NCBI GenBank assembly: GCA_012862575.1
Contig: BLSF01000036.1
Coordinates: 394,574 to 458,573 of the forward strand
DNA: 64,000 nucleotides
Reading direction: 5' to 3'
Source: Parietichytrium sp. I65-24A
Taxonomy: Eukaryota; Sar; Bigyra; Thraustochytrida; Thraustochytriidae
This document shows positions 1 through 64,000 of this stretch, piece by piece. A program made the position numbers and the translations under genes. The notes under the pieces were generated by a model. The model saw nothing but the letters and a program-made list of their open reading frames with translations. It did no database searches and was not told where the DNA came from. How positions within the stretch are numbered: the stretch's first letter is position 1; each line of letters opens with the position of its first letter.

Positions 1-245
1 ACCACCTGCACAGGGTCCAGCGCACCGAAAGTGTGAACGAACTTCTTTTCATTGAAGCGAGTGCGCATGATGTCGTACAACTTCATGGCGGTGTGGTTGG
101 CAGGAAGCTCTGGGCAGAGAGTTCCGCGGAAAGCTGCTACCTGCTCAGCAGTGTACGGGCGCTTGGTGAACTTGAAGCGTGGCTTGGTCCACCATTGCTT
201 GATGCTGGACACAGTCTGCTGGATCTGCTGCTCTTCGTTCGTCAT
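1..245 (-). CDS. Isocitrate lyase, N-terminal part (runs off window)
   Basis: Isocitrate lyase splits isocitrate into glyoxylate and succinate in the glyoxylate cycle, allowing growth on acetate or fatty acids. The minus-strand frame opens at an ATG at 245-243 and stays open to the window edge, giving 81 codons with no stop. The translation contains WWTKPRFKFTKRPYTAEQV followed by AFRGTL and then FGALDPVQV. This matches the start of fungal/protist-type isocitrate lyases, where a W..PRF..T.RP.TAEQ block precedes an F.G.LDPVQ block. The catalytic KKCGH loop lies beyond the window and cannot be checked. The family call is confident; peroxisomal location cannot be judged without the C-terminus. 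Confidence 0.85.
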   Translation of the reverse strand, partial: MTNEEQQIQQTVSSIKQWWTKPRFKFTKRPYTAEQVAAFRGTLCPELPANHTAMKLYDIMRTRFNEKKFVHTFGALDPVQV

Positions 246-3200
246 TTTGGCTATATAAGTAGTCTTCTAAATTGGTCTTTCTTTCGTCTCGTCGCTATGG
301 TTTTCACAAGATTCCAAGAAAACACGTGTCAGTCAACACACGAACAAACAAACAACCAAGCAGCACACATCTATTGCTGTCTCGCGACTCTAACCCATCT
401 CATCCCATCCTCCTTCGCACTGCTCCATGCTCCCAACCCAATCGTCGTCTCGACTTACGTGTTCGACTTGGCTCCTCGACAGTTCTTTTGCTCTACGCTC
501 GCGGTCTTGTTGTGCTCGTCCACGTTTGCGGTTTGCTGAGTCTGCGAAATCCACCTCAGATTACTTCCCCATCTCCCCATAGACCTGCTATGGCTCTGCG
601 GCGAGGCTTACCGCTCACCACTGTTTACCCATAGAACTGGAAATGCTGATTTCATTGTTTTGATCTTCTTTCGAGGCACGTAGCCGGCCTAGTAGTCGCC
701 TGGCACTTGGCTGTAGAATTCATTAGCCTGTTGGTAAGCTCGCAAGCGGTGAGTGTTGTGAGGGCGTGGAGAGATGAAATCCGGGAGGACTAATCCATCA
801 GATCATTGAAATGTAAGCGAGCTGAGTTGTGTAAAGGCGTTGCGGAGGACTTGCATGGAACATGAAATCGTTATTATTCCTGCGCAGCCCGCGCATGAAC
901 GAGACCGGCCGTAGCCTCCAGCTATTCGCGCTGCACAATTCAGTAGTCACAGAGTATCACCCAGGTACCCCCGGTGAAAAAAGAGTGAAAAGTAGCATCG
1001 GCATAGAGAGTACAAGGCCTCTTTTGTCACTTTGTGTGCTGCAGCAGCTGCAGCGCTTCTCACCACTTTCAGGACTAGCATGAACTAATTTATTGTATAC
1101 ATTATGACACCACTACCGCTGCCATGAGAGCAGCAGTCCAGGCAGTCTGTCTTTGGAATGTAATCGTTGGTGACTTACTACCAGGTACTGTCGAAGGTAG
1201 TCTAGTCTGCTCCCGAGCCAGAGAATCTACCCGTCTACCAGGTGCGAAACTAAAAGAAGACGCGTAACAGATCTTCCTTCGTCGATCAGAGAAATAGTTG
1301 AAATAGTTGGTGGATTCTCTGCGGTATGAACAAAATTCGCGGAGTCTCGAGCAAATGCAAGGCGAAAATGACTCGCGACAGGACAGGGAGTTTGATGTTG
1401 TTGTGTTTTTCTCCAGGTTCGAACGAAGAAGACAGGCCGCGATGGCTGCGAGCTCTCTAGCTCCGGCGGGCGTGCATCGTCACACGTGTCATCTCCTGTC
1501 GAACGGGACAATTCTGAATTTCTTGATTGATTGATTGATTGATTGACAGAGAATTACCATTCCACACCTTTCTTCCACTCTTCCACTCAACTCGATAAGT
1601 ACAGCAGTGCAGAGAAGCGAGTAGAAAGAAAGAAAGAACGAGTGAATGAAACGACGGAGCAAAAGCGTTGACAGCAAAGTGCCTCAACAAATCTACGGAG
1701 GAGAAGGCAAGACCGATTGGACTCTCACCCACGTCCCGTCCACTTGCGAAAAACAAAAACAACAAGAGCAAGAGCGAGGGAGAGTGGAGAATGGAGTGGG
1801 AAACTGTGTCTTGTCGACTTTCTGGTTCTATCTTTTGATCGTGGAAGTCCTGGGGATGGATGGGGATGAATACGATGAATCATTTTAATTTCAACATGGA
1901 TCGACGGGGATATCTGCTCGCTTTCGATGCTAAAGACGCGCTGCCGCGGTACTAGTACCCATAGTACTGGTGAGTGAGTGCAGATAGTGCAGATGCTCGC
2001 TCGCTCTTGCACCAAGTACTTAGTCTGAGCACAGGCGCCGGTACTAGTTTCTAGGTGCAATCGCAGTCAGTAAGTCAGTGTTCGTACTACTGCACCTGGT
2101 TTTGATGACCCGAAAGTAGAGTGACAGTGAGAGCAGCTGTAATTCGACACGGAGATACAGTGTAATGATCTCTCCTTAGATTGCATGCACAGACGGATCC
2201 GACTTCGTGTCAGTGACCATATCATATGATGCTGCGAGTTTCGGCAGAGCATGTGCGCCTATCGTCTTCTCCCGAGTTGGAAATCTTTCGCGTTCTGACA
2301 GAAGGAGGAAGGCTCAAGTCTGAACTTGTGAAATGGAAAAGGTGGAAATGTCTTTTCTAGCTGCAAATACTACCAGCAAGTAGCTGGAGCGTAGTACTGT
2401 CTCTTGCTCCTCTCTCATCTCCTGCTTCTGACTTGACATAGATGGTATCCCACAGTTGTAGTAGCGACGCACGCATTACACACTCAGCAAGAAAAGTGAG
2501 ACGTTGCACAGAAGACAGGAGACACCGACTCTCCACTCGAGAAGAGAGTCTTCCGTACTCGAACAATAGATTGTGGAATTTGGAATTTTGATGACAAAGA
2601 CATTCCTTCCACACCCTTCCACTCAGAATTCACTGTCAGAACAGAAAGTTGATGAGAGGAACATTTGTGTTGGCAGAAAAAAAACGTTTGCTGTGAGTCT
2701 GTGACAAAATTACACGTCTGAAATCTTAGGCTAACGAATTGTATAGTATAAGACGTAGGCACGAAAGGCAGTATCCACCTTAAATTGTCCTCTATCCGGG
2801 GAACAGAGTCTCCTTAAAACAAAGATTTAAGGAACGTCTGAGAAAATATAATCGTTTTTGACAGGGATCTCGTGGATGGAGATGGGTCCCTCTTCCCCCC
2901 CTCATCTGACGAGGATTGGAAGCTAAGCTTACAAAACGAGTCTCAGAAACTGGGTAGCACCAGAATCCACGATGCAATGGCGTACAGTACCCAGCACGTG
3001 CATCGCATCGTCCACAGGATCGAAAAGTACCGAGTTTGAAAAAGCAAACAGACATAAGCAGAGAAAGACCTCCTCTGCGAAAAAAAAAAAAAAAAAGAGA
3101 AAAAGAGTCTTTCGACTTCAGTAAAAGCCAAGGATTTACTTCTGGTGACGTACGACTAGATTAATTAAAAAATAATATGGAGATTTGGAAAGGAACAAAG
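246..3200. other. Intergenic region, no supportable gene
   Basis: This stretch of nearly 3 kb shows no frame with recognisable protein features; its open frames are short and overlap on both strands. It holds a (GATT)n tract near 1523-1545, several GTACTAGTACC-like short palindromes near 1955-2100, and an A17-18 run near 3080-3097. Confidence 0.6.
1523..1545. repeat. (GATT)n microsatellite
   Basis: About five perfect tandem copies of a 4-bp GATT unit lie in the spacer upstream of the isocitrate lyase gene. No coding context. Confidence 0.85.
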
Positions 3201-4838
3201 TTACAGGTGGGCTCTTGGTCTCGGAGTGACCTTCATTGGCAAACCTCCAGGAACCTTTCGTGCAGGTACCCAACCAGCCATCCCAGTAACCATGGGAGGC
3301 TGTTCAAGGTCTACAGGGCCCAAGGTTCCGTAATTGACTCCCACATAGGTCTCCGGGTCGTATTTTGCAAGGAACTCGTCAGTTAACGCAAAGTTAAAGT
3401 TATGCAAAAGGTGGGCAAGAATGATGCGCATCTCCATCTGCGCAAAGTTCATGCCAATGCACCCGCGTGGAGGAAACATGAACGGACTGAACCTATCTGT
3501 GGAAGGGTTGTAAGCCTTTAGTGGGTTGCCGTCCCAGATTTCGGCGCCTCTAAACTCTCGGTCAGGGTTGAACTTGTCAGCATCGTCGCCCCAAAGCTCC
3601 TTGCTGCGGTGGCGAGACCAGTTGACAAGGCGAACATACGTGCCCTTTTTCAGCAACACCGGCTTGCCGCCCGGGCCGGTAATGTGCGTGTCATGCTCGA
3701 TCTCGCGAAAGGTGCCGTTCGCGACAGCTGGCCACAGTCGCAGCGTCTCCATGATACACCGGGTCATGTAAGGCAATAGCAACAAATCGCGGTACTCTGG
3801 CCGGCGCCCATTCAAGGTCTTGAAGAAGGCATCGGCCTCCTTCTGCAGTTTGGTTTGGATCTCTGGGTGCTTGGCGAGCTCAAACATGAGCCAGCTCATC
3901 GTGTGACCGGTGGTGTCGTGACCAGCGAAGGCAAAAATCAGCGAATTTCCCTCCTTGGTCTTCTCGTTGAACCCGTCCATAGTGCGCAAGCGCTCGCTGA
4001 GCGGGCCACGCACCATGGGACACGTGCCGCTCGAGACATCAGCGCGAGTGGCTGGGCAAGTGCGGGTGCTGCTTTCCATGCGGGAAGCGAGCGTCTTGCA
4101 AAATGGCCGAACGTATTTTGGGTCGTGAGACCCTCCCATTGCATGGCGAAAGTTCTCGTTTGTAGCTTCCATGAACTCGGGAGTCTCTCCGAAAAGAGCG
4201 AGCTGGAGCTGAGCTTGGGTTTCAAAGAGTAAAAACTCATTCATGTCCACCTTCGATTTGCCTCCATCGGACAGCTTCATCAGTTTGTCTGCACAGACCT
4301 CAGCGCGAGCGGCGCTAACATCAAAGATCTGGGACAAGCTTGCATCTGGCAAAAACGCTGGCAGCAGATGCGAGCGCTGTGCGCGCCAGTGGTCATTGTC
4401 GGTAGTAGAAATGATGCTGCCGTAAAAGAAAAGGTTAAAGTTTGGCTGCTTCTTGGTGTGTCCAATTGCGATACGCCTTGCGTCTTCTGGGTCACCAATA
4501 ATCACCTCCTGGGTCACCACCGGTGGCGCACGAGGGCCTTCGTCACCATCCTGACGCTTGAAGATAAGGTACGGCACCACGATATTCCCGCAGCTCGACC
4601 CGGTGTACTCTTCCTGCCACTTGGCAAACTTGGCGTGGACCTGTCCAAGGCGGCTGCTTTTCGTAAGGTCCGCGAAAGCATCTTTCCAGCCGTTCGGGAA
4701 CTTGACCTTATCCGAGAGTGGTCCTGGAAGGTGATCTGCGACGTTGTACTCTCCCTCCTTGGGAAGCTCCATTTGAAACTTGAGTCCCCCCAAGCTCCAC
4801 GCGTTGTCCGCGGAGTGGTACTCCTGCTCCTGCGCCAT
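3201..4838 (-). CDS. Cytochrome P450, soluble-type N-terminus, atypical heme loop
   Basis: Heme-thiolate monooxygenase of 545 residues from the ATG at 4838, chosen because it sits in a strong ACCATGG context; the frame is open further upstream but without another ATG. The I-helix AGHDTT is near residues 305-310 and the K-helix ETLR near 364-367. An FNPDRE block follows, then the heme-binding loop FMFPPRGCIG with the proximal Cys at about 460. The usual loop is FxxGxRxCxG; here the Gly is Pro (codon 3471-3473 reads CCT on the coding strand), while Phe, Arg, Cys and the last Gly are kept. WRAQR fits the C-helix. The N-terminus has no hydrophobic anchor, so ER insertion is not evident. Two Cys-Pro pairs (near 260 and 272) lie just before the I-helix region. 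Substrate and CYP family are not identifiable. Isolated, on the same strand as the dehydrogenase 1 kb away. Confidence 0.9.
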   Translation of the reverse strand: MAQEQEYHSADNAWSLGGLKFQMELPKEGEYNVADHLPGPLSDKVKFPNGWKDAFADLTKSSRLGQVHAKFAKWQEEYTGSSCGNIVVPYLIFKRQDGDEGPRAPPVVTQEVIIGDPEDARRIAIGHTKKQPNFNLFFYGSIISTTDNDHWRAQRSHLLPAFLPDASLSQIFDVSAARAEVCADKLMKLSDGGKSKVDMNEFLLFETQAQLQLALFGETPEFMEATNENFRHAMGGSHDPKYVRPFCKTLASRMESSTRTCPATRADVSSGTCPMVRGPLSERLRTMDGFNEKTKEGNSLIFAFAGHDTTGHTMSWLMFELAKHPEIQTKLQKEADAFFKTLNGRRPEYRDLLLLPYMTRCIMETLRLWPAVANGTFREIEHDTHITGPGGKPVLLKKGTYVRLVNWSRHRSKELWGDDADKFNPDREFRGAEIWDGNPLKAYNPSTDRFSPFMFPPRGCIGMNFAQMEMRIILAHLLHNFNFALTDEFLAKYDPETYVGVNYGTLGPVDLEQPPMVTGMAGWVPARKVPGGLPMKVTPRPRAHL

Positions 4839-5888
4839 GGTGTCCTTCACTTTTGATTCCCCTCCTCGCGTCCGCCTTCTTCGCTCAGGGTCCTGCTCCC
4901 TCTGTGTTTCGAGTTTGCCCTTTCTCTTCACCTCATCGCTTCTTTGGTGAAAAACTCCTCTTACGTGAAAAGCCCAGCCAGCCTTAGCGCACTCTACCTA
5001 TTGGCAGTACGGGTGCACATGAATAAGATGTGAGTCAGTATTTATAGCTAGCTAGTACCAAATTACTGTGCTCAGTACCAGTCCAGTTGGACAATTTCTT
5101 CCTCTTACGATCTCTTACGAGTGTTTGGTAGTACGAGTGAAACTATCTCTAATTTTTCTAACTTGTTATAATTCTTAGTATCAAGTACCTCTAGTTGAAA
5201 AACATGAAGACCAAAATAGTTTGACCCAAGCCCACGAACAATGAGAAACAAACAGAACAGTTGTGGGTATTGTCAAGAGATTGTCGCGAGATCGGAATGG
5301 TTAAGAACGGCGCAGGCACTTGGCCTACTCAAAGATGCTCCATCAAGCATCAAGACTTGGCGGCTCTCGTCCGAGAACTTCACTTCCACAATCAGATCAG
5401 CAACAGCTGCTACGTTCGTGCCGATCACCTCAAAAAAGATACTAACTTATACTCACTGTCAGTACCCCTCGGAAGATGACTTGGTCCGAGAGCACGATAT
5501 CAAACGATGTAAAACGGTCAATGACCATGGCAGTTGAAAATATTTGCGTGCCACAGCGATAATCATGATCATGATGCATCTTAAGCATCTCACAATGAAT
5601 CTGAATCTGAACAATTTGCAAAATAGAAAAGGTCGTGAAAGCAGGCTGGGCGCCAAATGTAAAGCTGCTTAGTGTATCCCGTAGCCAAGCCCTTGCTCAG
5701 TCAAGAGGGGGTTGACGAGACTTCGCTTGCCAAAGCCAAGGTCTTAGGCGACGAGGAGTAGGACCCACCCCCATGTCCTACCTACACTCTAATGAATCAA
5801 TTGAGGTAAGCTATAAGTCGTCAGCTTGTATGCCATTTAGCAGCAGCTGGATGATCGTAAGCTCTGGAGCTCGTTCGATTGGGTGCAA
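4839..5888. other. Intergenic region
   Basis: No supportable gene. A GTACT-type motif (see findings) is at 5449-5466, in a stretch reading ATACTCACTGTCAGTACC. A minus-strand open stretch near 5276-5435 has protein-like composition but no ATG and a stop immediately upstream, so it is not called. Confidence 0.5.
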
Positions 5889-7040
5889 TCATTCGTCGCG
5901 GGTTCCAGCAGGAGCAGGAGAAGGAGCAGGACGGACGAGAACCTTGAGCGTTCCCGAGGTCTGAGCTCTCGAGATGGCACCTTGAATATCTTCGAGAGCG
6001 TGCACAGAGTCCGTCATGCGCTCCAGCAACTTGGCAAGGCGGGGTCCGGAATGTGGACTGGACAACAGTTGAAGTGCAACGGGGAATGGTCCGCAACGGC
6101 TCCCTGTGATCTCAAGTTCTTTCACTACGACTCGGTTCCGTGCCTCGGCCTGACGCCCCAGCTCTGAGACTTGCTGTTCCGAGCTCTGTGGGGGCCGAGG
6201 CGAACAGGTGGATTTGAGGCACACTGTGCCGAGCGGCCTAGTATATAGTGTTGCAGTGCAAAAACCATCGGAACTGCCAGTAGCTTCGACCGTGAGATCA
6301 AAAGCATTCTCAAATTTTGACTGCAAATTTTCCTTTGAACCTTCATCGTCCCGCGGGACCAGCACCGTTCCGAATTGCGAGCCTTCGAGCTCAAGACATT
6401 CTGCCAATAGATCCAGCTTTTCCTTGTGTCTTCCGAAGACAACCATTTGAGTAATTTGTGTTTGCGCACTCTGGCTTAGCCCGAGTACGGCCGCAATCAG
6501 CAGCCCAAGCCGTCCATCCCCCAAGACTGCAACGCGGCGTTGCTGCGTAACACCGGTGAAGAGTTGCTCCACAACTCTACACGCAGCTGCGACCGGCTCT
6601 GTGAAGACAGCAATTTGGTCCGGAACATTCGAGGGAACAAGAAACAAATTTGTTACAGGAACTGCAATATACTCGGCAAAGCACCCGTCTTGATTCCAAA
6701 TCCCAAGGCACTTTCTCTGTGGGCAGTGGTTTCTTGCGGCCACTTGATCAGTCCCGGCGCAAACTGCGCACGCTCGGCAAGGCAGATTGATCTCCGCCAC
6801 AACCCTGGAGCCTTTTGTTATCATACAATTCACGTGCCCGGCAATCTCCTCCACGACTCCCACAAACTCGTGTCCCAGGACGCCTGAAAAGCCTTGTTTG
6901 TACTCCTGGAGCATGGCCAGGTCTGTCCCGCACACCCCCGCAAGCAGCACTTTCACAATAGCCCAGCCATCACGCACTGCTGGCCGCGCCTTGCTGCTTC
7001 CCACGACGAGCTTGCCGTCTCTGATCTGCGCAGAGAGCAT
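5889..7040 (-). CDS. Zinc-dependent MDR alcohol/polyol dehydrogenase-like protein
   Basis: Medium-chain dehydrogenase/reductase of 383 residues, expected to oxidise an alcohol with NAD(P). From the only usable ATG (7040-7038) it begins MLSAQIRDGK. GVCGTDLAML then supplies the catalytic-zinc Cys and GHEFVGVVEE the His-Glu pair. A cysteine-rich structural zinc lobe follows (CRACAVCAG..NHCPQRKCLG), then the FTEPVAAACRV helix, and VLGDGRLGLL forms the Rossmann nucleotide loop. The pattern resembles the plant/cyanobacterial MDR group often labelled threonine dehydrogenase-like or bacteriochlorophyllide dehydrogenase-like; substrate unknown. The frame stays open to 7346 but only through a TTG codon and spacer-like repeats, so the longer form is rejected. 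C-terminal residues are Pro/Ala-rich. Confidence 0.85.
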   Translation of the reverse strand: MLSAQIRDGKLVVGSSKARPAVRDGWAIVKVLLAGVCGTDLAMLQEYKQGFSGVLGHEFVGVVEEIAGHVNCMITKGSRVVAEINLPCRACAVCAGTDQVAARNHCPQRKCLGIWNQDGCFAEYIAVPVTNLFLVPSNVPDQIAVFTEPVAAACRVVEQLFTGVTQQRRVAVLGDGRLGLLIAAVLGLSQSAQTQITQMVVFGRHKEKLDLLAECLELEGSQFGTVLVPRDDEGSKENLQSKFENAFDLTVEATGSSDGFCTATLYTRPLGTVCLKSTCSPRPPQSSEQQVSELGRQAEARNRVVVKELEITGSRCGPFPVALQLLSSPHSGPRLAKLLERMTDSVHALEDIQGAISRAQTSGTLKVLVRPAPSPAPAGTRDE

Positions 7041-9139
<2,099 letters not shown>

Positions 9140-10549
9140 ATGTCCAACACGCTCAACGTTGACGGGTCGGATGACCCTTCGTACCGCTACAAGATGCCCA
9201 AGGTGATCGGCAAGATCGAGGGTCGCGGAAACGGCATCAAGACCGTCATCGTCAACTGTGCAGAGGTCGCACAAGCATTGCACCGCCCGCACACCCAGCT
9301 CACCAAGTTTTTTGGTTGCGAGCTCGGTGCTGGATCCCGTATCGAGGACAAGTCTGAGCGCGCTATCGTCAACGGTGCTTTCGAGACGTCCCTCCTTCAG
9401 GAGATGGTGTTCAAGTACATTGACAAGTTCGTCATGTGCAGCATGTGCAAGAACCCCGAGACTGTCATGGAGCTTAAAGGCAAGAAGAAGCAAGCCACCA
9501 TCATGCTCAAGTGCAAGGCTTGCGGTGAGGTTTCGGAAGCTGACAACACCCACAAGCTCTGCACCATGATCCTCAAGGAGATGTCCGCCCAGCCTGCCGG
9601 AAAATCCAAGAAGGAGCGCAGGAAGGCCAAGAACGAAAACGACGCTGACGATGCCTCTGACATCCAGAGCATGGACTCGTCCAGCGTCAAGGAGAAGAAG
9701 GTCAAGAAGGAGAAGAAAGAAAAGAAAGAGAAAAAAGAGAAAAAAGAAAAGAAAGAGAAGAAGGAGAAGAAAGAGAAGAAGGAAAAGAAGGAAAAGAAGG
9801 AGAAGAAGGAAAAGAAGTCCAAGAAGGTTACTTCCGATGACGACGACGCGCCTTTCGATGCCGTCGCCGACCTGTCCAACGGCATGGAGGCATTTTCCAT
9901 TGACGACGCTGCGGCTCTTGAAGAGGCGATCACCAAAGTCCGCGCCTTCATCGGCTCGAGCCCTTCTCCTGATAATGAGCAGGTGTTTAACGAGGTTACC
10001 TCTCTGCAGACCACCTCTAGCCTTCGCAAGGCTGACGCTGTTGCCATCTTGTACTTTGCAGCTGTGGCAGACCAGCCTCCTACTACCCTGACCAAGTACC
10101 TCGGTGCCCTTGCAAAGCTCACCAGAGACGAGCGCATGCAGTTCGAAGTACTCTCTTGCCTCGAGGAGAGCGTCGTTCGAGCAGAGGACGAGACCAAGCG
10201 CACCACCAACCTCAAGTTGGTCCCTCTTGTGATCAAAGCTCTCTACGACGAGGATGTCGTGGATGAGGAAGTCATCCGCCGGTGGTTCAACCCAAACTTC
10301 AAGACCGAGCATGTGCGCTCCGTTGTCGATGAAAGCACCATCGCCGCAGTCAAGAAGAACGCTGAGCCTATTGTAACCTGGCTTGCTACTGTGGAGGAGG
10401 AGTCCGACAGCGAGGACGGAGAAGAAGAGGAGGAAGAGGAAGGCGAGGGTTTTGATCCTGCCAGCGTCTTCGGCAGCGCCCCATCCAAACCTGGTGCTGA
10501 TGATCTTTCTGAAACTGATGAAAGTGAGAGCGACACTGACGACGAGTAA
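9140..10549 (+). CDS. Translation initiation factor eIF5
   Basis: eIF5 is the GTPase-activating protein of eIF2 in the 43S preinitiation complex. The 469-residue product starts MSNTLNVDGSDDPSYRYKMP; Arg16 in the DPSYRYKMP block corresponds to the arginine finger (Arg15 in yeast eIF5). The N-terminal eIF2beta/eIF5 fold carries a C4 zinc site (CSMC and CKAC, near 94-126). A highly charged linker near 185-230 is an almost perfect Lys-Lys-Glu-Lys repeat. The C-terminal W2/HEAT domain ends in the aromatic-acidic box (IVTWLATVEEE followed by an acidic run). The start is the first ATG after an AAG context. It converges with the GlyRS gene, with about 215 bp between stop codons. The extra Asp/Glu-rich tail after the AA-box is longer than in yeast. 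Confidence 0.96.
   Translation: MSNTLNVDGSDDPSYRYKMPKVIGKIEGRGNGIKTVIVNCAEVAQALHRPHTQLTKFFGCELGAGSRIEDKSERAIVNGAFETSLLQEMVFKYIDKFVMCSMCKNPETVMELKGKKKQATIMLKCKACGEVSEADNTHKLCTMILKEMSAQPAGKSKKERRKAKNENDADDASDIQSMDSSSVKEKKVKKEKKEKKEKKEKKEKKEKKEKKEKKEKKEKKEKKEKKSKKVTSDDDDAPFDAVADLSNGMEAFSIDDAAALEEAITKVRAFIGSSPSPDNEQVFNEVTSLQTTSSLRKADAVAILYFAAVADQPPTTLTKYLGALAKLTRDERMQFEVLSCLEESVVRAEDETKRTTNLKLVPLVIKALYDEDVVDEEVIRRWFNPNFKTEHVRSVVDESTIAAVKKNAEPIVTWLATVEEESDSEDGEEEEEEEGEGFDPASVFGSAPSKPGADDLSETDESESDTDDE
9693..9827 (+). repeat. Coding AAG/GAA-type repeat (Lys-Glu linker of eIF5)
   Basis: An in-frame purine repeat within the eIF5 gene encodes alternating KKEK units. Synonymous AAA/AAG and GAA/GAG changes show it is somewhat diverged at DNA level while the protein repeat is kept. 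Confidence 0.85.
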
Positions 10550-10765
10550 ACCCTCAACGTTTTGCTTTCGAACTTGCGCGCTCCTGAGGTCCCTCGCGTG
10601 CGTGCATTTGAGCGACAGAAATTACACATACAAGCTATTTCTTCTCTTTTTATTACTTTGACGTTTTTACACCCCATTTTGGCCGCTTCCACATTCAAGG
10701 CGAGCGCCAGGAGCATGTGTACAAGGGTCATCTTGATTTTACAGGACGTCTCGGCCGCAGTTCGC

Positions 10766-12157
10766 CTACAGGAACCTGGATTTCATTTGCGAGGGATTCA
10801 TGCCCACAAACTCATCTATACCTATTCGGGTTTGCTGCATTGAATCTCTGTCACGAAGGGTGACGCAGTTATCGTTCAAAGACTCAAAATCAATTGTTGC
10901 GCAGAACGGAGTGCCAATCTCGTCCTGTCTACGATATTTTTTCCCAATCGATGTGCCCGAGAGATCCATGGTTGGCGAGCACCACCGCTGTTGCCCGATT
11001 TTCTGAAAAACGTCCTTGCAGATATTCGCTTGATCTGCGTTCTTACCGATGAGTGGGAGAATTGCTACAGAGTGAGGCGCAATTTCGGGAGAGAACCGCA
11101 GGACGACGCGCTCTGTCGCCTTGCCATCGGGACTTGCAGCCGGAACCTGTTCAACAGTATATGCGTCACAGATGGCGGCAAGCACCAGCCTGTTGAGCCC
11201 AAGCGCTGGTTCAATGACAGCAGGTACCAAGGTCTCCCTCTTCGCCTTGTCTTTGTATGTCAAACCGTGTTGCGTCAGATCATATGTGCCCCTATTTGCA
11301 ATTCCCCAGAGCTCACCCCAGCCGAATGGAAAGTTGAACTCAAAGTCTATCGTTCGCTTCGCATAGTGTGCGAGATCTTCTTTGCTGTGCTCGCTAAACC
11401 TCACAGACTCCTCACGAATGCAAACCGTGTTAAAGAGCCAGTCCTTAGCTTCCGCAAGCCAATATTCGAACCACTCGGCCGAACTCTCCTCCGGGCAGAA
11501 CCATTCTAGCTCCATCTGCTCAAACTCCCTCGTTCGAAAGATGTAATTGCCCGGCGTGACCTCGTTGCGGAACGCCTTCCCAAGTTGAGCAATTCCGAAA
11601 GGCAACGGCGCACTTGTTGTGTTGCAAACGTTTTCAAAGTTGATGAAGGCACCCTGGGCAGTCTCTGGACGAAAATATGCTTCAGAGCCCTTTCCAACGA
11701 CCGGCCCTACGGAAGTCCCGAACATCAAATTGAACTCTCGCGTCTCGGACACCTGGTCGCCCCAAGGCTTGAGCTTACCGCAAGGGCACGCCCTTTCCCG
11801 AAGCAGCTCGTCCATCGACCTGGACTCGCCCGACGCCTCGACAAGATGATCCGCCCTGAATCGCTCGTTGCACTTTTTGCAGTCTACCAGCGGATCCGTA
11901 AAGTTATCCAAATGCCCAGACTTGTCCCAAACGCTCGGCGGCATAAGCACCACGGAATCTAGCCCGAAAACGTCACTTCGGCTCGTAACAAACCTTCTCC
12001 ACCACGAGTCCGCTATGTGCCTCTTCAGTAGCGAGCCCAGGGGGCCGTAGTCAAAGCTGTTCGCGAAGCCCCCATAGATCTCGCAGCTTGGGAACACAAA
12101 CCCGCGCTGTTTGCAAAGCGCCACCACTTTGCGCATATCCCGCGCTCCCCGCGACAT
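10766..12157 (-). CDS. Glycyl-tRNA synthetase, alpha-2 bacterial-type class II
   Basis: Attaches glycine to tRNA-Gly. The 463-residue product starts at the ATG at 12157, since no other in-frame ATG exists before an upstream stop. Order of features: FVFPSCEIYGG.ANSFDYGPLG at the start, SGHLDNFTDPLVDCKKC with a FRADHLVEA block, a CPCG pair, FNLMFGT, YFRPETAQGAFINF (motif 1/2 region), PFGIAQLGKAFRNE, FRTREFEQMELEWF (motif 2), FGWGELWGIANRGTYDL, and motif 3 (EPALGLNRLVLA). A C-terminal anticodon-binding domain with SIGKKYRRQDEIGTPFC follows. The sequence is the Thermus/Bacteroidetes-like alpha-2 type rather than the larger cytosolic eukaryotic GARS. No convincing mitochondrial presequence is visible, so dual or cytosolic use is possible. 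Confidence 0.93.
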   Translation of the reverse strand: MSRGARDMRKVVALCKQRGFVFPSCEIYGGFANSFDYGPLGSLLKRHIADSWWRRFVTSRSDVFGLDSVVLMPPSVWDKSGHLDNFTDPLVDCKKCNERFRADHLVEASGESRSMDELLRERACPCGKLKPWGDQVSETREFNLMFGTSVGPVVGKGSEAYFRPETAQGAFINFENVCNTTSAPLPFGIAQLGKAFRNEVTPGNYIFRTREFEQMELEWFCPEESSAEWFEYWLAEAKDWLFNTVCIREESVRFSEHSKEDLAHYAKRTIDFEFNFPFGWGELWGIANRGTYDLTQHGLTYKDKAKRETLVPAVIEPALGLNRLVLAAICDAYTVEQVPAASPDGKATERVVLRFSPEIAPHSVAILPLIGKNADQANICKDVFQKIGQQRWCSPTMDLSGTSIGKKYRRQDEIGTPFCATIDFESLNDNCVTLRDRDSMQQTRIGIDEFVGMNPSQMKSRFL

Positions 12158-13155
12158 TCTCGTCTCTTCTTTTACTGCTCTGGGTCCACAGACACAGCCT
12201 CCGCAAACCAACGTCCCAAAGCGCCTTCCCGTCGCTCAGCTCACTCAGCTCGCTCTTCGAACACGGCTACGCGATCATACTCTACCAGTCGGCCAAGATC
12301 TTCAAAGCGTCGAGCACCCAACTGCAAAACGCCGTCGAGATCCCTTCGTCCTCTCCTTTTGCTTCTTCTTGTTCCAGTCTCTCTCTCTCTGTCTGTCTCT
12401 CTGTCTGTGTGTCAATTGTTCACTGTCAATGTTCTATTTGATTTGAAGACACAAAGACGGAAAGGAAGGAAGTTAGTTGTCCAACGCGCACAATACTCCA
12501 ACAAACTTCAACACTCAACACATCTGGACTCTCAACTCACTCAACAACACTCGACGCTCTTCTCTCTGTTCTACTCGAGTATCCAATACCGTGACTCTCG
12601 TAGTATTACCCGCTCTCTCTAACCACGCGTAGCAGTCCACCAGCTGCGGAACGCAATCGACCAGAGGCTGTTTAGAGATGCTTAGAGAGCTTAGAGTGTC
12701 CCATTGAATAGCATAGTAGTTGCAGAGATGTGGCGCTGACTCCCAGTGATTCCGTTAGCTGGAAGACACTGTTGCGCTAGTAGATAGGCCTCGGTAGTAA
12801 GCAGAGGAGAGGAAGGCACTATGATTTGGGTTAGGACTCTCTCTCTCTCACTCCCTAAATATCCCTAAATACTTACTCTCTACATCTCTCTACTCTCATA
12901 CACTCAATCGATGGACGATGCTGACAATGCTGACCAACCAAAGTCAAAGTCAAAGTGGAAGCAAGTTGTGTAGTCTGCAGTAGACCTGCCTAGTTGAATG
13001 AATGAAAGCAGACATAGGAAAACACTGGAAAACAATAGAAACAAGAACATTGGAAACATTGTCCAGAGACATTGGAAACTTTGGAAACATTGGAGACATT
13101 GGAGACGCTGGAGACGCTGGAGACACTGAAGATTGCAAGGTAAACGAGAGTGGCG
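12158..13155. other. Intergenic (divergent promoter region)
   Basis: This region separates divergent GlyRS (-) and RRM protein (+). It holds a CT-rich tract near 12375-12410 and a 9-bp tandem repeat just upstream of the RRM gene (listed separately). No gene seen. Confidence 0.6.
13064..13129 (+). repeat. 9-bp tandem repeat GGAGACATT-like
   Basis: About seven imperfect copies of a 9-bp unit (GGAAACATT drifting to GGAGACATT and GGAGACGCT) end 27 bp before the RRM gene start, probably in its 5' leader. The period keeps a frame open but there is no ATG in it that joins the gene. Confidence 0.75.
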
Positions 13156-14370
13156 ATGGGCGACAGCGCGGGGAAGAAGAGGCAGAGGTCCGGAGATGCC
13201 GTGCTCAGACGAGAAAAGGCGGATCCATTCGCGGCCGCAGAGCATACGGCGAAGCGCCAGAAGGAAGCGGATGTCGCCGTGAGCGCAGTCGCTGAAAAGT
13301 CCTCAGAAGATAGGGAGGCACTCAAGGCGGAAAGGAAAGCACGCAAGAAGGAGAAATGGGCCGACAAGGAGAAGCGCACACTGTTTCTGAACCAGATCGC
13401 GTACGAATGCACAGAGGAGGAGCTGAAAAGCTTTGTGGCAAGCGCAAGCGGGCTGATGGCCGTGAATTTGACCGAGGTGCGCATGGTAAAAGATAAGAGC
13501 GGAAAGTTCAAGGGCATGGCGCTTGTTGTGTTTGACACTGCTGAAAATCGCGACAAGGCTCTGAAAATCGACAAAAAGAAACTTCGAGGCCGGCAGGTGA
13601 ATGCTCAAAAGTGTGCATCTAAAGAGGAGCTCACAGAGGAGAAGGAGCAAAAGTTAAAAGACGGCTTCATGCGACCTGAAGCTGTCGAAAAACTCTTTGC
13701 CAAAGCAAACCGCACTTTTGAAGGCACTCCTTCTGTTTTCATGTCGAATTTTGACGCAGGGGTTATCAGTCTCATGAAGAGGAGCAAGCATGTAGTGGTC
13801 GACAAAGCGCTCACTGAGTTCATGGAGTCGCGGAAAAAGGAAGTCAAGATGAAAAATGAAAACTCGTTCATGTTTTCCCTTCTACACAAGTTCGCTGACG
13901 AAGGTGCTGGCAAACAGAGTGGAGCGCGTGACAAGCAATCAAAGAAAAAGGACTCGAAGAAGCCGTCTGTCGCTACGAAAGGTGGAGCAGAAAACGCTCT
14001 GTCTGCCCAAGAGGTTGAAAAGATCATCGAGTCAAGCTCCAAACCGAGAAGGTCAAAGAAAACCAGTGAGCACGGGCGTGTGCCAATCCAAGTCAACTCG
14101 AGTTGGAAGGCATTCGATGAGGAATCGAGAAACGCCATGCTTCAATTGAGCGCCCCGGAACTGAAGCGCAAACTCGCCGACTTTTACAAGTCGAACTTGG
14201 ACAAACACAGCACGGATGACGACAAGAACGAATTTTTCCGCAAAATTGCAAAGCAACAGGCACCAACCAGCGAGAAGAAGAACAAGAGAGCTGATAAGTC
14301 GGGCCCCAAAAAGGGATTCAGAAAACCTGCTCCAAGAAAAGGCAACTACAAGGGGAACTTTAAAAAGTAA
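13156..14370 (+). CDS. RRM-domain RNA-binding protein, probably nucleolar
   Basis: 404 residues from the ATG at 13156 (MGDSAGKKRQ). A basic N-terminal segment is followed by one RNA-recognition motif. RNP2 is LFLNQI (about residues 75-80) and RNP1 is GKFKGMALVVF (about 115-125), so the key aromatic/Leu positions are partly conserved. The rest is Lys/Ser-rich, and the C-terminus is Lys/Gly/Pro basic (ending KGNFKK). The overall shape, one RRM between charged tails, resembles Nop12/RBM34- or SART3-like RNA-processing factors, but I cannot assign an orthologue. Nuclear or nucleolar location is inferred from the basic tails only. It converges with the hydrolase gene 340 bp downstream. Confidence 0.75.
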   Translation: MGDSAGKKRQRSGDAVLRREKADPFAAAEHTAKRQKEADVAVSAVAEKSSEDREALKAERKARKKEKWADKEKRTLFLNQIAYECTEEELKSFVASASGLMAVNLTEVRMVKDKSGKFKGMALVVFDTAENRDKALKIDKKKLRGRQVNAQKCASKEELTEEKEQKLKDGFMRPEAVEKLFAKANRTFEGTPSVFMSNFDAGVISLMKRSKHVVVDKALTEFMESRKKEVKMKNENSFMFSLLHKFADEGAGKQSGARDKQSKKKDSKKPSVATKGGAENALSAQEVEKIIESSSKPRRSKKTSEHGRVPIQVNSSWKAFDEESRNAMLQLSAPELKRKLADFYKSNLDKHSTDDDKNEFFRKIAKQQAPTSEKKNKRADKSGPKKGFRKPAPRKGNYKGNFKK

Positions 14371-14711
14371 ATCCTTTCAGACACACGAGCCTGGAGAGCT
14401 AACAGCGCCAGACGCGATTTTAAAAACTTCCAGGAAGCAAATTTGTAGTTTTTTTCCATTCATTGAACAAAGGCGGATCCGGCGCTGGCGAATTCTTCAT
14501 TGTTTTTCTTTTTATATTAAAAAAGTATGAAACTAATGTCTGACACGAGTTGAGAGAAACAGGGGAAAATTAGGTGTTCAATATGTTTATAGTAGTGTGC
14601 GGTATGCATGATAAGACAAAAAAGAAAAAGGCCAGGTAACTTGTCCCATCCGTTCAAGACAGCACAGTGGGAAAGCGGAAAAAGTACAGAAAAAACAAAG
14701 GTGCTCGCAGC
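14371..14711. other. Intergenic between convergent genes
   Basis: Spacer holding both 3' ends. A-rich stretches could serve polyadenylation; no gene visible. Confidence 0.6.
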
Positions 14712-15953
14712 TCAGCACGCCTCTTGCGTGTAGTGATGTTCACAGGCGTGAATCCACTCAAGAATTACGCGGTCCATGTAACTCTCGTAGCCGCTGGCAC
14801 CTTCAGCCCAGGACACGTGTCCTCCACGCTTGGTTCGTGCGATACAGAGGCCAGGTCCAAACATTTGGCTCTCCTCGATGGCTTCGGCACCATCAATTGC
14901 ACACACTGGATCGTCATCTGCAGAGAAGGCCAAGGTCGGGATATGAATATCCTTTGCATGTGTGATTGGCGACGCGTGGAAGTAGTAGTCGTCCACGGAA
15001 TCAAAGTTCCACGCGCGAATAGTGCAGTGCTCGTCAAACTCCCTGGTGTTCACGGCTGTGAGAGCCTTGTCCAAGTCAATGTCAGGGTGCTGGCTGATGA
15101 TGTCTTTGTTTGTGGAGGTGTAGTTTTTAAGGCTCGCAGCCAAGAACTTGCGCGACCATACCTCAAAATATGGCGAGACTTTGTTGAAGTCCCAGCACGG
15201 GCTGAGGACAATGGCTCCGGAAAGCTTGCACTCTTTTCCAGAGCGGCCGACATAGTTGGAAAGCAGGCAAGCGCCGAGACTGTAGCCAATTCCGTAAATG
15301 TGTGAGTTAGGGTTTCTTGCCTTGAGAGAGTCCACGACCTGCCACATGTCGTTGTAGCCAGCAGCGCTAAAGCCGAGGGGAGTAGTAAGAGGGACGCCAC
15401 CGCAGCCTCGAGCCACCATCACGCAGATGCGATACTCGCGCGTGGCTAGAAGGCAACGGATCGCGCTCATCACGTAGTGAGAGCGACTGCATCCTGCAAG
15501 TCCGTGGTGAATAAAGATGATCGGCTTGGATGCATCATCCCGGTCAGCAGCCTTCATGTCACCGCACCCGGTCACCCAATCCAGTCCAACGGTACCCTCA
15601 CAATCCAGTGCAAAGAGCTCGCGATCATAAGTCACTTCAGCAACAGGCTTTGACCTTCGCAGAATGTTGTGAAGGATGGTATGCATGGACCCCACCAAGA
15701 ACTGGCTCCCGATTGACATCCACAACGGGGGGCGGTATCCCTCCTTGAGCGTCTTGCTGGTAGCCCTCCATCCCTCCAACACCGGGTGCGCCTTTTCGGG
15801 GTGCGCCAGCCTCACCGCCTCTCGAAGCGACCTGTACCATCGCATAAAATACGCCACCGCCGCAAGCCACAGCACAGTCTTCCTAGTAGCCAAAAGCGCC
15901 AGCGCCTTCACCAGTGCGCGTGCCGCGACCTTGGTCTTGCCAACACCTGACAT
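14712..15953 (-). CDS. Alpha/beta hydrolase of the ABHD1/2/3 - YheT family
   Basis: Probable membrane-associated serine hydrolase acting on lipid esters. The 413-residue product starts at the ATG at 15953. A hydrophobic N-terminal segment (about 22-40, VLWLAAVAYF) could anchor it. IIFIHHGLAGCSRSHYV matches the family's oxyanion-loop block, GYSLGACL is the nucleophile elbow (Ser), ADDDPV carries the acid, and RGGHVSW the catalytic His, so the full triad is present. The family (YheT in bacteria, EMB8 in plants, ABHD3 in animals) includes phospholipases and acyl hydrolases; substrate unknown here. Length is normal for the family. Confidence 0.92.
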   Translation of the reverse strand: MSGVGKTKVAARALVKALALLATRKTVLWLAAVAYFMRWYRSLREAVRLAHPEKAHPVLEGWRATSKTLKEGYRPPLWMSIGSQFLVGSMHTILHNILRRSKPVAEVTYDRELFALDCEGTVGLDWVTGCGDMKAADRDDASKPIIFIHHGLAGCSRSHYVMSAIRCLLATREYRICVMVARGCGGVPLTTPLGFSAAGYNDMWQVVDSLKARNPNSHIYGIGYSLGACLLSNYVGRSGKECKLSGAIVLSPCWDFNKVSPYFEVWSRKFLAASLKNYTSTNKDIISQHPDIDLDKALTAVNTREFDEHCTIRAWNFDSVDDYYFHASPITHAKDIHIPTLAFSADDDPVCAIDGAEAIEESQMFGPGLCIARTKRGGHVSWAEGASGYESYMDRVILEWIHACEHHYTQEAC

Positions 15954-17838
15954 TGCTCCGTGTATTTATTAGACCTTTCAACACGTTTTAGCTCGCGGGA
16001 ACAAACAAGCGATCTACCCACTAGGCTCTCTCCGTCCTCTTGCAAGGTTGTTCAGGGTCTGCCGCCTGTCTGCACTTCCAATCATACCTTCACTTTCAAC
16101 GCCTCGCTAGCGCACGGCCTATCTCTCCATCTCTCTATCTATTTGTAGCTATAGACCACCACCGGCGCAAGGCTTCTCTACTGTCTTCATTACTATTTTT
16201 TATTTCCAACCAAGTGTTGTATGACAGTCAGTAAGCACGAGCTCACTGGACACACCACGGACACACCCACCCAACTGATCCACTGATCATCAAAACTGTT
16301 GATTGATTATCAACAACTGAAGATCAGATGCTCGCCCGCCAGTGCCTGGATCCTCGACTCATCCGCTTCCCTCGCAGAACTCGCCGGGTAGGATGCCGTA
16401 TCGTTCCGCTCGGGACGGTCCTCTTTTGAGACTGTTGGGATCTGTTGGAAGTGTTGGAAGATGTTGGAAGATTGGTTTATCAAGGATCGCGTCTCTGGTG
16501 TCTCTGGATGAAAATCCCTCTTTGAACTTGTTGAACGCACTGGCAATTAATCCCGTGACCTTTCTCTCGACGTGTCTTTTGTTGACCGTGAAATTGATCT
16601 TTAAAAATTCACTCTCAAATGCTCGCAAACAGACTTTCGATCAACAGAATTCAGAACAGATTCTTTCTGCTTACAATCAAAATCGTACCTCTTGGACGAT
16701 GGAAACTTTGCGTCGAACCAGTCACACCCAAAACATCCCAAAACCATCACAATCACAATGATTTTGGCCTTTTCCAACTGCCTGCTTGTCTCGTTCTCCA
16801 CCATTCTCCACCAATGAGTCAGATGAAGATGGAAAGTGAAATGTTTCACGCCCACATCTCGAGTAGAATGCACGTAAGAATTGCTACCAATCCAATGGAG
16901 CGCATTTGGACTTTTTGAACTTTTTGGACCCGGACTATAGAGGGCTGACCCAATAAGCGCAACCTACCCATTTGCATAACCCTTGATTTCGAAAAACGAA
17001 ACAATTTTTACGGCCAGCTCCACCTAGTCGAATCTTGGGACTAATTAGTGATCCGTGTACTATTGTTTGAACTGGCACAGCGTTAATTCGATCCGATAAG
17101 CTAGGTATAGGTACATGTGTAGCATTTCTCGTTGGAATGGCGCTCAAAAATTGGTCATGACGTCATTTGAGACATTGTAAGACACGTATGGCGTAGTCCA
17201 TAGGTGTGGCACTCATATAGATGGGAGAATCCAGGCGGTCTTTCAGCCAATTTCTCCAACGGCGCTTATTGCAGGCTCTATCGATGCAGTATGATGAAAG
17301 ATCCCACTTCTACTTAGGTGACCCACCATAATAGTATTTTATCATAACGATTATCTACCTGTCAACAGTGATCCACGGTGTGCGTCACACTCCTTAAGAT
17401 CTCACCTTTATCGACCTGTGCTCATGAAGAACTTTAGAGTCTATAGGACTTGTCCGTTTCTAGGGGTTTTCAACCTGCGTCCCTATACGTCTTCTATTCA
17501 TAATACTAGTCTATTGTCGTTAAGGTATGGCTGTGAACGGAACACAGTGTGCGAAGTAGGTGTGCGTGTAATCTGCAATGAGTTCCAGGAAAAAGTGAAA
17601 TCATTTAATGCGAAACGGCACCCTCCCCAGCGGGGAACAACGAACAGCTCCTGCGAGGAATAAGCTCTGTTCGTTTTGCTCCCTCTTCTGCTCCTGACTC
17701 TTTTTGCATGATGACTATGATGACACGGGAAGGAGGGATGCGCGAGTACAGTACTCAGTACACTGTGAGGAGTTGAATTAGGTGCGGTAGAAAGACTCTC
17801 AAAGTTTCAAGTAGGTGTGCAAGCACGTGTTTGCCGAC
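15954..17838. other. Intergenic region including an AT-richer block of unknown origin
   Basis: 15954-16900 has no recognisable gene. About 16930-17560 differs in base composition (less GC, fewer GA/CT tracts) and its minus strand keeps one frame largely open across 16935-17290 with a single TGA. I recognise no protein family in it (see findings). Confidence 0.5.
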
Positions 17839-18465
17839 ATGAACGTGATTTCAGAGACAATTGCGGCGGAGCGGAGGCGGGTGTGGCAGTCGCAGAAGGG
17901 GATGATTGCAACTTTTGAGGTGCGTGGCACTTGGAGGCATACGTGTTGGTGGAGGAGTTCGGGTTTTGCTTCTTGGTTTGTTGGCAGGAACGCGAAATGT
18001 ATTGTGGATGTTAATGTGACGAGCGCTAACTTTGTGGGATCGTGAAAGGCCCCTGAGTTTGTTCAAACTGAGGCGAGCTTTGTCGAATCCCTTCGTCTGT
18101 ATGTGGAGTCTTCGAAACATTTCGTCGACGCAGCGGCTGCGAAGAATGAACAGCTTCAGGAACTCCAAGACTGTACTGCGAAAGTGACGGAAGCTTCCAA
18201 AATGCTCAAAGAGCTAGTCTGGCAGGAAGATCATCGCGAAGCTTTGCGCAAAGAGATTGCTGACTCCGCAGCTTCGGGAGAGAAGGCCAAGGCAGCTTCC
18301 CTAGAATCAGATGCGGACGATATCATGGCCGCCATCGAGAAGCTGGAGGCAAGGGCTGCGGAACTAGAACGTGGTAAAGTGAACCCAAACGTGTCTCAGG
18401 AGGCAACAAAGCGAGACATGCTTGAGCGCCTAGAAAAACTGCGAAATAAACTTGCCTCGATGTGA
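17839..18465 (+). CDS. Small coiled-coil protein, two exons
   Basis: Predicted join of 17839-17919 and 18049-18465, 165 residues (phase-0 junction). Exon 1 encodes MNVISETIAAERRRVWQSQK and ends ATFE; exon 2 resumes APEFVQTEASFVES. The intron (17920-18048, 129 nt) begins GTGCGT and ends GAAAG, with CTAAC at 18026-18030 about 20 nt before the acceptor, which supports splicing. Most of exon 2 is Ala/Glu/Lys/Leu-rich heptad-like sequence (about residues 50-165) with no catalytic motif or signal. I do not recognise the family; an adaptor or cytoskeletal subunit is only a guess. It converges on the PF16 gene. Without the splice, the exon 2 frame has a stop just upstream and no ATG start. Confidence 0.65.
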
Positions 18466-18629
18466 TTCGGCCGCTCGTTCTAGAAGTGAGCAGGGTGAAG
18501 AGACGAGAAGGTGAAACAATTTAATTCTTTGGGTTACGGGTCCCCATCAATTAACTTCTGTCTAGCAAGCTAGCAAACAACAACAGATACCAAAGCCGCC
18601 TGAATTAGGACTCCAGGCAACTCAAACGT

Positions 18630-20147
18630 TTACTCGAGAGGATCTTCGATCATCTGCATAAGCTTGTCAGCATACTTTGGCGAATAGTACTCGACAATCT
18701 CTGGTGGGTAGCACGCGTTAATTGCCTGAATAGACTCGGCAAGCTCGCTGCCGACCGACTCATTAAGCTCTTGCACCATCTGCAAGCCACCAGACTGTAC
18801 AAAGGATCTCTTCGCGATCCGATCGTTTGGAAGCACCTTGGCGAATTGCGCGAGGATGTATTTGACGATGTTTTGTGGAGCTTCGCGCATGAGCGGCTCC
18901 AGGGCACTGAGCGTTGTGCACTTCTTCAGCACTGCCTTCAGCGCGCGCTTCGATTTCACCTTGAGATCCTCCGAGCTATCCGCGGACATGTACACGGCAA
19001 GAAGGCGGCGAAGCACGTCCGCCTCTGCCACTGCTTGTGCATGATCTGGAGTGTGGCGGCCCACTTGTCCCAGTGCCCACGCTGCCGCAGCCTTCACATG
19101 GTCCTCTGGCTCGTGAACCAAGGCGTCCTTGAGCTGGTCAATTCCCTTTGCAACGACCACGGCGAGGGCGAGGGTTTCACTGAATGCGGAAATGTATCCC
19201 AGCGCCATAATTCCAGGGAGTCTGGCGTTGCCATTTTGTCTGGTGTTCTCCACGTAGTCTACAAGGGCAGCAGCTCCGCCTGCATTCACAATGAGCTTTG
19301 CAAGTTCTGGGGTATGCTTGGCCACCTCGCGAATGCATGTCGCGGCGTTCTTTCTGACGTGAATATCCTCGTCCTGGAGGCAGTTGAGAATATTTGGGAA
19401 GATCTCCGCTTCCACAACCATTTCAGCAAGCTCGACGGAGTGCTTTGCAATTTGAGCGAGCGCTCCGCATGCCTGCCTCTTCAACTTGGCGTCGCTATGA
19501 GAAATGAGTGGAGCGAGGTAAGGTACTGCGCCACAATCCAGGACACTCTGAGCGAGCTCTGGGGAGTGCTTGCAGATATCCGACAATGCGGATGCGCAAA
19601 TGCGCTTCAAGGAGAGCTCAGGCTCTTGAATGCACAAGATCAAAAGCGGGACTGCTCCTGAATGAACAATTGCGTTGGCCAGCTCTGCTGTGTGCCCGGC
19701 GATGTACCCGATCGCCCAGGCTGCAGACTCCTTCACGCTTGGGTCGAACTCCTCCAAGCAGTTGCAAAGTGACTCTAGGGCGCCTGCGTCTACGACCGCA
19801 TGGGCCAACTCTGGAGAGTGCTTTGCGACCGAGCGCAGCACAAATGCTGCCGCCTTCTTGTAAAATCTGTTCTGCTCCGACAGCGAATACACAAGTTGTG
19901 GAAGAATCTCGTTCGAAACGACCGCCTCCGCAAGGTCGTCCGAATAGTTTGCCAAACGACCGAGAGCGAGAGCTGCAGTCTGCTGGATACTTGGCACGTT
20001 GTCCAGCAAGAGCGGGCGCAAAAGCTGCATCACACCGGCATTTTGCAAGAACTCAATGTTCTGTGGCCTGGACGCCATCTCCGCCACGGACTGCGCGAAG
20101 GACTGCCTCGCCTTCTGGTAATTCTCAAACACATGGATAGCCTGCAT
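18630..20147 (-). CDS. Axonemal central-apparatus armadillo protein PF16/SPAG6
   Basis: PF16 (Chlamydomonas) / SPAG6 (mammals) stabilises the C1 microtubule of the flagellar central pair. The 505-residue product begins MQAIHVFENYQKARQSFAQS, the characteristic opening of this family. It is then built from consecutive armadillo repeats of about 42 residues with recurring AKHSPELA or similar helices. The C-terminal block (YPPEIVEYYSPKYADKLMQM) is also family-typical. Length equals that of known orthologues (about 500-510). A clear ATG at 20147 starts the frame. This gene is the best evidence that the organism builds a motile 9+2 flagellum at some stage. Confidence 0.95.
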   Translation of the reverse strand: MQAIHVFENYQKARQSFAQSVAEMASRPQNIEFLQNAGVMQLLRPLLLDNVPSIQQTAALALGRLANYSDDLAEAVVSNEILPQLVYSLSEQNRFYKKAAAFVLRSVAKHSPELAHAVVDAGALESLCNCLEEFDPSVKESAAWAIGYIAGHTAELANAIVHSGAVPLLILCIQEPELSLKRICASALSDICKHSPELAQSVLDCGAVPYLAPLISHSDAKLKRQACGALAQIAKHSVELAEMVVEAEIFPNILNCLQDEDIHVRKNAATCIREVAKHTPELAKLIVNAGGAAALVDYVENTRQNGNARLPGIMALGYISAFSETLALAVVVAKGIDQLKDALVHEPEDHVKAAAAWALGQVGRHTPDHAQAVAEADVLRRLLAVYMSADSSEDLKVKSKRALKAVLKKCTTLSALEPLMREAPQNIVKYILAQFAKVLPNDRIAKRSFVQSGGLQMVQELNESVGSELAESIQAINACYPPEIVEYYSPKYADKLMQMIEDPLE

Positions 20148-21733
20148 CTTGCCGACGCTGCCTGCTCTCTACCTGCCTTCCAACCCACGCTCCCCTGACC
20201 TGCAACTCTGCCCGTGTCCTCGTCGAACAATGCCTTCGTGGGTGCTTGCCTCCCGCTCTCTGCAACGCACTCGCGATGGATGGTTGAACCGTCTCCGTGT
20301 CGCCGATGCCTTGAGGCAATGAATGCTTTGTCTCTCTCAGTCTGGCAGTCTCTGTGCCGAGTGCCGCTCTACCTTTCTTGCAACACCTTCCTATCTCATA
20401 CAATAGCAAACCAATGACTCTCCCTTCCTGTGTCTATTCCGAGTCCTTGCAATACGCAACCGCTCTCTGCCCTCTCTAACTCTAGCTCACTCCAAGATGC
20501 CCCGTCTTTCTGACTGACCATGGCCATATCCTACTCATCAATTGTATTCTTGGCCTAGGCTTCATGCGCTTCTATTGGTGTGACATGGCTTTCAGGTAGC
20601 CTTCTTTGAAGACGAATGCACTCTGTTGTTGACTCGGATTACCCTCTCGAAACGGACCTGTTTCTAACGGAACTTTTGATATGGTTTTGTGGTTACCAGA
20701 CCATGCGTATTTAGTTATATGCGATGAGAGACACTAGGGGGTCTGGTGGGAACAGCGTCGAGACGAATAGAGGCGTTCGAAGTTTGCGCTCAATGCGTGC
20801 AACATTTTCGAGGAATGGATAGGTCGTGCAAGAGAAAGCAAAAGGCAATCATGACCATTTGTTTCAAGCGAATTCAGCTGGCTTGTGCGAGAAACTCGAG
20901 ACGACCTGCACCCAGGAGCCAATATTCACGCAGAGCTTGCAGGGATGATCTTCAAAATTATACGTAACAGCTGTAGAGGTAGAGCTATCGTTCACCGTGG
21001 ACACTTGTCGTCTCCATGACCTGAGCAACCCATTCTGATTGGGCTGCAGCTTTCTGTTATACAGCGATGTGTGGCCTTGTTTTCGCAGTCTGTAACGCTG
21101 GTTGCCACATGGTGAGAGTCGGGAAGAAATAAGCTATGCGAAACAGGTCAAGAATTTTGGGAGGAGAATTAAGGCTACCCAACAACACTGCATTTCAAAT
21201 CAAGCAAAACTTGCCGAAAGGTGCTTCCACCATCATTTGTGATGCTCTTGCCAGGCTTCCGTTGAACGGATCTCACGATTAATGACACGCTTCACCAACT
21301 CACAAGCTTTCAAATCCGGTTGCCAGTATGAAATATTTGGAGCACACATTTTTGTATTTCGTTGCCGCGGATTTTGAACCTGAAGGCCGCCCTCATTTTG
21401 CTCTGCCGAGGAAGGTTTAAAAAGGTAGCACGCGCATCTTGAAAACGAATCAAATCTTCACCAATACAGTTCCTACTAATTTCATGGGCTAATACGTGCC
21501 GAAGAGCATTTGATGGCTATGCTTCCAACAGGTGTGAATAGCTGGTCTTCCCAGGAACATGAAAAGGGATGGCCACGCGCGCCCAGGCTGTTTTTGAGTA
21601 CCATCATTTTATGAACTTCAGGTGAACTCCCCAAGCTCGCCAAACTCGTGCCGAGCTCCACGGGGTTGGCTGCGGGCGCGATTCAGACAACCACCCGGAC
21701 CTTGTGGCACGCAAGGTTGCGGAGCAAGATACA
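20148..21733. other. Intergenic region, no supportable gene
   Basis: About 1.6 kb of spacer upstream of both PF16 (-) and the C2-like gene (+). Open frames here are short and lack recognisable features. Confidence 0.55.
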
Positions 21734-22885
21734 ATGTTTCAAAGCTTTCAGCGCAAGTTCGGCCTGCTCCGCGCTGACTCGGACGGGCCAGAGACGACAG
21801 CGGTGCGACCCGCCTTAAAAGAAAACAATCCCGGCGTGGCTGGCTCCTTACTCTTTCCGACAAACACAAGCCACTCGCACGCGAGTGAGAATCACGCGCC
21901 ACGTGAACCCCAACCCCATGTTTCGGAGGTTACCAGTGTAACCCACCCAGAACGTGGGTCAAGCACTGTGGATCATTCGGAGGAGGAGTCCGGAGCTCAG
22001 GCAAATGCACAGAATATCCTCAGCAGCACTTTGGCAGAGCTGCTTGATGGAGAGAACTCGTACCCCCTGGTCAGTGGGGTGCTGGCCGTCAAGGTGGTCT
22101 CGGCAGAGGTTCGTGGCGAGGTCGGGAAGGATTGCTTCGTCTTCTCGCGATTGCAGGTCAGAAACATTACCAAATTCACTGAAAATGCGACTCGTTGGGG
22201 CGACAAGCTGACATGGGGCGAGATGACATACTTTCCTATTCGCATCGTGCGCAACGCACGCCATCCCTTTAATCTCTTCCAAGTTGACGTCTTTTCTGCG
22301 CCTCATCATGTTCCGTTTGCTGAAGCCATCCGCGACTCTCAACATATTTTGGGTTCGGTTCCCTTTCATATCCACGACTTGGTGAAGGGGTCTCCTTCCA
22401 CAGGCTCTTTTACTTTGCTGAAGGGGCACCGTCCAGTCGGCAAAGTCAACTTGGAAATATACTTTTCATACGGAACCTACGGGTTTGGTTATTCGCCGCA
22501 ATTCAAGGATGGCGAGTCTGCAAGCAATCACGTCCAATTCTCCATGCTGCCGAGGAGCATACCGAACACGCGCGACCCTTGGAGCCAGACCCTTGTTGTC
22601 TCTGCACAAAGAACTCACGCTCGGGTTCTTGACGAGGAACATCACGAGGACGATTATCCTCTTATTCATGCCCGGATGAAACGCCTGCAAAATTTGCGAA
22701 GCCAATATGACACCATTGACCCCCGAGAGCGAATGGACAAGTTGGCCTTTTTGTATCGCCAGATCAACAATACATCAACGAAGCAAAGCATGAGCACTCC
22801 GCCCATCTTTGCGGAGAACAACATGAGTGTCTCACGGAGTCCTGCGTTTTTCCAGAACTTCATGCGGCCTACATTGTCATCCTGA
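21734..22885 (+). CDS. C2-like domain protein, unknown function
   Basis: 383 residues from the ATG at 21734 (MFQSFQRKFGLL, ACAATG context); a longer frame uses only a GTG. The first ~90 residues are polar and probably disordered. About 105-250 form a beta-rich region (SGVLAVKVVSAEV, CFVFSRLQV, PFNLFQVDVFS, GKVNLEIYFSYGTYG) with the layout of a C2 domain: opening strand, central NLFQVDV strand and closing VNLEIYF strand. Clear calcium-binding Asp pairs are not obvious, so Ca2+ binding is doubtful. The C-terminus has a helical RMDKLAFLYRQIN segment. Distant resemblance to animal C2CD6-type sperm proteins is possible but unproven. Confidence 0.7.
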   Translation: MFQSFQRKFGLLRADSDGPETTAVRPALKENNPGVAGSLLFPTNTSHSHASENHAPREPQPHVSEVTSVTHPERGSSTVDHSEEESGAQANAQNILSSTLAELLDGENSYPLVSGVLAVKVVSAEVRGEVGKDCFVFSRLQVRNITKFTENATRWGDKLTWGEMTYFPIRIVRNARHPFNLFQVDVFSAPHHVPFAEAIRDSQHILGSVPFHIHDLVKGSPSTGSFTLLKGHRPVGKVNLEIYFSYGTYGFGYSPQFKDGESASNHVQFSMLPRSIPNTRDPWSQTLVVSAQRTHARVLDEEHHEDDYPLIHARMKRLQNLRSQYDTIDPRERMDKLAFLYRQINNTSTKQSMSTPPIFAENNMSVSRSPAFFQNFMRPTLSS

Positions 22886-23873
22886 TTATTTCTTTAAGCT
22901 TGAGCAATACAATAGAAGAAAGTTGAGTACATCTGCTGCAGTCGCTTTGAAAACGCCAATGCCAACGCAAAGATTGAGAAATGATCCCGAAAGTGAGACA
23001 CGAAGGCGATGTTCGAGTACTAGTACCTTTCATTTTTTGCCAATTACAACACGAGGTGATCCTGGCAGAGCGTTGGCGCGCTTCCCCAAAGTGTCCCAAA
23101 TCTCCCAAAACAATCACAACAACCACAACAATCATAATGTCCAGAACACTCGTAAGCATTGCATAAACCATACCCAAACATCCACGTGCAAACATCTAAA
23201 CTTTTTTTTCTCTTGCCAAAAAACAAGACCTTACTCTTCTTCGTGCTTGGTATGGTGATTGAGGGTTGTTGCTGTTGTGGCTTGTAACTCAGTGCGTAAT
23301 CTGTACTCTAGTAGTAGTTTTCAGACAGGGCCTGGATGTACCAGTACCGGTACTCACTGTCAGTAGTACTAGTACCAAATACTGAGCTAAGAGCCGTTGA
23401 GCAAGTTTTGAACTTGAACTTACTTGAACTTGAATTGAACTCTTCAGGATGTTGGATGAGGGAAGATTTCCAACTCCTTCCGGGAAGGAGCACTGGCGTG
23501 TACAAACATGGCTCGCAGCGCTGAGAGAGGGAAGGCAACATTCGCAATCATCCGCTACTCGCACTGAGTGCCCATAACAATGCTTTTTAGTAAAAAGTCT
23601 TCGCGTACTGGCGTTTCATCCCGTGTTTTGTACTGCGACCGATGCGAGTTTGGACAGTCCATGGTGTCCCGGACCATGGTAACACTCAACGCATCACAGG
23701 CAGAAGAGTTACACAACCTAGTATAATCCATAGAATCAAAGGTACATCCGTATTCTTCTTGGAGTCGGCTTTTAGACCCATTTGGAGAGAGACAAGCGGT
23801 GCAGGAGCGCGCATTGTCGGTTCGCCAAGCTGGTTGTCACTCGGGCTGCACTGCGTCTCGCTGGAGATGAGCC
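22886..23873. other. Intergenic region
   Basis: No gene supported. CAACCACAACAATCA-like repeats occur near 23105-23135, and a dense cluster of GTAC-type palindromes near 23335-23385 (GTACCGGTAC, GTACTCACTGTCAGTAG, TACTAGTACC). Confidence 0.55.
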
Positions 23874-24509
23874 ATGGGAATGAGTAAGGTGCAGCCCGCG
23901 GACAGGTATTCCTCGGAAGCTGCGGTGGACCTGGAGGACGTCCTTGTCTGCTCCTCGAATGGGCTCAAGGCGGAATTCTCGAGGTTTCTTGCAGCGGAGC
24001 AATCCGAAGAAGTCATCCAGTTCCTCGATTCTGTGGAAATTTACAAAGGAAATTTTCAGGATAATGGTGCAAAACCTTCATATCTGCCATCGTGCAACTC
24101 TTCGCCGTGCAGGAAAACCACTCTTCACGACATGAAGCGGTTTATCGTTTCAAACTTTATCCAAGCCGACGCGCCTCAGGAAGTGAACATCAGCGACACT
24201 TGTCGCTCGAAAATACTTGGGGATGTAGACAGTGGAGCAGATTCTTTGTTTGATGAAGCTGTGACCGAGGTGAAGGATATGGTCCGCGTGGACAGCTTCC
24301 CTCGCTTTCTCGAGGAGCTCTCCACCCACAACATTGGCAAGAAGGCAGCTTACGGAAGGTACATCTTCTCTTCGTCTGCGTTTCTCCTGGTGGTATTATG
24401 CGTGCTTATTTTCAACTTGATAGGAGCATCGCGTTGGGTGCGGCTCACCATGCTCCCCTTTCTCTTCATTGCGGCCGGGTACTCTAACTCTGCCTTTATG
24501 AGAATCTGA
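23874..24509 (+). CDS. RGS-domain membrane protein (frame continues past an in-frame TGA)
   Basis: RGS domains accelerate GTP hydrolysis by G-alpha subunits. The ATG at 23874 is in a GCCATGG context. The RGS fold spans about residues 22-145: SSNGLKAEFSRFLAAE opens it, ADAPQEVNIS is the central loop and VDSFPRFLEEL closes it, all close to the family consensus. Two hydrophobic segments follow (about 162-186 and 187-205), so the product is membrane-anchored like fungal Rax1-type RGS-TM proteins. The frame stops at TGA 24507-24509. The same frame then stays open with protein-like sequence (FRAIDHFSLAQVIGRF, an Arg-rich stretch and a third hydrophobic segment) to TAG at 24723-24725. The natural product is therefore probably about 283 residues, or the gene is damaged; see findings. 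Confidence 0.85.
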   Translation: MGMSKVQPADRYSSEAAVDLEDVLVCSSNGLKAEFSRFLAAEQSEEVIQFLDSVEIYKGNFQDNGAKPSYLPSCNSSPCRKTTLHDMKRFIVSNFIQADAPQEVNISDTCRSKILGDVDSGADSLFDEAVTEVKDMVRVDSFPRFLEELSTHNIGKKAAYGRYIFSSSAFLLVVLCVLIFNLIGASRWVRLTMLPFLFIAAGYSNSAFMRI

Positions 24510-24725
24510 GGCGGAGCGGCCGCGGGAGGTTTTAGGGCCATCGATCACTTTTCTCTTGCGCAAGTAATTGGCAGATTCAGAAGGAGACACAGGATTGCAT
24601 TGAGCAACCCTTTCATAAGAGAGTCAATCATTCGAAGGAACAGAATACTTCGGCGACGGATTGCTGCAAGTTTTCTAGTTCTCTCTGCAATCATGCTGGC
24701 TTTGCCCACAAACTCGTCAATTTAG
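24510..24725 (+). pseudogene. In-frame continuation of the RGS gene after TGA
   Basis: This stretch has the same frame as the RGS gene, is free of stops for 71 codons, and ends at TAG. It encodes a basic, Arg-rich segment and a hydrophobic segment (AASFLVLSAIMLALP). An in-frame 57-nt GT..AG excision (24479-24535) would remove the TGA, but its donor (GTACTC) is poor and the length is well below the other introns here. It could be a real C-terminus reached by readthrough, a sequencing error or a recent nonsense mutation. Confidence 0.5.
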
Positions 24726-25522
24726 AGAAAGAGGTCTTTTTTATCCTCCCACGGTCGCTTCATGATTCTGCAGGGCACGATTGTATCATTGGAGCCCTCG
24801 CTCTGCTCAATCATCCGCACACCCTTTTTTGCCCCTTGTTCTGCATACAAAACTCGCACTTGGCCTCCGGGACTTGCACCAACTTTTGGTCGACGAGTTC
24901 TGAGGCGCGGACGAAACGCAAATTCACTTAAGTAATGACGAGCCAAGCCCAAACACAACGTATGGTGAGGCGTGAGCTCTGAAAGTATTAAGTGTAGGTA
25001 CCGGTACCTTTTGTGAATCCATCATGATTCCAATACTTGTACAATAACAGGCAAAACACAACGTGTACATATTATTACAATTACTCTTTGGGCGCTCAAG
25101 AAAGGACGCAATTCAAGGAACCGTTTCTTTTAAGTTTTAAATTGTATTCCGTACCGGTACTAGTACTCAGTGTCAGCACAGCACTTTCGATACAAAGATT
25201 GCATCTTGGGAATTGTGGCGTCTTCATAAAGCCTTTATTCATCTTTATTCCGCGGTTCTGCATGGTTCTGCAGAAATGGGTTTCGCAGAACCGCAGAACC
25301 GCAGAACCAGGTAGGGTTTGTTAAGATTAAAGCTTCACTCAAACTTTCATTTCTCCTCCTTTGGCTCGCAGTCGCGGTAAGATTGCCCAGGAGGATACTA
25401 GTAGCACCTCCCTCCAAGTAGTCTCGGAGCAACCAAACAGGCACACAACCAAGCAAGTGAGAAAGAAAGCAACGCGCGTTGCAGGGCAAGAGTGCGGAAA
25501 TAGAGGTCTCGGGGAATAGAAG
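24726..25522. other. Intergenic region with palindromic motifs and hairpin
   Basis: No gene. It contains GTACCGGTACC near 25000, a GTACCGGTACTAGTACTCAG block at 25151-25170, and an inverted repeat of GGTTCTGC / GCAGAACC units at about 25253-25309 that could form a hairpin. Confidence 0.55.
25253..25309. repeat. Inverted repeat of GGTTCTGC units
   Basis: Two copies of GGTTCTGC on the left arm face three copies of GCAGAACC on the right arm, with a loop of about 13 bases. It may act as a terminator-like or cruciform structure; function unknown. It lies about 215 bp upstream of the GST start. Confidence 0.7.
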
Positions 25523-26283
25523 ATGGCGTGGGTAGGAGAGCGACCAACAAAGCTCAAGCTTGTGTACTACGAGTTTGGTGGGAGGGTTGAAGCGTCGAGA
25601 GTGGCGGTGCACTATGGCAAAGTGGACTGCGAAGACGTTCGCTTGTCGGTGGAGGAGTACATGAAAATTAGAGACGATTTGCCGCTCTACCAGCTCCCTG
25701 TGCTCTACGTGGATGGCACGAGAGTCTCGCAGAGCCGAGCGATCCATCGGTACCTCGGGAGGCTCACGGGCACATATCCTGTCGACCCAATGGAAGGGCT
25801 TCTTGTGAGTTGCGCCAGATTCCTGTGAAGGAGTGAAGAAGGCAACAAATTGCTAAAATGGCCGTGATTGATCTAATTTCGTTTGCTATCTATGCATTGC
25901 AGGTTGATGAAATGATGGACGCTCTGGAGGACCTCTGGGACCGGCTCAATGAATATTATGACCTTCCCCCGGAAGAACGAGCACCAAAGCGTGCCGAGCA
26001 GATTGACCCTCGAGGAAGGCTTGGCAGGGTGTTCTGTGCCGTGGAGAACATGATTATTGCGTCCGGTAAAGAGTTTGCTCGCACAGAGACACCGACGGTA
26101 GCAGACTTTACCCTCGTTAACATGGTGGCGCTTTACACGAGCGGCAACCTTGTCGGAGTCCCCAAAGGCACCATCAACGCGGAAGCGTATCCTAACATTT
26201 TTCGCGTCGTGGAAGCAGTCAAGTCCCACCCTCGTCTTGTCGACTACTACTCCAAGCCAATATCGCTGGCATTAATCACTTGA
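25523..26283 (+). CDS. Glutathione S-transferase, sigma-like, two exons
   Basis: Conjugates glutathione to electrophiles or acts as a prostaglandin-D-synthase-type GST. Predicted join of 25523-25804 and 25903-26283, 220 residues, the usual cytosolic GST size. The thioredoxin-fold N-terminal half has KLKLVYYEFGGRVEASR, where a Tyr in YY is the likely catalytic residue. QLPVLYVDG contains the cis-Pro and QSRAIHRYLGR is the glutathione-gamma-Glu site. The helical C-terminal half has PTVADFTLVN, the N-capping box of GSTs. The 98-nt intron starts GTGAGT and ends TTGCAG with a CTAAT near 25872, and the phase-0 junction restores EGLL-VDEMMDALEDL. Retained intron would stop within eight codons. Confidence 0.92.
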
Positions 26284-27076
26284 CCAACTATGATTTTTTT
26301 TTTAATCCAAATTGGTTTTTTTCTTTTCAGAAGAGTACTCGAGTCAAATCTACACGCGACTTGAGCATTGAAGAAGTCAAGTACGCCATTGGAAAGCGCT
26401 GGTTATTCTCTTCAAACTATTTTCATGAGCACACTCATTGTAAAAAATGTGGATTCTAAATGATTATTATTCACCCATGTGAAATGAGCTCTCTTTCAAC
26501 TTGAAGATCAGTGAGCGGCCCACGACTTGATCCCCAGCAATCTTCTTAAACCTCCAAAACAGCAAATGTCCTCGACTACGCCTTCTCCATAAGCCAAGTC
26601 TCACTCGTTCTTTTGCTCCTCGGTTCTTCGGTTCCTTGGTTCCTCGGTTCCTCGGTTCTTCGGTTCTTCCTAACATTGCTTTTAGTCTCCTACCTACTAC
26701 TACTCTCGTAAGTTAGCACCACCAATGCACCAAAGAAGATCGTGGTGATTGATTGTCTTGCTCGACTTGTGTCTCTCGCACAGTGCCTTAGGTGGTGGGC
26801 AAGTAGTAGACGCCGGGGACGGCGTCTACTCAACTGCGACTGCTGGCGCAGAACCGAAGGAGCCGTTTCGGGAACGGGGCTTGCCTGTCCTTCGGCCCGC
26901 AAGTGTGTGTGACTTCTTCCTCTCTCCCCAGTTTGCAAACTCAACTCCACTCCGCGCCAGACACCACCAAACCCCGAACTGGCAGAACCTAGAGGTGGCG
27001 GGGAGCAGCGGGGATTTCGCGGTTGCAGCCGAGTTGATTTCGCTCGAAACAAAACGGACAACAGAGGGTGCAGAAC
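26284..27076. other. Intergenic region
   Basis: No gene supported. It includes a tandem TCGGTTCT/C array (listed) upstream of the SNF2 gene and a poly-T/poly-A segment just downstream of the GST stop. Confidence 0.55.
26620..26670. repeat. 8-bp tandem repeat (CGGTTCYT)n
   Basis: About six imperfect copies of an 8-bp unit, CGGTTCTT alternating with CGGTTCCT, in the spacer between the GST and SNF2 genes. Confidence 0.8.
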
Positions 27077-30000
27077 ATGAGCCCCGCGAACCTGAGCGTC
27101 TTTGCAGACGCGATCGGGCTGGAAGGTGCGTTCCGAAACGCCCATCTATTCCCGGACTGGCGATCGTACGATGCTGCGCTGGGCACTTTATCCGCCAAGG
27201 CGGTGTCATCGGACGCGCACTGTCTGGGACAGGCGCTAGAAATCTCCGTTGCGAATGCAGAGCCGTGGGACGTAGTCGACTCGCTGGCAAAAGTACACGG
27301 GGTGATTGGCTTGAATATTACCTGCACGATGCGCGGAAGTGGCTCGGACCGCGTCCGCGTGGAATTTAAAGTTCAAGCGAAAATCGTTCCCGGATATCGT
27401 GCGACGGCAACAGCTTCGAAGGCGCTAGCTGCACTAGCTTTTCGACTCGACCCGACGCTATGCCAGCTGATGCCACGGGAGTCGTTCCAAGCGCACAAGA
27501 GCGAGGCCACGACGGCTAGCGCTGCTGGGAATAGAGCCAGAGAGGAAGACAAAGCCTCGTCTAGGAGCAAAGATTTTCGTCTCGGCTGGGTGTACCAGTT
27601 GTGTCACGCGGTGTCCACCGGCCGCCCCATCGCCGGGCTTGGCGAGAAATCTCTCTCGGCGCTTGAGAATTTCTCTTCCGACAAGTCCACCAGGACTCTG
27701 GAAATTAGACCAGTGGAGAACGCAAGCCAGAGGGCAGCTCATCGCCTTGTGGCCAATGAGACTGCCTTTCTTTCGACTATTGCAGATTCTGGAAATGATG
27801 CACCTCTCTTGAACGTTCCTATTCCTATTTTGGCGCACTTGTGCTCGTTTCTGTCTGCATTTGACTTCCCGAAATTCCGACACACTTGTAAATTTCTCAA
27901 CTATGTTTGCGGAACGACCGTTCCGTGCGTGAATGTCAGCCTATTCTCGCATCAGAAACTGGGTGTGCGGTGGATGGAGGGTCAGGAAACGGGATTGTAC
28001 TCTTCTTGCAAGCCTTCTGCGGAGACGTCGTGGGCGGCGGTCTCATCATTGGCAAAATCGCCGCAAACCATTCAACTCCCGTCGTGCTTTTGCGCAAGCA
28101 GTGCCCCACTCTGGTTAGACTCCCGGACTCGGACTGTGTCATCCTCGATCTCACAGGATTGGAAAACGAGGCGAGTCGTTGGTGGCCTCCTTTGCGACGA
28201 GCCAGGCCTGGGGAAGACTATCACCATTCTAGCGTACGTTTTGCGCGGTGCGGCGAGGACTGTTAATGCGAAACCCGTGACAATCTCCGTGAGCGAAGAG
28301 GGCTCAGAGCCTGATCTAGCCGCTCTAGAGAATCAGTGGCTGTTTATTAGCCCCACAACGCGAATGAACATCCTGCAAGAGCTGTTTGAGAAAGTGCTAA
28401 GGTTCTCAAAAGAAAAGAGCAACTTTTCCGATTTGCCCACTTGTGTGCATGCAGGTATTATGGTATCTGTGGGCTCGATTGCATCTTCGATGGAAGACTC
28501 CGCCAGAAGCAAAAATTCGGAGTTCTCAACGTGGGCGAAGAAGACAAGGGACGCTCTCGAGCGTTCCAGGTCATGGTTACAACAAGGAGACGGCCAAGCA
28601 ACCGATGGCATGTGGCATGCTGGGATCAAGCGATGCAAAGAGGTATTTGATCATGCTGTTCGGCAAGTGGCCATGAGGTTTGATGGCAAGTTCTCAAGAG
28701 CTTCCGCATCCAGAACTCGAAAGAAGGAGGCAGAAAAGGCAGAGAAAACGGGTCTGCTGGTTTCACGAGGCACCCTTATCGTTGTTCCCAAGACCCTCGT
28801 TAGCCATTGGAGGTCTCAAGTCAATATGCATGTGAGGTGTGAATATTTTGGTAAACCTAGATCTGCGCTCTTCTTTTTCGACAACGACGACTCCACTAGC
28901 GAACTCCCGCCTCCCGAGGCGCTGAGCGACTATCTCATCGTCGTCACTACGACGTCGCGGCTTTCACGCGAGGAGTCGGCTAATGGCCATAAGTCTCCAC
29001 TCCGACGGATTGCCTGGGAGCGTGTAATAGTTGACGAGGGACATTCTCTTGGATCTTGTTCGCAGACCTTGTATGGGAATTTCCTGATGCGCATTGTTTG
29101 TGCCAAAAGATGGGTGATGACCGGAACTCCTGCAAAGGAGACATCACTTCATGCTGGCTTGCGCTCTATTCTTGGCCTCATGCGTTTTTTGCGATACAAC
29201 CCGTTCGGAAAATTTGGTGAAGATGGCGGTACTGAATCTTGGAACGACATTATCCAACGGCCGCTGGATCGGCGGCAGCCGGCAGGCGTTGTGCAGCTAG
29301 TCGCACTCCTCTCTAATTGCATGCTTCGCCACACCAAGATTGATGTGGCAGAACTTCCTCCCCTTACGCTGCGGAAAATTCCTCTCGATTTGAATGACAC
29401 GGAGCGCAAAACGTACAACTCTATAGTTCTCTACGGGCGAAGTAACATTCTCCTGACGGGGCTGGGCGACTTGGGTTTCGAGTCTTCGCTCTTGAATCCA
29501 GTAAATAACAAGCTCTCTCGAGAATTACTCCGCAACATTCGATTGAGTTGCTCAGGAGGAGGTCACATGCGTGCAACTCTCACGCAGAATAGCTGGGTAG
29601 AGACTCGCCATCTCTTGAAATTTGTTCACGGAGCTTCGAAATCGAAAATCCGAGCCGCAAATCGATTCATCGAACAGGTCGTCGGTGGACAAGACTGCCT
29701 CTGCGATTCGCCAGATTGCCATCAAAAATATCCATTCGTCTTCATGGCGCCATGCGTTCATTTGTTTTGTGTCAAGTGTTTTGAGAGGCACTGTGTTCAA
29801 CCCCGATCGTTTCGGTGCATGGTCTGCTCTCGGCCATTTGATCCAGATCAGTTCGCAGAGCTGCAGCCAGGGTTTTCTCTACAGTGGGTCGACGAGTTCG
29901 AAAAGAACCAAGAATCCGCGCTCACCTTGCACAAAGTATTGGAACCGTCAAGTAAAGCGCAATACATTGCTGACCGGATCTCTACTCTGCGTCAAGAGCA

Positions 30001-31123
30001 AGCGCGGAGGCCTGGCGGAGTCCCCTTCAAATGCATCGTCTATAGTCAATTTCGGGAGGTGCTGAATGTCCTCGGGCACGAGTTCATTCAGCATTTTGGT
30101 AGTAGGTCGATTGCGGAGTTTTATGGGCGCCAGAAAGACATGGAGCTGACGAAGTTTACGAAAGGGCTGGTTAACTACTGGAACTGCCCGGTTTGTGGTT
30201 ATGAGAATGACTCTGGAAGTAGGAGATGCGAGAAAGTGATGGTCACGCTGTCTCTAAGCGTTCGAAGCGGAACTGAAATCGTATATACCAACCACATCGT
30301 GCATGCCGACAACATTGTAGGTTGGTTTGCTGGCAAAACGTTCCAACAAGGGGAGAGGGTGATCGTGTCTCCAGGACTACTGGGGGGTATACTTGGTGGC
30401 CGCACTTTGTTAGAGTGTCGAGTCGTTGAATCGAAGCGGTGTGTCGCCAAGATTAAAAATGGGCTGAGAGGCCAGAAAAGCGTTGATTGTTTTATTCTAC
30501 TGCTTTCCCGCGACGGATCGACGGGCTTGGATTTAAGCATGACTTCACATATATTCATTGTGGACAAAATCTGGGACACCGGTCTTGAAGACCAAGTCAT
30601 TTCGCGCGCTTGGCGTCTCGGAGCGCGAGCGCCGGAAATACAAGTCGATCAGCTATACTCAAAGGGTACGATTGAAGAACTGATGTATGACTGGAATCAA
30701 GAGAGCCATGAGTGGGATGAAGATGTGACTGTCACAGATGAAACTGCGGGGGAGGCGACAGGACAAAAGACGAAGAAACGGCACAGGAAGAAAAAAACAA
30801 AGAATGCCAAAACGTCCAAAGAACAGAACGGGCAGAGTATTGCAGACTTTGGAAAAATGCGATACTTGCTTTCACGCATGGGCGGTCTGGAAGATCCAAA
30901 GACGTTGCACGTCACAGGTACGAGTTTGCCTGGGCGTGATGTATCGGCTTCTGTTCACGCTTCCACTGCAACTTCCTCGTCATCGTCGTCCTCTTCCGTG
31001 AACAACCGGCCCAACTCGCAAAGAGGTAGCAATGGAAATCAATCAAAGCCAAAGCCCAAGCGCCAACGCCGAGTCTTCTTTGCTGACGAGGTAGCAGAAC
31101 CGATCAAGTCCGTGCACGAGTAA
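27077..31123 (+). CDS. F-box, SNF2 ATPase, RING and zinc-finger protein
   Basis: 1348 residues from the ATG at 27077 (MSPANLSVFADAIG). An F-box-like segment lies at about 249-285 (VPIPILAHLCSFLSAFDF). The SNF2 ATPase follows, with Walker A in CDEPGLGKT (about 374-382), DEGH box near 651 and VMTGTPAKE after it. A C-rich RING-like finger at about 873-925 (CLCDSPDC, then CVHLFCVKCF and CMVCSRPF) sits inside the helicase. A small RanBP2-type finger is near 1033 (WNCPVCGYEN), and the helicase C motif STGLDLSM is near 1148 with arginine finger region ISRAWRLGA. The tail is basic (KKRHRKKK), a likely nuclear signal. The architecture matches the plant F-box/SNF2 protein At3g54460 and is related to Rad5/HLTF ATPases. 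Probable chromatin-linked ubiquitin ligase; substrate unknown. Confidence 0.92.
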   Translation: MSPANLSVFADAIGLEGAFRNAHLFPDWRSYDAALGTLSAKAVSSDAHCLGQALEISVANAEPWDVVDSLAKVHGVIGLNITCTMRGSGSDRVRVEFKVQAKIVPGYRATATASKALAALAFRLDPTLCQLMPRESFQAHKSEATTASAAGNRAREEDKASSRSKDFRLGWVYQLCHAVSTGRPIAGLGEKSLSALENFSSDKSTRTLEIRPVENASQRAAHRLVANETAFLSTIADSGNDAPLLNVPIPILAHLCSFLSAFDFPKFRHTCKFLNYVCGTTVPCVNVSLFSHQKLGVRWMEGQETGLYSSCKPSAETSWAAVSSLAKSPQTIQLPSCFCASSAPLWLDSRTRTVSSSISQDWKTRRVVGGLLCDEPGLGKTITILAYVLRGAARTVNAKPVTISVSEEGSEPDLAALENQWLFISPTTRMNILQELFEKVLRFSKEKSNFSDLPTCVHAGIMVSVGSIASSMEDSARSKNSEFSTWAKKTRDALERSRSWLQQGDGQATDGMWHAGIKRCKEVFDHAVRQVAMRFDGKFSRASASRTRKKEAEKAEKTGLLVSRGTLIVVPKTLVSHWRSQVNMHVRCEYFGKPRSALFFFDNDDSTSELPPPEALSDYLIVVTTTSRLSREESANGHKSPLRRIAWERVIVDEGHSLGSCSQTLYGNFLMRIVCAKRWVMTGTPAKETSLHAGLRSILGLMRFLRYNPFGKFGEDGGTESWNDIIQRPLDRRQPAGVVQLVALLSNCMLRHTKIDVAELPPLTLRKIPLDLNDTERKTYNSIVLYGRSNILLTGLGDLGFESSLLNPVNNKLSRELLRNIRLSCSGGGHMRATLTQNSWVETRHLLKFVHGASKSKIRAANRFIEQVVGGQDCLCDSPDCHQKYPFVFMAPCVHLFCVKCFERHCVQPRSFRCMVCSRPFDPDQFAELQPGFSLQWVDEFEKNQESALTLHKVLEPSSKAQYIADRISTLRQEQARRPGGVPFKCIVYSQFREVLNVLGHEFIQHFGSRSIAEFYGRQKDMELTKFTKGLVNYWNCPVCGYENDSGSRRCEKVMVTLSLSVRSGTEIVYTNHIVHADNIVGWFAGKTFQQGERVIVSPGLLGGILGGRTLLECRVVESKRCVAKIKNGLRGQKSVDCFILLLSRDGSTGLDLSMTSHIFIVDKIWDTGLEDQVISRAWRLGARAPEIQVDQLYSKGTIEELMYDWNQESHEWDEDVTVTDETAGEATGQKTKKRHRKKKTKNAKTSKEQNGQSIADFGKMRYLLSRMGGLEDPKTLHVTGTSLPGRDVSASVHASTATSSSSSSSSVNNRPNSQRGSNGNQSKPKPKRQRRVFFADEVAEPIKSVHE

Positions 31124-31255
31124 AGAGTTACGTAGAAAATCTTAAAGAAGAGAAGGGAGAAAGAATAAAGATTTGCAAGTGATTCATCCTTCCAACTTGC
31201 CCATGGCACACATACCACAGCGCGAGGCAAAAGAACACAGAACACAAAATACAAA

Positions 31256-33220
31256 TTAGGTACAAGGCAGTTTCGGGCGGTAAGTCCCATACTGATGCAC
31301 TGGAACGGTTGTTTCTAACCAGTGCATCAAGCGACGAAGGTCACTCGGCCCAAACTTGAAGTTTGCCTCATCGCTTCGACTTTCGCATTCGCATGGTGTG
31401 TAAACTATGTGGTAGATTTCTAGGCTGCGAGCCATCTTCCCGTCGTTCAGTGCAAGGTGGGAATAACCTCCACAAGTGAGCTCGATCGCAACAATATTCT
31501 TCCTAACAAAGAGAATATTTCCAAACTGGCCTCCATGTGGCATTAGCAAAATGTCTGCTTTGTGAAATGCCTGAGCTTGGGCTTCAATACTATATTTGGA
31601 AAAGTCTTCCACAAGAGTAATGTCAAGATGTGGCGAGCTGGACTGCCAGCTGCGAAGCGTACTTTGAATGTCTAACCATGCTCTCCTCTTTCCTGCTTCC
31701 CCTGCGGTGTTGTGTGGGTAAACAAGAACGTTGTACACGATATCGTTGGCTGGTCGCTCGTCGCCCGCTAAGGAGCTGAGCATGGTGCGAGCCTCTGATG
31801 CAGACATGGCTTTTCGTCTTAATAGAAAGCCCTCGCTCAACTTGTCGCGTGCCCAGTCAACAAGAGGTTTTTCGGAGAATGCGTTCATGTGATTCCAGCC
31901 CTGCACCGGAACGATGAGCTCCGAAAAACAGGTCAGCACTCCAGGAAACATATCCAGAGGAGGGGCTCCAACATCTTCACCAAACGCCCCAAGCTTGGAC
32001 ATCACAGCGCACATCCACGCATCGTGCTGGCAAAGCGGTGTTTGATGCGTCGCAACCAAATCATAATACTTGACCTTGTGAACCTCCTGACTCTTAAGGA
32101 TTGTCAAAATCGAGAAGAGCGAGTCCCAGAGTTGGTGGCCAGGGTTGTTGCGAGTGTACTGCAACAATAACGTGCGGCGGTCATAATACACAGCGGCCCG
32201 GATCCGAGTTGACAATTGATTGAATGATTCTTCTCCAGGTACCTGTCGCTGACCTGCCATGCGGATATTGCGCTGGTGACTGGCGTAGCACTCGGCGTAG
32301 TCCTGCAAGCTCATCGCGTTAGCCTGGTGCACCCACATCATTCCGCACCGATTTGTGCCCCATTCATAGTTGGTTTGCGGATTTGGGCAGTAAACGCAGC
32401 GATTATCGCGTTTGTTCAATGGGTCAACGAATATGACCCCCCGTTGTGCCTGCTTGGAGGAGTCAATGTTCCAAGACACGCAAACGTCATGAAATAGGTA
32501 CGCCGAGCCAATATCAGCATAGTCAGAGAGCGCTAAAGTAGCGCGGAGCATCGCAGGGCTGGTGGACTGCGAAAATGCTGGAAGACTCGGTAGGAACAGC
32601 GTCGGATCCCAGGAGCACATGTCATGATCGGTGAGCGACATCAAACTTGCCCCCTTAACATTTTCGAGGTGAAACTGCAGCCCAGGAATCCCCAAACTCG
32701 ACAAAAGCTCTTCTTGCACCGCCAGTTCACTGACGCCAGCTTGGGATGGTTTGAACTTTGGGCCTCTAAAATTGCATCCTCCAGCATTGGTGAGCTCCCT
32801 GCCGGACAACTTGACGCGCGTCTTCGACTTTTCCAGTTCCAGGAAATCCTGCTGAAACTCTCTCGCCTCGCGGGAGTCCCTGCCATCGTCCGGGTTGTGT
32901 GGCGAGTCCAGATATTTCCCAAACAGCTTCTCGGCATCGAACCCCGGAAGCGAGGAGTAAGAAGACCAGGACATCATGCTCGCACTGCCCGGAGTCCCTG
33001 GCGGGCCGGCAAACACACTGGACCCTCGGCCCACCATTCTCAGCACCTTTTCCCACACCCAAATAGTCCAGCCCGCGACGAGCACCAGGCCAAGGCCCAC
33101 CAGCAAGCGCCTGCGCTGGCCCACCCTGTGTGCGCGCACTTTGGACTCATCGCCCGGGGAAGCATCTTCGCCGCGCGAGGAGTCACCAGGTCGCATGATG
33201 CCGCGCGTGGAAGGCCGCAT
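31256..33220 (-). CDS. Type-II membrane glycosyltransferase, GT61-like
   Basis: Golgi/ER enzyme expected to transfer a sugar to glycans or proteins. 654 residues from the ATG at 33220 (a second Met at residue 9 is possible). A basic cytoplasmic head (QRRRLLVG) precedes one membrane segment at about 39-56 (LLVGLGLVLVAGWTIWVW), then a large lumenal domain with many Cys. The C-terminal block KADILLMPHGGQFGNILF is the glycosyltransferase-61 (DUF563) signature, in which a His-Gly pair contacts the nucleotide sugar, and VAIELTCGGYS follows. GT61 includes plant xylosyl/arabinosyltransferases and animal EOGT/POMGNT2. Donor and acceptor cannot be told. Its 3' end converges with the SNF2 gene with 132 bp between stops. 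Confidence 0.85.
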   Translation of the reverse strand: MRPSTRGIMRPGDSSRGEDASPGDESKVRAHRVGQRRRLLVGLGLVLVAGWTIWVWEKVLRMVGRGSSVFAGPPGTPGSASMMSWSSYSSLPGFDAEKLFGKYLDSPHNPDDGRDSREAREFQQDFLELEKSKTRVKLSGRELTNAGGCNFRGPKFKPSQAGVSELAVQEELLSSLGIPGLQFHLENVKGASLMSLTDHDMCSWDPTLFLPSLPAFSQSTSPAMLRATLALSDYADIGSAYLFHDVCVSWNIDSSKQAQRGVIFVDPLNKRDNRCVYCPNPQTNYEWGTNRCGMMWVHQANAMSLQDYAECYASHQRNIRMAGQRQVPGEESFNQLSTRIRAAVYYDRRTLLLQYTRNNPGHQLWDSLFSILTILKSQEVHKVKYYDLVATHQTPLCQHDAWMCAVMSKLGAFGEDVGAPPLDMFPGVLTCFSELIVPVQGWNHMNAFSEKPLVDWARDKLSEGFLLRRKAMSASEARTMLSSLAGDERPANDIVYNVLVYPHNTAGEAGKRRAWLDIQSTLRSWQSSSPHLDITLVEDFSKYSIEAQAQAFHKADILLMPHGGQFGNILFVRKNIVAIELTCGGYSHLALNDGKMARSLEIYHIVYTPCECESRSDEANFKFGPSDLRRLMHWLETTVPVHQYGTYRPKLPCT

Positions 33221-33411
33221 TCCCGGAGTCTATCGCGAGCAGGACGGCGCTGTTTTGCTCGTTCCGCACTTGCCTCCCAGTCTCGCGGCTCTCGTGGCGG
33301 TGTAACGGGATTTGTGACACTCTGACACCACGTATTGTAGCTTGTCTGACACATTCTGACACTGTCGCTACCAACGAACAGTGCGAACGATTGAGTTCAA
33401 ACTAAAAGGTA

Positions 33412-33979
33412 TCATAACAAACACATAATGCATAGTTCGGCATCGCGCCGCCTCAGTGGCAAAAAGTAGGTCAGTTTTGAAATGAATCGAATCATGATGT
33501 TCCTCGCGCCGTTGATGTCCCTTGGAAATGTAAAGGATTTACATTGTTTGCAATCGTATGTGTCAGATCCTCCAAGTTTCCGATCCAGGTTTCCGCAATT
33601 CCCACAAGTCATAGACGTATAGACGTATACGCTTCATCGCACATTATGACCGTCGTTTTGAGGGTCACTTTCGCTTTATTGATGAGCATTTGTCTGAACC
33701 CAACGTGTCTCCATCCCAACATGGCCCGAACAGTTTTCTTTCCAATTTTGCGCCGGCGGTTTGGGTTATCCTTCACAGCGACCATTTTCGATGATTCGAA
33801 TTTGGGCAAAAGGATTACTTTGTAGGTCGAGACGAGAAATTTGCAAAGAGCCTGGTGAAGTGGTTAACTTGGTTTTTGTTTCTCCACAGAAGCTTCTCGC
33901 AGGCCGCTTTCATTTTCATCCGTTTCACTAACCCACGTTCATTATCTAGCTCTTGTTCAAAAAAATCTGACTGGTGATA
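33412..33979 (-). pseudogene. Decayed TnpB/Fanzor-family RNA-guided nuclease gene, C-terminal half
   Basis: TnpB (prokaryotes) and Fanzor (eukaryotes) are transposon-carried RNA-guided DNA nucleases. Three consecutive minus-strand segments align to the family in order. 33979-33843 holds a basic helical part. 33842-33613 holds VILLPKFESSKMV, then KKTVRAML and FRQMLINKA, ending in CDEAYTS with the RuvC-II Glu. 33612-33412 holds the zinc ribbon CGNCG then CKQC, and RDINGARN with the RuvC-III Asp. The frame breaks twice. A single base appears missing near 33838-33843, and between the last two segments an 8-bp unit ATAGACGT is duplicated (33611-33618 and 33619-33626 on the plus strand). The RuvC-I Asp and N-terminal half are absent, with a TAG at 33982-33980. 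No transposon ends recognised. Confidence 0.88.
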
Positions 33980-34688
33980 CTAGTGATGCTGGTGCGAGAA
34001 GCACGTCAGAGAAAAATTTTTCTTTGTTCTCAAAATGGAAAAAAGCAGTAAATGAAAATAGAAGATGAGAACTCGCGAATTGCGAACCTTTTGGTTTCGA
34101 TGTTTTCCGAGAAGGCGCGACCGGTTCGATGGCTTTTCCGCACTTGGAGAAAGAAAAGGCGTTGGGTACCGGTACGGTAGCGAGAGAGTAAATTTAACTC
34201 CGCGAGCACGACAAGTTGCGGACGCGGGAACAGCTAGCCTACTTTGTTCTCTTCTATGGTCACGCGATGTGGATACGAGAGGACACAGATGTACACTTAA
34301 GCCGGTGCTCGTGCATCCAGACTGAGCTTATTTGTCCCAGCACGTCTACGCTGAGAATGTGATGAAAAAAAATTCGAGTTTGATAAGAAAAAATAGATTT
34401 GTTGGACAATAGTCAGCGCAGCAGTCGCTAGCTGGGATTTACGCAGAAGCCCATCGAAGGAGTGCGAAAAAGCGCATGTGCTGGAATAGCGCTGCCACAC
34501 GTGGGGCATGGGCAAGAGCCAAGTTGTAAATTGGTATTGGTCTAGCACGTTTCGGTACAAACAAGCGATCATGCGTGACCGGGACGGTTACAGGAATCAT
34601 ACAGAGGGCAGGAAGTTGGTCAGTTTGGTCAATGAGTGGCTCGCTAGGCCACACATTCGCTCACAGAAAATACACGCCTGAGAGACGT
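33980..34688. other. Spacer between Fanzor relic and Ser/Lys-rich gene
   Basis: No gene supported. The missing 5' half of the Fanzor-family gene would lie here but I see no matching sequence. GTACCGGTACGG occurs near 34166-34177. Confidence 0.5.
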
Positions 34689-35579
34689 CTAAGCTGTGGC
34701 ACCGACGAGACGAGCTTCGTTTCCGAAATCAAGCTCGTTTATCGAGGCCTTGCGCCCAAGAAATGGGATCCAGTGTGATTTGGGGGAAAGGAACTTGAAA
34801 TCGACACCGCCTGGGTAGTAAGGGTTGCTCTTGAGCTCCCTCACACGGCGTTCTTCGTCCTTCTTCTCCTGCTTGGCGCGTATCTTAGCAGCCTTCTCCG
34901 CTTGCTTTTCGGGGGTCTCCTTCCTGAAACTTAGACGCTTGCTCTGACTAATGATGGACTTTTTAATCGAGGTGGATTTTGCCTTCTTCTCCTTATCACG
35001 CCGAGAGGCCGAGAGCTTGGAATCTCCTTCACTCTCGTTGCCGCTGTCCTTTGCCGAACGACCTCCGGAAAGCAGCCGTGAGAAGCGCACGCTCAGCCGG
35101 GAGCCTTTGGACTTTTCGCTTTTCTCAGACTTCTTGTGCGCCACCTTGGGAGCTTTCTCTTTGGTTCCAGGTCTTGGAATATTGAAGGAATCATATTCAT
35201 CAGAGTCTGCATCGATCTGAACCTCAACGTCGGGGTTCAGGTTGGACTCTACAGCGATATCGTCAGAGTATACATCATCGATGCTTGCGCGACTCGCCTT
35301 TGACGCTACCGTCGACCTCCCTGGGCTTTCACCGGTACGGTCTGAATATCCGGACTTTCTTGATCGCTGACCGTGACTCTTTCGCTTCTCCGTGGCCCAC
35401 GCCACAGGGTCCTGGATGGCGCTGTTGCCTGCTTCGAATGTCTCGCGGTGGCCCTTTTCACTAGGGTCTACTTCGCCGTCAGGCTCTACGGCCTTTCCAT
35501 TCGTCCCGCGCGACGAGTCAAAAGGGTCGACCTCCTTCTTTTCGCCGCGCTTCTTACTACTCCTCAGCAACCTCCTCAT
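34689..35579 (-). CDS. Ser/Lys-rich low-complexity protein, unknown function
   Basis: 296 residues from the ATG at 35579 (MRRLLRSSKKRGEKKE). The sequence is dominated by Ser, Lys, Arg and Asp/Glu and is predicted to be largely disordered. It has a short acidic stretch (EVQIDADSDEYDSF, about 125-138), repeated KSEKSEKSK-type basic motifs, and a possible coiled segment near 225-250 (EKQAEKAAKIRAKQEKKDEE). The last ~45 residues are more ordered (NPYYPGGVDFKFL, SHWIPFLGRK) and could be the functional module. No domain, signal or membrane segment recognised. The long open frame and coherent codon use support a real gene; the product is hypothetical. Confidence 0.7.
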   Translation of the reverse strand: MRRLLRSSKKRGEKKEVDPFDSSRGTNGKAVEPDGEVDPSEKGHRETFEAGNSAIQDPVAWATEKRKSHGQRSRKSGYSDRTGESPGRSTVASKASRASIDDVYSDDIAVESNLNPDVEVQIDADSDEYDSFNIPRPGTKEKAPKVAHKKSEKSEKSKGSRLSVRFSRLLSGGRSAKDSGNESEGDSKLSASRRDKEKKAKSTSIKKSIISQSKRLSFRKETPEKQAEKAAKIRAKQEKKDEERRVRELKSNPYYPGGVDFKFLSPKSHWIPFLGRKASINELDFGNEARLVGATA

Positions 35580-36059
35580 CCTGGCAGCCAAAGTTCTGCT
35601 CGTATGCTACACCACACCTCGGTCTTTGCGCCACCTACAAGCTCGATGCGCAAGCACCTAGCCCGATTTCTATTTCGCAGCACCCGCACCACCAGCTGCC
35701 AGCCCCCACGTGCCCCGAAACACTTGCAGTCGTGACAGCCCAATCCCACAGCAGTCCAGTACAGAGCAGAGCAGTGCAAACAGAGAGCTTGTGCAAGACA
35801 ATAGCGGCAAATGTCTCGCCACTGCCACTGCCGCTGCGCTCCGTGCTCTCTCCGGCCTCACTAGACTCACTTCCGTCTGTGTTGCTTCCTTCCTGGCTTC
35901 CTTCCTTCCCTCTCTCCCTCTATCTCCCTCTTCTGCTTTTGCTGCTTCCGTCTCCCCTACTCTATCTACTCTCACTCACCACACTGCTATGTCCGAGTCT
36001 CCCTCCACCTCTCTCCTACTCTCCTACTCTCTCTCTCTCTCTCTCTCTCTCTTAGCGGT

Positions 36060-36097
<38 letters not shown>

Positions 36098-38463
36098 GCT
36101 TGGACAGAGAGAGACGGATAATAATGATGAATGAATGATGTGAACATTGCGAACGTGTGTGTGTGCGACAGTTTGTGCAAAGGAGGCGTAGGCGAATGGT
36201 TATTGGTGCTGTAGTGCTGTAGTGCGGTAGTGCGATGGTGCCGTGGTGCTAGCCAGTGTGGAGGATGGACTGGGATGGTTCTATGGCTCAGTAGCGGATG
36301 GGTAGAAGGAGTGGTGGGATGCAGCTGGAATGTGCAGTAAGTTCTGGCGCCGTGAGTGAGAGAGTGGAGTGAGTGAGTGAGTGTGCTATAATGGAGGCGT
36401 GCCTGAGCGAAAAGGAATGAACGAATGAGCGTTTGTCTATGAGTGCCTGGTAAGTGAAGGTTTTTCCCTCCACTTTGATTGATTTCTCAATAAGTAAATC
36501 ATTACTTTCTAAACTGCAAACTAACAACAACTATCTCTACCAGCTAGGCGAGACTCTACAGCCTGAGGCTTCTTTTTGTTAGCAGTACCGACAGTGCGCA
36601 CTAGCCGTCAGTACTCAAGTACACATCTTTTCTGAACAGAGTTGTGAAAATGTTCATTGAAAATGGAAATGATAATTGACAATTGACTGTGAACATGAAG
36701 AATGCGCGCGAGATACAGACGCAATGGAGACGGCGCACGGAAAGGAGTCATGAGAGCCCGTGAGAGCCCGTGAGAGGCCCCAGTTTGGCCGGGTTCAGGT
36801 TAGTTTCGTTTCGCGCGACTCAGAGGTCGTTTCAAGCTTTTCTGTAGTGTCATCGCTTTGTCATGGCTTTGTCATGGAATGGAGTACCAGGTACAGTGGG
36901 CAGGCACTCCCAGCCGCACAGTATTGTTGCTGCGAGCGCGAGGAAGGAGTGGGAAAATGTGGAGGAAGGAGGGAGGTGGACGAAGACCGAGGACAACGGG
37001 GGACCGAAGACTGAAGCCCACGCGATCGTTTACTACTTCGCAAGGCAAAAACTACCTTGGACGCCGTCTCGCAGCACCGTATTTTCGCGGAAATGCCCCA
37101 TCGCGCGAGCCTAGTTGCACAACCTGCCACGTGAGTCATATCTCGGAAACCCCGACGATGTGCGAGCACAAGCCGTGTGGGGACTCTTCCACTCTGGGAG
37201 TAACGATGCTACTGAGACTACTGAGAGTGATTTTGACTGCCTGCCACAGTGGCCACAGTCATGGTTGTACGGTACTGGTAGCAACTCACGGCCACGACCT
37301 CGCAAGTTTGGCGGCGATGGACGCGATGCGTTGGACAATATCATACTAACAATGAGGAAGGCTTGATGCTGGGGAGCTGCCTTTCGTCCTTTCTTTCTTG
37401 CTCGCTTTTGCAGTGGCAGTGAGAGTGACAGCGAGTCTGCACGCCTCTATCCATAGCTTGTCCATCTCTCATACACTGGGCCACTGGCCACGGTTGTGAA
37501 TTCGTAAACGCCCTTCTCGAAAATCTTGCACGCTTAGGCCCAGAAGCTTAGTCTTTGAATATCTCTGAGCAAACAACCACTTGAGACTCGAGAAGGATTC
37601 ACTATCCAAAACCCTGCACCACGGTAAAACGTAACACTCCCTATGTTGCCTCCACGTGTACGTGTGTGCACCAGCACGAGGTGTGCGCACTATGGGCGTG
37701 TAGTAGGAGTGAGAAAGAGACCGCTTCTGAGAAGGAGAGAAAGAAGGAAGCGTGTGCAATGACTCGCGGTGAAATAGTCATTTGACGTTTGCTCTGTGTG
37801 CTGGCCGATGTTGAATGGCGCCATGAAATGATGAATGCGAGCCTCAGCTCTTTCGTTGCTCGTTTCGAGTCGAGTCGGGTCGAGTTTATAGTTCTCCGCC
37901 GGGATTCGATTTTGGCGAAAGGTTTGTAGTACTTGATAAATCGATATGATCAGAGTCTGTGAGACTCGGCTTTGGCTCTCATTGTGCTGTTATGAAGGTT
38001 CAGGGGTTGCTGTCAGATCGCTGCTGCGATTCTGAAAGGCAACCTATGTCTCACTCTTTTTTCCCATCGCTTCTGAATTCTGTTTGTTTCCAGTGCCACT
38101 GAGTGAGGCTATTAGCTAACTGACACTAACGAGAGAAAAGTGCGAAAAGTGCGAACCACCTAAGGTGACTTGTTTACAGAATCAGCTGGAATCCATCCGA
38201 GTCCTTGGCTTTCGCCGTGATGACCCGAACCCGATAGCCTCGCAATGCTGCAAGCAGACGAACATGGAACACAGAGAGCGTTCTAAAGAGACTGGCCGCA
38301 CGTACTGGGGCCAAGAAAACTGAGCATTTTCAGACTCGCCGTTCCTCTTATCACAGGATGCCGATATGATTTCATGAAATAAAGAACGTTTGTGTACAAG
38401 TACAAGCAGCCAGGAAAAGTGGTGAAGAGGCATACAGAAAAGAGACAATTGAGCTTTTAGAAA
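35580..38463. other. Large intergenic region, no supportable gene
   Basis: 2.9 kb without a recognisable gene. It contains a CT-run/GA-run hairpin (listed), GTG-rich short repeats near 36205-36250, and GTAC-type motifs near 36582-36625. Overlapping open frames near 36760-37370 on both strands have no protein features. Confidence 0.5.
36027..36094. repeat. (CT)13 - 11 nt - (AG)15 inverted dinucleotide repeat
   Basis: A pure CT run (about 36027-36052) is followed by TAGCGGTGACC and then a pure AG run (about 36064-36094). The two arms are complementary and could fold into a long hairpin or a triplex. It lies in the spacer upstream of the Ser/Lys-rich gene. Confidence 0.88.
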
Positions 38464-39765
38464 TCACTGTTTACCGTTCGTCCGCAACTCGCGAGCCGCA
38501 TTTTCAAAACGTTCCATGCAACCCACCATCTCGTCCAAGACAGCAGGGTCGCTCGGGCTCTTGATGTAATCCGCTGCTTCCTTTTTGCAGACAAGGGAGG
38601 CCATGCAATAGCTCAGAGCCACGCTTGCCTTCTGGCATTCGTTTTCTGTCGAGCAAGTATTTACATTCGCAAAGCAAGATGAGCATTTTTTGCCGATCTG
38701 CTCGGAAAAACTGCGCATCTGTTCCATATCCAGCTTTTCAAAGGACGTTGGACCCTCTGGTTCTGGCGCAGAGGTTTGAGAAGGAGTGGTAACAGCAGCA
38801 ACTTGCTGCTTGGCCTTGGCCAGCAGCGCGTTGTCGGTGAGGTCGAGCTTCTTCACGCGATCAAGGGCAGAGAGAAGTGGAAATTTAAACCTATCAAATA
38901 CGCTCTCGACGGAGTCCAAAGCTGGCCGAGCATCCATTGATATAGACTTGATGGACTTGGCGTCGTGGAGCTCTGGTTTCATGTCCTGTTTGGCGAGCTC
39001 GTCATCAAAGTAAAAGTCGATAATGTAACGCACTTCCTTGCCGTTCCTGTCAATAATCCAGTCATGGCGATCGAATGGTTTTGGGTACCCCATGAAGGTG
39101 GACTTGAACCACGCTTGTGGCGAAATATCGTGAGGCCTGCCCATGAATCGCGAAAGCTTGACTCCATTTGCCTTCTCAAACTCCTCACCATGAAGGCCTT
39201 TCTCCCAGACCAAAACGCTATTCCACGCGCGCTCGTTCATGTTGTTGTGCACGGCGACGATGGTGTCTAGCTCCTTTTCGTCCACGTCCTCAGCCTTCCC
39301 TTTGCGCACCAATGCGTTAAAAAACATTTGCGGCGAAGGGTACTGCCACGTATCGCCCTCCGTACCGCCCTTTGGAATACAGCTTTGAACGCGATTTGTG
39401 TCCAGAGCTCCTTTCTGACCTGGTGCAGGAAGCTGATTCGGGTTGAACGGCATTTGGTTCGTTGGGTCTATTGGTTGTGCGTACACATTGTACTGCTGTC
39501 CAGAGGGTGATTTCCCGTCGTGTTTCACAGGGCATCCTCCCTGTTGTGCAGCAGCCGCATCGTGTTTGACCGGGCAACCTCCCTGCTGCGCCTGAGCTGG
39601 CGCATCATCATGCTTGACCGGGCACTGCGCAGGTGCGTCGTGCTTGACCGGGCACCCCCCTTGGTGCTGCTCACTCACTGCCGCGTCATGCTTCACCGGG
39701 CAAGCCGCGGCTTGCGCCACTGGTGCAGCAGCGCTCGCACTTGCCGTGGAGTTGTTGGACCCCAT
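38464..39765 (-). CDS. Holocytochrome c-type synthase with five CPVKHD motifs and Cys-rich tail
   Basis: HCCS (cytochrome c heme lyase) attaches heme to apocytochrome c in the mitochondrial intermembrane space (System III). 433 residues from the ATG at 39765. The N-terminus carries five copies of CPVKHD, Cys at about 22, 38, 48, 64 and 78; CPV is the heme-regulatory motif of this family, usually found once or twice. The core (about 90-290) has AVHNNMNERAW, where the His is the expected heme ligand (His154 in human), PFDRHDW, and RYIIDFYFDD, all diagnostic. The C-terminal ~80 residues form an extra domain after a Pro/Thr linker, with CSSC, CSTENEC, YCMASLVC and a final GCMERF; this is not part of standard HCCS and may be an intermembrane-space disulfide domain. 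Nothing suggests damage. Confidence 0.93.
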   Translation of the reverse strand: MGSNNSTASASAAAPVAQAAACPVKHDAAVSEQHQGGCPVKHDAPAQCPVKHDDAPAQAQQGGCPVKHDAAAAQQGGCPVKHDGKSPSGQQYNVYAQPIDPTNQMPFNPNQLPAPGQKGALDTNRVQSCIPKGGTEGDTWQYPSPQMFFNALVRKGKAEDVDEKELDTIVAVHNNMNERAWNSVLVWEKGLHGEEFEKANGVKLSRFMGRPHDISPQAWFKSTFMGYPKPFDRHDWIIDRNGKEVRYIIDFYFDDELAKQDMKPELHDAKSIKSISMDARPALDSVESVFDRFKFPLLSALDRVKKLDLTDNALLAKAKQQVAAVTTPSQTSAPEPEGPTSFEKLDMEQMRSFSEQIGKKCSSCFANVNTCSTENECQKASVALSYCMASLVCKKEAADYIKSPSDPAVLDEMVGCMERFENAARELRTNGKQ

Positions 39766-40533
39766 CCCGACGAACGCAACCTAACCTCACCCTCCACGGA
39801 GCACAACACGGAGACAGAAGACGGGCTCAAACCTGTGCGTCAACAGTTGCCAACTGCACGCACGTCTCACGATTCACGTTTAGAGTTTAGCGTTTCGCGT
39901 TTCGCGTTCGCTGTGTCTCACTGCTGGCTGTGTGAGTCGTACCTCCTTCCTTCCGGAAGTCAGGGCCGCGCAGAGCTCTATAACCACACTGACCGAAAAT
40001 TTTACTTACACATGTCTACTTACACGACACGCAAGACAGACAAGCTAGGAGCGGTGGTAGATGGCAGCGAGTTGGTTTGGACTATGGGGAAGGTATGCAG
40101 CACGCTAGACGAAAGCATGGACGACAGCCTGCAGAAAGCGTTCCGCCGGAGAGCGTGGAGCACAAGCGAAATTGGGTTTCATTCATCTAAAGCTAGTCTC
40201 TTCACCTTCGAGACAAAGCAAAGCAAAGCCAGGAAATCTTAGAATAGTTCAGATTCAGAGATACGGAGGGTTTGGCCTTTGGGAGTGATAAGGTGCTTGC
40301 TTCATTTTGGCAGAAATTTTGCAAAAGCCTCTGCGCGTGGGTTGGAATTGTGAGATCGTTCATGTAAAACTCGAGGCGTTCGTTTTTCAATCAATACGTA
40401 CAAAGTAAAAGAAGCTTCCTCATTCGCCCAGCACTGTGCGGGCAGAACCTGCTTATTTGAAGAAAGCAGAATTGCAACCTTGACTTGCGAGGATCCGACT
40501 TTCCAGTTCCTCCCCCGCCCGCGGTGCTCAAAT
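39766..40533. other. Intergenic region
   Basis: No gene supported between HCCS (-) and the first Bap31-like gene (-). Short GTTTAGCGTTTCGCG-like repeats occur near 39885-39910. Confidence 0.5.
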
Positions 40534-41034
40534 TTAGGCTTTCTTGACGAGCTTCACGGCCTCGAATTTCTTCATCAGGGAGTAGTAGCGCTGCAGAACA
40601 ATCCACAAGACACAAGCAGAACCGGAAATCCATGCGTTGCGCTCAGCTGCTAGCAACTTCATGCGTGGGTCCGTGGATTCTCCACCTTCTGCCTTTGAAC
40701 CCTTGTAGTCGTCCTCCCGCTCGTAGATGGACTGCAAGCTCGCCATGAAGGTCAGCACTGAGACCAAAAGGCTTGTCCAAAACAGAGACAATGGCATGCT
40801 TGGGTGAATCTCTTTAAACATGACAGCGTCGCAGAGACGGAGCACCACTTTTCTCATCCCATTCGGGAACGGCAGCATCAGCAAACTCGAGAGAACCACT
40901 GGCGGCGGAAACACCGCATACCTTTAATTTAAAAATTCAAACCACGGCACAAGCTCACGTCAGTTCAGTATCAACGCCTTCCCTCTGCCAGAGAAACCCC
41001 GAGCGACTTACACGAAGACTTTGAAGAACGACAT
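40534..41034 (-). CDS. Bap31-like ER membrane protein, copy 1, two exons
   Basis: Bap31-family proteins are ER membrane chaperones/sorting factors. Predicted join on the minus strand of 41034-41012 (MSFFKVF plus two bases) and 40921-40534, 136 residues. The 90-nt intron begins GTAAGTC and ends TTAAAG; the split Val codon restores KVFVYAVFPPPVVL. There are three hydrophobic segments (about 6-25, 48-65, 102-120). The segment AERNAWISGSACVLWIVLQR corresponds to the conserved third Bap31 segment (RAQRNLYIAGFSLLL in animals). The C-terminal cytosolic coiled coil of animal Bap31 is very short here (ending VKKA). It lies head to head with copy 2; the start codons are about 1.4 kb apart. Confidence 0.8.
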
Positions 41035-42442
41035 TTCTCCAACAACTCCCCTCCTTCTCCTCTTCCTTGTAGCACTTATCGCACAGCGCCCGGCTTCACA
41101 CCCTCGCCTCTCCTCGATATATGCAAGCCAGTTCGCGCCACGAGCAATGTCCAAACGCTCGAGTCCACCCAAATCAGCTTTCTCGCACTCTCCGCGACAC
41201 GATCGCACTTGAGCTTCTCTACTCCAAACGACCCTGGGAATTCCTGTCTGGTGTGCTCCTTCCTCTTTACGTGTGGCTAAAGGTCTACACCTCCGGCTAC
41301 TCCCCTCGAGCACAGAAGCGAAGGTTGCGACGGTTGGCGCGCTTGGTTTTCGAAGTAATTAGTTCACTGACGGTCGCGGTGCATGTCAAATTTCCCAGCG
41401 ATCACATGAACTTATTATGGCTTTTGTTCGTGAAATTCGTGCCATTGTTTCGACCTGACGCGAATATGTTATGTGTTCGTCGGAGTGCTGGAACTCCGGA
41501 CGCTATTGCGCGTCTCCTGTCTCCCGGTACGAAATGAAATGAAACAAACGTAGCCGTTTAAGCCGTGTATGTGTATGTGTAGCACAAGAAAACACTCTGT
41601 GAGCCTCGCCTTTTCAGTCTTTACTGTCAATCCTCACAAGAATGATCGAGATCAGGATCAATGGAAAAATATCCTTTCCGTCCTTTCCTTACTTTCCTTA
41701 TCAAATCTTGTCAGTATACTTTGTTTGCATGCTGCTGCCCAGCGCTAGAACTAGTACACCGTGCTGAATAGTAGGGCGCGTTTCGCTGCGCACTCCAGCA
41801 CAATACTGTTTGCGCTATGTTGCCCTATGCGTTCCGCCCCGTTTCCAGCCTTGGAAAGACAGCGAGGCGGAAGAACGTTCACCAAAGTGCTAGCTAGAGT
41901 ACTAGTGAGCAGAGGCTCAACTCTTTGCTTTGCGTTGGGAACCTCTTCTTCTGAACTCTTGCCAGGGCTATCCTGGAGAAGGGAGGCCAAAGAATGTAAG
42001 CAGCAATAGCGTTTATTAATTAATTATTTTCTAAGTTCCGGATGGATAAAGCATTCCAGAACTCGTGACTACAGGCGCTGCAAAGGACTCCGGAAGTTCT
42101 GAATTCTGATTCCTTCACTTGTTGATGTTGTTCACTGCGCAACTTGTAGAGAGAACAGGACAGCTTGTACAGTAATACCCTGGTACTCGTGTGAGTATCC
42201 TCAAACGTGGGAAACAATGTGGTTTGGATAGATAGAAGATACAAGTAGAGAAAAGTGAGGAGCACATCATGATGATCAGGCGCCAGAACTGTGAAAGAGC
42301 TGAAAGAGCATTCGTACATACCACGAGTGGAGGCAGAGGAACGGAATCTAATCACACGGCAGCGCGCGTTGAGTTGTTGGCAATAGCAGGGGGTCGCACA
42401 GACGGGACAGTGGACTGTCACGAGTAAGGGAAAGGCGGATCA
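41035..42442. other. Divergent spacer between the Bap31-like paralogues
   Basis: No convincing gene. A 138-codon plus-strand frame at 41121 starts with ATG but shows no recognisable features. It holds ACTAGTAC-type motifs near 41749-41757 and 41898-41905. Confidence 0.5.
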
Positions 42443-43041
42443 ATGATGGCTGTGATATCTTTTTTCAAGATCTTCGTGTAAGTGTGGCGGCGAAGCGAAG
42501 CTCTGGACTCTTTGGAGACGCACGGCGTGACTGACGGGCTTCGTATGTTGTTTCTTGTCCTCTTTCGGAACTGAAATGCGCTGGTGGTGCTTGGGCGTAC
42601 AGGTGGGTGTTGTTCCCCCCACCACTGATCCTGACAGCTCTGCTTTTGCTTCCACTGCCGAGGGTGGTAACAAATGCAGTGATTGGGCTGTGCGATGCGG
42701 TGCTCTTCTTTCGCCCGCATCCTCACTTGCCGCTTACGGTGTTCTGGTTGTGCCTGATAGTTTCCATGTTCACCTTCGCGTCATGTCTTCACGGGATGTT
42801 TGAGCGCAGGACTGTCTACGAGGCAGCAAAGAATTCCGGCGGCTCCACAACCGAGCCTCTCATTAAGTTGCTTGCTGAGGAGCGTAACGTCTGGGTTTCA
42901 GCTTGTGCATGCATGCTCTGGATTGTCTTGCACCGCTACCGCAGTCTCATGAAGGCGCACAACATCCTTCAAGCCCGTCTGGAGAACACTGCCAACGAGG
43001 CTCCTGCCACCGTTGGCAAGGCGGAAAAGAAGAAGCAATAA
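42443..43041 (+). CDS. Bap31-like ER membrane protein, copy 2, two exons
   Basis: Predicted join of 42443-42477 and 42603-43041, 157 residues (a second ATG at 42446 is possible). Exon 1 encodes MMAVISFFKIF and two bases of a Val codon. The 125-nt intron begins GTAAGTG and ends GTACAG, in exactly the same phase and place as in copy 1, with a CTGAC in the intron. Residues align throughout with copy 1: LFPPPLILTALLLLP, FERRTVYEAAKNSGG, and AEERNVWVSACACMLWIVL. The tail is longer and ends KKKQ, which fits a KKXX ER-retrieval signal at -3/-4. The shared intron position shows the two genes come from one ancestral gene. Confidence 0.82.
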
Positions 43042-43780
43042 GGAGCAAACGGACATTGCGTCCACCGACAGTAAAAACTCCAAGCAATAATGCACTATGC
43101 CTCAACTTAATTTTCTTATTCAAAACCAAAGCTTGCAATATGTACGTGGGCACTTCGCCAACAAGACCGTTCGCTCTGATTGAACCCGCAAACTGTGCAT
43201 GGCTTCAGAGAGATCGGCGCTCACGAAACGACTTGCAGATACGAGTTAAGCACTCTGATTTTCTTGCACACTTTACAGAGACCAGCACACGCAGCTTCCG
43301 ATGTCTACTTTGAGTACATGAAACACTCCATTGATCAAAGTCTTGCATGCTTTACTATTCTTCAATTGCACTGGCGCTACGTTCTTCAGCAGTTACTTTT
43401 GAACCAGCTGTAAATCTTCCACCTCCGCATCTCGAACGTCTGCTTCACTCAATCACCAGCTCAGCCGCTCGAGGCTCGACGTCCACAATTCCTTTGTGCA
43501 AACGAAATTGCCTTTGACATACTCAAGTCCAGTGCAAAACCAAATGCAGTACTATTGGGTAGACACAGGACCACAACACCACACGGACGTCCACATAAAT
43601 CTGTTCTCACGAGCGAGTACCTCGCAATTCACTCCTGCGGACCCTTCAGGTGTGGGGTGTGGGGTGTGGGGTGTGGAGAGCAGGGACGGACAGTGGCGTG
43701 GAGAGTTAGAGAGGTAGAGAGGTAGAGAGGTAGAGAGGAGGCGGAAGAGAGAGAGAGAGAGAAAGAGAGAGACTGCCACA
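43042..43780. other. Intergenic region upstream of HisRS
   Basis: No gene supported. It ends in a series of tandem repeats immediately before the HisRS start (listed). Confidence 0.55.
43648..43773. repeat. Cluster of GGTGTGGG, GAGGTAGA and GA repeats
   Basis: Three short tandem arrays lie in series: about four units of a 7-bp GGGTGTG repeat (43650-43676), four to five units of an 8-bp GAGGTAGA repeat (43708-43738), and a GA run (43747-43773). The array ends only a few bases before the HisRS ATG, so it is probably transcribed as leader. Confidence 0.85.
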
Positions 43781-45259
43781 ATGCTCACCGCAAAGCAAAG
43801 TCTTGTGCAAAGCTTCCGGCGGACGCCCTTGCTTTTGGCGCGTTGGCGGGGCAGGGCGCTGTCGTCGTCAAAGCAGTCAGGAGAGAACAACATCGGCGAT
43901 GCCGGGGCCAGGCCGCGCGGAATGGTGGACGTGTGCGGCGCAGAGTGCGAGGAGTTTGCGTTCGTGGAGGCCACAGGGCGAAAGGTTTGCGGTTGGCACG
44001 GACTGGAGGAGATTCGAACGCCGGTGGTGGAGTTCACGAGGACGTTCGACAGGTCGCTGGGAGAGGGCTCCGACGTTGTGAGCAAGGAGATGTACTCTTT
44101 CAATGACAGGTCGGATAATTCGCTCACGCTGCGACCGGAAGGCACGGCTGGAGTGGCCAGAGCGACGTTTGGAACCTTCCCGCAGTGGGCGCCGCAGGGG
44201 AAGAAATTATTCTACGCCGGGCCCATGTTTAGGTACGAGCGTCCTCAGCGTGGTAGGCAGCGGCAGTTTACGCAGTTTGGCGTGGAGATGCTTGGGTTCT
44301 CCGGGCCCTCCGCTGATGCGAATGCGATTGAAGTGGCAAGGGACTTTTTGCAGAGCATTGGGCTCATCAGCGAGTGCCGACTACTGGTAAACTCACTGGG
44401 GGACGAGGAAAGCCGTCAAAAGTACTCGCATGTTTTGCACGATTACTTTTCTGCTAGAAGTGACGGTCTCTCGCGCGATAGTCAAGCGAGACTGAAAGCT
44501 GGTCGAGTTTTGCGCATCCTTGACTCTAAAGAGCCGATCGACCAAGAACACATCCAGAACGCCCCAGATTCCCGGTCTTGTCTCACGAAACAAGCTGCTG
44601 GAAGGTTTGACACCGTTTTAAGCCAGTTGCAAGACATGGGACTAGAGTACGAAATCGACGCACACCTCGTGCGGGGCCTCGATTATTACTCCCACACCAT
44701 CTTCGAATTTGTACTTCGTGATGGTGGGGGGCATTCACAACGTCCTATCGCAGTCCTTGCAGGAGGAAGGTATGATGGGCTAGCGCGGACACTGGGGTTC
44801 AAGAACGATGTTCCGGCCGTAGGGTGGGCAGCAGGGGTCGAGCGCCTGTGTTTGGAGCGCAAGCGCCTTGGTCTTTCCGCAGGTCCGAAAGCGGGGGACC
44901 TTCGGAAGATCTTTGTTTTGCCAATTCTAGAGGAAGAGGAAAAGGGAGACTCGGAGCAAAATAATGAGGAGAAAATGAATCACATCATTCGAAAACATAC
45001 ACTGGATGCCGCCAAAGCACTTCGTTTGTCGAATATCTCGACGCAAGTCTGGTTCGACGCGCTGGACTCGAACAAAAAGATCAATAATGCCATTCGAAAG
45101 GGGTTCAAACAGGCAGAGCGGCTCGATTGCCGTTTCATCGCTATAATCGGAGAGGCGGAAGCTAGAGCCCAGAAGATTACTGTAAAGCATCTCGCCTCTG
45201 GGGAGCAGATAGATATGGCCGATATTAGTCAGGTGTCGGATTTCATCGGTGCAAAGTAG
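43781..45259 (+). CDS. Histidyl-tRNA synthetase, organelle-targeted
   Basis: Charges tRNA-His. 492 residues from the ATG at 43781. The first ~32 residues (SLVQSFRRTPLLLARWRGRA) are Arg/Leu/Ser-rich without acids, a typical mitochondrial presequence. Class II motif 1 region reads IRTPVVEFTRTF, LTLRPEGTAGVAR contacts histidine, motif 2 is FRYERPQRGRQRQFTQFGVE, and the HisA/HisB signatures are LVRGLDYYSHTIFEF and AGGRYDGLARTLG. The C-terminal anticodon-binding domain follows from about residue 385 and includes VWFDALDSNKKINNAIR. No catalytic residue appears missing. The bacterial-like sequence suits an organellar enzyme; a separate cytosolic HisRS, if any, is not in this window. Confidence 0.95.
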   Translation: MLTAKQSLVQSFRRTPLLLARWRGRALSSSKQSGENNIGDAGARPRGMVDVCGAECEEFAFVEATGRKVCGWHGLEEIRTPVVEFTRTFDRSLGEGSDVVSKEMYSFNDRSDNSLTLRPEGTAGVARATFGTFPQWAPQGKKLFYAGPMFRYERPQRGRQRQFTQFGVEMLGFSGPSADANAIEVARDFLQSIGLISECRLLVNSLGDEESRQKYSHVLHDYFSARSDGLSRDSQARLKAGRVLRILDSKEPIDQEHIQNAPDSRSCLTKQAAGRFDTVLSQLQDMGLEYEIDAHLVRGLDYYSHTIFEFVLRDGGGHSQRPIAVLAGGRYDGLARTLGFKNDVPAVGWAAGVERLCLERKRLGLSAGPKAGDLRKIFVLPILEEEEKGDSEQNNEEKMNHIIRKHTLDAAKALRLSNISTQVWFDALDSNKKINNAIRKGFKQAERLDCRFIAIIGEAEARAQKITVKHLASGEQIDMADISQVSDFIGAK

Positions 45260-45405
45260 ACTTTTCTTCTCGCGGCAGGAACAACTATCCGAGCTTTTGT
45301 GCAGGAATGCGAGGAGCTTTGTGCGCAGAAAATGTTTTGCGCTGTGTCATTAAAGAAACAGGGTCCAGCGCTCTCTTTCAGGAAAAGGAGTGGCGCCCGC
45401 ACTCA

Positions 45406-46341
45406 CTAGGAGAGCGGAAACTGCTTTGGCGCCTCGGTAGAGTTTATGCTCGTCAAAGAGAGGTTGTGCTTGAGACTCCATTCGTCGTCTCTTTGAATCA
45501 CTCTAAGAATCCTCGCGTCCAGCTCTGGCCGAAATTCTTCCCCTTGCTGACCCGCAATATTGATATCATCCTCATCCATGTCTCTACTCTTATCCCATAA
45601 ACAAAGGCAATAAGGGGGAGCTACTTCGCGCAGGTCCTCTTCCTCTCGCTCTAAATCCCATTTTTTAATGTCTTCCAGCGACGCATCAGGATCAAATTTG
45701 AAATGCATCGGCTTCACAATTCGCATCTCCTCGGTTTTCCAGTTGAACCAAGTGCGCGCAAGCCTTGGCACTACGTCGAGCAGCTCCTCCACGTCCGGAG
45801 AAGGCTGCTCATTGACCCGGTCGCCAACTACCTTTGCAACTTCAGCGAGCACCGGCACTCTGTATTCCTCGTGCTCTCCTGCGATGATGACCAGCTCTTC
45901 GGAGACTGCGCCAAGCTTTGTGGCGCTCAACGTGACCTCAATGCGACACGACATTCCTGCTGCAACTTTTGTGGACCCATTTTGAAAGCCTATCGTGAGT
46001 TGCCTCTCCGAGACGGGTTTGACCAAAAAGCGACCTGGGCCGGTACCTACGTTCTGCAATGTAAGCGACAGCGTGTGTGGTTTCGTTCCAAGCTGCAGTC
46101 TACCAAAATCGAGCTGGCTTGGAGTAAGAACGTAAATGCCGCAGTTATCCACGAGATGCTGTTTAACCTTGAACCCGTCTCCTTTTGACAAGAAAGGAAT
46201 CTCATCATCGTACTGAGTAGACGCTCGAGATGAGCTTCTTTTTATCGTCGGTGCTGCACTTTGTGGTCTACCCTTCCTTGCCGCTGATGATGGCCGTAGT
46301 TCCTTCACTTGCACCCTCTTGCTTTCTATTCGCACCACCAT
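45406..46341 (-). CDS. ASH/MSP-type immunoglobulin-fold protein, possibly flagellar
   Basis: 311 residues from the ATG at 46341 (MVVRIESKRVQVKE). After a basic, Ser-rich head with an RPQSA motif, about residues 68-170 form a beta-sandwich: VLTPSQLDFGRLQLG, LSLTLQNVGTGPGRFLV, AGMSCRIEVTLSA, and HEEYRVPVLAEV. This is the layout of ASH/MSP domains (as in HYDIN and other cilia- and centrosome-associated proteins). The C-terminal third is acidic with WFNWKTEEMRI and LCLWDKSRDMDEDD segments and is not recognised. A role at basal body or axoneme is inferred from the fold alone. Converges with HisRS; the two stop codons are about 150 bp apart. Confidence 0.75.
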   Translation of the reverse strand: MVVRIESKRVQVKELRPSSAARKGRPQSAAPTIKRSSSRASTQYDDEIPFLSKGDGFKVKQHLVDNCGIYVLTPSQLDFGRLQLGTKPHTLSLTLQNVGTGPGRFLVKPVSERQLTIGFQNGSTKVAAGMSCRIEVTLSATKLGAVSEELVIIAGEHEEYRVPVLAEVAKVVGDRVNEQPSPDVEELLDVVPRLARTWFNWKTEEMRIVKPMHFKFDPDASLEDIKKWDLEREEEDLREVAPPYCLCLWDKSRDMDEDDINIAGQQGEEFRPELDARILRVIQRDDEWSLKHNLSLTSINSTEAPKQFPLS

Positions 46342-47693
46342 GATGCCGACAAATGTGCCGCGATTGTGGTTGCCTGCCGTCCTTGTCAGTCTACTTGCTC
46401 ATCGTTTCGCCCCGCAGCTCACTAGTTTGCGCGCACCTCGGCAACGCACACTACGTGCCACTCTGAGTCAAGAGCCTAGCACACAAGCTCACTGCCAAGA
46501 CCAGCTCACGAACTACAATACCGCTCGGCTTACAAGGCTAACCAAACGCAAATGCGAATTCGAGCCCAAGGCAAACTTCACGATGACAATGGGGCGAATG
46601 CTCACGGTCCTCAACTCTCGATGTCTCGGGTCGATACCGTGATCACTCAGTCTCCTTTCAACTGAAAGATTCTTGCGAATCCTGCTCTCCTGCTCCAAAG
46701 TTCGCACCACGGTCAGTCTCCGCCATCGTTAAACTGTCTGTGCTCGCGCAACCATTCCAAAATCTCCAAAAGTTATTTATCAAGGTTGCACTACTGTCGC
46801 ACTACTGCATGAAGCATTCACCGAATAACCCCGCTCCTACTCGAACGGACACCTCAGGGAACAAAGCGAGCACCGCTTTGTTCCTTGCCCTGATCCTAAG
46901 TATTTTCCGCGGCCAAGTCGGGGGAGCCTCTGCCTATCACTTTCGTTAGATTTATTGGTAACAGCGAGTGCTTACGAAAAGATCCCTCGCAAGATCAAGA
47001 TACTCAAGCTGATGCTGGTGCTACGTGAAAAATGAATGTTGAATGTTGATTGACTGTGAAATGAATGACGTCTGAGGTAAGAAAATGACAGCTCAAAAGT
47101 TCCAAGACGCTTTTGTAGAACCTTGACTGATCTTTTTGAAAGAGAAGAAAGATTTCCTTTTCGCGTTTTCAATTTGAAAGCGACGAAAGGCCTCCTTCAG
47201 GTGTCACATATCACGGAAAATCTATCGTCTTCAGCCATCCTGTAGAGCGAAACGATTGTGGCCCCCCTCCAGCTCCCCCCTGCTCTCGATTCTCTCGATA
47301 TCGGCACGAGAGTTTCTGGTTCATGCGGTGCATGCAGTGACGATCCTTCTTCACAGGTCAACTGTGTCAATGATACAAATGATTGTACTCGAGTAGCGGT
47401 CATAGAGGGCAACTGACAGTCTGACCATGTCTGACCTGTTAGTGCAATCTGGGAGCGAGTGGGAATGAGTGGGAGTAGGTAGGTGGGCGGGGGCACGCAA
47501 TCAAGATCATTGAAAGAGCAAAGAGCACAGAGCGTTGACTGCCTGAGTGCCACGGCGAGCAGTACTAGTACGTCTTCTTGGAGGCGGAAGACGCGCACGA
47601 GAGCTGCGGAGACCAAGAGCTGGATAGCTGGGCTGGTGAGCTCGAGGTAGGTGCTCGAGAGGCAGGACTGGGAAAGACGTAGCTGGCGCTGGA
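46342..47693. other. Divergent intergenic region
   Basis: Separates the ASH-domain gene (-) from ClpP (+). No gene supported; an AGTACTAGTACG motif is near 47562-47573. Confidence 0.5.
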
Positions 47694-48410
47694 ATGATTG
47701 GCGCACTTCGGCAAGGGGCCAGGGCGGCGCAGAAGCGAGGCGCAGGATGGAGATTGAAGGATGTGAGGCGATTCTCTGGGTTTGATGTGCAGGCAAGCAG
47801 CTTGATACCAATGGTGATTGAGCAGACCGCACGCGGGGAGCGTTCGTTTGACATCTATTCGAGACTGCTGAAAGAGAGGATTGTGTTTGTGCACGGCCCC
47901 GTGCACGACTCGATGTCGAGCGTCGTTTGCGCGCAATTGCTTTTCCTTGAAGCGGAGGAGCCAGACAAACCGATCCAGATGTACATCAACTCTCCCGGCG
48001 GAAGCGTCACCGCGGGCCTCGCAATCTACGACACCATGCAGTACGTGAACTGCGCCGTTCACACATTGTGTATGGGCCAAGCCTGCTCCATGGGCAGCCT
48101 ATTGCTCTGCGCTGGTGAACCTGGCCATCGAAAGAGCCTTCCAAGCAGCCGAATCATGCTGCACCAGCCTTCGGGCGGGGCAAGCGGTATGGCAAGCGAC
48201 ATCGCAATTCAAGCTGAGGAGATCTTGGAGCTGCGGAAGAAGATCACAAACATTTATGTAGAGCACACTGGACAGTCTGTAGCGACGGTGAACAAGACAT
48301 TGGACCGCGATTTCTTCATGGCCCCAGAGAAGGCAGTCAAGTTTGGGCTGATAGACCATGTTATCTCCAAGCGGAGCTCGACGTCCATGGAACCTGACCC
48401 AAAGCAATAA
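47694..48410 (+). CDS. ATP-dependent Clp protease proteolytic subunit, mitochondrial
   Basis: ClpP forms the 14-subunit chamber that degrades unfolded proteins with the ClpX ATPase. 238 residues from the ATG at 47694. The first ~32 residues are Arg/Ala-rich with RRFSG, a mitochondrial presequence with an R-2/R-10-type cleavage context. Mature features: [39 protein letters not shown], catalytic Ser in [12 protein letters not shown], catalytic His in MLHQPSGG, and catalytic Asp in DRDFFM. All three active residues are present. The family more often has GQAASMG and IHQP at the nucleophile and His loops; the Ala-to-Cys and Ile-to-Leu changes are conservative. Stands alone; the neighbouring gene converges on it. 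Confidence 0.95.
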
Positions 48411-48595
48411 TTTCGATTGCTTGCTGCCCTCCCAAGCGCTTCTTTTAAAATAACATTTTTTCTCCAAAAGTATGATTATTGCAATGTAAGAAAGCCCGCA
48501 AAAAATATTTTAATTTGCATTTGTGCGTAAGAGAGAGTAAGATCATCAGAAGAGTTGTGTACATTCAGTGAGCAAAAACCTATATGCCTAATATA
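48411..48595. other. Short convergent spacer
   Basis: Carries the 3' ends of ClpP and the RING E3 gene. AT-rich; an AATATTTTAATTT stretch may include polyadenylation signals. Confidence 0.5.
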
Positions 48596-50629
48596 TTATG
48601 CCACAGGCAGCTCTGCACGGCATTGGGGGCAAAGCATTTTCTGCGCGGTCCATTGGAGAAGGCAATCCTTGTGATAGAGGTGGTTGCAGGGTGTGATCAT
48701 GTGCTCAACGTCAACCCCGTTCACCGGGAGCATGCAAATCGCACAGTCAGTCCCGCGCAAAGCATCCGGAATCTTCCGGTTGTAATCGTATTTGGGAGGC
48801 AGAAATCGCTTCGGGACAAACGCACGTGGCCCCAGTCGATATTGAACGAGCAACACAAGTGTTTGGAAAGCCACCCAAACTACCAATACAGCACAGAAAA
48901 TTGGATCGTAAAGTGGCTCCTTGCTGTCGAGCAGAAGCGTGAGAAAATTGTTCGGGCATCCGTACACGTACAGCGGCGCGAACAAGCGCGATACGCTTTG
49001 AATGGCCAAAAATGCCAAGTGAAAAGGGTCGGACGTCTCCCGAATGATATTGCTCGCTATTTGTGGAACCCAGAAAGAGTAGGCGACAAGCCAGAGAAGC
49101 TTTCGCAGTCCGGGGAACTGCCAAGCGCAGAAAGCAGAAACAGTGAGCGTCAGATAAAAGCGAGTGGTAATCAATGCCTGATACTGTTGCATCGAGTTCC
49201 AGCTCTCGCCGGATTCTTGAGGATACCTTGCCTTCCAAATAAGCACCAAATATCGAATATCGAAGAATGAAAAAAGCATGAGTTTGGAGAAGGCAGTGAT
49301 CACGAATGTGCCAAACAAGCGATCATGCAGGAGCCCGCCAACCAGGAGAATCGATGCCAGCATTCCATTCAACAGAGCCATCATACCAATGCACAACGGG
49401 GAGACTTTGGCATTCCCCGTTTCAGTACGACCGTACAGGACCTGGAGTATGAGAGCTAAGACTTGAGACCCTGTCAGCACACTTTCAATCCATGAGAACC
49501 GCTGCGCTTTGAGGAGAGCAAGATCAGAGTCCACTTCAGGAGCGGAAAACTCCAGCGCCAAGGTCACGTTGCAGTTAAAACTGTGCATAATTCCTTGGAA
49601 GTGAGATTGTCTGATTCGATGCAACTCTGAGCCTTCTACCGCTGAGACGCGAGGCTCCGCAACCATATCGAATCTGAAAAAGCATGGAGGTTTCACTTTG
49701 TAGGGGTCGAAGGTTCTCCCCGACAATTTGTTCTGAAGAGTGGTGATTTCCGTGTCCCAAACACGAGGAAGGTATTCACCACTCGCATCGGCACTTTCGG
49801 GGAGCAGAGGAACGTCAGCACTCACATCAGCACTTTCGAGATGGGGAGAAAAGTCTGCGAGGATCTCGTGGCGCATCTCAGCTTCAACTGGCGCTTTCTC
49901 TTCGAATGCAGGCACTTGCTCCTCTGTAGCCACAAGCACTGCGTCGTCAGGGCGCGGAGGTCTGTACTCTATCGCGATGTGATCGCTTTTATACCCGGCA
50001 GCAAAAAACAGCGAAAGCATTCCTGTCTTTTGAATGTAAAATCCAGCTACACCTGCAAGTAAATCACGAGGCGACCGAGCGAATCCGTCCACGAGGTCGA
50101 ATTTACCATGGAGATAATGAACCCCGTCTACCTTTGTCGGCTTGCTCCGCAGATTAAGCCGGAGGGAGCCTTCGTTATTTTTGAAATTTAAGGCACCTTC
50201 ACCTGGTGTGAAGTTTTGATTGAGCTCCACCGCTGAATATGATTTCATGCTCTGTTGTAATTCGGCATAGCTGAGGTCCACAGAGCTCTGCTCATACCCA
50301 AGATGTGTGTCAATGTCCCCGTCGTTGATAATATACCATTCGCCTTTGAAAGCTCCTGACAAGTTCATCGGAAAGGCCTCTGGAAACCCCGGCAGTTCAT
50401 GAACGGTCTCGTCTAATGATAGCACTCTTGCGTCGATATCGGCCTGATGCAGCGCCTTCTGCTCATTGATCTTTTCATCATCAAGTACTGAAGCCTGTCC
50501 CGTCGATCCCCGCAACATGTGCCTCTTTCTTTCCACCTGCTCGTCAAAAATGAGTCCAAACCCCCTGCAGCAAGTAAAATTTATCCTGTTACCACACTCT
50601 CGGAACGAAGAACTCAAAAGCCAATGCAT
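48596..50629 (-). CDS. Transmembrane RING E3 ubiquitin ligase, TUL1/FLY1 family
   Basis: Golgi/endosomal membrane ubiquitin ligase related to yeast Tul1 (Dsc complex) and Arabidopsis FLY1/FLY2. 677 residues from the ATG at 50629 (MHWLLSSSFRECG); the frame is open slightly further but starts with TTG. A lumenal domain (about 60-370) contains LSGAFKGEWYII and YLHGKFDLVDG blocks typical of the family. Six to seven hydrophobic segments follow (about 385-600), e.g. VLALILQVLYG, MLASILLVGGLLH and LRKLLWLVAYSFWV. The C-terminal RING is C3H2C3: CAIC, then CNHLYHKDC and CPQC. An N-terminal signal is not clear, so the annotated start may miss a 5' exon. Substrates would be mis-sorted membrane proteins. 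Confidence 0.88.
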   Translation of the reverse strand: MHWLLSSSFRECGNRINFTCCRGFGLIFDEQVERKRHMLRGSTGQASVLDDEKINEQKALHQADIDARVLSLDETVHELPGFPEAFPMNLSGAFKGEWYIINDGDIDTHLGYEQSSVDLSYAELQQSMKSYSAVELNQNFTPGEGALNFKNNEGSLRLNLRSKPTKVDGVHYLHGKFDLVDGFARSPRDLLAGVAGFYIQKTGMLSLFFAAGYKSDHIAIEYRPPRPDDAVLVATEEQVPAFEEKAPVEAEMRHEILADFSPHLESADVSADVPLLPESADASGEYLPRVWDTEITTLQNKLSGRTFDPYKVKPPCFFRFDMVAEPRVSAVEGSELHRIRQSHFQGIMHSFNCNVTLALEFSAPEVDSDLALLKAQRFSWIESVLTGSQVLALILQVLYGRTETGNAKVSPLCIGMMALLNGMLASILLVGGLLHDRLFGTFVITAFSKLMLFSFFDIRYLVLIWKARYPQESGESWNSMQQYQALITTRFYLTLTVSAFCAWQFPGLRKLLWLVAYSFWVPQIASNIIRETSDPFHLAFLAIQSVSRLFAPLYVYGCPNNFLTLLLDSKEPLYDPIFCAVLVVWVAFQTLVLLVQYRLGPRAFVPKRFLPPKYDYNRKIPDALRGTDCAICMLPVNGVDVEHMITPCNHLYHKDCLLQWTAQKMLCPQCRAELPVA

Positions 50630-51687
50630 GTCAACCTTCTCCTTCCACTCCCCTCCATTCAACTCACCACAGCGTCAAATAAAACCACAAAATTTGCATG
50701 CGCCTCCTCGACCTCAGCGCCCGCACTTCCTCATCGTCCTGCATCTCTGTGCGCTTTCGCGCCGACTGCGCGCTTCGCCAAGAGCCAGATCCCAGTCACA
50801 ACCCCCGCCGCACGCCACGTCTCTCCCAGCACGCCAGTCCGAGAACTAAAAACCTGGCTCGACTGCACTTCCTCTTCTCGTCGCTTGGCCGCGAAGAATA
50901 GCCTCGTCCAACAACCACTCGGTACCGATCTGCAAGGTCAGCAGCAAGACCTGCATCAGTTGACTGCCCCGGCGACGCAGGCAGCGGTGACCACGAACAA
51001 ACTCCGATGAGGTACTGACAGTGAGTACGCAGCACTGGAACGCACTTGCTCGCTCACTCACTCACGCACTCCATGATGTATTTGTACTCACTGTCAATAC
51101 ACTTGTGTGTAACCTAAGAAGACTGACCAAGCTCGAACTCTACCTCTCCTCTTGGCGTGTACTTAACATAGTCACTCAATGTGCTTACTTCACTCTCGCT
51201 GACACTACGAACATCTACGCACGAAGCTAATTGAAGAATTGAGAATTCACAGTCAGAACAGAAGAGTTTCTCGATGATACTGATAATACTGATAAAACTG
51301 ATGATAAGCTTAAATGACGATGATACTGATAAATACTGTATATACTGGATGAAGGAGATGGCATTGATGGTAATTTCGCGTCGCAAGGGCGGACATGTGA
51401 CGAAACGATCGCGGTTGTGGCTGTTGATGATAATGATAATAAGAATGAAGTATGACAAGTGAGAGAAGAAAGAACTCTCATCACGACGCCCGGGGTCGCG
51501 GGCCGGGGCGGTGAGTGGCGTAAAGAGTGGAAGAAAAGAGAGAGGCGTCACCTCAGATGCAATAGATTGTAATTGATTCTTTTTTTATGTTTCACAGAGT
51601 TCTGATATGCAGGATTTCTACTAGCGTAGAAGGATTGGGAGCGTTTCATTGGCACTTCTTTACTGTTGACTTGCATGTTTTGACAAA
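50630..51687. other. Intergenic region with inverted pair of GTACT motifs
   Basis: No gene supported. The motif GTACTGACAGTGAGTAC (51012-51028) and its opposite-strand counterpart with one mismatch (51084-51100) face each other across 55 bp. A GATAATACTGAT-like cluster lies near 51270-51335. Confidence 0.55.
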
Positions 51688-51996
51688 TCAAAACATGTTC
51701 GTATGGAGAACCCTGCCGCACGTCATGCATCGCGTCTTTGTATCTTTGCAGCTGTCCATCACAAACGGGAGCCAGCACAGCGGCCAGAAGAGGAACACTA
51801 AAATGATGAACGCCACAAGGGTCATCATCCCAACGTTGCGGGTTTGCACGATAGCCGGGTTCCCGCACGGGCAAGCGGATCTGAGTGGCTGATTCTGATT
51901 AACAGTAAAAGCGCATTGTGGCTGCGGCTGCTGTGCGTAAAAGACTTGTTGCGGTTGCTCCACAGGAACCGGTTTGGCTTGATACGTGATGCTCAT
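51688..51996 (-). CDS. LITAF-like domain protein, copy A
   Basis: LITAF/CDIP1-type proteins are monotopic membrane zinc proteins of late endosomes. 102 residues from the ATG at 51996 (MSITYQAKPVPVEQ). A Pro/Gln-rich head (about 10-35) is followed by an N-terminal Cys cluster CPCG (about 42-45). A hydrophobic stretch (about 57-79, LVAFIILVFLFWPLCWLPF) comes next, and a C-terminal knuckle CKDTKTRCMTCG ends the domain. The first knuckle is C-P-C rather than the standard C-x-x-C, so zinc binding may differ. It is nearly identical in the last 60 residues to copy B at 61551-61874. No signal peptide; cytosolic face expected. Confidence 0.8.
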   Translation of the reverse strand: MSITYQAKPVPVEQPQQVFYAQQPQPQCAFTVNQNQPLRSACPCGNPAIVQTRNVGMMTLVAFIILVFLFWPLCWLPFVMDSCKDTKTRCMTCGRVLHTNMF

Positions 51997-53722
51997 TTTT
52001 CAAGTACAGTACTTATTGATTTACTCTGCTTCTGTTTGTTTTTTCGTGCGGTCTCGATTTGCGGTTTGCTCCGCATTCTCATTTGGTCTGGAGCTCATCC
52101 CTTTTGCGGGACATTCTCGACACGACTTCGAGGTCTGCATTCAGCGGAGCCGTGAATAGCGACCATGCGCCGTTTAGACTAGACAGTAAGTGGATGCTAC
52201 TACACTCTGTAACGGCTAGCCGAGTCCACTTTCGGCGAAAATGGATTGCTTTCAGTGTGAGTTGTCTCTCTTCTCCTCTGCACTTACAACTCGCACAGTA
52301 ACGCTCGTCAACTCGTGGGACTCAAGGGGCTGCGGGTTCAGCATCTGACTGCTGACTGTGTGTGGCGTCTCATCCTCGCACTTTCTTCTCGCAGCTCACA
52401 GCGCCGTGATTCTGCGCTGGATCATCAGAACGACTCTCTGCGAACGGTCCGAAACACATGTGAAGAGAGTATGTGTCTTTCTGGGCCCCTGTCCTGGTCC
52501 TGCAAATTCTAGATCACTCGGCAACAACGAGAAAGATGCCATGAACGGGCGATCTTCGCTCGAGACGGTTTGAATAGGTCCTATCGTCGAGTTCCTTCCG
52601 ACTGGTTCCAATGGTCAAACAATTTATAATTCAATAACAACTTCGATCGCTGTTTGTTTCTCAAGCGACCAGCGCGTCGCGTCGCTATAAACCACTGGCT
52701 AGGTTGTTTCTCATTCGAGCTACCGAGACGTGAAAACCTAGAATTCGCTGACGAGCTGAAGAACAGCAGTGCTGCTGACTGACTGTGAGCATCACTGGTT
52801 CTCAATTCGGAACCGGGATGAGATCCTTCCTTTCATTCATCAACGTCCATGTTCTGAAGAGCACACAAAGGAACACACACCGCGTGATTGTTCACTGCGT
52901 TTGCGTTTCGCAAGTCGCCGCAAGAAACAAATTTCAACCTGATGTGCATCGGCTTGGTGAATGAAACCTTGTTGCTGGTTCCTTTCAGTCCGCACTCGGG
53001 CGGTCACGTTCCCGTGGGGCCGCGTTCCAAATTCCAAGATCCTGAATTCGCACAAGCCAAGAAAGATGTACGAGCCAAGTGATGACCTTGCTCTTAGTTT
53101 GCTAGCATTGACAGAGCGCGCTGGAAATGAACATGCCGGCTTGATCTGATGCCACAGACCGAAACAGAAGCAACCGACATGGTTTGCGACCTCATTGCTT
53201 GCGCAGTTTCGGCGTCCCTTTGCGCAGGAGGCTGGGGCTTGTCACGACAGCGACAGATAAGTCGATGCAACTCTGAAGAGAGGGACTTGGAAGCCAGTCG
53301 AGAACGATCAGTTGGAGGAAATGGCTCTGACTGTCTTTTGCTAATCTTATGTATAATACACTCTTACCTGTGCATTCGGTCGCATTTATCCAACTCAAGT
53401 GGAGTTCCTACCCATATCCTACGTCAGCTTGATAATAGTGGCTTAGCGAACTCTAGTCTAGCTCGTCTAGGGAAACAGAAACGAATGCGTGCACGATTCA
53501 AATGTTGTCTGCTCACACGTGTTCGACATTTACTCTTTTGAAAACGGAAGAGAAGAGGATGAAAACACTGCTGGCTTGCCAGTGCCTCACATGTCTTGGT
53601 TGAATTGATCGTGTGATGCTTCGTGCTGACTGCAAAGGGCATGGCGAGTAGTACTCACATGTGAGCAGCTAAAAACTCATCCGCAGATTGTCCGCTTTGG
53701 CTTGACAAGAACATAGAGATCT
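51997..53722. other. Intergenic region
   Basis: No gene supported over 1.7 kb. The part adjoining copy A of the LITAF-like gene (to about 52260) is a diverged match to the equivalent flank of copy B (to about 62165). Confidence 0.5.
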
Positions 53723-54240
53723 AGACGCTTGTGAGCTTTGGCCCGGTCTCAACATTGTCGAAACGACTGCGTTTTACGAGGGAGCAATCTGCATACTTAA
53801 GCAGCATCAGCACCAACCCATCCAGATCATCGACACTCATCGACTATCGCAACAAGAGCAACAGTCACCAAACGCAACAACACGAACAACAACAACACAA
53901 AAGCAACTCTTTGCACAACACATCACCCTCAACAAAATGGCATCCCACATCGAGTACCCAGCTCCAGCTATGGAGGAGCAGAACGTCAAGGTCCCATTCG
54001 AGACCACCGAGGCTCCAGTGCAGGTCAACGAGGAGGTCGCAGCTCCAGTGCAGACTGAGGAGGTCGAGACCGTCGAGAAGACCGAGACCCCAGTCGAGCA
54101 GGTCAACGAGACCGAGACCTCAGAGGAGACCCAGGAGAACCAGGACGAACAGGTGGAGAACGACGAGCAGTAACGTGTTTCTGGAAATCCATTCGTACTC
54201 TTGATTGATATACTTTACAACAATTACAACAACATTTGTC
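53723..54240 (+). repeat. Duplicated block A: promoter, leader and acidic-protein gene
   Basis: Begins abruptly at AGACGCTTGTGAGCTTTGGC and is matched by 60972-61487 with few substitutions through promoter, CAA-rich leader, coding region and part of the 3' flank. The sequences before the block are unrelated. Confidence 0.9.
53937..54173 (+). CDS. 78-residue acidic disordered protein, copy A
   Basis: Small protein from the ATG at 53937 (CAAAATGG context) starting MASHIEYPAPAMEEQ. It is rich in Glu, Val, Thr, Gln and Pro with no hydrophobic core, so it should be unstructured and strongly acidic (ending VENDEQ). Repeating TEEVETVEKTE and VNETETSEETQE segments dominate. The 5' leader is unusually rich in CAA/CAACAA units, a feature of efficiently translated leaders. 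Copy B (61186-61422) differs by one residue (Thr versus Ala near residue 51). I recognise no family; the conservation of both coding and upstream sequence argues for a real, probably abundant, protein. Confidence 0.75.
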   Translation: MASHIEYPAPAMEEQNVKVPFETTEAPVQVNEEVAAPVQTEEVETVEKTETPVEQVNETETSEETQENQDEQVENDEQ

Positions 54241-56280
54241 CCTTAACCTGACTCTGTCTTTCTCTTTTCTTTTAACTCGAAAACATGGCACTTTCGGAAG
54301 AGTCTTGCCCAAAGAATACCCCTCACCTTGTGTCTGCCTTACCAGAAGGACTGAATGCCCAAGTGCCTTCGAAGAGGGTTAGGCTTCACCAAGTGACTGC
54401 GCATCGAGAGAAGAATCATCGCAGCTGCTACAGCTGTGTATGTGAGCCGTCTTATGACTTTGACAAAGCTCGCTGGCTGAGAAAGCGCTAGCTGAAAGAT
54501 CGGATGTCGGAGAAGGAAGTTTATTGGGCCAGGATTCCTGGGCTGCTTCACGAGGCACACGACAATCACCGAACACATCGAGCATTAGCACAGTCGGCCC
54601 GCGGCAAGTCGCTCCGCTGCATCCCGATGAAAGCGATCTCTCCAAAGTAGTAGCTAGTGGGGAAACAACCTTGTCCGAACAAAACGTTTTTTTTTGTCCG
54701 TGTGGCAGGAAACACAACCCACATGAGTGCCACGTTTTATCATCCCTTGCCCAGAGATAATTCGGTGTTTGTGCCGTCTGTGCATCCCAAGTCCCTCGCT
54801 CTTGCTATGTCAAAGGTGCCCGTACTGACGTGAGAAAGAGCCTCCCAAAATCAAGATCAAAAATCCAAATTCAGAATTCAGAATTGAGAATCATCTGTCC
54901 CAGAACGATAAAATCTTGCATTCACGTATGTCACTATGTTATCTTAGGCTTTCGAATAAGAGACGTCATCAGTCGGGGAATTCAGAGCGATTTGTGGGAC
55001 CTTCTGAATTGCGTCTAATGTGGAACACCTGTCTTGAGGGACACTGTTTTGGAGCTCGGCATGAGAGTTTTCATGTGTCAGTCAAGACGATGCGATGGCT
55101 TAGAAGAGGCGCGTGGAGCCAAACACATCGGGCATTGGCACAGCCGGCCCGCAGCAAGTTGCTCCGCTGCATCTGGATTGAGGCGATCTCTCAAAAGCAG
55201 TAGCTAGTGGGGAAACAATCTTGTCCGAATCCCAAGCGTTTTTTTGTCCGCAATGTGTATGGCTGAAAACACAACCAAATAGCAGTTCGAAATATATCCG
55301 CGTTTCATCACCCCTGGCCCCCGAGATAATTCGTCCCAAGTTCCTCCCTCTTGCTACATCAAAGGTGCCCGTATTGACTGCGAGAAAGAGCCTTGCAAAA
55401 TCAAATTCAGAATTCAGAATGATCTGTCCCAGAACAATAAAAAGCAAGCACAGCTTGCATCCACGTACGTCACTTCAGTATGTCCTCTTATGCTTTCAAG
55501 TAAGAGACAGCATCAGTCGGGGAATTCAGAGCAGAAAAGCGATTTGTGGGACCTTGTGGATTGCTTTGTTTTCTTGGAGGCGACCAGTTGTGTCGGGTGC
55601 TTGAGAATTCGCTGGTCTGGGAAGCAAATTTGGGACATTGCGCGATGAATGATGTGCGATGAGTGATGTGCCAGTTTCAACAAGCAGCCATGCATGAGTC
55701 TAATGTGGATCACCTGTCTTGAGGGAGACTGTTTGGGAGCTCGGCGTGAGAGTTTTCGTGTTTAGTCTAGGCAACGTGAGTGGCTCAGAAGAGGCGCGTG
55801 GAAGGCTTGTGCTCTGCCATACGCCCATACGCCGTTTCGTGCCACGGGCTGAATTACTCGGTGCGATAAGTTTTGTCCCAACTCTGTTTGATGGCCAGGT
55901 TGATTCGGCCTTCGTCCTGGTCGTGGGTGGACCTCCAAGACGCCAAAGAGTCCTCTCGAATGACACTGTGCAAGCAAGGAGAGGCAGAACGGATGCAGTC
56001 ACCATGCAGAGTAAATGAACTCAAGTCATGCATAGTTGACTATCTATATCATGCAAATGGTCAAATAAACACAAAGGTCGGGGTAGCCAGCAAACGTATC
56101 AATGAATAGGGATATCCCGTTGGAGATGCCATTGCAAAGTCATTCTCTCAGCTTGGTCCCAAGCTCAGACCCAAAACGCAAAAGAGCAAAGCAAAACCAA
56201 AACAGCCAAATCGCAAGCCATCGAAAGCAAGCGCCAATCGAAAGGAACGTACTGCCAATCTCGACTTCATCTCAAGAACA
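54241..56280. other. Intergenic region containing a ~550-690 bp tandem duplication
   Basis: No gene supported. The tandem repeat is listed separately. Frames on both strands near 55700-56020 are open but show no protein features. Confidence 0.5.
54565..55802. repeat. Two-unit diverged tandem duplication
   Basis: Unit 1 (about 54565-55115) and unit 2 (about 55114-55802) share in the same order: ACACATCGRGCATTRGCACA, TAGCTAGTGGGGAAACAA, a T-rich TTTTTTGTCCG, GAGATAATTCG, CAGTCGGGGAATTCAGAGC, and AGAAGAGGCGCGTGG. Offsets are about 545-570 bp through most of the unit. They rise to about 685 bp at the end because unit 2 has an extra ~140 bp (about 55560-55695). Origin unknown. Confidence 0.8.
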
Positions 56281-58452
56281 ATGCTGCGCAACATCCTTGG
56301 AGCAGCCATGCTCAGCGCGGGGCTGTCAGCCGCCGCTCCTTCATTTCGAGCCACGCTTGACGCTGGGGTGTTCTCCGAACTGCTGTGCGAATGCACGGAT
56401 TGCTGCACCGTCACTGAGTTCGACTTCATCACCAGCGACACCATTGACGTGAAAGCAAGTCCTGGTGACGCCGTCACGTGGTCTGGCTCCAACGGAGACG
56501 GAGCTGTGTACGACTCTGTTGCTGGCTGGGACATCAGCGGCGTGCTGACTCACTATACCCTCATCTTTGACCAGGATGTTGCAGATTGCACGCAGTCTCA
56601 CGCGTATGTGTTCAACCAAGCAGAGACGATGACTCCGACCAAGGTTGCAATGAAGGCCGGGTCTGGGTCCAAGCAGTGTGTGGTGAACTGGGATGGTGTG
56701 TTTGAAGACACCTTTGCATACTCCAACTTTGATGACATTGTTGTCTTCTTCCTCTTCAAGGATGCGGTGGCTAGCGACAGCGCCGTTGCCGTTTACAAGG
56801 ATGAGACCGAAATCATCACCATCTTTGACATCAACCGCCCATCCTTCGTGACGGACTTGTACGCGCCAGTCAACACCGGGGCTGGCAGCACTGACAACTG
56901 GGAGCTGCAGGTCAAGCTTCGCTACTTTGAGGAAACGGACGAAAATGAGTGCGAGCTTCCTTCTTCTGTCCTCCTCCAGGTAGGCGACTGTGCAGCCGTC
57001 ACGCTCAGTTTGTCGGGGTCCAAGACCTCCTCGGCACTGTACTCCTACACGCCTTCCATCCCATACCTCGAAGGCTGCGCAAGCACTCGCGAGGAGACTT
57101 CGAATGGAAAGATCCTCTACACGCTGCCACTCACGATGAGCACCGATGATATGATTCCACAACTGACTGGACCACAGTGCGGCGATCGGAGAATGGTTTA
57201 CGAAAATGGCACCGAGTTCTACATGCTTGTCGAAGTGAACGTCGATGGCTCCACCGTGGTGAGCGACGTCTCCAACATGAAGTTTGACATTCTCGACTTT
57301 GACATCGCCACGACATGCGACGGGCTGTTTACTGAACAAGCTATCCTTGGCTTCACCCTTCAAGTGAAGCTTTCTGACGATGATTTCCAAGAGCTGACTC
57401 CAGAAGAATTCATCTACCTCGAGGATGCGACCTTTCAGCAAGACGGGGATGCTACTTGCACACTTGACAGCGGGGTGCACATTTGCATGGTCAACTACAA
57501 GTCCACTGGCTGTGTGCTCATGGACGCAAATGCCGATGGAACTTGCGCGGTAGAGAACCTTGGACTGATCCAGACCTCGGCTTCGTATGTGCGAACCGGA
57601 GGAGACAGTTCTAAGGCATACGACTTTACTGGATCTTTTCCTGACACAGTGTTCGCGCAAAGCTCTTGCCCTACCAAAGCCGACACCGTGTCATTCAACA
57701 CGGAGTTTCCTGTCGAGGTGACTGCAGTGAACCAAGGAGGAATGAACGAGCCGATCAACGTGCAAATGACTTACTCTTCTCCAGAGATGGACGAGAACAC
57801 GGCCACCACATTCAAGATCTACAGCGTCAAGGTCACAGCAGGCGGCGTTTCCCGTGTCTTTACTGTAGACAACAAGATCAACTTGATGAACGTCGAAGCT
57901 TCGCCGTACTACAAGGACGCGCACTTTTGCCGCTACGAGGCTGCCGGATCTACTTCATGCGAGCCTTTCTACTCTTTGTACAGCAACGCATACACACAGA
58001 GCACAAACTCCTTCAGTGCGACCAATGCTCGCGGCTACGAAGATTGCCAAAAGATCAACGTTCGCAATGTGGACACCTTCACCTTCACCCCTAACGACTG
58101 GGCTGCATTCGAGTCCCTGGTCGAAGACACAAACGTAGAGCTCGCAATTGAAGTGCAAGCAGCGCTGGACACTTGCGGGGAGTCTAGCAAAAACAACCGT
58201 CTTCTGCAGGGCAGCGAACGCCTCCTCCAGGACGAAATCGTCAAGGTCGTGAATGGGTCAGCTGTCATCATCATGAACCAGCCGTCGCCATCTACAGAGA
58301 GCCAAGCGTTCCCTCTTTTGATCGTGCTTGTCTGCGTTGGATCGGTCTTGGGCCTTGTCTGCGTTGGGCTCTTGGTGTTTGTAGTGCTTCGTCGCCGCCA
58401 AGTCGAGCGTGAGGACGAGAAGCAAGACAAGCTCACCATCAGCGAACTGTAA
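56281..58452 (+). CDS. Secreted type-I membrane protein, unknown function
   Basis: 723 residues from the ATG at 56281. An N-terminal signal peptide (about 1-20, MLRNILGAAMLSAGLSAAAP) and a C-terminal membrane segment (about 678-703, LLIVLVCVGSVLGLVCVGLLV) followed by a basic RRRQVERE stop-transfer and short charged tail make this a type-I surface or endomembrane protein. The ectodomain is rich in Asp, Thr, Ser and Cys, with several paired cysteines early (CECTDCC, about 37-43) and spaced beta-like segments. This pattern is typical of extracellular adhesive proteins, but no known domain is recognised. The juxtamembrane region has NRLLQGSERLLQDE. The last 919 bp are repeated directly downstream. 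Confidence 0.85.
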   Translation: MLRNILGAAMLSAGLSAAAPSFRATLDAGVFSELLCECTDCCTVTEFDFITSDTIDVKASPGDAVTWSGSNGDGAVYDSVAGWDISGVLTHYTLIFDQDVADCTQSHAYVFNQAETMTPTKVAMKAGSGSKQCVVNWDGVFEDTFAYSNFDDIVVFFLFKDAVASDSAVAVYKDETEIITIFDINRPSFVTDLYAPVNTGAGSTDNWELQVKLRYFEETDENECELPSSVLLQVGDCAAVTLSLSGSKTSSALYSYTPSIPYLEGCASTREETSNGKILYTLPLTMSTDDMIPQLTGPQCGDRRMVYENGTEFYMLVEVNVDGSTVVSDVSNMKFDILDFDIATTCDGLFTEQAILGFTLQVKLSDDDFQELTPEEFIYLEDATFQQDGDATCTLDSGVHICMVNYKSTGCVLMDANADGTCAVENLGLIQTSASYVRTGGDSSKAYDFTGSFPDTVFAQSSCPTKADTVSFNTEFPVEVTAVNQGGMNEPINVQMTYSSPEMDENTATTFKIYSVKVTAGGVSRVFTVDNKINLMNVEASPYYKDAHFCRYEAAGSTSCEPFYSLYSNAYTQSTNSFSATNARGYEDCQKINVRNVDTFTFTPNDWAAFESLVEDTNVELAIEVQAALDTCGESSKNNRLLQGSERLLQDEIVKVVNGSAVIIMNQPSPSTESQAFPLLIVLVCVGSVLGLVCVGLLVFVVLRRRQVEREDEKQDKLTISEL

Positions 58453-58458
58453 AGCGAN

Positions 58459-59371
58459 AACTTGCGCGGTAGAGAACCTTGGACTGATCCAGACCTCGGC
58501 TTCGTATGTGCGAACCGGAGGAGACAGTTCTAAGGCATACGACTTTACTGGATCTTTTCCTGACACAGTGTTCGCGCAAAGCTCTTGCCCTACCAAAGCC
58601 GACACCGTGTCATTCAACACGGAGTTTCCTGTCGAGGTGACTGCAGTGAACCAAGGAGGAATGAACGAGCCGATCAACGTGCAAATGACTTACTCTTCTC
58701 CAGAGATGGACGAGAACACGGCCACCACATTCAAGATCTACAGCGTCAAGGTCACAGCAGGCGGCGTTTCCCGTGTCTTTACTGTAGACAACAAGATCAA
58801 CTTGATGAACGTCGAAGCTTCGCCGTACTACAAGGACGCGCACTTTTGCCGCTACGAGGCTGCCGGATCTACTTCATGCGAGCCTTTCTACTCTTTGTAC
58901 AGCAACGCATACACACAGAGCACAAACTCCTTCAGTGCGACCAATGCTCGCGGCTACGAAGATTGCCAAAAGATCAACGTTCGCAATGTGGACACCTTCA
59001 CCTTCACCCCTAACGACTGGGCTGCATTCGAGTCCCTGGTCGAAGACACAAACGTAGAGCTCGCGATCGAAGTGCAAGCAGCGCTGGACACTTGCGGGGA
59101 GTCTAGCAAAAACAACCGTCTTCTGCAGGGCAGCGAACGCCTCCTCCAGGACGAAATCGTCAAGGTCGTGAATGGGTCAGCTGTCATCATCATGAACCAG
59201 CCGTCGCCATCTACAGAGAGCCAAGCGTTCCCTCTTTTGATCGTGCTTGTCTGCGTTGGATCGGTCTTGGGCCTTGTCTGCGTTGGGCTCTTGGTGTTTG
59301 TAGTGCTTCGTCGCCGCCAAGTCGAGCGTGAGGACGAGAAGCAAGACAAGCTCACCATCAGCGAACTGTAA
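58459..59371 (+). pseudogene. Second copy of the 3' part of the membrane protein gene, after an N
   Basis: After the single ambiguous base at 58457 the sequence restarts at the position equivalent to 57540 and runs for about 917 bp with only a couple of substitutions (e.g. GCGATCGAAG versus GCAATTGAAG near 59065) to the same stop codon. It has no start codon or signal peptide of its own; the open frame across the N is accidental. It is either an unresolved haplotype/assembly join or a very recent tandem duplication. Confidence 0.85.
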
Positions 59372-60971
59372 AGCGACCAAATCACTAAATAAATAGAAAA
59401 TCGTTTCTCTTAAAAACATAGCTTACATAAAATAGTATTGTTTTGATTCTTCTCCAGCGGGTGTGATGAGCCTTGAACGTTTCTGCCATTTGCCCCCACC
59501 GCTTCTTTCGGTTGCTTCTTGCATACATACATACATACATATACTTGTGCGGTGTGTTTTTCAATCGGGACCAATCATGACACGGTCGCATTCAGCAATA
59601 AGCAATGAGCGCTGTTGGGATGCCCGTAGCGGATTGGCTGAACTTGAAGGAGGGCTTGTCACCAGTCTTGCAAGTGGTAAAGAGAGCGCCGTCTTAGAGA
59701 ACTCGGTGAAGATGGTCAAGCTCAAGCACAGCGGTTTATCATAACAGTCTCAGAGTAAAACATCCCCTGAAACTCGCAAAATAGTTCAAGGGCAGCAGGG
59801 AATCTAGTTGCCTTTCTTGTTCCTCGCGCTTTTTCAGTCATTAAAAATGATGTGATTCTTCAACGACTCTATCTGGTCTGGGACCGGAAGCGATCATTGA
59901 AAGAGGGTTCTATCCTGGGTTCGTCCAAGACTAGGATTCTCAAAATCGAGGCAAAAGGTCATCTTGTGTGGTGCAGAGGAGCAGATGAACTATTGCCGTG
60001 CAGCGATCGACGCTGAGGTTGGTTCTCGTACCCGGCCATGGGTTCCTTTCGTCGCTGGCTATATCAAACGGATCAAGTTGCTCACTGACTGACTTTGTTT
60101 TCTTCTTTCCCACAAGCGGAAGGCGGAATACCTTTTATTGAAGGTGCTGATGAGAAACATGCAACGCAAAGAAGCAATTTTGGGTTCTCGTGTCAAGAAA
60201 CTGGACCCAATCTCGGATCTTGATTATTCCTTCATTCGTTAACGTCGTCGTCATTGCTCTTGAAAGAAAAAAAAAGCATATCATCCGCTCGAATGTTCGC
60301 TGTGATTCGGGTGTCGGAGCCGCCTTATAAAATCAAATGTGTTTTCTTGTACGGCGGCGTAGCGCTGAGACCATTTGTTTCGTGTCAACAAGTTCCTCTC
60401 CCTCCGCACTCTTTATCCTAAGTCCTGTCAAATGCCCGTAACTGGCTACAAATTGATTGACAAGATCGAGATACTGGCGCAACTGCGTCGCTTGTGTGTG
60501 TAATACTTGTAGCCGCTACCCTGCTGTTGCTCATGGCCTCATGATCGAGGCTGAGTACTCACGCGCCAGTGAATGGATCATCGAACTCCCAAATTGGCTG
60601 TGTTCACTGAAAAAGAAAGAGAGCCAGGTCGAGAACGATCACCCCAAGCGGACAGTAGCGCTGCATAGATCACTTTAAGTCGCGCAGTTCGACCAAGTTT
60701 TGCAGGTGTTGCTCCTACCCCTCTGCTAGTTGGTCACCCCACTTTGCTATAGGGGTTGTTTACGCCGCCACTTTAATGCTAGTCGGTCACGGTGGTGTTA
60801 GGCGGAACGAAAACATGCACGATGCGGATGTTGACTGTCAGTGTCTGCCAGTTTTACCCAATTTTCGTGACTTTTGCGCGCAACACTGTCTCGGACAGCC
60901 AACTTTGATAGCTAGCACTCAGAGTGCACGAACCTGTCTGTAGTACGATGAGGCAAAAGATCGCCAAGGGG
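59372..60971. other. Intergenic region
   Basis: No gene supported. It contains a (CATA)n run near 59523-59541 and a block near 60732-60765 resembling 7764-7800. Confidence 0.5.
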
Positions 60972-61487
60972 AGACGCTTGTGAGCTTTGGCCCGGTCTCA
61001 ACCTTGTCGAATCGACTGCGTTTTACGAGGGAGCAATCTGCATACTCGGCAGCTTCAACATCAAATCATCCAGATCATCGAAATTCATCGACCATCGCAG
61101 CAAGAGCAGCAGTCACCAAACGCAACAACACGAACAACAACAACAACAAAAGCAACTCTTTGCACAACACATCACCCTCAACAAAATGGCATCCCACATC
61201 GAGTACCCAGCTCCAGCTATGGAGGAGCAGAACGTCAAGGTCCCATTCGAGACCACCGAGGCTCCAGTGCAGGTCAACGAGGAGGTCGCAGCTCCAGTGC
61301 AGACCGAGGAGGTCGAGACTGTGGAGAAGACCGAGGCTCCAGTCGAGCAGGTCAACGAGACCGAGACCTCCGAGGAGACCCAGGAGAACCAGGACGAGCA
61401 GGTGGAGAACGATGAGCAGTAAAAGATTTTCTGGCAAACTATTCGTACTCTTGATTGATATATTTTACAAACACAACTACATCTGTC
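60972..61487 (+). repeat. Duplicated block B: promoter, leader and acidic-protein gene
   Basis: Partner of 53723-54240. It starts at the same AGACGCTTGTGAG boundary and keeps the CAA-rich leader, with small indels in the trinucleotide repeats near 61130-61150. Confidence 0.9.
61186..61422 (+). CDS. 78-residue acidic disordered protein, copy B
   Basis: Same length and start (MASHIEYPAPAMEEQ) as copy A at 53937-54173, with one amino-acid difference; most nucleotide changes are synonymous. Here it converges with LITAF-like copy B 130 bp downstream, whereas copy A is divergent from LITAF-like copy A. Function unknown. Two near-identical copies with conserved promoters suggest either gene-dosage selection, gene conversion or very recent duplication. 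Confidence 0.75.
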   Translation: MASHIEYPAPAMEEQNVKVPFETTEAPVQVNEEVAAPVQTEEVETVEKTEAPVEQVNETETSEETQENQDEQVENDEQ

Positions 61488-61550
61488 ACTTTCCCTATCA
61501 CTGTAGTTTTACCTTGATCCAAATGAAAAGCAGGTCACGCAGTTCAGAGC

Positions 61551-61874
61551 TCAGAACATGTTTGTATGGAGAACCCTGCCACACGTCATGCATCGCGTCT
61601 TTGTGTCTTTGCAGCTGTCCATCACGAACGGGAGCCAGCAAAGTGGCCAGAAGAGAAACAACAAAATGATGAACGCCACAAGAGTCATGAACCCAACATT
61701 GCGGGTTTGTACAATGACCGGGTTCCCGCACGGGCAAGCGGATCGAAGTGGCTTATTCTGATAAGGCACGTATTGCGGCTGTGGCTGTGGCTGTGGCTGT
61801 GGCTGCTGCTGTGCGTAAAAGACTTGTTGCGGCTGCGCCACAGAAACCGGCTTTGCTTCATATGCGATGCTCAT
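61551..61874 (-). CDS. LITAF-like domain protein, copy B
   Basis: 107 residues from the ATG at 61874 (MSIAYEAKPVSVAQ); the frame is open upstream but without another usable ATG. It has the same architecture as copy A: Pro/Gln head, CPCG cluster, hydrophobic segment LVAFIILLFLFWPLCWLPF, and terminal CKDTKTRCMTCG knuckle ending HTNMF. The Gln-Pro run is longer than in copy A because of a GGCTGT-type repeat (minus strand), the only substantial difference. Membrane-associated endosomal role inferred from the family. Confidence 0.8.
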   Translation of the reverse strand: MSIAYEAKPVSVAQPQQVFYAQQQPQPQPQPQPQYVPYQNKPLRSACPCGNPVIVQTRNVGFMTLVAFIILLFLFWPLCWLPFVMDSCKDTKTRCMTCGRVLHTNMF

Positions 61875-64000
61875 ATTTGTGCTTTGTCTGTTTTTTCGTG
61901 CGGCCTCGATTTGTGTTTTGCTGTCGAGTGCTGTTCTGGAGCGATCTTGCCAAGTGACCTCCTTTCGCAAGTCAATGGATGTGACAATGAACCATGATAA
62001 TCTCGGCAAACTGCGTTCATGACAAAATTCAGTTCAGAGAAAAGTCAGAATTCAGCAGAGGCGTGAACGTCAACTACTAGCCTTCCGTCTAAACATGTAC
62101 TACCCTTCTTGTAACGACTAGCGAGAACTAAACGTCCTGAGAAAATGGATTTCTTGCTTTGACTTTTCTAATTAGGCTCTCCAAGTTCACAGGAGTTCGA
62201 AAGTGACACCCACAAACAGCAATTCTTTACAAGAGTCGGAAACCCTTCCGAAACTTCGTTCACGGCACGTGACTGCAATCTCAGCACAGCTTATCGCGCC
62301 AGCGCCAACTTTGAAGGAGTGCGGGCCGGAGTCTTCTCTGCTCATGAGGGTTGCTGAGATGCCCTCAGGTACAAGCTGAAATTTGGCCAATGACACTTCG
62401 CAGGCCTTCAAGTTGAACTTCTGTCAATTGACTGTGAATTTACGGTTAGCGATGATTTTAGCGATCCGAACAATCCACGCTGCGATTGAATTGGTCGAGA
62501 AATCAGACGCAGCCAATGTCTCAAGGGAAAGCTTCACAAAGGTAACAGACACAGTTGAGGGGCAAACTACGCGAACATAAAAGCATTCTTGCTTCCAACG
62601 TAAGAGATCATTTGTCGTATTTGTCGAACGAAAACAGCCCCAGCCTCAGTCTGTCCGGACGATAATGACGCGTGCGCTGAATGTCAGATGAGCGCTTCAT
62701 GTAAAGGTGACAAGATCACTCGCTCAAATCAGTTGGTGCTGCGCTTCATGTGCTCCTTCAACCGAGTCTCCGTTCGAGCGAATTGTCTTCAAGCACCAGT
62801 ATGAAAACTCCAACTCCGAGTCGAACATGGAAGCAGCACAGTGTCCGATTTTCGAGAACTCGCGATATTCGTCAGGCGTATTTTCAGATATGAGCAGTTC
62901 TTATCTCTGATCCATGATTCGAGTTGGAGCTGGAGAAATTTCCGCGAAATGTCTTGACGTTTCTTATCTTTCTTCGACATCAAGTTCGGTCAATCAAAAC
63001 GACATGAAATGAAGTTGCGCAGTTGCGACACGGTGGCGATACAGTCTGTCACGTGGCATGTGGCATGTGGCAGCACACTTCATTTAAAAGCCTTAAGCTT
63101 ACACCCCCAATTTCGAATCCCATGCGGGAATTCAGAAAACCTTTCATGCGTACAGTCAGAGCGTCTGGGGACAACCGAGCGCCTGCATTTCACTCAGTCG
63201 TTTCTCTACACGAGTCAGAACCCGTCGACAACTTGCACTGACTGGCATGCGGGAAGCGTCACAGTATCCGACGTGGCCTGTGCTGTTGCAAATCACCTAC
63301 CTCTCTCAGTCCTCTGACAGACTGGCATGGCAAACCAAGATTTCAAAGGTACTTTCGAATTATACACGCGGGAATTTTCTGCCTGACTCCTCCCAATCCG
63401 CCGTCCATCAAGTCGCTCATCGCTCATCGCTCATCGCTCATCGTAGGCATTGCATTCAATCGCAGTCAGTCGCTGTCGCGGCAGGCGGCGATCCACAGGC
63501 AGAACAAACTACTTTGCCCAAATCTTTGCAACCTTCCAACTGCACTAAAAAGTGCAAATGACCTATTTCCACTACGGTCCATGATAGACCAAATCATAAG
63601 AGGCATTTATGGGCCGGATGTGGAGCGAAAATGTGCGATGCAGGAGTTTGCGATTAGTAGTGCACTATCTTAAACAATAGTCCGTGGACCGAACTCGCAC
63701 ACGATGCGAAAGTCGACAAAGGTAGAAATGAATGAGTTAACAAGGAGATTGAAATTTGGAAAAGATCGCTCGATCGCTTTTCTAGTAAGTTTAAACCTAC
63801 ACATGCTATCGAAGAGAGAGCCACTTTGCCCTCCTGGCGCAATCTGCGTATCTTAAAATGTCTGAACATTCACCGCAGTCGTGTTGTAGGAAGGACGAGC
63901 CTCGATAAGGATAGGAGAGAGTCAGAAGACGAAAGATCTCCAAGTGAAATGAGGCGTACAACCACTTGCGTGAAATCGTAGCAGTAGCAGGAAGACTTCC
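61875..64000. other. Terminal intergenic region
   Basis: No gene supported to the end of the window. A TCATCGC tandem repeat (about four units) lies near 63413-63443. Short open frames have no features. Confidence 0.5.

Follow-up and report, generated by a model that had tools for sequence, protein, structure and literature searches.

Within the window, a 64,000-nucleotide stretch of contig BLSF01000036.1 of Parietichytrium sp. I65-24A, a minus-strand region carries C-terminal motifs of a TnpB/Fanzor nuclease in interrupted reading frames. Which element left this remnant, and how was that element built when complete? Very probably, the feature is what remains of an IS607-type transposon with a Fanzor2 nuclease, a copy that is now dead and truncated at its 5' end.

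A nuclease relic in three pieces

The remnant and its neighbors are the following (positions in the window).

33387..33940, minus: entire relic, comprising the C-terminal portion of a Fanzor2/TnpB gene and the transposon right end (blastn, tblastn, PF07282)
33851..33940 (start approximate), minus: piece 1, ahead of RuvC-II (tblastn with the C116 relative, reading frame)
33848..33851, minus: frame break between pieces 1 and 2 (frame change)
33621..33848, minus: piece 2, ending at the RuvC-II block CDEAYTS (tblastn with the C116 relative)
33611..33626, plus: frame-breaking 8-bp tandem duplication, two copies of ATAGACGT (33611-33618, 33619-33626) (sequence)
33412..33612, minus: piece 3, C4 zinc ribbon and RuvC-III RDINGARN, up to the stop codon (PF07282)
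33387..33503, minus: right end common to two other genome copies (blastn)
31256..33220, minus: downstream host gene, glycosyltransferase 61-like, outside the element (PF04577, E=3.4e-7)
34689..35591, minus: upstream 300-aa ORF without Pfam match, outside the element (ORF and Pfam scan)

The relic thus sits between two minus-strand ORFs; other genes in the window include an SNF2-type helicase, a cytochrome c heme lyase and the glycosyltransferase 61 (Pfam), a gene content suggestive of a eukaryote.

An earlier note on this DNA had described the RuvC-II block CDEAYTS, a C4 zinc ribbon and RuvC-III RDINGARN in this order on the minus strand, and all of them are present. Its assignment to the TnpB/Fanzor family is borne out by profile searches: piece 3 (MTCGNCG...CKQC...RDINGARN) matches PF07282 with E=6.1e-9 and 36.4 bits, above the cut-off of 26.3, and a PF07282 search over the whole genome recovers the locus with E=2.2e-7. 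Piece 2 matches the same family weakly, below the cut-off (E=0.034). The NCBIfam TnpB models gave weak matches below their cut-offs for piece 3, and none of them matched piece 2.

The C116 relative from the same genome aligns with the relic by tblastn at 33860-33537 (44% identity, E=2.3e-22), which covers piece 2, and at 33928-33779 (40% identity, E=5.3e-6), corresponding to piece 1; by blastn the two are 58% identical over 466 columns (33940-33482). CDEAYTS and RDINGARN align with the relatives, the RuvC-II Glu lying before TS and the RuvC-III RD after C4. As the three pieces are in order, on one strand and similar to one relative, chance is ruled out as the cause, and the claim that a Fanzor-bearing element died here holds. 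The 8-bp duplication is real and placed as the note had it. The second frame break exists as well, at 33851-33848, ca. 8 bases away from the 33838-33843 given for it.

The note also held that the element died recently, with its catalytic core intact. This we do not find. Seven queries taken from relatives, namely five Fanzor and two TnpA proteins, were run against the window, and clear homology was confined to 33928-33460; elsewhere in the window the best matches had E=0.006 or worse, e.g., TnpA at 12016 and 39075, and we attribute them to chance. Neither blastn nor tblastn with the relatives found homology upstream of ∼33940, which means that RuvC-I is absent and that the locus is a fragment, not a nuclease gene. 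In the same window search, no remnants of the N-terminal half or of the RuvC-I Asp (DPG) were found near the relic, and the two TnpA queries revealed no serine recombinase TnpA there. The matched part of the C116 relative comprises its residues 101-245, and the DPG of RuvC-I precedes it; the only catalytic residues left in the relic are the RuvC-II Glu and the RuvC-III Asp. Protein identity to this closest relative, which is itself interrupted, is 39-61% depending on the piece. The 8-bp duplication is one lesion among those of a truncated copy. Judged by its sequence, the relic is a 5'-truncated, dead copy of a Fanzor-family transposon, and by itself an ordinary one.

Relatives in the Parietichytrium genome

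The genome searched comprises 42.5 Mb in 172 contigs. It yielded 12 matches to PF07282, all above the cut-off and including the relic, and four to PF00239; TnpA was found in C134, C61, C116, and C148. The IS607 transposase model NF033518 scored 141.9 and 149.4 bits in two relatives, the cut-off being 110. Fuller relatives in the same genome, which the earlier note had suspected, therefore exist, including two intact 637-aa Fanzor2 ORFs. These belong to group A (C61 and C134), whose members are 97.1% identical over 2,093 bases and have different flanks, each with the intact Fanzor ORF and with a TnpA containing one stop per copy at differing positions. Between the two group A Fanzor frames, 25 synonymous and 18 nonsynonymous changes lie outside the overlap of the two genes; these raw counts suggest purifying selection. 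Group B consists of C40, C14, C8, C142, C97, and C26, with long ORFs in C40 and C14. In C116, TnpA is intact and the Fanzor gene is interrupted by other sequence. Further PF07282 places above the cut-off are C6:362974-363174, within a 402-codon open frame, and C116:7773-7943.

In two alignments, of four and of five relatives, both DPG and the Glu before YTS are invariant. We interpret the available part of PMC10711439 as giving a DPG RuvC-I together with an alternative RuvC-II Glu as the signature of the Fanzor clade. Of this Fanzor2/pro-Fanzor signature, the relic has the Glu before YTS, and DPG is seen in the relatives only. In a tree of 54 proteins, in which the relic piece fills 32% of the columns and C116 forms a long branch, the middle piece of the relic groups with C116 (support 99/93), and these two with group B (89/79); group A is found elsewhere, on a very long branch. 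Such elements likely entered this genome more than once, to judge from the tree, the long branches making this unsure.

Some features of the surroundings of these copies were recorded. In C116 (L012) and C148 (L045) the IS607 element lies beside Erv1/Alr-like, WLM-domain, and capsule-synthesis-like genes, and the C148 TnpA region is 99.4% identical to that of C116 over 1,124 bases; this stretch is possibly virus-derived. The best-preserved Fanzor elements, L014 and L015, have a local G+C content of 42-44%, compared with 50.6% in the window. Near contig ends, L036 (C4:1574) and L038 (C8:58) show short similarity (87% and 72% identity, respectively) to the beginning of the Fanzor frame in C116, perhaps a repeat of contig ends.

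A transposase gene nested in the nuclease frame

In group A, the Fanzor ORF encloses the whole TnpA frame at a shift of +1. TnpA of C116 is spanned by a +1 frame of 291 codons, and in group B the +1 frame spans the surviving C-terminal part of TnpA. For group A, C116, and a part of group B, respectively, the +1 frame stayed open in 87, 57, and 1136 of 5000 synonymous-codon shuffles, in 354, 138, and 1242 of 5000 sequences with codons drawn from the gene's own usage, and in 53, 0, and 41 of 5000 with host codon usage. As the own-genome evidence is modest when taken alone, relatives were collected. Viral contigs gave no match to a single-protein query, and 5 and 16 loci to alignment queries; to these we added the best 80 of 114 genome-contig loci, 51 of the 80 being cyanobacterial by record title and bacteria of other kinds being represented as well.

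With three loci from the own genome, the 101 collected loci (the genome-contig part being the best 80 of 114) made up a tally of 104. Both genes are recognizable in 97 of these; the search applied gave no TnpA in five and no TnpB in two. Relative to TnpA, TnpB is read in +1 at 91 of the 97 loci; among the six exceptions, L076, L078, L114, L117, and L119 have broken or short frames, and L124 has both matches in one frame. A further tally of 90 loci, from which L047 was left out as a canonical element with a 44-base overlap, counted TnpB as long if its frame stayed open for 270 codons or more ahead of the core match, and TnpA as full from at least 170 codons. A full TnpA with a long TnpB was found in 49 loci, and a shorter TnpA, in some cases barely so (164-165 codons), with a long TnpB in 35; both were short in five, and C116 alone had TnpA with a short TnpB. 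Among the genome-contig loci (best 80 of 114), the long TnpB frame is present in 65 of the 70 tallied. The overlap in the 49 loci is 356-711 bases, with a median of 536. To our knowledge, same-strand overlaps of such length are unusual outside viruses. A long Fanzor2/TnpB ORF with TnpA nested within it in +1 is thus seen in 84 of the 90 loci, and the arrangement is conserved from cyanobacteria to the Parietichytrium genome; it was also noted at L015:5324-7234 (+), L014:4397-6307 (-), and L012:6096-6975 (-).

Selection on both frames

From 65 loci with a usable TnpA (intact, free of N, with TnpB in +1 where tested, and with same-contig duplicates dropped), 36 TnpAs below 70% identity were kept, and stops were counted in these with the first 20 codons excluded. 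The 26 elements of the Fanzor clade have 19 stops in the +1 frame of TnpA, where codon shuffles predict 108.2 (Fisher p=4e-28), and 338 in the +2 frame, where they predict 351.4. Per element, +1 stops number none in 17 of the 26, four in L056 and L061, three in L125 and L146, and one in five. In the ten canonical IS607 controls, unlike the nested clade, +1 stops are at the chance level (149 observed, 151.8 expected). Two of the ten, L156 and L158, were rejected as controls, since on reading both belong to the nested clade; without them the counts are 149 and 142.7.

At fourfold sites, TnpA differs less than the TnpB beyond the overlap in 18 of 20 disjoint pairs drawn from 118 (Wilcoxon p=1e-4), the opposite direction being seen in L112/L118 and L134/L137. 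The canonical control for this comparison, with two overlapping pairs only, is uninformative. In the group A pair, 10 of the 687 bases of the overlap differ, compared with 43 of 1,192 in the rest (p=0.006); since eight of the ten alter the Fanzor extension and seven alter TnpA, this pair alone is no proof of selection on residues.

The Trp of a PYW motif is present in all 49 aligned extensions. In the 40 loci where it falls within a recognized TnpA, the overlying TnpA codon is always Leu, CTG in 20 and TTG in 20, while 23% of the 767 Leu codons of the same TnpAs (those 40 included) end in G. The Trp of a second motif, SWFS, is found in 45 of 49 extensions; where within TnpA (33 loci), it lies over Val in 23 (all GTG, background 14%), Leu in seven, and Met in three. 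The rows of these codon counts are related by descent and hence are not independent trials. That a third base appears fixed while the first base varies is hard to explain otherwise. Moreover, no TnpA is recognizable within 2.2 kb upstream of L060, which lies on a viral contig of 174 kb; the frame at the TnpA position is full of stops, and the extension of L060 nevertheless retains PYW and SWF. Taken together, the depletion of stops, the conserved silent sites of TnpA, and the forced third base of Leu codons suggest that an N-terminal domain has been overprinted on TnpA. Comparison of these predicted frames shows that most or all of TnpA falls within the TnpB/Fanzor ORF, at a shift of +1, with both the overlap and the double selection evident.

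The N-terminal extension

An AlphaFold2 model of L058 from an alignment of 42 rows has a mean pLDDT of 73. Residues 1-79, 101-114, and 132-154 are below 50, PYW...LWLP (81-100) is at 75-82, the surroundings of SWFS are at 49-69, and the nuclease core is mostly above 80. This profile points to an extension that would be mostly flexible, with one short segment that perhaps serves for docking. A Foldseek search with the model returned 9b0l first (E=2.7e-21), followed by TnpB and Cas12f structures. In the group A protein, the match to the NCBIfam TnpB model sets in at residue 222 and scores less than the cut-off. The likeliest role of the extension may be to steady the nuclease or its RNA, a guess to which we give about even chances.

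On a Trichormus variabilis plasmid (L168:801-2534), TnpB homology starts 525 bases (175 codons) before the annotated start. The frame is open throughout these 525 bases and carries PYW and SWFS; it overlaps a TnpA with one stop, lying in the other frame and unlisted in the plasmid's gene table, which is incomplete by its own account.

In the alignment of 49 nested-clade TnpB rows from all sources, the RuvC motifs are kept; the zinc ribbon has at most one Cys in 28 rows, at least three in 17, and is unreadable in four.

Right end and guide RNA

Conserved 3' flanks, for which the earlier note had proposed to search the assembly, were found. Over 122 columns, the stretch 33503-33387 shares 85% identity with C7:635311 (L010:1501-1618, also showing the right end only), and 33442-33383 is 78% identical over 69 columns to C47:82125, so that the right end of the relic, common to both siblings, is at ∼33387. 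A 23-base right-end query with at most three mismatches found both sibling places and nothing else, missing the relic, which is without three of the bases. The siblings seem to be truncated too, as their similarity is detectable only over these last stretches. The C47 sibling (L011:1494-1560) is flanked by two exact 12-base direct repeats (AGTCAGTCGACT); these are unexpected for IS607 and, as a single case, may be due to chance. At the ends of the two 97% copies (C61 and C134), no target duplication was evident by eye.

From the shared right end, the guide RNA scaffold would end at ∼33387 and the guide would be host DNA below it; the earlier expectation of a guide RNA near the 3' end is retained in this respect, and its range of 33220-33412 does not hold as a whole. 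Folding of the right end gave z=+1.09 for the relic (rank 173 of 200 shuffles) and z=-2.05 for C134 (7 of 200), whose 97% copy C61 ranked 44 of 200. A comparison of 15 loci and of the relic's surroundings with Rfam found nothing. As only one of six right ends (C134) was within the best 5% of its own shuffles, we do not claim a guide RNA structure.

Origin of the relic

In life, the right end would have supplied a guide RNA with which the Fanzor cut the adjacent matching site, thereby helping the element to persist, and TnpA, a serine recombinase, would have moved it. The full plan appears in the own-genome relatives, in which one locus would encode two proteins, the N-terminal extension of Fanzor lying over a TnpA shifted by +1; this part has been lost from the relic. 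Its membership in IS607 rests on the relatives, as the window holds no TnpA, left end, or RuvC-I. This leaves room for a remnant of Fanzor1, carried by a eukaryotic DNA transposon rather than IS607: the relic comes without a transposase, and Fanzor1, according to the portion of PMC3627910 at hand, likewise combines a zinc ribbon with these C-terminal motifs. Still, the closest relatives of the relic are linked to IS607, and we regard a Fanzor1 origin as very unlikely.

The breaks, too, could be read differently. A host gene with a domesticated Fanzor C-terminal domain might be spliced around them, as the genome is eukaryote-like and introns could mask a break; yet the 8-bp tandem duplication is exact and falls within a motif, several stops surround the pieces, and no adjoining exon with Fanzor homology was found in the window. 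We give domestication hardly any credence. Errors of assembly in a living gene deserve equally little: the breaks are known from the assembled sequence rather than from reads, but RuvC-I and the N-terminal half are missing regardless of them. A dead, truncated IS607-type copy remains the reading that we adopt.

Comparison with known systems

Compared with IS607-type Fanzor2, as described in the accessible parts of PMC3627910 and PMC10711439, the relic shares the zinc ribbon, the Glu before YTS, and the RD motif, and differs in being truncated and broken. Its own-genome relatives share the DPG RuvC-I and the IS607 TnpA, while their +1 nesting of TnpA has no description in those parts. The best solved sequence relative of the own-genome Fanzor is mimivirus Fanzor2, TnpB-like L79 (PDB 9b0l; E=1.2e-19), which is viral, unlike the relic. 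A part of its N-terminal region, NSW included, can be aligned to the L060 extension, PYW being outside that alignment; we found no printed account of the function of this mimivirus extension. The pro-Fanzor TnpBs of IS607 elements in the available text of PMC10711439 are bacterial, again unlike the relic. Canonical IS607 elements share the transposase family with the relatives, and ISDra2 TnpB shares the nuclease fold.

Overlap of the two IS607 ORFs as such has been noted: it is frequent according to the section of PMC6188088 available, and present in one of two IS607 layouts in that of PMC9956272. In the main text of PMC10711439, the words overlap, nested, and extension are absent. Among the papers listed in searches of the literature (titles and the starts of abstracts, most subscription papers being outside it), none gives an account of a TnpB domain encoded over TnpA. 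The gene arrangement seems new in its extent and in its double selection.

Implications

The interest thus lies in the family of the relic, not in the relic. We think it quite probable that a conserved N-terminal domain (PYW...LWLP, SWFS) has been overprinted on TnpA, that both frames are selected, and that the nuclease frame can outlive TnpA. Nesting would tie the two genes together, and one transcript could carry both. It may also have eased the passage of the Fanzor2/pro-Fanzor clade, unlike that of other TnpBs, into eukaryotes and giant viruses. Should the domain be real and its coding sequence overlap TnpA, proteins annotated from a late start would be without a conserved part, and experiments on such proteins may use incomplete enzymes. 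To the question raised in the available part of PMC10711439, why this lineage of TnpB yielded Fanzors, gene architecture would offer a testable answer.
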